Origin: Campylobacteraceae bacterium
Lineage (GTDB): Bacteria > Campylobacterota > Campylobacteria > Campylobacterales > Sulfurovaceae
Length of the DNA: 33,401 nt
Assembly (NCBI GenBank): GCA_027055805.1
Contig: JALUMR010000080.1
Location: 1-33,401 of the forward strand
Direction: 5' to 3'
The position numbers were made by a program, and so were the translations under genes. Every line of letters starts with the position of its first letter. Within the stretch, counting starts at the first letter, position 1. Under the pieces are notes generated by a model. It saw nothing but the letters and a program-made list of their open reading frames with translations, was not told the origin of the DNA and ran no database searches. Shown piece after piece: positions 1-33,401 of this stretch.

Positions 1-185
1 GGTGACATAACAAAAGATAAAAAAGAGACAAATCAAGAAAATTTTAACCATCAAACCATAAAGCACGGAGTAAAAATGATGATTTTATAGAATTTTAGTG
101 AACTGAAGGTAAAATCTTAGAGATATTACCCATAAGATTTTTTTTAAGCTCAAGAAATACTACAAGGAGAAATTAGTCACTGGGG

Positions 186-470
186 GTGGGTTTAATTGCA
201 AGTGGCTCTAATGAGAACAAATATATTCAAAAAATTAATAAAGCAGTCTCCTTTAATCTTATTAAACATAAGGTCTTTGATTTACTCTACAATGATGAAC
301 CATTAGATGATATGTTAGAGAAAATGGAAAAACTCTTTTTAACCAATACCATTGTCATGAGACCTAATAGACCACCTAATCCTAGGCTTAATAAAGATGC
401 TCAGAAATCTACCATTGCAACCAATACTATTCATCATCTTAAAAGGAAGAAGAAAAATGTTGGTAGTTAG
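186..470 (+). pseudogene. Probable C-terminal remnant of a transposase (IS4-like style)
   Basis: 94-aa GTG-start ORF. The NLIKHKVFDLLYNDEPLDDMLEKMEKLF...RPNRPPNPR tail resembles C-termini of IS4-type transposases. An in-frame stop lies just upstream and no catalytic domain is present. Confidence 0.4.
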
Positions 471-583
471 TGATAGTAAAGAACTAAAATATGGCTCTTG
501 GAGGCTTAACTTAATGGCGTTAGGGGGGTAGTCTGTTTAGAAATTATAGAAATTGAAAACAGACTTAGTAGGTATAAATTACA

Positions 584-790
584 TTATTGCATTGTTTGAG
601 GGTAGTTATTTAGATGATTAAAATTGCTGACATCTTCAAAGATTTCATCATACCCTAATTCTAGTAGTAGTTCATTAACATCTTCGGCATCAAATCCATG
701 AGCATTTACATAGCGAACAATACTCTGCGTAACATCGCTGTCAACATAGTTTTGACGTAGCTCTAACTCAATTTTTATATTTTCTGACAT
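584..790 (-). CDS. Small acidic hypothetical protein
   Basis: 68-aa ORF MSENIKIELELRQNYVDSDV...; family not recognised. Confidence 0.5.
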   Translation of the reverse strand: MSENIKIELELRQNYVDSDVTQSIVRYVNAHGFDAEDVNELLLELGYDEIFEDVSNFNHLNNYPQTMQ

Positions 791-989
791 AGTGAAATTC
801 CTTGTTGTTTTTAGTTATCAAAATTCTTCTGATAATGTTAGTTTACTATAAAAGTGTTATTGGAGTATTATTCAATTTTTTCTTAAATAAAAAATAATAT
901 TTTATTTTTTATTGTTTATTTAACATTTTTTCACTATTATGATTAATTGATTTTTATTTTATATTATTTATAAAGAAAGGAAATCTAAA

Positions 990-1745
990 ATGAATTTAAT
1001 GAAAAATAGTTTATTAATTATTATAATTATTGAGAGTCTGGTCATGTTACAACTTTTATTTTTTGATAAAAGGGTTAATCTCAATATACTGAAGAACAAT
1101 TTATTGCCTAGTGTTAAAGGTGTGAAACTTGAAGTAAAGAAGCCTATGCTAACTCTAAAGAAAACACATCTACCTACAATTGAGGAAGAGAAAGAGCTTC
1201 AGAAATTTATAGTAGAGACAAAAAAACAATTTAACAGTTTTATGTCAGAAGAAAGTGATTTAGACTTTTTATACAGTAAAGAGAGTTATCTAAAAATGAC
1301 AGAAGCTATAGAGGTTTATGCTAAAAAATTTTTAAATGCACCTTATGTATGGGGTGCCATAGGACCAGATAAATTTGATTGTTCAGGTTTTACTAAAAAA
1401 ATTTATAGTAAATCTGGTATAACTATTCCTCGTCACTCCAGTCATCAAGCTAAAGTCGGAAAGTATGTTAAATATGAAGATTTAGAGCGAGGAGATATGG
1501 TCTTTTTTGATACAAACCATAAATTGACAGGTAAAGTTAATCATGTGGGTATCTATTTAGAAGATGGAAAGTTCATTCATGCAAGTTCTGGAAATAAAAA
1601 AGTAGTGATTACAAACTTTAATGAGAAGAAATTTTATAAAAATAGATTTCTTTGGGGACGACGTGTTATCGAACCTAAGGTGTTAGATATCGTACCAACT
1701 TTTTCAATAGATGGCATAAAGTATTTTTTTAGTTTAATAACTTGA
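990..1745 (+). CDS. NlpC/P60-family cell-wall peptidase, membrane-anchored or secreted
   Basis: Hydrophobic N-terminus; NlpC/P60 motifs YVWGAIGPDKFDCSGFTKKIY, RHSSHQA, GDMVFF, VNHVGIYL...FIHAS. RBS aaaggaaa upstream. Confidence 0.88.
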   Translation: MNLMKNSLLIIIIIESLVMLQLLFFDKRVNLNILKNNLLPSVKGVKLEVKKPMLTLKKTHLPTIEEEKELQKFIVETKKQFNSFMSEESDLDFLYSKESYLKMTEAIEVYAKKFLNAPYVWGAIGPDKFDCSGFTKKIYSKSGITIPRHSSHQAKVGKYVKYEDLERGDMVFFDTNHKLTGKVNHVGIYLEDGKFIHASSGNKKVVITNFNEKKFYKNRFLWGRRVIEPKVLDIVPTFSIDGIKYFFSLIT

Positions 1746-1749
1746 TACT

Positions 1750-1795
1750 AAAAAAGAAGTAGGGTTTGAAATCTTTTCATCAAACTCTTCTTTTG
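1750..1795. terminator. Possible bidirectional terminator between convergent genes
   Basis: GAAG(TAGG)GTTTGA...TCAAACTCTTC imperfect stem, flanked by an A-run on the left and cTTTTg on the right. Confidence 0.4.
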
Positions 1796-1815
1796 TAATA
1801 AGCGTACCTACATAT

Positions 1816-2163
1816 TCATCGTGAGCTTCTCTCATATAGTTTGTTTATAAAGCTATTTTTAAATTTTCCATTATCTTCAACTCTATCATTAAAAAAATCT
1901 TCCATAATTTGCATATTTGGCGAGTATGAGAGCATCTCTTTATTTAAGGGGGAGTTCAACCAAATTGCCAACTTATCCTCATCTGAAATTTTATCAAAAA
2001 TTAAAATATCATTACCCACCACATCTAACGCGTTATATTTACTTGTAGCGTAACTTTGGGAATTTATTATCATCGTTGTATTTTGTGTTTCTGATGTATC
2101 ATACTTTATATCTATCCAAAACATAATTAAGACAGATTCTAATAAAATAATAAAGTACATCAT
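1816..2163 (-). CDS. Hypothetical protein with N-terminal hydrophobic segment
   Basis: 115-aa ORF MMYFIILLESVLIMFWIDIKYD...; possible C-terminal frameshift (see findings). Confidence 0.5.
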   Translation of the reverse strand: MMYFIILLESVLIMFWIDIKYDTSETQNTTMIINSQSYATSKYNALDVVGNDILIFDKISDEDKLAIWLNSPLNKEMLSYSPNMQIMEDFFNDRVEDNGKFKNSFINKLYERSSR

Positions 2164-2215
2164 ATAAATTTCTTTTTTAAGTTTTAATTAATGTATTTTA
2201 TCATTTATCTACTTA

Positions 2216-3256
2216 TTATTTGGTTGATGCATAAAAAGTATTTTTTATTTGACTTTTATACAGTCTGTTATAATTGGCTTTTATATTTTCTGCTAGTTGA
2301 TGTACAGCCATGGCATAGTAGTCACTATGGTTATAGCGTGTAATGACATAAAAATTATCTGTTCCATACCACAGTTCATCATACTTCTCTTTTTCTAATT
2401 TAATAAGTCTAACGCTCTTTTTGTAAGGAAAATACCTTCTAGGTTTAATGCCCTTTAAATCTTTTCTATTATATTTGTATGCATAACCCGTTTTTAGTCC
2501 ATAAAACCTATTGCCTTCATAGGAGACACGTATTCCTACAGGTTCATCTTTTTTCCAGCCATTTTTTTTAAAATAGTTGGCTACAGAACCAATGGCATCA
2601 ATGGGTTGGCTAATACGTATTTTCCCATCATGGTTAAAGTCAACGGCTAATGTTTTATAGTTGCTTGGCATAAACTGTGCTAATCCAATTGCTCCGTACT
2701 TTGAACCCTTTATAGCTCTTGGTTCGACTTGTTCACGGTAACACATGCGTAGAAATTCTTGAAGTTCATGTTTATAAAATTTTTTACGTTTGCCATCTTT
2801 TTGAAAAGCAAGATGAGTTAAACTGTCAAAAACATAAAAAACTCCACGGTTTTTTCCATAGTGACTCTCTATACCGATAATTGCAGTAATGTATTCGGGA
2901 GGTACCCCATATTTTTTATAAGCTTTTTGAAGCGTTTCATTATGTTCAGTCATAAATTTAACACCCAAGGCTGTTTGATTATTTTCGAGATGAACACGAG
3001 AAAAAATATCCCAACTTCCTTGAGGTCGATACTCTTCAGAAAGTGGTTTTACTATTTTTTTTGTTATTGTATGAGGAACTTGTGGGTCTTTTCGTACTTG
3101 TTTAAAGAGTTTATATAGGTACTCTTTATTATAGTTAAAATTATTATGCATCTGTTCAATAAATGCTTTGGTTTCGTTATTTTCTGTATAATCTTGAGCA
3201 TGTAATGGAATAAGATACAATAGTAAAAAAAATATAAATAATTTTACTTGTTTCAT
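2216..3256 (-). CDS. mltB: Lytic murein transglycosylase B
   Basis: Signal peptide; PPEYITAIIGIESHYGKNRG and GSKYGAIGLAQFMPSNY motifs typical of MltB. Confidence 0.9.
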   Translation of the reverse strand: MKQVKLFIFFLLLYLIPLHAQDYTENNETKAFIEQMHNNFNYNKEYLYKLFKQVRKDPQVPHTITKKIVKPLSEEYRPQGSWDIFSRVHLENNQTALGVKFMTEHNETLQKAYKKYGVPPEYITAIIGIESHYGKNRGVFYVFDSLTHLAFQKDGKRKKFYKHELQEFLRMCYREQVEPRAIKGSKYGAIGLAQFMPSNYKTLAVDFNHDGKIRISQPIDAIGSVANYFKKNGWKKDEPVGIRVSYEGNRFYGLKTGYAYKYNRKDLKGIKPRRYFPYKKSVRLIKLEKEKYDELWYGTDNFYVITRYNHSDYYAMAVHQLAENIKANYNRLYKSQIKNTFYASTK

Positions 3257-3348
3257 TTTTGACTCCTTAATATAATGTTTCTATTATATCAAGGAGTTCT
3301 TGTTTAAAAATATTTTTTATTATTAAATAATATTTTTAAGGTTTAAAA

Positions 3349-4689
3349 TTATTTTTTTATTCCTAAGATAGGTCGTTTATCATCTGCTAGTTGAGAAAAC
3401 TCAGAATTTTCAGAACTGTTACATAGCACAGGTAAACTATTGATATTATTTGTTTCATTTATGTCAAAAAGGACACCAAATAATTCATCATCAAATTTTG
3501 CAAAAGAGCCAATGCTGTGACCATAGATATCATCTTCATTGAGTGAACCGTTATAGTCAGAAGGGAGAATTTCACAGTAGGTATATTGTGGAAAACTTTC
3601 TCCTTGAGTAAAGGTTAATTTTAAAGGCTCTTGAACATTAACGTCTATATCTTTAGGTAAACTATCATCATCAAAGGTATCTACAAACCCCTTTACGTCA
3701 TCAAAATTTGTCCATGTCTCTGGCTTGTTCATATCACAGGTATCATCAGAATGACAGAATGAAGATTTTAGTAGTGAACCAGTAACATCAAAGGTTTCCT
3801 TCTCTGCATAACTGGTAGTAAAATAGCTTCCTTTTGAAACCAAGTATCCACCATTATCACTAACAACTCCTTGTGAGTTAAAGGTATCACTTTCTTCACC
3901 TATTTGGAAAGTACCCGTTGTCTCTACATTAACTGTGTGGTTAGCATCATTCTTATCATCTAGTTTTAAGGTGAAGTTTCCTTGTTGTGTCTCTGCATCT
4001 GAGAAGCTATCTGTTATAACCATCTTTGATGAATTGTCTTCAGCTTTATCATAACGTAACTGCATACTGTAGGTTTGATTCTCAAATTTAGCGTCAGAAA
4101 GAGTCTCTATGTGATTTTCATCGGTTGACCACTTTACTGTCTCTAAATCTTTCTCAATACCTACTTGACCCATAGTAAGTAGGGTAGGTTTTAAATCAAG
4201 CACAACAACTTGCTGATACTTTTTGTTCTTGTCTTGTTGGGTATAGAGTATTTCACCCATAGAGAGCGTTTGACCTTGCACTGTTAGCTTAATCTCATCA
4301 GCAGGGATGGTACATGTTGTATTTTGGGCTGTATCAGTACACGCCTTAACGATATCTGGCATCATTAAAGTTAGATATTTCATGTTCTCTTTTACGCTAT
4401 TTATCGTCTCTTCTGCTTGAGAAATAGTACCTGTTAATTGTTGATATCCAAAACTTTGAACATTTGTATTTTCAAGAGAATCATCATTAGAAATTTTTTC
4501 TGTATTTACATTAGTGGTTCGTTTGTTTTTAAGTGCAGCAGGAATATCAATAGATATTTTTTGAGGAACTGAAACAGCATCTTGATTGTTTGCTGAAGGG
4601 TTATTGTCACTGTTTCCTCCTCCACCACAAGCTGTAAGAAGAATCGAAGCCACCATAGAAAGTGGAAGAAGTTTTTTTGTTATACTCAT
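3349..4689 (-). CDS. Hypothetical lipoprotein
   Basis: Lipobox LLTACGGGG near the N-terminus; 446 aa of low similarity to anything recognised. Confidence 0.75.
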   Translation of the reverse strand: MSITKKLLPLSMVASILLTACGGGGNSDNNPSANNQDAVSVPQKISIDIPAALKNKRTTNVNTEKISNDDSLENTNVQSFGYQQLTGTISQAEETINSVKENMKYLTLMMPDIVKACTDTAQNTTCTIPADEIKLTVQGQTLSMGEILYTQQDKNKKYQQVVVLDLKPTLLTMGQVGIEKDLETVKWSTDENHIETLSDAKFENQTYSMQLRYDKAEDNSSKMVITDSFSDAETQQGNFTLKLDDKNDANHTVNVETTGTFQIGEESDTFNSQGVVSDNGGYLVSKGSYFTTSYAEKETFDVTGSLLKSSFCHSDDTCDMNKPETWTNFDDVKGFVDTFDDDSLPKDIDVNVQEPLKLTFTQGESFPQYTYCEILPSDYNGSLNEDDIYGHSIGSFAKFDDELFGVLFDINETNNINSLPVLCNSSENSEFSQLADDKRPILGIKK

Positions 4690-4747
4690 TGTAATCCTTT
4701 AAAAATGTTTTATAATAAGTATAACAAATAAATTTAAAAATATAACT

Positions 4748-5914
4748 TTAGCTATCTTTAATATTCGAAACTATCTCTAAAGCCTTACTTTTTGCTACTT
4801 CTACATCATCGTCTAAAACCAAACTTACAGCCATTCGACGACCTACATGAGTTTCAGGTTTTCCAAATACTCTTACATAAGACTTATCACTAAAAGCAGA
4901 ATCGGGAATTTCCAAAGAAGGGTTTTTACTTTCGTTTTTAGCTTTGTAGGCTCCACAAGCACCAGCTCCATAAGTAGTATAATCAAGAGGAAGACCAAGA
5001 ACAGCTCTTATGTGTAGTGCAAACTGGCTTTGACTTTGGGTGATGAGTGTTACCATACCTGTATCATGAGGGCGTGGGCTTAGTTCTGAAAAGTAGACCT
5101 CTTCTCCTTTTACAAAGAACTCCACACCAAAGATTCCTCGACCACCGAGACCATCGGTTACAGCCTTGGCGATATCTTTAGCTTTTTGAAGAGAAGTTTC
5201 ACTCATATTCATAGGTTGCCAGGACAATATAAAGTCACCATCTTTTTGAACATGACCAATAGGGTTACAAAAGACGGTTCCCGTCTCATTTCTTACAGTC
5301 AGTAGCGTAATCTCATAATCAAAAGGAACAAACTCTTCTACTATAAGCTCACTCGCATCTCCACGAGCCTCTTTAGCTATCTCCCAAGAGTTCTCGATAT
5401 CATCAGCAGTTTTGGCAATACTTTGACCATGACCTGAAGAACTCATAACAGGTTTAATGACACAAGGAAAACCTATCTCTTCTCCTGCTTCTTTTAGTTC
5501 ATCAAGCGTTTTAACAAATTTATAATTGGATGTTTTTAGCCCCAACTCTTCGGAAGCAAAAAGACGAATATGTTTACGGTTCATGGTTTTATTAACTGCT
5601 TCTGCATTGGGGATAACATGAAAACCTCTCTTTTCTGCTTCAAACAAAGCAGAGATAGAGATGGCTTCAACCTCTGGTAAGATATAGGTAGGTTTCTCTT
5701 TTTCTATTATTTCAAGAACTGCTGATTCGTCTTGCATGTCTATGGCATAGGCACGGTTGGCAACCAAGTGAGCAGGAGCATTGTCGTATTTGTCAACAGC
5801 GATAACTTCTATTCCTAATCTTTGGGCTTCTATGGCAACTTCTTTTCCAAGCTCTCCCGAGCCTAAAAGCATAATTTTAATAGCATCTTGTTGTAGTGGT
5901 GTTGTGAATGTCAT
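4748..5914 (-). CDS. purT: Phosphoribosylglycinamide formyltransferase 2 (formate-dependent GAR transformylase)
   Basis: ATP-grasp protein: [80 protein letters not shown]. Confidence 0.95.
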
Positions 5915-6055
5915 GTGGGAAAATCCTTGATATAAAATATTATTCGTATTTTATCAAAAATATGATTCATTTAAATATTTTATTTCAAAATTAAATTAAC
6001 TTTAAAATAATAAATAATATAATAAATTAATATTTAACATATAAGGAGTTTAATT

Positions 6056-6496
6056 ATGCAGAGAAATATAATCATAAAAAAAATAGAACAAGAGAAAGAG
6101 TTAAGTTTACAATGGGTAGACAGAGTAAGAGATATTCTTGAAGGAAAGAAGATAAATAGTGAATATTTACCTATTGATGTAACCTCTTTTAGTTTTGATT
6201 ATCTATTTTCGGCTAGACTAGATGAACTTACAGTTAAGAAATTAGAGTTAAAGTACAAAAAAATTCACACCATATATAAAAAAATATTTCAAAATTATTT
6301 TGACATAACCGATTACTCATATGGAAGTGAGTTTAAGTATAAATGTAAAAATATTATGGAAGAAGATAAAATACTTGCAATGGAAGATTTGATTTTTCTT
6401 GAGGCGATAACCAAAGAGTTTATTGCATACTTAAATATTTTAGAAGAGAATCAGAAGCTAATGATAAAAGAGAGTTGTTTAGACAGGGCTTCTTAA
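6056..6496 (+). CDS. Hypothetical protein, probably all-helical
   Basis: 146-aa ORF with aaggag RBS; no family recognised. Confidence 0.6.
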   Translation: MQRNIIIKKIEQEKELSLQWVDRVRDILEGKKINSEYLPIDVTSFSFDYLFSARLDELTVKKLELKYKKIHTIYKKIFQNYFDITDYSYGSEFKYKCKNIMEEDKILAMEDLIFLEAITKEFIAYLNILEENQKLMIKESCLDRAS

Positions 6497-6519
6497 GTTG
6501 CTAAGAGATAGATAGTTAT

Positions 6520-8619
6520 CTATCTTTGCAACCAATAAATAAGAGAAGGAAGATTCTCTATTCCAAAGTAGATGAAATCTCTTTCGTTAGTTTTTCCTAA
6601 TCGGTGAACATAGGTAAAGCGTAATATATCTAATATATCAATATAGGCATTTGCTCCATACAGACTATCTTTGTCATAAAAAGTTTTATCAAATTTTCCA
6701 AATAGACTTCCACCAAGACCAAACTTTACAAAATCTTTTTTCTCTTGAAACATGTTTAGGTCTAAACGTAAAAAATTGTTCATGTCATCACTTTGTTGAA
6801 AAGAAATTTTACTCTCATAGCCATGGTTATTATTCTCCTCTTGATAAGAGTAAATATTATAAGCAATTCCTATACCTCCATTTTTAACATCAGTATTTAT
6901 CTCATTTGGTAGGAGTCTTAAAGTATTGGCTAAAATAGGATTGGTGACAGTTGTCGGTATGCTCATGGGCATAAAGTCAAAACCATTCTGTTTTTTTACA
7001 AAGTTGTTTCCTATCCATGCAATGATATTTGTTGCATCTGCAAGAACTTTAGTGTTACCTTCTATACTGGCATAGTTGTTTTCAAGTACACTAATACGAT
7101 TAATAAGAAGTTGCAAAGGACGTTTATACCAGTTTTGAATACTTCGGTCATTTTTGGGAATAAAAGAGTTTTTATCGGTTCGGTATATTGGGTTTAATTT
7201 TCGTAAAAAAGTCTTAAACTCTGTAAGGTTATAACGCTCTGTATCGTTAACTCTTTTGTTAAATGCAAAATATATATTGGAGAAGATATCTTTTATGATT
7301 ACAGGTCTGTTGGGGTAAAACTCTGTATTGTAAAAGAGCATAAAAGCAGAAAGTGCCTTAGGATTTTGGTCTACTCCTAAAGAACTTTTTTGTTTTAGCA
7401 TTAACTCTTTTAACCCTATATTTGTAGCGTATCCTCGTTCATGCATGGCTTTAGAGAGGTGATAGACAGCATCATAAACACCAACATAGTAGTCATAAAT
7501 ACGAAAATCTTTATCTAAAAAGGCTCCAAAGTGTCCTAAAAATTTACCTGTAATAGGGTGGTAGCGAGAAGATAAAATAAGTTTTTTCCCTGAGCCATCT
7601 TGAAAGTACTGCGTAATGGCATTATAGAGTCGCATAGATTGAAAAATATCAAGGCTATCGAGTAGGGGAACTGCATTTGAGGTTAAAAATCCAACAGGCT
7701 CTTGCTCCTCTTGGTTTGTGATGTTTTGCTCTTTCTCTTTTCTCATGTTACTGGGGTCTATAAATATAAACTCTTTGGCTCTTGGGTCAAGTTCTGTTGC
7801 CAGTTGCAAGGGGAGGTTGTCATAGGCTCCACCATCTATAAAGTAGCTAGATTTTCTCTCACCTTCATAAATATAGTCAAGTTTTATCTGTTTAAATGCT
7901 CCAGGAAAAGCAGAAGAGGCAAAGAGTACATCTATAACTTTGCTGTTATCTTTCTCTATATCTGGTATGGAGATATAGTAGTCTGTACTTTTAGGCATGG
8001 TTCTGTTTGAAAGCGTTAGTTGGTTATTCTCTTCTTTTAGTGTAAAAGGTATGGAGAAGTGTTGATTTTTTATTTTTATGCCAGAGCTTTGAAACTCTTT
8101 ACTGATGGGTTTTGCTTTGGTCACCGAAAAACCAAGTGGAATTTCACACCCTTTTCTGTAGATAGGTTTTTTAAGTTGTTCTAAAATAGCTTGTGATTTT
8201 ATTTTGAGTTTATCTCTCTTGAAGAGCGTACTTTTGTTATCACTTTTTGGGTCAGTAATAATAAGGTCACTAAGTCCAAGGTCAACCCAAGTGTTATAGA
8301 AGAGGTTATTGTCTATGCTATTGGTATCATTGATTTCTGGTTTTTGACACCAATACATGGCTGTGAGTAGGGCATTAATTGACCCTGCAGAAGCACCTGT
8401 AACAGAGCGTAGTTTGGGTTCAGTATCACGGCTATGGTCACGTATGTTGCTTAGCATTTTCACCATTGCCCAGTTGTACCCAGCCTCATAAGCTCCAAGG
8501 CTTACCCCACCCGATATAACCATGGACAAATCTATGGGTTTTCTCTCTTCTATAAATTCAGCATGAAGAGTGAGAGGTAGCAAAGATAATAGAATAAATA
8601 GTTTTGTAAAATAAGACAT
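6520..8619 (-). CDS. Patatin-like phospholipase, exported
   Basis: Signal peptide; oxyanion segment SGGVSLGAYEAG, GASAGS nucleophile elbow, IDGGAYDNLP catalytic Asp motif. Confidence 0.9.
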   Translation of the reverse strand: MSYFTKLFILLSLLPLTLHAEFIEERKPIDLSMVISGGVSLGAYEAGYNWAMVKMLSNIRDHSRDTEPKLRSVTGASAGSINALLTAMYWCQKPEINDTNSIDNNLFYNTWVDLGLSDLIITDPKSDNKSTLFKRDKLKIKSQAILEQLKKPIYRKGCEIPLGFSVTKAKPISKEFQSSGIKIKNQHFSIPFTLKEENNQLTLSNRTMPKSTDYYISIPDIEKDNSKVIDVLFASSAFPGAFKQIKLDYIYEGERKSSYFIDGGAYDNLPLQLATELDPRAKEFIFIDPSNMRKEKEQNITNQEEQEPVGFLTSNAVPLLDSLDIFQSMRLYNAITQYFQDGSGKKLILSSRYHPITGKFLGHFGAFLDKDFRIYDYYVGVYDAVYHLSKAMHERGYATNIGLKELMLKQKSSLGVDQNPKALSAFMLFYNTEFYPNRPVIIKDIFSNIYFAFNKRVNDTERYNLTEFKTFLRKLNPIYRTDKNSFIPKNDRSIQNWYKRPLQLLINRISVLENNYASIEGNTKVLADATNIIAWIGNNFVKKQNGFDFMPMSIPTTVTNPILANTLRLLPNEINTDVKNGGIGIAYNIYSYQEENNNHGYESKISFQQSDDMNNFLRLDLNMFQEKKDFVKFGLGGSLFGKFDKTFYDKDSLYGANAYIDILDILRFTYVHRLGKTNERDFIYFGIENLPSLIYWLQR

Positions 8620-8705
8620 AATAAACCTTTTGATAACTAATAAAATTGTATCAAATATTTAACAGTTTATGTTTAAATGAGTGAGTTAGAGTAGAGAATA
8701 GAGTT

Positions 8706-8731
8706 AAAACCAAGTACAAAGATGTACTTGG
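8706..8731 (-). terminator. Rho-independent terminator downstream of rpsU
   Basis: Minus strand CCAAGTAC-atcttt-GTACTTGG (8-bp stem) followed by TTTT. Confidence 0.65.
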
Positions 8732-8752
8732 GAGCCGATAAAAGTTAGACGA

Positions 8753-8965
8753 TTACAGTCTAGCCTCATATCTTCTAAGCATGTAAAGTTTCTTAAGAAT
8801 CTTTTTACGCGTTGCAATTTTTTCTTTTTTACGAGCTTCTGTTGCTGTTTCGTAGTGCTGTCTAGCTCTTGCTTCAGTAACGATTAGGTTTCTGTCACAT
8901 TGTCTTTTAAATTTTCTGTAAGAGTCATCAAATGTATCTCTTGTTGATAGTTTAATTCCTGGCAT
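8753..8965 (-). CDS. rpsU: 30S ribosomal protein S21
   Basis: [49 protein letters not shown]...; start moved from 8998 to the conserved MPGIKL, preceded by SD-like ggaagggggtg. Confidence 0.93.
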
Positions 8966-9028
8966 GTCAAGCACCCCCTTCCTTATCAGATTTTCCACGG
9001 TTTAGGTAGAAGCGATAAAATCGGTGAA

Positions 9029-9034
9029 ATTATA
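9029..9034 (-). promoter_or_regulatory. Candidate -10 element for rpsU
   Basis: TATAAT on the minus strand (tagcTATAATttcacc), about 64 nt upstream of the rpsU ATG, after a T-rich stretch. Confidence 0.5.
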
Positions 9035-9084
9035 GCTAAAAAAAATTATAGGTATGTTTAAAATGTTATAATATGGGAAAACTC

Positions 9085-10461
9085 CTATAAGTTCCCCTTA
9101 ATCATCTCTGCAACACTCTCTGCACGTGTTCCTAAAACTACTTGAATGGTAGTCTCACTGGGTTTGATTACCCCTTTGGCTCCTAACTTCATAAATGCTT
9201 CATCACTTAAATCTTTAGAAGATTTTACTTCCATTCTTAGCCGTGTTATACACGCATCAGTAGAGACTATATTTTCAGCTCCTCCAAGAGCTTCTATAAA
9301 TGCTTGGGCTTCGTTTGAAGCTTCTAGTTTTTCTGCCTCTTGGTCTTCTGTGAAAATTGTAAGTTTAAAAAGCTTAATAGTAAAGTAAGAAAGTACAAAA
9401 TAAATAAGTCCAAAAACCAAACCAAGAGGTAAAATGAGTAGTGGATTGGTGGCTAGTTTGTAGTTAATAAGGTAGTCAATAAGCCCTGCAGAGAAACCAA
9501 AACCGTGATGTATGTCCATGTATTGAGCCGTTGCTAACGCCAAACCAGTTAGTATGGCGTGTAAAACGAAGAGAATGGGTGCTACAAAAAGAAAGAGGAA
9601 CTCTAAAGGTTCGGTGACTCCTGTTAGAAAAGAGGTAAAAGCCACACCTGCTAAGATGGCTCCTGCTTTTTTTCTTTGCTTTTTTTCTGTGGTTAGGTAG
9701 ATGGCAAATGCTATGGAAGGAAGACCAAACATCATCACAATGTAAAAACCTGACATATAAATTCCAGCCGTTGGGTCACCTGCAAAGAAACGGTGTAGGT
9801 CTCCATTGGCGACTACTTCAACACCATCTTTTACGTGGGTGTAGTCTCCAAGTTGGAACCAAAAAACAGAGTTTAAAATGTGGTGTAGCCCCAGTGGAAT
9901 GAGTAGACGGTTTAGTGTTCCGTAGATAAAAGTTCCTACTTCATCAAGGCTTATGATGGCATGGGAAAAAGAGTCGATGCCACTTTGAGCATAGTGCCAA
10001 AAGAAACCAGCCAATACTCCAACAGCTATGGAAGCAATAGCCGTGACAATAGGCACAAAACGTTTCCCTCCAAAGAAGCCTAAAAACTCAGGTGGTTTAA
10101 CGGTGTGGTAACGGTTGTAGAGAGTTCCTGCTAAAATACCGATGATAATACCGATGAAAACCCCCATTTTTAATGAGGGGTCAATCTGCAAGTAGACAGC
10201 TTTTGCAATAAGTATACCTATAACAGCAGAGAGTGCGGCCGCTCCATCGTTGTTTTTGGCTAAACCATAGGCAATACCAACAGCAAAGAGTAGGTCAAGG
10301 TTGTCAAATACAGCTCCACCTGCTACTTTCATAATGTTGGCAATGTCTCCTGTTATGAAAGGAATGTCACCAAAACCAAGACGAAGTAAAATGGCTGCTA
10401 TGGGTAGAACAGCAATGGGGGTCATAAGGGCTTTGCCCACTTTTTGTAATAGGCTAAACAT
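9085..10461 (-). CDS. nagE: PTS N-acetylglucosamine-type transporter, EIICB
   Basis: EIIC motifs (LLIPLGLHHILNSVFWFQLGDY, LHRFFAGDPTAGIYMSGFYIVMMFGLPS, GVTEPLEFLFLFVAP, HHGFGFSAGLIDY) and EIIB phospho-Cys motif STDACITRLR. No EIIA domain after EIIB. Confidence 0.9.
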   Translation of the reverse strand: MFSLLQKVGKALMTPIAVLPIAAILLRLGFGDIPFITGDIANIMKVAGGAVFDNLDLLFAVGIAYGLAKNNDGAAALSAVIGILIAKAVYLQIDPSLKMGVFIGIIIGILAGTLYNRYHTVKPPEFLGFFGGKRFVPIVTAIASIAVGVLAGFFWHYAQSGIDSFSHAIISLDEVGTFIYGTLNRLLIPLGLHHILNSVFWFQLGDYTHVKDGVEVVANGDLHRFFAGDPTAGIYMSGFYIVMMFGLPSIAFAIYLTTEKKQRKKAGAILAGVAFTSFLTGVTEPLEFLFLFVAPILFVLHAILTGLALATAQYMDIHHGFGFSAGLIDYLINYKLATNPLLILPLGLVFGLIYFVLSYFTIKLFKLTIFTEDQEAEKLEASNEAQAFIEALGGAENIVSTDACITRLRMEVKSSKDLSDEAFMKLGAKGVIKPSETTIQVVLGTRAESVAEMIKGNL

Positions 10462-12307
10462 TTCTAATTCTCTCTTTTAGTGAAGGGATGAGTTTTGCTG
10501 AAACGGAGAGTGTATCGTAACCTAAATTTATCAAGGTCTCTGTAGCCGTACTAAGACCAGCCAGTTCCCCACAGATACTGATGGGTTTTTTAGTTGTCTC
10601 TATAATTAATTTTAGAGCATTCATTACCATAGGGGAGAGTGCATCTGCCTGTAAAGATGCGTGTGTTCTCTCTATGGCAAAAAGGTATTGGGTGAGGTCG
10701 TTGGTTCCTATGGAGTAGAAGTCTACGAGTTGGTCAAACTCATGTAAAGCAAAAATCACAGAGGGAACTTCTAGCATCATTCCAAACTCTATATTTGAGA
10801 TATCTAAGTTGTGTTTAATGGCAATATCAATAGCAATTTTTTTAGCCTCTATAAATTCATTACAGTTACTTACCATAGGGAACATAATTTTCATGGTTTT
10901 CCCTCTGGTATCTGTCTCATTAACAGCTTTGAAAATAGCCAACAGTTGCTCTTCTAATAATTTTTTTTCGAGCAATAAGAAACGGATACCTCGTATGCCC
11001 AAGAAAGGATTTTGCTCTTTTTCTATATGTGCATAAGGAAGAGGTTTGTCCCCTCCTATATCGAGTGCTCTTATGGTAAGTTCATCAAAAAGTTCAAAAA
11101 TCTCTGCATAGGCTTTGGTTTGTTCTTCTACCGTAGGCTTTTTTTCCATAAACAAAAATTCACTTCTTAACAGCCCAATACCATCTGCACCCAACTCTTT
11201 AGCCTCTTTGGCTGATTGTACATCTCCAATATTTGCAAGAACTTTAATACTTTTACCTCTTAATGTCTCGGTTGAGTTAAAACGATTTTTATAGTTTTGG
11301 GCTTTTTTCTCTTGAAATGATTTTTGTTTTTCGTATGCCTTATCTATGTCAGTTTTCGTCGGTGATATAAGAATGTCTCCCGAGCTGGTGTCAAGGATTG
11401 CTTCTTTTGTCTCTTCTATATAGTCATCTATAATGACGGTTGGAATAGCAAAAGAGCGTAAAAGTATGGAGGCATGAGAAGTAGGGCTACCATGTTTGAG
11501 TACCACACCTTGAATAGGCGAGTCTACAAGCTTAGGAACATCGCTTGGAAGCAGGTCATCTACAAGTAAAATATAGGGAGTATCTGGAAGTTTTAAGGTG
11601 CTTGTTATACCTGTATGGGTGAGTATCTGTTGAAGAATATCTTTATAGTCAGCTATGCGAGATTCAAACTTTGTACCTTTTAGTTTTTCTACCTCTTTAT
11701 CTATGGTCTCTTTTAACTTCTCTACCTCTTTAAAATTTTGTTGAAAGATATCAGAAGAGAGTAGCTCTTTATGTGCAAGGTATATATCTGCCTCACTGTT
11801 TGATTTGTTTTCATTGTATAGCTCTTCAAGCTCTTTTTTTACCAATTTAATAGAGTCGTTTATACTAAGAGTTTTTTGTTTATCTATGTTTTCTACAGCT
11901 TTACAATAAACCAAAGGAGCAATGGCTATGCCTGGTACAATACTAATTCCATTGAGAGTAGGGCTTTCATAACGCTCATCTATTTGAGTTAAAGTTTCAA
12001 TCTCTTTATCATTCTCCATAAGTTCTTTAAAAAAAGATGTGAGGTGGCTACTCGCTTCTTTTGCATCTTCCCCTACACACTTTAAGATAAAGCTTTCACC
12101 TTTTGCTAAAGAGAGAGAAATGATTTTAGGAACCTGTGTTGCAGAGACCTCTTGTGCGTAAGAGATGATAGTAATGGTAGAGTTGAATTTTTTTGCTTCA
12201 TTAGCAAACTTTGCAATAGGTCTTAAATGAAAACCATTAGCCGAGGTAATGGTAAGCGTAGATTCTATGGGTTTTTGTTTTTTAAATATACTTTTTAGAA
12301 AATTCAT
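10454..12307 (-). CDS. Fused HPr-Enzyme I phosphotransferase
   Basis: N-terminal HPr domain (NGFHLRPIAKFANEAKKF) followed by EI: HGSPTSHASILLRS active-site His, GIGLLRSEFLFM, LDIGGDKPLPY, GTNDLTQYLFAIER, ICGELAG. Overlaps nagE by 8 bp. Confidence 0.92.
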   Translation of the reverse strand: MNFLKSIFKKQKPIESTLTITSANGFHLRPIAKFANEAKKFNSTITIISYAQEVSATQVPKIISLSLAKGESFILKCVGEDAKEASSHLTSFFKELMENDKEIETLTQIDERYESPTLNGISIVPGIAIAPLVYCKAVENIDKQKTLSINDSIKLVKKELEELYNENKSNSEADIYLAHKELLSSDIFQQNFKEVEKLKETIDKEVEKLKGTKFESRIADYKDILQQILTHTGITSTLKLPDTPYILLVDDLLPSDVPKLVDSPIQGVVLKHGSPTSHASILLRSFAIPTVIIDDYIEETKEAILDTSSGDILISPTKTDIDKAYEKQKSFQEKKAQNYKNRFNSTETLRGKSIKVLANIGDVQSAKEAKELGADGIGLLRSEFLFMEKKPTVEEQTKAYAEIFELFDELTIRALDIGGDKPLPYAHIEKEQNPFLGIRGIRFLLLEKKLLEEQLLAIFKAVNETDTRGKTMKIMFPMVSNCNEFIEAKKIAIDIAIKHNLDISNIEFGMMLEVPSVIFALHEFDQLVDFYSIGTNDLTQYLFAIERTHASLQADALSPMVMNALKLIIETTKKPISICGELAGLSTATETLINLGYDTLSVSAKLIPSLKERIRNV

Positions 12308-12318
12308 AATTTTTCCCT

Positions 12319-12355
12319 AATAGCACTTCTTTATTTATTGTGGAGAAGTGCTATT
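12319..12355. repeat. 12-bp perfect inverted repeat in the leader of the PTS operon
   Basis: AATAGCACTTCT (12319-12330) and AGAAGTGCTATT (12344-12355), 13-nt spacer. Confidence 0.85.
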
Positions 12356-12369
12356 TTGTTTTTTGCATT

Positions 12370-12378
12370 ATCTTAGCA
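12370..12378 (-). promoter_or_regulatory. Candidate extended -10 for the HPr-EI/nagE operon
   Basis: Minus strand TGCTAAGAT just upstream of the inverted repeat, with A/T-rich sequence further upstream. Confidence 0.35.
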
Positions 12379-12403
12379 TAATTTTTTTTTGAGTAAAACC
12401 TTT

Positions 12404-13261
12404 TTAAAACCTTTTTGTATAAGCATGGCAATAAGGGGTAGAATTTCTCAACTTATAGTAGTTTTGATGCTCCTCTTCTGCTTTGTAGAACGTATGTTCA
12501 TTGGCATCTTTTATCATGGTGGCGATGTTCATGCCTTTGTCTTCTAACTGGTTAATAAGTATTTGAACGGTATCTTCCTCTTCTACATCGTTGGTAAATA
12601 TAGCAGAAAGATACTGTGGACCTATGTCTGGACCTTGACCATTCATCTGCTCTGGGTTGTGGGTTTCAAAAAAGAGTTTACAGAGTTGCTCGTAGCTTAC
12701 TTCACTTGGGTCGTAGGTTACTTCTACTGTCTCTAAGTGACCAGTATCTTTTTGGCAGATTTCATGATAAGTAGGGTCTATGGTATGCCCACCCATATAG
12801 CCTGAGTCTGCATTCACCACACCAGGAGCTTGTTGGAACCAGTACTCTGTACCCCAAAAACATCCTGAAGAGAAGTAGGCTTTTTTATACTTTGAGTTGT
12901 TTTCGTTAGCGTCAAATGAGAGTGAGACTGAGTTAACACAGTGACGGGTACTTTTAGGGGTAATTTGTTCACCTTTAAATACATGACCCAAGTGACCACC
13001 ACAGGTAGCACAAACTATCTCTACACGTCTTCCATCGGCATCGGGTATCTCTTTTACTGCACCCTCTATGGTGTCATCAAAACTGGGCCATCCTGAACCT
13101 GAGTCAAATTTGTCTGTTGAGCTAAAGAGAGGAGTGTTACATTTTCTACAGTTGTAGACTCCTGCCTCATAAAATCCATCGTATTTACCAGAAAAAGGCA
13201 TCTCTGTACCTTTATTTTCTATTACACGTATCTCTTCGCTATTTAAATCATTATATTCCAT
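12404..13261 (-). CDS. msrBA: Bifunctional methionine sulfoxide reductase, MsrB-MsrA fusion
   Basis: MsrB: CRKC, GSGWPSF, CATCGGHLGHVF, RHCVNSVSL. MsrA: SSGCFWGTEYWF, GYMGGHT, HLETVEV, HNPEQMNGQGPDIGPQYLSAIF. Confidence 0.95.
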   Translation of the reverse strand: MEYNDLNSEEIRVIENKGTEMPFSGKYDGFYEAGVYNCRKCNTPLFSSTDKFDSGSGWPSFDDTIEGAVKEIPDADGRRVEIVCATCGGHLGHVFKGEQITPKSTRHCVNSVSLSFDANENNSKYKKAYFSSGCFWGTEYWFQQAPGVVNADSGYMGGHTIDPTYHEICQKDTGHLETVEVTYDPSEVSYEQLCKLFFETHNPEQMNGQGPDIGPQYLSAIFTNDVEEEDTVQILINQLEDKGMNIATMIKDANEHTFYKAEEEHQNYYKLRNSTPYCHAYTKRF

Positions 13262-13567
13262 CTATTTTCCTTTTCGGAGTAATTTACTCTTATTTATTTG
13301 ACAATATAACATCATTAGTTAAAAGTTACATGTAAAAATGAAAAGCTATGATTTTAAATTTCTATTGATTTAATAAGATATGGCTTTGGTAACTTTTTTA
13401 AGGAGTTTTAATAGTTTACTTGAATTTTAGAGAGAGATAGTGTAAAATTTTTATGTGATTTTAATATTTTGATATATAACTTGTAAAAAATTAATAAACT
13501 TAAAATAGACCATGAAAACTCTAAAAATAAGCGAAAAAAATCACAAAGTACAAAAAATGCACAATTA

Positions 13568-13576
13568 TGTTATAAT
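13568..13576 (+). promoter_or_regulatory. Candidate extended -10 for lpxC
   Basis: TGTTATAAT (TGn plus TATAAT), about 27 nt before the ATG at 13603. Confidence 0.55.
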
Positions 13577-13602
13577 ATGCTCGTATATAAAGGAATATAG
13601 AT

Positions 13603-14487
13603 ATGAATCAACGAACCATTAGTAAGCCAGTTGAAGTTGTTGGAATAGGGTTACATAAAGGTGAACCTATTAAACTTCGTCTTGAACCGTTAGGTACCGA
13701 TGCAGGTATCATCTTCTATCGTGAAGATTTGGCTTTAACTATTCCTCTTTCTCCCTCTTCTGTTATTGATACTCAAATGGCTACAGTTATAGGTTCGGAT
13801 AAAGGCTATATCTCTACTATTGAACACTTCTTATCGGCTGTTTATGCGTATGGAATTGATAATATGCGTGTCATTGTTAATGGAAATGAGATGCCTATTA
13901 TGGATGGAAGTGCCTCTTCGTTTTGTCTGCTTTTAGATGAAGCAGGAGTAGAAGAGCAAGAAGTTGCAAAAGAGGTTATTCTAGTTAAGAAAAGAGTTGA
14001 AGTTCGTGATGGTGATAAGTTTGTACGACTTGAACCAAGTGATGAAGTAAGCTTTGACTTTGAGATAGATTTTGAACATCCTGTGATTGGTCGCCAATCA
14101 CAAAGTTACTCCTTTGGAACCAAACCTTTTTTAGAAGAGATTGCGAGGGCAAGAACTTTTGGATTTGCTCGTGATATTCAATATCTTCAAAGTATTAACT
14201 TAGCATTAGGGGCAAGTTTGAACAATGCCATTGGACTTGATGATGAAAAAATACTTAATCCTGAAGGTTTAAGATTTGACAATGAATTTGCCCGTCATAA
14301 AGTTTTAGATGCCATGGGTGATATGATGGTGACAGGGCATAATATTTTAGGAGCCTATAGCTCTTTTGCAGGAAGTCATAAGCTTAACCATGAATTAACG
14401 GTTAAACTTTTAGCCGACAAAGCTAACTATGAGATGGTTTCAGTAGACAGTGTACAAAGTAGAGAGTTTGCAAAAAGTTTCGCCTAG
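13603..14487 (+). CDS. lpxC: UDP-3-O-acyl-N-acetylglucosamine deacetylase
   Basis: MNQRTISKPVEVVGIGLHKGEPIKLRLEP; STIEHFLSAVYAYGIDN; MDGSASSF; RARTFGF; RHKVLDAMGD. Confidence 0.96.
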   Translation: MNQRTISKPVEVVGIGLHKGEPIKLRLEPLGTDAGIIFYREDLALTIPLSPSSVIDTQMATVIGSDKGYISTIEHFLSAVYAYGIDNMRVIVNGNEMPIMDGSASSFCLLLDEAGVEEQEVAKEVILVKKRVEVRDGDKFVRLEPSDEVSFDFEIDFEHPVIGRQSQSYSFGTKPFLEEIARARTFGFARDIQYLQSINLALGASLNNAIGLDDEKILNPEGLRFDNEFARHKVLDAMGDMMVTGHNILGAYSSFAGSHKLNHELTVKLLADKANYEMVSVDSVQSREFAKSFA

Positions 14488-14938
14488 TAAATACGAAGTT
14501 CTTATTATCTCTATAGCTTCACCTCTTCTTTTGGGCGTTTATAGAGATGGTGAGTTGGTAGAGAAAATAGAGAGCAAAGAGAAAACTTCTGAAATTCTTT
14601 TAAAGAAGCTTTCAGAATTGTCAAAAAAATATAACTATAGTCATCTTATTTATACTAATGGACCAGGCTCCTATATGGCTATTAAATTAACCTATATAAC
14701 TTTACGTTCATTAGAAATTTTAGAAGGTATTTCTTTTGATGGTTGTGATGCCTTTGATTTAAATAAACAAAATCCTATAAAAGCAGTGGGTAAACTCTAC
14801 TTTATCAAAGAAAATAACACTATAATAACAAAAAAATTTGATGAGGTTGTAGAGCAACGGTTTGAATTACCTTCCATGTTGAGTGAAGTGACTATTTTAA
14901 ATGATAATAAACCAATGTATATTCTATCTGCCGTGTAA
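14450..14938 (+). CDS. tsaB: TsaB-like tRNA threonylcarbamoyladenosine biosynthesis protein
   Basis: LIISIASPLLLGVYRDGEL N-terminus and NGPGSYMAIKLTYITLRSLE motif; overlaps lpxC; short version of the family. Confidence 0.65.
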   Translation: MYKVESLQKVSPSKYEVLIISIASPLLLGVYRDGELVEKIESKEKTSEILLKKLSELSKKYNYSHLIYTNGPGSYMAIKLTYITLRSLEILEGISFDGCDAFDLNKQNPIKAVGKLYFIKENNTIITKKFDEVVEQRFELPSMLSEVTILNDNKPMYILSAV

Positions 14939-14976
14939 CTATATCTTATAATTACAACATCGACAAAGGAAGCACT

Positions 14977-15858
14977 TTGTTTGTATCTGTACCTGCTACA
15001 TCAGCAAACCTTGGTCCAGGGTTTGATACTTTAGGTTTGGCGATTAATTTTCGTAATGAAATCACCATTAAACCTTCTCGATTCTTCTCTGTATCTACTC
15101 GTGGTGAGGGAGCAGAAAATCCTCACATTCGTAAAAACATTCTTTTTATGAACATTTTTAATAAACAATATATAAAATTAAAAGGTCAAAGAGATAATTT
15201 TCGCTTTGAGTTTATTAACCGTATTCCTATCTCAAGAGGTTTAGGCTCTTCGTCAGCAGTGATTACGGCTGCATTGACCTCTGCTTATGTGGCAGCAGGT
15301 GAGCGTTATAATAAAAGAAAAATACTGAACCTTGCTTTAGAGTATGAACCACATCCCGACAATATTACTCCAGCTGTAATGGGTGGATTTAATGTAGCTT
15401 GTGTGGAAGATAAAAAGGTCTATAGTAAAAAGAGAAAAGTTCCAGAGTATTTAAGAGCCGTTTTGGTTATTCCTAACAAAACTATATCTACAGCTAAATC
15501 ACGAAATGTTTTACCTGATTTGTATAGAACCGAAGAGATGGTTTATTCCCTTTCTCGTGCTTCATTTATGACCTCTTTATTTATGACAGAGTCTTGGGAT
15601 TTATTGAGAATAGCTTCTAAAGATAAGCTTCATCAAACAAGAAGAATGAAGCAGATGCCTGATTTGTTTGAGGTTCAAAAAACTGCATTGTCAAATGGTG
15701 CGTTAATGAGTACGCTTTCAGGTTCAGGTTCAACATTTTTTACACTCTGTTATGCTGATGATGCAGCCAAGATACACCAAGCTTTAGCACAGAAGTTTCC
15801 CAAATTTAGAGTCTTTACTAAAACTCTTGATAATTATGGCGTAACTTCAAAGAGTTAA
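14977..15858 (+). CDS. thrB: Homoserine kinase
   Basis: GHMP kinase: VSVPATSANLGPGFDTLGLAI, PISRGLGSSSAVI, STLSGSGSTFF. TTG start with aaaggaag RBS. Confidence 0.92.
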   Translation: MFVSVPATSANLGPGFDTLGLAINFRNEITIKPSRFFSVSTRGEGAENPHIRKNILFMNIFNKQYIKLKGQRDNFRFEFINRIPISRGLGSSSAVITAALTSAYVAAGERYNKRKILNLALEYEPHPDNITPAVMGGFNVACVEDKKVYSKKRKVPEYLRAVLVIPNKTISTAKSRNVLPDLYRTEEMVYSLSRASFMTSLFMTESWDLLRIASKDKLHQTRRMKQMPDLFEVQKTALSNGALMSTLSGSGSTFFTLCYADDAAKIHQALAQKFPKFRVFTKTLDNYGVTSKS

Positions 15859-15879
15859 TAACAAAAATTAGGTATAATT

Positions 15880-16131
15880 ATGCGAAAAAATGAACCAGTA
15901 CGCATGTGTATAACATGTAGAGAACGAGAGCTTCAACAAAACTTACTTCGCCTACAAGAGAAAAACAGTAACATTTTTCCTTACTCTGGACAGGGTCGAA
16001 GTTTTTATATTTGTAATAGTTGTCGTGAAAACGAAAAAAAGATTAAAGGTTTAATGAAACGTTTTCGACTCACAAGTGAAGATAGTGAACAGTTTGTTAA
16101 GTATTTAAAGGAGTTAGATAAGAATGGATAG
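15880..16131 (+). CDS. ylxR: YlxR (DUF448) family protein
   Basis: [20 protein letters not shown]...[15 protein letters not shown]; upstream of infB as in many bacteria. Confidence 0.88.
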
Positions 16132-18976
16132 AGTTAAAATCCAAGAGATTGCAAATGAAGCAGGTGCATCAAATGCAGTACTTATTGAGAAAGCAAAAGA
16201 GTTAGGTTACGATGTGAAGGCAGCGAACAGTACAGTTACTGTTGATGAAGCTGGTATATTGGTTGACTATGTAATAAATGGTATTAAACCTAAATCAGCT
16301 CAGAAGCCTAAAATGAAAATTGTTAAAAAAGCTACAGTTATTAAAAACAGTGAAGTAGAAGTATCAAAAGAGGTAGAAGAAACTTCTGTTGCAGAAGTTA
16401 AAACTGAAGAGAAAAAAGAGCTAGAGAAGAAGCCCGTTGCTAAGAGAGCAGTTAAGAAATCTTCTACTAGAAGAGGTTCTATTACAGCTACCCCTAAAAA
16501 GAAGAAGATAGAAATAGTAGAGATTGAAAAGTCTGAAGAGGTGGAAGTCAAAGTCTCTGAAGTGACTAGTGAAACTTCTTCTGAGGAAACTTCTACAGAA
16601 ACTTCAGTTGATGCCAATGTTGAAAAAGAGCAAGAAGTAGCTAAAACTGAGGAAGTTTCTGAAGAGAAAAAATCTGAAAATACGACTAGTAGTTCTGATG
16701 AATCTAAAGGGACAGAAGAGGCTCCTGTAAAAGAAAAACCTAAGATGAAGCGTAAGCGTATAGGTATTACAGTTATTAAAAAAGCAGATAGAGATAAACC
16801 AAGAATTAGAATAGTTGAAGAGCGTGGTCCAAAAGAGGTTGCGAATAAAAAGAAAACACCAGGTATGCCAACTCCTCCTTCTAAAAAGAAGATTAAAAAA
16901 ATTGCTACAGCAAAAGAATCTGGTGAAAAACTTGATTTTATGTCAAACTCTAGTTTTGGTAGTTACAACCGTAATCAAGTTACTGAAGTTGAAGAAGAGC
17001 CAGAAGTACTTATGCTTGATTTCTCTGACAAAAATATCTATGAAGATATGATGCGTCAAGAGGCAAAGCGTAAAGAAGAGGCTAAAAAAAGAGCTGCTGC
17101 TGGTGGTGGACAACAACAAAACCGTGGAAGAACAGGTGGGCATAGACGAAGACCATCTGGACTTAGACGTGGTGGAAAACGTAAAAAGTATATTAAAGAA
17201 GAGAGTACTGGACCAATTACCTCTGTAGAGATTCCAGAAAATGTAAGGGTTTATGAATTTGCTGAAAAAGTTGGTCGTTCAACTGGTGAAGTGATTAAAG
17301 TTCTTTTTGCTCTTGGAACCATGTTTACACAAAATGACTTCTTGGACAAAGATTCTATTGAAATTCTTGCAGAAGAGTTTGACGTTGAAGTACATACTAT
17401 TGACCCACTTGATGCACTTGACTATGTAAAAGTTTACGATGCACAAGAGGATGAAAACCCAAGTGAGAGACCTCCTGTTATTACCATTATGGGTCACGTT
17501 GACCATGGTAAGACATCACTACTTGACAAAATTCGTCAAACAAAAGTAGCTGACAAGGAAGCTGGTGGAATTACCCAGCATGTTGGTGCTTACCAAGTTG
17601 AAAAAAATGGTAAAAAGATTTCATTTATAGATACCCCAGGTCACGCAGCCTTTACAGAGATGCGTTCACGTGGAGCTCAAGCGACTGATATTGTTATTAT
17701 TGTTGTGGCAGCAGATGATGGTGTAAAACAGCAAACAAAAGAGGCCGTATCTCATGCTAAAGCAGCAGGTGTTCCTATTGTTGTTGCTATCAACAAAATG
17801 GATAAAGAAGCAGCAAACCCAGAGTTGGTAAAAGGTCAATTGGCTGAACTAGAAATTACTCCTGTTGAGTGGGGTGGAGAGCATGAGTTTGTTCCTGTCT
17901 CTGCACATTCAGGTGAGGGGATTGAAACACTTCTTGAAACTCTACTTCTTACATCAGAAGTACTTGAACTTCAAGCAGATGCTTCTCGTAATGCTAAAGC
18001 AGTAGTTGTTGAAGCCTCTTTAGAAAAAGGCTTTGGTGCTACTGCAAATATTATTGTTCAAAATGGTACACTCTCTATAGGTGATTCATTTGTTCTTGGT
18101 ACAACCTTTGGTAAAGTTAAAACACTTATCTTAGATGATGGAACAAAAACCAAAGCAATTGGACCTAGTACTCCTGCTGCTGTTGTTGGTCTCTCTGATG
18201 TACCAATGGCAGGTGATGTACTTGTGGTTATGGATTCGGAAAAAGAGGCAAGAGAGTTGGCTGACAAAAGAGCTGAATATTCAAGAACTAAAGAGCTTTC
18301 AAAAAGTACAAAAGTTACACTTGATAACCTATCTGCAATTATTGCAGAGGGTAACCTTAAAGCACTTCCTGTAATCATTAAGGCAGATGTTCAAGGTTCT
18401 CTTGAAGCGATTAAAGGTACGTTGGCAGAGCTTAAAAATGAAGAGGTTAAAGTTAACATTATTCACGAAGGTGTGGGTGGAGTTACCGAGTCCGATGTTC
18501 AACTAGCAGATGCTTCTGAACACTCTATCATCTTAGGATTTAACGTTAGACCTACAGGTGCTGTTAAGAAAAAAGCAAAAGAGTTGGGTGTTGAGATTAA
18601 AACATACTCAATCATCTACGAGCTTCTTGATGATGTTAAAGCACTTCTTGGTGGTATGATGAGTCCTACTATCTCCGAAGAGGTAACAGGTCAAGCTGAA
18701 GTTCGTGAGACATTTACTGTGGCTAAAGTGGGAACCATTGCAGGGTGTAAAGTATCTGATGGAACCATTGTTCGTAATGCAGGTGCTAGACTTATTCGTG
18801 ATGGTGTTGTTGTTTACACAACCACAATCTCATCTCTTAAACGCTTTAATGATGATGTTAAAGAGGTTAAAAATGGTTTCGAGTGTGGTATCATGCTTCA
18901 TAACTACAACGACATTAAAGATGGAGATGTAATCGAAACCTTTAAAATGGTAGAAGAGAAAGTAAAATTAGACTAG
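16124..18976 (+). CDS. infB: Translation initiation factor IF-2
   Basis: IF2 N domain, charged linker, then GTPase motifs [40 protein letters not shown]. Confidence 0.98.
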
Positions 18977-18984
18977 TCTAATTT
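18965..18984. repeat. 20-bp perfect palindrome overlapping the infB stop codon
   Basis: AAATTAGACTAGTCTAATTT equals its own reverse complement; TAG stop at 18974-18976. Confidence 0.85.
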
Positions 18985-18991
18985 ACCATAG

Positions 18992-19018
18992 GGGCGACCT
19001 CTGTGTCTGCCCTTTTTT
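18992..19018 (+). terminator. Intrinsic terminator-like hairpin between infB and rbfA
   Basis: GGGCGAC-ctctgt-GTC(t)GCCC stem followed by TTTTTT. Confidence 0.65.
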
Positions 19019-19032
19019 ATTGTAGGATAAAT

Positions 19033-19410
19033 ATGAGAGAAGAAGAGATAAAAAGAAAAAGAACCGAGTCACGCTTGGTCGAGTTACTTCCTGAGGCTTT
19101 CTCTGGAATGAATGACAATCGTATCAATGCTCTATCTGTGACAGCAGTGGTCTGTTCGCGTGGACGTTATGATGCCAAAGTTTACCTAGACAAATCATAC
19201 TTAACAGACAAAGAGCAAGGTGAAGCACTAAAGCAACTTAGAGCCGTTTCGGGTTATTTGTCAACCTATGTGAGAGAGAGTGAAGGTTGGTTTAAGTCAC
19301 CAAAGTTTACATTTGAGTTTGACAGTCAACTTGAAGAAATCTCAAAAATAGAAGCTCTTTTTAAAGAGATAGGCAAAAGAAATAAAAAGGATGAATCAGA
19401 TGAGTCTTAA
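19033..19410 (+). CDS. rbfA: Ribosome-binding factor A
   Basis: MREEEIKRKRTESRLVELLPEAFSGMNDNRI...; start set to 19033 (taggataaat RBS) rather than 19003, which lies inside the terminator hairpin. Confidence 0.82.
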   Translation: MREEEIKRKRTESRLVELLPEAFSGMNDNRINALSVTAVVCSRGRYDAKVYLDKSYLTDKEQGEALKQLRAVSGYLSTYVRESEGWFKSPKFTFEFDSQLEEISKIEALFKEIGKRNKKDESDES

Positions 19411-19840
19411 CGAGCAGATAGAAAAAATTGTTAAAGCCAATGGTGCAAATTTTTATGGAACAGAAACAGCTCAAGAAGATGGAAATACCATTTATAGAGT
19501 CTATATTACAAAAGAAGAGGGTGTAACCCTTGACCTTTGTGCTGATATTTCCCATGAACTCTCTGTTTTCTTTGATGTTAACCCTCCTATGCATGGAGCT
19601 TACTTTTTAGAAGTTTCATCACCAGGGATTGAGCGTAAACTAGAAGAGCCAAGACACTTTATGTCAGCTATTGGTGAACGTATAAAGTTTAAAGTCCACG
19701 GTGGCGACAAAGAGAAAGGTGAGATTACCTCTGCTGATGAGCGTGGTTTTACCATCGCTAAAAAGGGTGAAGATGTACGATTTGAGTACAACAACATCTC
19801 TAAATCTAAAACCTATTTTGAGTGGAATAAATCAAAGTAG
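19391..19840 (+). CDS. rimP: Ribosome maturation factor RimP
   Basis: YRVYITKEEGVTLDLCADISHELSVFFDV...YFLEVSSPGIERKLEEPRHF typical of RimP. Confidence 0.92.
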   Translation: MNQMSLNEQIEKIVKANGANFYGTETAQEDGNTIYRVYITKEEGVTLDLCADISHELSVFFDVNPPMHGAYFLEVSSPGIERKLEEPRHFMSAIGERIKFKVHGGDKEKGEITSADERGFTIAKKGEDVRFEYNNISKSKTYFEWNKSK

Positions 19841-19926
19841 GGTACTATTTTATTGAAATGTATGTCTGTGGGACAACGCACTCTTAAGCAAATCAGCATA
19901 AAATAAAATTTCTCCGAAATCCTTAA

Positions 19927-19954
19927 AAAATCGTCGGGATTTCCTCTTCCCGAC
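19927..19954 (-). terminator. Minus-strand intrinsic terminator-like hairpin in a plus-strand gene gap
   Basis: Minus strand GTCGGGA-agaggaaa-TCCCGAC followed by gaTTTTTT. Confidence 0.55.
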
Positions 19955-20015
19955 ATAACTTATCATAAATAAAAATCTTATATAAAAGATGGCATATAAA
20001 GATTGATATAAAAAA

Positions 20016-20024
20016 TGCTACAAT
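20016..20024 (+). promoter_or_regulatory. Candidate extended -10 for the 20049 gene
   Basis: TGCTACAAT about 25 nt upstream of the ATG. Confidence 0.45.
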
Positions 20025-20048
20025 ATTGGAATAAAAAAAGGATATGAG

Positions 20049-20585
20049 ATGAAACTAAAATTTATATTAATGCCATTGGCTATTTTGGGATTGCTTGTAG
20101 GAAGTTATGCTGATGCCAATAAAGATGAAACTTTAAAATCGACAGATAAAGGGCTGACTAAGATAAAGACGAATGAGAAGCGTAAACCTCAGCAGGAAAA
20201 AATTACATGGATTGACCCTACTCAAAAAACTTGTAAGGCTAATGGTGGAAAGATAGGTAGTAGTTCTTCTTTTTGTATTGCAAATTGGTCAAAGGCAAAA
20301 GATATCTGTTCTGCTAGTGGAGGAAGATTGGTAACGGTTGATGAGTTAAAAAAAGTTGTGACAGATTGTGGTGGAACAGTAAATGAGTATAGTAAAAATC
20401 AAAAAAATACTCTTTATAAAGATTGTTATGAAAAGCAAGGATTTAGTGATGCTAGTGATTATTGGTCTTCTAGTAGCTTTAAGGGAGAAGAAAAGAGTGC
20501 ATGGTTTGTAGGCTTTTACAATGGCGTTGCAAATAAAGATACCAAGGACAATGGTTTTTATGTTCGTTGCGTTAAAGAAAAATAG
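20049..20585 (+). CDS. Secreted Cys-containing protein with DUF1566-like/lectin-fold-like domain
   Basis: Signal peptide; WSKAKDICSASGGRLVTVDELKKVV...DYWSSSSFKGEEKSAWFVGFYNG...GFYVRCVK pattern typical of DUF1566-like domains. Confidence 0.65.
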   Translation: MKLKFILMPLAILGLLVGSYADANKDETLKSTDKGLTKIKTNEKRKPQQEKITWIDPTQKTCKANGGKIGSSSSFCIANWSKAKDICSASGGRLVTVDELKKVVTDCGGTVNEYSKNQKNTLYKDCYEKQGFSDASDYWSSSSFKGEEKSAWFVGFYNGVANKDTKDNGFYVRCVKEK

Positions 20586-20632
20586 TAGATTTTTAATTTT
20601 TTCTTAGTTAATATAAAATTAGAAGGAACTCT

Positions 20633-21640
20633 ATGACAAGTAGCCAAATCTACATGACCCAAGCTCTAAAAAAGGCATGGGAGTATCAACTTAGAACTTA
20701 CCCAAACCCTGCTGTGGGAGCATTAATACTTTGTAACAATGAGATAATTGCCTTAGAAGCCCATCAAAAAGCAGGAACTTCTCATGCTGAGGTTTTGGCT
20801 TTTATTTCAGCCTATGAAACCCTTTCAGGAGAAGAGATAGGTTTTGACAGATTTGATGCTCATAAAGCTCATGAGTTTCTTTATGCCTTACCCCAAAACT
20901 TTTTTTCAGAGTCTATTGTCTATGTAACCCTTGAACCTTGTTCTCATGAGGGTAAAACTCCCTCTTGTGCATCTTTGTTAGCAGCATTAAAACCTAAAAA
21001 AGTAGTTGTTGCTACACTTGACCCGATAGAGGGGCATGATGGGGGTTTGAAACGACTTGAAGAGCAGGGGATAGAGGTTAAAGTTGGTGTTTGTGAAAAA
21101 GAGGCACTAGAGCTTTTAGAGCCATTTTTAGTTTGGCAAGAGAGAGCTTTTGTCCTGTTTAAGATAGCACAAACCTCCAATGGAAAGATTGGAGGAGGCT
21201 ACTTGACCTCTAAAGAGTCCTTAACTCATGTGCATCAGTTAAGGTCAGTCTGTTCTCAGATGATGATAGGAGGCAATACCGTTCGAGTAGATAGACCTAC
21301 ACTTGACTGTAGGTTTACGGGTGATGAGGCTCCTGATATTATTATCTATTCTAAATGGGATAACTTTGATAGGGATATTCCTCTTTTTTCTGTAGAAAAT
21401 CGTAAAGTAGAGATTACAAATATTTTAAAAGGGTTTAATAGACCATCTTTTATATTTATAGAGGGGGGAGAAGGAATGATAAATGCTTTAAAAGATAGTA
21501 TTGATTGGTTATTACAGTATCAAGCTCCTAAGTTATCTTCTCACATCTCAAATTACTCTATAGATTTAAATTTAGAATTTCTATTTCAAGATAAAAGAGG
21601 TGTTGATTTGTTATTATGGAGTAGAACACGTAAAAAGTAA
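20633..21640 (+). CDS. ribD: Riboflavin biosynthesis deaminase/reductase
   Basis: YPNPAVGALI, GTSHAEVLA, VYVTLEPCSHEGKTPSC, reductase segment MMIGGNTVRVDRPTLDCR. Confidence 0.92.
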   Translation: MTSSQIYMTQALKKAWEYQLRTYPNPAVGALILCNNEIIALEAHQKAGTSHAEVLAFISAYETLSGEEIGFDRFDAHKAHEFLYALPQNFFSESIVYVTLEPCSHEGKTPSCASLLAALKPKKVVVATLDPIEGHDGGLKRLEEQGIEVKVGVCEKEALELLEPFLVWQERAFVLFKIAQTSNGKIGGGYLTSKESLTHVHQLRSVCSQMMIGGNTVRVDRPTLDCRFTGDEAPDIIIYSKWDNFDRDIPLFSVENRKVEITNILKGFNRPSFIFIEGGEGMINALKDSIDWLLQYQAPKLSSHISNYSIDLNLEFLFQDKRGVDLLLWSRTRKK

Positions 21641-21642
21641 AT

Positions 21643-22881
21643 TTACTTTCTATTTTTTTCTGCAATCCATTGAGACATATACTTGGTACTCATCATGGAG
21701 TGATGTTTGAGCATGGCTCCTGTGAAGTTATTGAGGCGGTGTTGTTCAAGATTTTTTTCTACTTCTATTATTTTTTCTATTAATTTTTGACCTAAAATCT
21801 TACTATCATATCTGTTATTAAGAAGTTTTGTTCCGTTTTTTTGAGCTTTATGCCATGCCTCTTCATCGGTATAGAGTCTAACAGCTGCTTCTACAAAGTC
21901 ATCTACCGTATCAGCAATCATACCAGCCCAAGGCTCCTCTTGGTATTTGTGCATACCTTCTGCTCCAATAGAGCTTGTAACACTTGGTGTTTGCATTATC
22001 ATCGCATCTAAAAGTTTTCCTTTTATACCTGCTCCAAATCTAATCGGTGCTAAACAGATGCGAGAATTTTCCATAACCTCATAAGCTGAGTCTGCCCAAC
22101 CTTTAATGAAAAAACCTTTTTTAGGGTTATGTAGAGCAGTAGCTTTTGGTGGTGGGTATGAGCCGTAAATATGTAGTTCTGCTTTTGGAAGTTGCTTTCT
22201 AATTTTTGTCCAAATCTCTTGTAAATGTAAAACAACATCCCAGTTGGGAGCATGACGAAAATTACCTATGGTCATAAAGTGTTGACGTTCCAAAAATGGT
22301 TTTGTTGTTATAGGAAGTTCTTCTAAATTAACCATAAATGGAAGAGAGTGTAAAATAGAATGGTCTACTTTAAAAGTTTCAGTTAATAGTTTCATCTCAA
22401 AATTAGAGATAATAAGTGAGATGTCACAACGAAGAATAGCTGCTATTTCACGTTTAGCTAAGTCAGAAAAAAGGTCAGTTTGACTCATATTACGATGTGC
22501 TTTGTGTGCGATATACCGTGCATGGCGTAAACATTGTAAATCTTCTGTATCGAGAATTTTTAAAGCAGAGGGACAGTTTTTTTCTACTCTCCATCCAAAC
22601 TGCTCTTCCATCATGAACCTATCAAACAGAACGATGTCAGGGTCATATGTTTTGACATAATCATCAAAGCTATCACAATTTAGTAAGATTTTTTGTGTGG
22701 AGATACCTATGCTATTTAAGTTTATAGCATGTTCTGATTCCTGTGCAGGAGTTGTAAACTCAACTTTCCAGTTTTGCTTTTTAAAAAGTTTTAAAATGGA
22801 AAGTATATGGCTTCCTGCTGCTGAAGAGTTTGGTTCTGGCCAAACATACCCTATGACCAGTACTTTAGCTTTGTGCTTCAC
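21643..22881 (-). CDS. Glycosyltransferase, family 4/group 1 style
   Basis: FMTIGNFRHAPNWDVVLHLQEIW...LHIYGSYPP...KGWADSAYEVMENSRICLAPIRFGAGIKGKLLDAMIMQTPSVTSSIGAEGM is a GT-B/GT4 C-terminal pattern. Confidence 0.85.
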   Translation of the reverse strand: MKHKAKVLVIGYVWPEPNSSAAGSHILSILKLFKKQNWKVEFTTPAQESEHAINLNSIGISTQKILLNCDSFDDYVKTYDPDIVLFDRFMMEEQFGWRVEKNCPSALKILDTEDLQCLRHARYIAHKAHRNMSQTDLFSDLAKREIAAILRCDISLIISNFEMKLLTETFKVDHSILHSLPFMVNLEELPITTKPFLERQHFMTIGNFRHAPNWDVVLHLQEIWTKIRKQLPKAELHIYGSYPPPKATALHNPKKGFFIKGWADSAYEVMENSRICLAPIRFGAGIKGKLLDAMIMQTPSVTSSIGAEGMHKYQEEPWAGMIADTVDDFVEAAVRLYTDEEAWHKAQKNGTKLLNNRYDSKILGQKLIEKIIEVEKNLEQHRLNNFTGAMLKHHSMMSTKYMSQWIAEKNRK

Positions 22882-23233
22882 GAATGGCAGCTATTAGTTT
22901 TTTTTCTGTAATGGGTTTTTGTAAAAAAGAGTTTGCACCAAAACTTAGTATCTCTTTTTTACGCAAATCATTAGATGAGATAGCAATAACAGGCACATTA
23001 GAGGTTGATTTATCTCTTTTATAGAGTCTTAAAAAATCAGAACCATCCATGTTTGGCATCTCTATATCAAGTAAAATAAGCTGAAGGTCAGAGTATTCTT
23101 TACACTTTTCTAGTGCATCTTCTCCATCAACTGATTCGATTGTTTCTATTTTATAGAGTTCTTTTTTTAACAATGAGACAAGAAGTCGACGATTGATATA
23201 GTCATCATCAACGATTAAAACTTTAAAAATCAT
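22865..23233 (-). CDS. Single-domain response regulator (receiver only)
   Basis: VLIVDDDYINRRLL, LILLDIEMPNMDG, VIAISSND, LQKPI; no output domain; overlaps the glycosyltransferase start by 17 bp. Confidence 0.92.
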   Translation of the reverse strand: MIFKVLIVDDDYINRRLLVSLLKKELYKIETIESVDGEDALEKCKEYSDLQLILLDIEMPNMDGSDFLRLYKRDKSTSNVPVIAISSNDLRKKEILSFGANSFLQKPITEKKLIAAIREAQS

Positions 23234-23238
23234 TTCTA

Positions 23239-25740
23239 CTACTTTCTATATTTTTTAATAAGTTGGGCTAATTTTTCTCGCTTGATAAGACCTACATGTA
23301 ACTCTTTAACTAGAGTAGAATTAAAAGGTTTTTCATTATCTGCTTGATTTAATGAAAGCATTATCACATTCATTTGACCATGTTGCTTGTTTAAAATGTC
23401 TTTATTTGACTCTTCTAACTCTTTATCAATAAGAAGCATATCATAGTCACTCATTTGTATAAGTGTTTTTAACTCTTCCATGCTATCAACCACTTCAATT
23501 TCATAATTCATATTTGTAATGACTTTTGAAAGAATCTGTGCTTCTAAAGGGTTCTTTTTTGCGATAAGTATTTTCTTACTTGAACTTTTATTATCTTCTT
23601 CAAATTCATGAATTTTTATGACATTGGTAACTGTTGTTGCACTCTCTTTTTCAGGCTCTATAAATGATAGTTCTACTTTTTCATCCACATTATCTTCTAA
23701 AAGCATAATACCATCTTCAGTTGTGTGACTAACAGGGTCAACTTTAATCAGTTCAGGTTCATTGCTACTTTTATTCTCAGCTGCTGGTTCTAGCTCTTCA
23801 TTCTCTTTTGTTTTAGCATTTAAAAACTTTCTTAAAATAAATAGAAGTTCATTGGTTTCAATCGGTTTTGGAATATATTCATCTAATCCTTCTGCAAGAA
23901 AACGTTCTTTATCCCCTTTTAGTGCATTGGCTGTTAACGCAATAATTGGAATATGCTTTAATTGCTCTTCTATTTCATAGTTTAGAATTTCATGAGTTGC
24001 TTCAATACCATCCATAACAGGCATCTGAATATCCATAAAGATTAAATCATATGTTTCATTTTTACGTTTTTCAAAGGCTTCTAGTCCATTGTTTGCAAGG
24101 TGAACTTCTACACCATATTTTAAAAGAATTTGTTTAATAAGTTTTTGGTTAATAAAGTTATCTTCTGCAACGAGTATTTTACCTTCAAATTGAATACTAT
24201 TGAATGGTGTTGATTGATTTGTTGCTTTTTTATTGAGAACTTTCTCTTTAGGAAGAGTACTAATAGTATTTAAACCTTGTACTATTTTAGTGGGAGTAAT
24301 AGGTTTATAGAGTACTTTTGTTGTGTTTAGACCTAACTTTTCAAGTCTGTCTCGATTAGCGAAACTTGATAGTAAAACTACTTTGTGTGAATTTAATCTA
24401 TGAATGGTTTTGAGTAATGTATCATCACACGTGTCAACATCAATCCAAATACTTTGTAAATTCTTATCTAAATTACACTGTTTCAAATCAGAAGGTGTAC
24501 TAAATGGATGGTTTTTAATATGATAGTAATCTAAATATTTTGAAAGGTAAATATCTTGTTGTACAGGAATATTATAATCAAATTTACATATGGTAATATC
24601 ATTAAACTTTGAACACGTACCAAGCTCTGTACTCTCTAGTACTTCTTCAAAAAGAATAGTGAAGTAAAATGTTGTTCCTTTCTCTTTTTGGCTCTCAAGT
24701 TTAAGTTCACTATTCATTAACTCTAAAAATTTAGTAGAAATAGTAAGTCCCAGACCTGTACCACCATACTTACGAGTGATAGAAACATCAGCTTGTGTAA
24801 AGGCTGCAAAAACATTAAGTTGTTGTTCTTTGGTCATACCTACACCATTATCTTTGATAGAAAAAGAGATTTCTGTATGATTGTCTAGGGAAGAGATTTT
24901 TATGATTTCTACATTAATTTTACCACCAAAGTCTGTAAACTTAATAGCATTACTTAAAAGGTTAATAAGTACCTCTTTAATTTTAACAGAATCTCCAAGA
25001 AGTTTTTTATTAATGGCAGGGTCAAGAAAAAGATTTAAATCAATATTCTTTTCTGCTGCTCTAACACCATAGGTTTCTATGGCTGACTCAAACTCTATAA
25101 TAGGGTCAAAAATCACCATGTCAAGTTCTGTTTTGTTGCTCTCAATTTTTGAAAGGTCTAAAATATTGTTAATAATACTTAATAGGTTTTCTGAACTTTT
25201 TTCGATAATATTGGTAAATTCTATCTGCTCACTATTTAAATCAGTACTTTTTAACAACTCTGTAAAACCAACAATTCCATTTAGTGGTGTACGAATTTCA
25301 TGTGACATATTGGCTAAAAATAGTGATTTTGACGCATTGGCTTCTAGTGCTTCTATTTTATCAGATTTGGCATTCTCTATGAGTAGTTCAATAAATTTAT
25401 AACCATCTTTCATACCTCGACTACTGTTTAAATCAATATTTTTTAGTGCAGAGATACTTGGTTCATCAAAGGTACTTTCTGCTTCTACAGCAGCATTATT
25501 GAGTATTTCTTCTAAATCTTTTATACTATTGTGTAGTTCTCTGCTAGTTTTAAAACCAATAATAGCCAAAGTTATACTTAATAATATACCAAAAACAGAG
25601 ATTCCAAATATAATCTCTTTAGTGAGATTTTCACCTGCTATATATTGATTGTAACTTGTATATGCAAAATAACTTGTTATTAAAAATAGTAAAAAAATAG
25701 GTAGTGCACTAATAAGTCTTAATTTGTTTTTTAATTGCAT
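23239..25740 (-). CDS. Hybrid sensor histidine kinase (HisKA-HATPase-pseudoREC-REC-pseudoREC)
   Basis: Two N-terminal TM segments; FLANMSHEIRTPLNGI (His147), NLLSNAIKFT, GGTGLGLTIS; receiver ILVAEDNFIN...LIFMDIQMPVMDG (Asp570); flanking degenerate receiver-like regions. Confidence 0.92.
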   Translation of the reverse strand: MQLKNKLRLISALPIFLLFLITSYFAYTSYNQYIAGENLTKEIIFGISVFGILLSITLAIIGFKTSRELHNSIKDLEEILNNAAVEAESTFDEPSISALKNIDLNSSRGMKDGYKFIELLIENAKSDKIEALEANASKSLFLANMSHEIRTPLNGIVGFTELLKSTDLNSEQIEFTNIIEKSSENLLSIINNILDLSKIESNKTELDMVIFDPIIEFESAIETYGVRAAEKNIDLNLFLDPAINKKLLGDSVKIKEVLINLLSNAIKFTDFGGKINVEIIKISSLDNHTEISFSIKDNGVGMTKEQQLNVFAAFTQADVSITRKYGGTGLGLTISTKFLELMNSELKLESQKEKGTTFYFTILFEEVLESTELGTCSKFNDITICKFDYNIPVQQDIYLSKYLDYYHIKNHPFSTPSDLKQCNLDKNLQSIWIDVDTCDDTLLKTIHRLNSHKVVLLSSFANRDRLEKLGLNTTKVLYKPITPTKIVQGLNTISTLPKEKVLNKKATNQSTPFNSIQFEGKILVAEDNFINQKLIKQILLKYGVEVHLANNGLEAFEKRKNETYDLIFMDIQMPVMDGIEATHEILNYEIEEQLKHIPIIALTANALKGDKERFLAEGLDEYIPKPIETNELLFILRKFLNAKTKENEELEPAAENKSSNEPELIKVDPVSHTTEDGIMLLEDNVDEKVELSFIEPEKESATTVTNVIKIHEFEEDNKSSSKKILIAKKNPLEAQILSKVITNMNYEIEVVDSMEELKTLIQMSDYDMLLIDKELEESNKDILNKQHGQMNVIMLSLNQADNEKPFNSTLVKELHVGLIKREKLAQLIKKYRK

Positions 25741-25752
25741 TATCTACTCCTC

Positions 25753-26982
25753 CTATACTGATTTAAGTTGTTTCATATAATCTTCCAATGAAAGAAAATG
25801 ACCCCAGTACTTAGTAAAAAGAGCTTCTAATTTATCATGTTCTGTACAGTATTGAATCTCTTCTAATATATCTGCTAGTTCATTAATACGTAAATTACTC
25901 GCAGCACCTTTTAGTTTGTGTCCAAGTTCATGAATATTATCCATGTCTTTTTGTGCATAAGAGGTTAAGAGATGATCTTTATCATGATGTGCTTGTTCTA
26001 TAAAATCTTCTACAAACTCTTCTATAAGTACTACAGGAAGATTTAGCTCATCGGCAGCAGTTTGAGGGTTGTATGAAATAGGTAAAGCAGATACATTATC
26101 TAGTGTGAAAGCTTTATCTTTATCTGAAGTTTTAACTACTTTTTCTTCTTGTTTTATATCTTCTTTAATCGTACTGTTACTTACGAGGTTATCAAAGCTT
26201 AAATCATCAAATTCATCTTCTTCTATAACTTTTTTCTCTTCTTTAGTATCTTTCTCTTTTTTATAAATATCATCATTAGAGACATTGTTGAGTAAGTCAG
26301 TAAATCTTGCATTAAGAACTTCTTCTTTCTCTTCAATACTATCTTGCTCTAATAAAGTATCAAATTCTTCATCCTCATAATAGTCTTCAGGCTTTTCTAA
26401 CGTTAATAGAGCCAATTTGGTATAGTACTGATCAATAAGAGGCATACGCTCACGATGTGAAAGCTTTTTAATTTTTAGAAGCAATATATTAATATGAGGT
26501 ATTTTTAGTGTTAATGCTAAATTTGAAAGATTTTTAATAACCTTGTCATTTCCTTCTAATAGACGTTTTTCATCAATAATGGATTGATCGATAAAACTGT
26601 CAAGATAAAGTTTATAGTCATCAACTGTTAATCCTATATCTTTAGAAATTTTTTCAACATCAAGATAAATTTCTTTATAATTGACTTTGAAATCATTTAC
26701 AGGTTCTACTTGTTTAGGTGTTTTTGTAATTACTTTTTCTACAGTAATGTTTTTAAGCTCAACCAAGTAAAAATCACCAATGGTTCCATAAATTTCATGA
26801 TGAGAAAAGTCAGAGTTTATTTTTTGATTATTTTGTTCTATTACAATTTTATTGTTTTCAAACTTTATATAATCAATAATATTCCCTTCTATAAGTTGAT
26901 TAAAAGAGTCGTACCCTAAAAGCTCTATAAATGCTTCATCTGCCATTACTAGTTGTTTATTATCATTATATCCGTAATACAT
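25753..26982 (-). CDS. PAS-like/Hpt protein with C-terminal Hpt domain
   Basis: N-terminal PAS-like segment; acidic linker; C-terminal Hpt with IHELGHKLKGAASNLRI (His355). Confidence 0.8.
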   Translation of the reverse strand: MYYGYNDNKQLVMADEAFIELLGYDSFNQLIEGNIIDYIKFENNKIVIEQNNQKINSDFSHHEIYGTIGDFYLVELKNITVEKVITKTPKQVEPVNDFKVNYKEIYLDVEKISKDIGLTVDDYKLYLDSFIDQSIIDEKRLLEGNDKVIKNLSNLALTLKIPHINILLLKIKKLSHRERMPLIDQYYTKLALLTLEKPEDYYEDEEFDTLLEQDSIEEKEEVLNARFTDLLNNVSNDDIYKKEKDTKEEKKVIEEDEFDDLSFDNLVSNSTIKEDIKQEEKVVKTSDKDKAFTLDNVSALPISYNPQTAADELNLPVVLIEEFVEDFIEQAHHDKDHLLTSYAQKDMDNIHELGHKLKGAASNLRINELADILEEIQYCTEHDKLEALFTKYWGHFLSLEDYMKQLKSV

Positions 26983-27002
26983 TTTTCCCTCGCTATATTA
27001 TA

Positions 27003-27398
27003 TTAATACTGAGCATAACGCTCAATTTCTTCTTCTTTGTTAGATTTAGATGTTGGTTTATGCACAACAATAAAACCTGAGATTTCACCATTATTGTCAT
27101 ATTTGACGGTACAGTGAATATCTGACCAAAAATACATACCATCTCGACGCATATTTTTAAGTGTCGAGAACCACTGTTTAAGACGTTTTTTTGTTGACCA
27201 AAGATTCTCATAAAGTTCTTGAGGTACATCAGGATGCTTAAATATCGAATGGTCTTTACCCAAAAGTTCTTCTTTTCTAAAACCAGTAACTTGACAAAAG
27301 TTCTGATTAGCGTAAGTTATTATTCCATTCATATCAATTTCATATATTAAATTTTCAGTAAAAGTATATTCAACATCTAACGCTATAGGATGATGCAC
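27003..27398 (-). CDS. Stand-alone PAS protein (Aer/CetB-like)
   Basis: IYEIDMNGIITYANQNFCQVTGFRKEELLGKDHSIFKHPDVPQELYENLWSTKKRLKQWFSTLKNMRRDGMYFWSDIHCTVKYD, typical Aer-type PAS. Confidence 0.85.
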   Translation of the reverse strand: MHHPIALDVEYTFTENLIYEIDMNGIITYANQNFCQVTGFRKEELLGKDHSIFKHPDVPQELYENLWSTKKRLKQWFSTLKNMRRDGMYFWSDIHCTVKYDNNGEISGFIVVHKPTSKSNKEEEIERYAQY

Positions 27399-27555
27399 TC
27401 TGCTTCCTTTATGTATATTTATTAATCCGTAGGTAACTTTATTATAAAAAGACTAAGATATTTATTAAAATAAACTTATTCTTAAAATTTAATTTATTAC
27501 AATAAAGTTTTTTTACAAATTATAATATTAAATGTTTAGATAGACATTATATAGA

Positions 27556-29361
27556 TTAATATTTAACAATATCTGTTTTTATTATTTTAGCAATTTTTTC
27601 ACTACTAGCAACTGAAATTTCACTATAAGTTGCATTTTTAATGGCTTCAAAAGTTCCAAAGTAGTTTAGAAGTTTTTTAATGGTGGCTGGACCGATACCT
27701 TTTTTCTGTAAAAGAGAGTTTTGGGTGTCATCTTTTCGTTTTTTATTTTGATGGTAAGTTATGGCAAAACGATGGGCTTCATCACGTTGTCTCTGTATCC
27801 ATTGTAGGCGTTTATCTGTAGTTTTTAGTTCAAAAACTGAATGCTCAGTATAGACAATGTCTTTGGCAGCACCTTTGGCTCTATGGGCTTTTTCGTCAAG
27901 TTTCTCTTTGGCTATGGCAATGATATTTAATTCTATGTGAGCTTCATCTAAAAGTTGAACAGCAAGTCTTCTTAACGTCTCTCCTCCATCTAAAATCCAC
28001 AAGTCTGGTACTGGATTTTTATAAAAACTCTCTATTCGTCTACTTAACATCTCTTTCATCTGTCCATATTCATCTTTGGCTTTAAGTTCATAGCGTCGGT
28101 AGTCACTCTTTTGCCATTTGTTATCATTCCAAACTACCATAGCTCCTACTGTAGCTACTCCCATCATATGAGAGTTGTCAAAAGATTCAACACGATAAGG
28201 CACAATGTCTAGTTCAAAAAGTTCAGAAATTTTGGGCTCTATCTCCTCTTTATTGTCCTGTTTTAGAACTTCATGTGCATTGGTGATAGCCAGTGAAGTT
28301 AATTTTTCTTTTGAACCTTTTTTAGGATTAAGAATAGTGATTTTTTTAGAAAAACGGTCACTTAATAGTGTTGCTAATTCTGATTGGTCTTTAAATTCAT
28401 GTGCTACTACAATGGTTTTGGCTATTTGGGGAGCTTCTGTATTGTAAAACTCTAAAAGAGCTTGTGTATAGGCTTCATCTTGGTCAAAAATATCTCTACT
28501 TCTAAAGGTGGAAAAAGAGGAAGAGATAATTTTCCCTTGACGCATAAAAAGTTTGACAATTACTCCTTTCGTTTTACCATTGATAATAGCAAAAATATCC
28601 ATATCATCAAGAGATTTTAAATCAAGGTTGGAACTTATGGTTAAGGATTCTATACTCTTAATATTGTCACGTAGTTTAGCAGCCTCCTCATAGCGTTCAG
28701 CCATGGCAAGTGTCATCATTTTTTCTTTAAGCGTCTCTATAAGAATAGTACGTTTTGTTATAGATTTTTTAGCTCTTTCAATTATTTTATAGTACTCTTG
28801 TGAGCTTATTTTTCCTTCACATGGAGCCAAACATTTATCTATTTGATGAAATAGACAAGCTTTTCCTTCTCGTAGACATGATTTTTTTTGAACCAAAGGA
28901 AAGACTTCATAAAGTGTATCTAGTAGAACTTTTCCTCCATTTGGAAAAGGTCCAAAATAGGAGATTTTTTTCCCTTTTATAATCTTTCTAGTTATTTCAA
29001 AACGAGGAAAATCTTGATTTTCATCAATGTAAATATAGGGGTATGTTTTGTCATCACGAAGTAGTATATTATATTTGGGGTTCAACTGTTTTATAAGTGA
29101 GTTCTCTAAAATAAGAGCATCGGCTTCTGTAGCTACAACAATATATTCAACTTTTACAGCCTGTTCTAACATTTTAATAATACGAATACTCAACGTGTCA
29201 TTGGGACGAAACTTAGGGGCAAAACGCCAGTAACTTTTGACTCTGTTTTTGAGATTTTTTGCTTTTCCTACATAAAGTAAGCGTGAGTTTTTGTCAAAAT
29301 ATTGGTAGACACCAGCACTACTGGGTAAGTTCTGAATGGTTTTTTCTATTTCGCTATACAT
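27556..29361 (-). CDS. uvrC: Excinuclease ABC subunit C
   Basis: LPSSAGVYQYFDKNSRLLYVGKAKNLKNRVKSYW (GIY-YIG), UVR motif AMAERYEEAAKLRD, DNSHMMGV, DLWILDGG, HhH region LLQKKGIGPATIKKLLNYFG. Confidence 0.97.
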   Translation of the reverse strand: MYSEIEKTIQNLPSSAGVYQYFDKNSRLLYVGKAKNLKNRVKSYWRFAPKFRPNDTLSIRIIKMLEQAVKVEYIVVATEADALILENSLIKQLNPKYNILLRDDKTYPYIYIDENQDFPRFEITRKIIKGKKISYFGPFPNGGKVLLDTLYEVFPLVQKKSCLREGKACLFHQIDKCLAPCEGKISSQEYYKIIERAKKSITKRTILIETLKEKMMTLAMAERYEEAAKLRDNIKSIESLTISSNLDLKSLDDMDIFAIINGKTKGVIVKLFMRQGKIISSSFSTFRSRDIFDQDEAYTQALLEFYNTEAPQIAKTIVVAHEFKDQSELATLLSDRFSKKITILNPKKGSKEKLTSLAITNAHEVLKQDNKEEIEPKISELFELDIVPYRVESFDNSHMMGVATVGAMVVWNDNKWQKSDYRRYELKAKDEYGQMKEMLSRRIESFYKNPVPDLWILDGGETLRRLAVQLLDEAHIELNIIAIAKEKLDEKAHRAKGAAKDIVYTEHSVFELKTTDKRLQWIQRQRDEAHRFAITYHQNKKRKDDTQNSLLQKKGIGPATIKKLLNYFGTFEAIKNATYSEISVASSEKIAKIIKTDIVKY

Positions 29362-29808
29362 TTATAGTTGCTTTTCGATAGATTTTTTAATTTTATTAAA
29401 TGCAACTTGAAGTTCTTTGTCTTCTGACTCTATAGTAAATTCACCTAAAGCCATCTCTTTATAATAAGGGACTGTTGACTCTATAGACGCTTCTTTTATA
29501 ATAGAAAGATGCTTAGAGTTAAAAAGTACTACGTTAGAAGCTTTCATCTCTTTACACTTCTCATCACTCTTTGCCAACATACTTAATAGAGATTTTAATA
29601 AATCTTTATTATAATTGAGCTCCATTTTAAACCCAGGGTGAGAGAGTGCTACAAATAGTGTGTTGTCTCTTACATATACAAAAGCAATGGCTTTTTTAAA
29701 TCTTGGGTTCAATAGGGAAATAAACTTTTGATAGCAGTAGTGACTCTTAAGTAATTTAAACTCAGGGAGGTTACGGATATGCGAAAGTATGGTAGAGGCT
29801 TTTTTCAT
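29362..29808 (-). CDS. DUF721/DciA-like protein
   Basis: MKKASTILSHIRNLPEFKLLKSHYCYQKFISLLNPRFKKAIAFVYVRDNTLFVALSHPGFKMELNYNKDLLKSLL resembles the DUF721 layout; adjacent to uvrC. Confidence 0.55.
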   Translation of the reverse strand: MKKASTILSHIRNLPEFKLLKSHYCYQKFISLLNPRFKKAIAFVYVRDNTLFVALSHPGFKMELNYNKDLLKSLLSMLAKSDEKCKEMKASNVVLFNSKHLSIIKEASIESTVPYYKEMALGEFTIESEDKELQVAFNKIKKSIEKQL

Positions 29809-29931
29809 CTTTTTATTATAGCATTTTTTAGCTTTTTTTTATTAAGTGGATGTGGCTACAAGGCTGACCCCTATTGGGTAGGTTCGGTAACACCGAACAG
29901 TGGAGATGAAGATGGGAAAAAGGGAGAATAG
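29779..29931 (+). CDS. Small lipoprotein (LptM/YifL-like), absent from the ORF track
   Basis: 50-aa ORF MRKYGRGFFHLFIIAFFSFFLLSGCGYKADPYWVGSVTPNSGDEDGKKGE; lipobox LLSGC; SD ggagg 8 nt before ATG; stop 1 nt before nadB ATG. Confidence 0.78.
   Translation: MRKYGRGFFHLFIIAFFSFFLLSGCGYKADPYWVGSVTPNSGDEDGKKGE
29815..29823 (-). promoter_or_regulatory. Candidate extended -10 for the DUF721-like/uvrC transcript
   Basis: Minus strand TGCTATAAT; only 6 nt separate the hexamer from the annotated ATG. Confidence 0.5.
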
Positions 29932-29932
29932 A

Positions 29933-31381
29933 ATGAAAAAGTATGATGTGTTAATAATAGGTGCAGGAATAGCAGGACTTTACGCTGCAATGAATCTTCC
30001 AAAAGAGAAAAAAGTTTTGGTAGTCTGTAAAGATATCCCATGGGAGTGTAATACCTTTTATGCTCAAGGTGGAATGGTAACGGCTTTAGACGAAGCAGAC
30101 ATTCCTTTACATGTAGAAGACACCATGGCAGCAGGAGCTTTTCATAACAGTCGTGAAGCCGTAGAAATTTTAAGTCGTACCTCTTTGCAGACAACCAAAG
30201 ATATTATCGATAAAGGTATGGAGTTTGATAAAGATGAAAATGGCAATGTAGTTTACACTAAAGAAGCAGCCCATTCAGCAGAACGAATTGTTCATGCTGG
30301 GGGTGATGCTACAGGACGTTACATGCACTACTTTATGATGGTTCAAAACAAACATCAACTTCAACGAAATACTTTGGTTTATGATTTGCTTATTGAAAAT
30401 GGTCGTTGTTTTGGTGTAAATGCTTTAGTAAACTATCGTCATGAAACCATTATTGCTGATGATGTCATTATCGCTTCAGGTGGAGTAGGGTCACTCTATG
30501 AGTACAATACCAACTCTCGAACTGTCTCAGCTGATATTCATGGTATTTGTGTTGAAAAAGGAATAGAGCTAGAGAACATGGAGATGATGCAGTTTCACCC
30601 TACTGTTTTTGTAAAGACTCCTTTTGCTCGAAAACTTCTTTTAACTGAAGCCTTAAGAGGTGAAGGTGCGTGGATAGTTGCAGAAGATGGGCGACGTTTT
30701 CTTTTTGATTATGATGAGAGAGGAGAGTTGGCATCGCGTGATATTGTAAGCCGTGCCATTTTTGACCATAAACGTAAAACAGGTGAAGAGGTATACTTAG
30801 ACTTCTCTATGTTTGAAGCAGAATGGTTTGCCAAACGTTTTCCAAATATTACAAGAAGTTTTGAAGCCATTGGTTATAACTTCCCACAGGATAGAGTACC
30901 TATTTCTCCAGCTTTTCACTATGCAGTAGGAGGAATAAAATGTGATACCGATGGTTGTGTAGAGGGAATAGAGGGTCTATATGTTATAGGTGAAGCATCA
31001 AGTACAGGTGTTCATGGTGCAAACCGTTTGGCTTCTAACTCACTACTAGAAGGGGTAGTATTCGCAAAACGTGCAGTTGATCACCTTTTAGCAAAAGAGA
31101 AAGTAGAAATAACTGTACCAACTTTTGACAAAGAGTATAAAAATATTGTTCACCATGAAGCCGATAAAATTTATAAACATCGTTTACGAAAAATCATGTG
31201 GGATGACATGGGAGTGATACGAACTAAAAAGGGTCTACTTGAAGCTAAAAATGCTATTTTTGATATGAAAAATAGAGATATAGGAAGACTGTTAGCGTTA
31301 CGTTTAAATACAGCTTCAGCTATTGTCGATGCAGCTTTAAAACGCAAAGAGAGTTTGGGAACACATTATATTGAAAATTAA
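29933..31381 (+). CDS. nadB: L-aspartate oxidase
   Basis: MKKYDVLIIGAGIAGLYAAMNLP; FYAQGGMVTAL; HSAERIVHAGGDATGRYMH; MMQFHPT; LLTEALRGEGAWIV; YAVGGIKCD; GANRLASNSLLEGVVF. Start set to 29933 after SD agggag, rather than 29900. Confidence 0.94.
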   Translation: MKKYDVLIIGAGIAGLYAAMNLPKEKKVLVVCKDIPWECNTFYAQGGMVTALDEADIPLHVEDTMAAGAFHNSREAVEILSRTSLQTTKDIIDKGMEFDKDENGNVVYTKEAAHSAERIVHAGGDATGRYMHYFMMVQNKHQLQRNTLVYDLLIENGRCFGVNALVNYRHETIIADDVIIASGGVGSLYEYNTNSRTVSADIHGICVEKGIELENMEMMQFHPTVFVKTPFARKLLLTEALRGEGAWIVAEDGRRFLFDYDERGELASRDIVSRAIFDHKRKTGEEVYLDFSMFEAEWFAKRFPNITRSFEAIGYNFPQDRVPISPAFHYAVGGIKCDTDGCVEGIEGLYVIGEASSTGVHGANRLASNSLLEGVVFAKRAVDHLLAKEKVEITVPTFDKEYKNIVHHEADKIYKHRLRKIMWDDMGVIRTKKGLLEAKNAIFDMKNRDIGRLLALRLNTASAIVDAALKRKESLGTHYIEN

Positions 31382-31466
31382 TACTTAGTTATTATTTTTT
31401 AGATTTACGTGTTACCAAATTGCTCGGTTTTTTGCTTTTAAAAAGCTCCTCTTTTATAGTGCTTAA

Positions 31467-31490
31467 AATTATAGTTTTTTAACTATAATT
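31467..31490. repeat. 10-bp perfect inverted repeat containing a TATAAT
   Basis: AATTATAGTT-tttt-AACTATAATT; TATAAT at 31484-31489 upstream of nhaD. Confidence 0.75.
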
Positions 31491-31551
31491 GTAACAAATT
31501 AAAATCATTAGACTTTTTACGTTATGTTATGGTCTAAATAATGGAGTTATA

Positions 31552-32871
31552 ATGCACGATTTACACTTAGCGACCACTTGGGTCGGATGGGTCTCTTTAG
31601 CAATTTTTGTTATTGGGTACTACTTTATCGCAACAGAAGATAAATACAGAATCAACAAAGCCAAACCTGCACTTTTAGCAGGTACGGGTATTTTTATGTT
31701 GATTGGTCTTTACTTTTCTATGAATGGTTTAGATGCTAAACCTTTAGAACATGAGGTTGACCATCTTATTGTTGAAATATCAGGAATTTTCTTTTTCTTA
31801 TTTGTGGCAATGACCTATATTGAAGCAATGATTGACCGTGGAGTTTTTTCGGCACTTCGTTACAACTTGGTTTCAAAAGGTTACAATTATAGTAAACTCT
31901 TTTGGGTCACAGGTCTTTTGGCATTTTTCATCTCGCCAATTGCCGACAACTTAACCACAGCACTTATTCTATCAACTGTACTTTTAACCATTGACAAAGA
32001 CAATAAAGAGTTCTTAGTTCCTTCGGCTATCAACATTGTTGTTGCTGCCAATGCAGGGGGGGCTTGGTCTCCATTTGGTGACATTACAACCCTTATGGTA
32101 TGGGTAGATGGACGTGCAGAGTTTACAGAATTTCTATTTCTCTTTCCTGCAGCCTTTTTGGGTTGGGGGGTAACTGCATTCTTGTTGAGTAAGTTCATTC
32201 CAGAGGGGACACCTCCCTTTAGTAGTGATGAAGAACCAGCTAAAATTTTAGAGGGTGGTAAAGTGATTATTGGTCTCTTTGGGTTAACCATTTTCTTTGC
32301 AATTGTTTCTCATCAAGGACTTCACTTACCTGCTATGTGGGGAATGCTTTTTGGTTTAGCTATTCTCAAACTTTATGTTTACAAACTTAATGAGAGTGCT
32401 TCTCCTACTCATGTCAATGTATTCTCATGGATAGCCAAAGTAGAGAATGATACCTTACTTTTCTTCTTTGGTATTTTAGCTGCTGTAGGGGGGCTTCACT
32501 TTTTAGGTTTCTTGGAGTATTTTACAGCTCTTTACGATACTTTTGGAGCAACAGCCATGAACATTGGAGTAGGGTTCCTCTCTTCAGTTATAGATAATGT
32601 ACCTGTTATGTCAGCTGTTCTTAAAGCAAACCCTAACATGGGAACAGACCCAATGGCGATTCAAGAACAGTGGATGTTGGTAACCATGACAGCAGGTGTA
32701 GGTGGAAGTTTAATCTCATTTGGTTCAGCAGCAGGTGTTGGTGTTATGGGTAAAATGCATGGTATCTATACTTTCTCTTCGCACATGAAACTGGCTTGGA
32801 CAGTACTTGTAGGTTACATTGTATCTGTTGCTGTTTGGTATTTGCAGTTTAATCTTTTACATATTGGGTAA
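31552..32871 (+). CDS. nhaD: Na+/H+ antiporter, NhaD family
   Basis: FFLFVAMTYIEAMIDRGVF, SPIADNLTTALILSTVLL, NAGGAWSPFGDITTLMVW, SSVIDNVPVMSAVL; polytopic. Confidence 0.93.
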   Translation: MHDLHLATTWVGWVSLAIFVIGYYFIATEDKYRINKAKPALLAGTGIFMLIGLYFSMNGLDAKPLEHEVDHLIVEISGIFFFLFVAMTYIEAMIDRGVFSALRYNLVSKGYNYSKLFWVTGLLAFFISPIADNLTTALILSTVLLTIDKDNKEFLVPSAINIVVAANAGGAWSPFGDITTLMVWVDGRAEFTEFLFLFPAAFLGWGVTAFLLSKFIPEGTPPFSSDEEPAKILEGGKVIIGLFGLTIFFAIVSHQGLHLPAMWGMLFGLAILKLYVYKLNESASPTHVNVFSWIAKVENDTLLFFFGILAAVGGLHFLGFLEYFTALYDTFGATAMNIGVGFLSSVIDNVPVMSAVLKANPNMGTDPMAIQEQWMLVTMTAGVGGSLISFGSAAGVGVMGKMHGIYTFSSHMKLAWTVLVGYIVSVAVWYLQFNLLHIG

Positions 32872-32885
32872 TACTTTTTATTCTC

Positions 32886-32923
32886 TTTTTTGATTGGTAC
32901 GATTGTATTGTCCCAATCAAAAA
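32886..32923. repeat. 11-bp inverted repeat downstream of nhaD
   Basis: TTTTTGATTGG (32887-32897) and CCAATCAAAAA (32913-32923). A/T tracts are in reverse order for a canonical terminator. Confidence 0.6.
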
Positions 32924-32974
32924 TTAATTTAGCATAGACTATACTTCCATGTAAATTCTTACAAGGAGACTACT

Positions 32975-33247
32975 GTGAAACAAATAATTATACGCTTTTT
33001 ACTACTGTTTTACCTAAGCTCCTCTTTTCTCTCAGCAACCCATATTCATACAAAACCATTAACCGTTCATGATGACTGTAAAGTCTGTATTGTTGTTAAA
33101 AATCTTAACAGTGCAGATGTTCCATCATTTGAGACCTTGGATTTTGTGGCATTGTTGCCTGAAGAGATTGTGCTTAGAGTTAAACAGTTTCACTTTACTG
33201 CTATAGACAAAGGCTTTTTTAGTCACGCTCCTCCTCTTTTCTCTTAA
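32975..33247 (+). CDS. Small exported His/Cys-containing protein
   Basis: Signal peptide followed by THIHTKPLTVHDDCKVC; C-terminal SHAPPLFS; SD aaggag upstream; start GTG at 32975. Confidence 0.6.
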   Translation: MKQIIIRFLLLFYLSSSFLSATHIHTKPLTVHDDCKVCIVVKNLNSADVPSFETLDFVALLPEEIVLRVKQFHFTAIDKGFFSHAPPLFS

Positions 33248-33268
33248 TGACATTTATATTTTAAATTT

Positions 33269-33366
33269 GTAGGGTGCGATTGCTATCGCACCAAAAAATC
33301 AAATTAAAAAAATAATTACAACATAAAATCAAATTTAAAAATGGTGCGATAGCAATCGCACCCTAC
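33269..33366. repeat. REP/BIME-like element: two GTAG-headed hairpins in inverted orientation
   Basis: GTAGGGTGCGATTGCTATCGCACCA (33269-33293) is perfectly reverse-complemented at 33342-33366. Each arm is itself a hairpin (GGTGCGAT-tgct-ATCGCACC). Confidence 0.85.
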
Positions 33367-33396
33367 GCGATACTTATATTTATAGAGGATATACCC

Positions 33397-33401
33397 ATGC
33401 A
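33397..33401 (+). other. Probable start of a CDS truncated by the window edge
   Basis: ATG at 33397 preceded by tatagaggatataccc (SD-like agagg). Confidence 0.4.

What the first reader, a model, noticed from the sequence alone, without database searches (positions are those of the whole stretch)
21643..27398. Five-gene phosphorelay operon feeding into a glycosyltransferase
On the minus strand, genes with tiny gaps or overlaps run PAS protein -> PAS/Hpt protein -> hybrid kinase -> receiver-only regulator -> glycosyltransferase, the last two overlapping by 17 bp. All relay parts are present (HisKA, REC, Hpt, terminal REC), but no DNA-binding output domain. The receiver may act on a protein partner, and the translationally coupled glycosyltransferase is the obvious candidate, or the relay may feed into motility or surface glycan control.
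Basis: partly seen in the sequence, partly recalled or inferred. Interest (0 to 1): 0.62.

Follow-up and report, generated by a model that had tools for sequence, protein, structure and literature searches.

The report
Conserved phosphorelay with stray glycosyltransferase
A chain of signalling proteins that passes a phosphate from one to the next is real and conserved in sulfur-oxidising marine bacteria, always behind the DNA-repair gene uvrC, but the sugar-transferring enzyme at its end is a laterally acquired neighbour in only three close relatives and is probably not what the chain controls.

Summary
The five genes exist as described (21643-27398, minus strand; the receiver and glycosyltransferase genes overlap by 17 nt). 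They are not a five-gene system. The relay is old: Hpt gene, hybrid kinase and receiver-only regulator, usually preceded by a single-domain PAS gene, stand in fixed order directly behind uvrC in Campylobacterales (62 loci; uvrC seen upstream in 55, kinase in 62, receiver in 55). The glycosyltransferase is an addition. In the genus it is in 4 of 34 genomes and follows the receiver in 3; a fourth species has the empty site with the same flanks (uvrC...receiver | ribD-rimP-rbfA-infB). Its homologues (57-76% identical) are mostly lone genes in marine Gammaproteobacteria, never beside the relay. Even among the three carriers its DNA history differs from the relay's. The overlap is best read as an insertion scar. 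The genus has no FliM and no CsrA, so flagellar and Csr outputs are excluded. Most likely: a redox/electron-acceptor-sensing phosphorelay (Aer/CetB-like flavin PAS; periplasmic NIT domain in relatives, deleted here) ending in a stand-alone receiver whose target is encoded elsewhere. I found no paper on this relay in the held library.

The parts
27003..27398 (-). Single-domain PAS protein of the Aer/CetB/NifL flavin type; probable cytoplasmic redox sensor of the relay
   Evidence: Pfam PAS_3/PAS_9; best PDB relatives 3ewk, Aer 8dik, NifL 2gj3; Aer H53, H58, D60, W70, W79 and N85 kept, R115 replaced by H; 12 of the relay loci lack the gene
25753..26982 (-). Hpt protein: PAS-like fold 1-83, histidine-less (dead) Hpt 105-195, disordered linker about 200-300, active-type Hpt 306-408 with His355
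   Evidence: Pfam Hpt; AlphaFold model and PDB fold matches to Hpt proteins; duplicated Hpt by profile comparison, probability 95.7; His355 invariant in 33 aligned relatives
23239..25740 (-). Membrane hybrid histidine kinase: TM hairpin, HisKA (His147), HATPase_c, degenerate receiver 383-493, active receiver (Asp570), degenerate receiver 723-831; periplasmic NIT domain deleted
22865..23233 (-). Stand-alone receiver (response regulator without output domain), Asp56; last conserved gene of the relay operon
   Evidence: Asp56 in 53 of 54, Lys106 in 53 of 54; next gene on the opposite strand in 41 of 53 loci
21643..22881 (-). GT4-type glycosyltransferase, laterally acquired neighbour; not a part of the conserved relay
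   Evidence: Pfam Glyco_trans_1_4
22865..22881 (-). 17-nt overlap of the receiver and glycosyltransferase reading frames, read as the insertion junction: the homologues' ATG start is missing and GTG inside the receiver gene is the only start in frame
27556..29361 (-). uvrC, constant upstream neighbour of the relay
   Evidence: uvrC seen upstream in 55 of 62 relay loci; most others end at a contig edge
27399..27555 (-). 157-bp gap between uvrC and the PAS gene holding a promoter-like site (TTAATA-16-TATAAT); possible relay promoter
   Evidence: Consensus match only, total number of such sites no higher than in shuffles
20633..21640 (+). ribD, convergent neighbour; right flank of the glycosyltransferase, and directly beyond the receiver at the empty site in G306

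Best explanation
Four genes form a conserved multistep phosphorelay of Campylobacterales behind uvrC; the glycosyltransferase is a recently and laterally acquired gene that landed at the 3' end of the receiver gene in one small clade. Proposed mechanism: a cytoplasmic flavin-PAS protein reports the cell's redox/respiratory state to the membrane hybrid kinase, as CetB is thought to do for CetA. In relatives the kinase also senses an anion such as nitrate or nitrite with a periplasmic NIT domain, lost in this lineage. The kinase autophosphorylates on His147 and passes the phosphate to its own receiver (Asp570). From there it goes to His355 of the Hpt protein and on to Asp56 of the stand-alone receiver. 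The phosphorylated receiver acts by protein contact on a target encoded elsewhere. Shown here: gene order and its conservation, domains, conserved phospho-acceptors, loss of NIT, separability of the glycosyltransferase, absence of FliM and CsrA. Inferred: flavin binding, PAS-kinase contact, direction of phosphate flow, unlinked target.
For: Gene order uvrC-(PAS)-Hpt-kinase-receiver across families; the Hpt gene found in every genome sampled from its own family and in 104 of 299 of the order. Phospho-acceptors conserved: HisKA His 61/65, kinase receiver Asp 65/65, regulator Asp 53/54, Hpt His invariant in 33. PAS nearest to Aer, MmoS and NifL, with Aer's flavin-contacting H53 and N85 kept (PMC9668731). 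NIT domain in relatives' kinases, up to E 8.3e-37. Glycosyltransferase separable: empty site in G306, 3 of 34 genomes of the genus with the arrangement, different neighbours in Gammaproteobacteria, no relay cluster beside it in 79 of 80 loci. Identity drop at the junction: window against G320 98.8-99.7% nt for uvrC to receiver, 94.3% for glycosyltransferase, 90.7% for ribD; G320 against G324 97.7% for the glycosyltransferase but 94.8-96.7% for Hpt, kinase and receiver. FliM 0/34 and CsrA 0/34.
Against: No biochemistry. The PAS gene is missing in 12 relay loci with uvrC directly upstream, so it is not an obligate part. In this genus the Aer residue that contacts flavin N5 (R115) is histidine in all 24 PAS proteins. 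NIT loss does not follow loss of nitrate reductase NapA: G320 and G324 have NapA without NIT. The glycosyltransferase is under purifying selection (dN/dS about 0.13-0.19) and keeps the overlap in all three carriers, so it is made and may be co-expressed with the relay.
Confidence: 0.72

Rival explanations
1. One reading: the receiver, when phosphorylated, controls the translationally coupled glycosyltransferase and thereby a surface glycan.
For: Same strand, 17-nt overlap kept in three genomes, purifying selection on the glycosyltransferase, no other output domain in the operon.
Against: Absent beside the relay in all other relatives; relay older than the acquisition; an empty site exists; discordant histories even among the carriers; homologues elsewhere work without any relay beside them.
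Confidence: 0.05
2. Weak coupling only: the glycosyltransferase was captured under the relay operon's promoter and read-through, so its expression follows the operon, but the receiver does not act on it. Compatible with the best explanation.
For: Head-to-tail overlap, no separate start or Shine-Dalgarno-like sequence before its GTG, kept in three genomes under purifying selection.
Against: No transcript data; promoter-like sites inside the operon are at chance frequency, so an internal promoter cannot be excluded.
Confidence: 0.5
3. BarA/GacS-UvrY-like global regulator: the kinase is BarA-like and the locus sits beside uvrC, as uvrY/gacA does in Gammaproteobacteria.
For: Kinase matches the BarA model over 530 residues, E 9.4e-119; constant uvrC linkage; uvrC-gacA linkage in Gammaproteobacteria is own knowledge.
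Against: Score 397.9 is far under the BarA cut-off of 890; the regulator has no HTH; CsrA is absent from all 34 genomes of the genus.
Confidence: 0.05
4. The receiver is a phosphate sink or feedback element and the real output is another, unlinked regulator with a DNA-binding or enzymatic domain fed by the same Hpt.
For: Single-domain receivers act as sinks or intermediates in known relays (own knowledge); the genus has several other receiver proteins.
Against: The receiver is the one constant last gene of the operon, with all catalytic residues kept.
Confidence: 0.25

Closest known systems
CetA/CetB bipartite energy-taxis system of Campylobacter jejuni (PMC2628428)
   Same: Stand-alone Aer-like PAS protein encoded next to a membrane signalling protein with a transmembrane hairpin
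   Different: The partner here is a hybrid histidine kinase feeding an Hpt and a receiver, not a chemoreceptor; no HAMP detected; genus without FliM
Aer PAS domain of Escherichia coli (8dik, PMC9668731)
   Same: Sequence relative; flavin-contacting His53 and Asn85 and the HPD motif are kept
   Different: Separate protein; Arg115 is His in this genus
BarA/GacS/LetS hybrid kinases
   Same: HisKA-HATPase-degenerate receiver-receiver order; neighbourhood of uvrC (for BarA's partner gene)
   Different: Hpt on a separate protein, an extra degenerate C-terminal receiver, no HTH regulator, no CsrA; below the BarA model cut-off
NIT-domain nitrate/nitrite-sensing receptors (PF08376)
   Same: Orthologous kinases in relatives carry a NIT domain between two transmembrane helices
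   Different: Domain deleted in the window's kinase; ligand not tested
GT4 glycosyltransferases of marine Gammaproteobacteria (annotated 'glycosyltransferase' in Pseudoalteromonas)
   Same: 57-76% identity over the whole protein
   Different: There a lone gene with unrelated neighbours (LacI regulator, ThrE exporter, peptidase)

Membership tests
Multistep His-Asp phosphorelay | HisKA His, HATPase motifs, receiver Asp, Hpt His and terminal receiver Asp all present and conserved | tested here: met
Multistep His-Asp phosphorelay | Phosphate actually moves kinase-receiver-Hpt-receiver | not testable with these tools
   Needs purified proteins and ATP labelling
Aer-type flavin PAS | Sequence relation to Aer and conserved flavin-contact residues | tested here: inconclusive
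   H53, H58, D60, W79 and N85 kept; R115 is H in all 24 of the genus, R in 18 of 21 other loci
CetA/CetB HAMP-PAS pair | Partner is a HAMP-containing chemoreceptor | tested here: not met
   Partner is a hybrid kinase; no HAMP hit in Pfam
BarA-UvrY-Csr system | Kinase reaches the BarA cut-off; HTH regulator; CsrA present | tested here: not met
   397.9 of 890 bits; receiver only; CsrA 0 of 34
NIT-domain nitrate-sensing kinase | Periplasmic NIT domain | tested here: not met
   Absent in window, G320 and G324; present in L114, L118, L135, L136
CheY-like flagellar output | Flagellar switch protein FliM present | tested here: not met
   0 of 34 genomes of the genus; control genomes ring
GT4 glycosyltransferase | Glycosyl transferases group 1 profile over cut-off | tested here: met
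   PF13692 62.7 bits, cut-off 27
TIGR03087 PEP-CTERM/XrtA glycosyltransferase | Reaches the curated cut-off | tested here: not met
   67.1 of 316.65 bits
Receiver-glycosyltransferase functional pair | Adjacency kept in relatives of either gene | tested here: not met
   3 of 54 relay loci; 1 of 80 glycosyltransferase loci

The most novel reading that the evidence does not exclude
An apparently undescribed, conserved uvrC-linked phosphorelay of Campylobacterales in which input modules are exchangeable (flavin PAS on its own gene, periplasmic NIT domain; each lost in several lineages) while the Hpt-kinase-receiver core is kept, and whose stand-alone receiver controls an unlinked target in FliM-less, CsrA-free bacteria: possibly a missing electron-acceptor regulator of this group.
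Probability: 0.4. Interest if true: 0.6.

Novelty: new variant of a known kind. Interest (0 to 1): 0.4.

Why it matters
It corrects a tempting guilt-by-neighbourhood inference: a tight 17-nt overlap here is best explained as an insertion scar, not functional coupling. It leaves a cleaner question. A review (PMC6682613) states that the electron-acceptor regulators known from Proteobacteria are not conserved in Campylobacterota. A relay with flavin-PAS and NIT-type inputs, kept behind uvrC across several families, is a testable candidate for part of that control, and its output is unknown.

Tried and rejected
Glycosyltransferase as output: rejected by distribution, empty site and discordant identity. 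Motility: no FliM. Csr-type output: no CsrA. NIT loss as a consequence of losing nitrate reduction: NapA is present in NIT-less G320, G324, G319, G328 and G329. NIT loss linked to glycosyltransferase gain: nine NIT-less genomes of the genus lack the glycosyltransferase behind the receiver. Plasmid or phage carriage of the glycosyltransferase: only Pseudoalteromonas replicons annotated as non-mobilizable, no phage hit. Solved relatives of the glycosyltransferase by sequence: none. Promoters: matches at chance frequency. Literature on this relay: nothing in the held library. A single origin of the NIT-less kinases inside the genus could not be rejected (AU p 0.32).

Full report
What is there. 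The five reading frames are at the coordinates given, on the minus strand, with gaps of 20, 12 and 5 nt and a 17-nt overlap between the receiver and the glycosyltransferase. Pfam names PAS, Hpt, HisKA/HATPase_c/Response_reg, Response_reg and Glyco_trans_1_4. The window is a whole contig of a 74.7% complete assembly. One contig of the same genus is a Sulfurovum MAG in the named collection (G327:C49, 9,009 bases, the same length as L008), and G324 corresponds to the 'Campylobacteraceae bacterium' contig L004 (138,724 bases).

The relay is old and has a fixed address. The Hpt protein is found in 104 of 299 genomes of the order and in every genome sampled from the window's own family. In 62 relay loci the order is uvrC, (PAS), Hpt, kinase, receiver: uvrC is seen upstream in 55 (most of the rest end at a contig edge), the kinase in 62, the receiver in 55. 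Of 53 loci where the gene after the receiver is visible, it lies on the opposite strand in 41, often Lon (identified by eye from sequence), so the receiver is normally the last gene of the operon.

The glycosyltransferase is not part of it. Two of those 53 loci, plus the window, have it behind the receiver. It was found in 4 of 34 genomes of the genus, three with this arrangement and one (G327) on a contig that does not hold the relay. In a 200-genome sample of the order the only other match is a partial 31% one. The named genome collection gives 80 homologues at 57-92%, mostly marine Gammaproteobacteria and a few Sulfurovum; only the sister MAG L004 has the relay beside it. Neighbours elsewhere differ by lineage; in Pseudoalteromonas they are a LacI-type regulator, a ThrE exporter and a peptidase. 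Campylobacterota copies lie inside the gammaproteobacterial set in a weakly supported tree, which fits lateral arrival.

The empty site. G306, same genus, has nadB-(small gene)-uvrC-PAS-Hpt-kinase-receiver, then 292 bp, then ribD-rimP-rbfA-infB, the same flanks as the window on both sides. In the window the homologues' start (MKKVLVIGYVW) is replaced by VKHKAKVLVIGYVW: the GTG inside the receiver gene is the only start codon in that frame before the conserved part, and the receiver's stop codon lies in DNA that aligns with the glycosyltransferase. The overlap therefore reads as the insertion junction. No Shine-Dalgarno-like sequence precedes the GTG (by eye), so co-translation is possible but untested.

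Different histories. Window against G320: uvrC 98.8, PAS 99.7, Hpt 99.7, kinase 99.3, receiver 99.7% nt identity, then 94.3 for the glycosyltransferase and 90.7 for ribD. G320 against G324: glycosyltransferase 97.7 but Hpt 94.9, kinase 94.8, receiver 96.7. Recombination has separated the two parts even among the carriers. The glycosyltransferase is still under purifying selection (dN/dS about 0.13-0.19), so it is a working gene.

How the relay probably works. The PAS protein is closest to flavin PAS domains (MmoS 3ewk, Aer 8dik, NifL 2gj3; that 3ewk is MmoS is own knowledge). Aer's flavin-contacting H53 and N85 (PMC9668731) and the HPD motif are kept; R115, which touches flavin N5 in Aer, is H in all 24 PAS proteins of the genus and R in 18 of 21 other loci. 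The stand-alone PAS beside a membrane hairpin protein recalls CetA/CetB of Campylobacter (PMC2628428). The kinase of relatives carries a periplasmic NIT domain between two transmembrane helices; the window, G320 and G324 have lost it, leaving a short loop. On a tree of kinase cores the NIT state changes at least three to four times. The PAS gene is likewise missing from 12 loci with uvrC directly upstream and looks decayed in L127. Inputs thus come and go while Hpt, kinase and receiver stay. The Hpt protein is a PAS-like fold, a histidine-less Hpt-like domain, a disordered linker and a true Hpt. The kinase has three receiver-like folds, the middle one with the full active site. The proposed path is His147 - Asp570 - His355 - Asp56, all strongly conserved.

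Output. No FliM and no CsrA in 34 genomes of the genus exclude a flagellar-switch target and a Csr-type cascade. The receiver's target is therefore sought among unlinked proteins; whether it is an enzyme, a kinase or another regulator cannot be said from sequence.

Novelty. All parts are known kinds. The combination (uvrC-linked, optional flavin-PAS gene, split duplicated Hpt, output-less receiver) was not found in the held papers, which cover open-licence papers only. A review states that the electron-acceptor regulators of Proteobacteria are not conserved in Campylobacterota (PMC6682613), which gives the relay its possible interest.

Noticed in passing
L173, L175, L176, L179 (G327, G326, G328, G329), start of locus: A second hybrid kinase, 40-44% identical to the relay kinase, sits directly upstream of uvrC in these genomes, so uvrC is flanked by two related kinases.
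   Followed up: no
L135, L137, L143, L144, L149, between Hpt and kinase genes: One family has an extra small ORF of about 133 aa between Hpt and kinase; in L135 it looks like a secreted Sel1/TPR-type repeat protein, a possible added periplasmic input.
   Followed up: no
window:27003-27398 and the 23 other PAS proteins of the genus: Genus-wide replacement of Aer Arg115 (flavin N5 contact) by His; may shift redox potential or mark loss of flavin.
   Followed up: partly
window 20633-29361 against L167 (G320): Sharp identity step from about 99% (uvrC to receiver) to 94% (glycosyltransferase) and 91% (ribD), a sign of recent homologous recombination between related species.
   Followed up: yes
window:20049-20585 and L167/L168 between ribD and rimP: The stretch between ribD and rimP holds different genes in the three sister genomes (an Lcl_C-domain gene in the window), suggesting an insertion-prone site around ribD.
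   Followed up: no
L127:13570-13977 (minus): Remnant that resembles a decayed PAS gene between uvrC and Hpt, in a genome whose kinase also lacks NIT.
   Followed up: partly
L026, L034, L035, L047 and other Pseudoalteromonas loci: The glycosyltransferase is a well conserved lone gene between a LacI regulator and a ThrE exporter; 134 nearly invariant positions including a conserved C-terminal tail suggest one specific, unknown substrate.
   Followed up: partly
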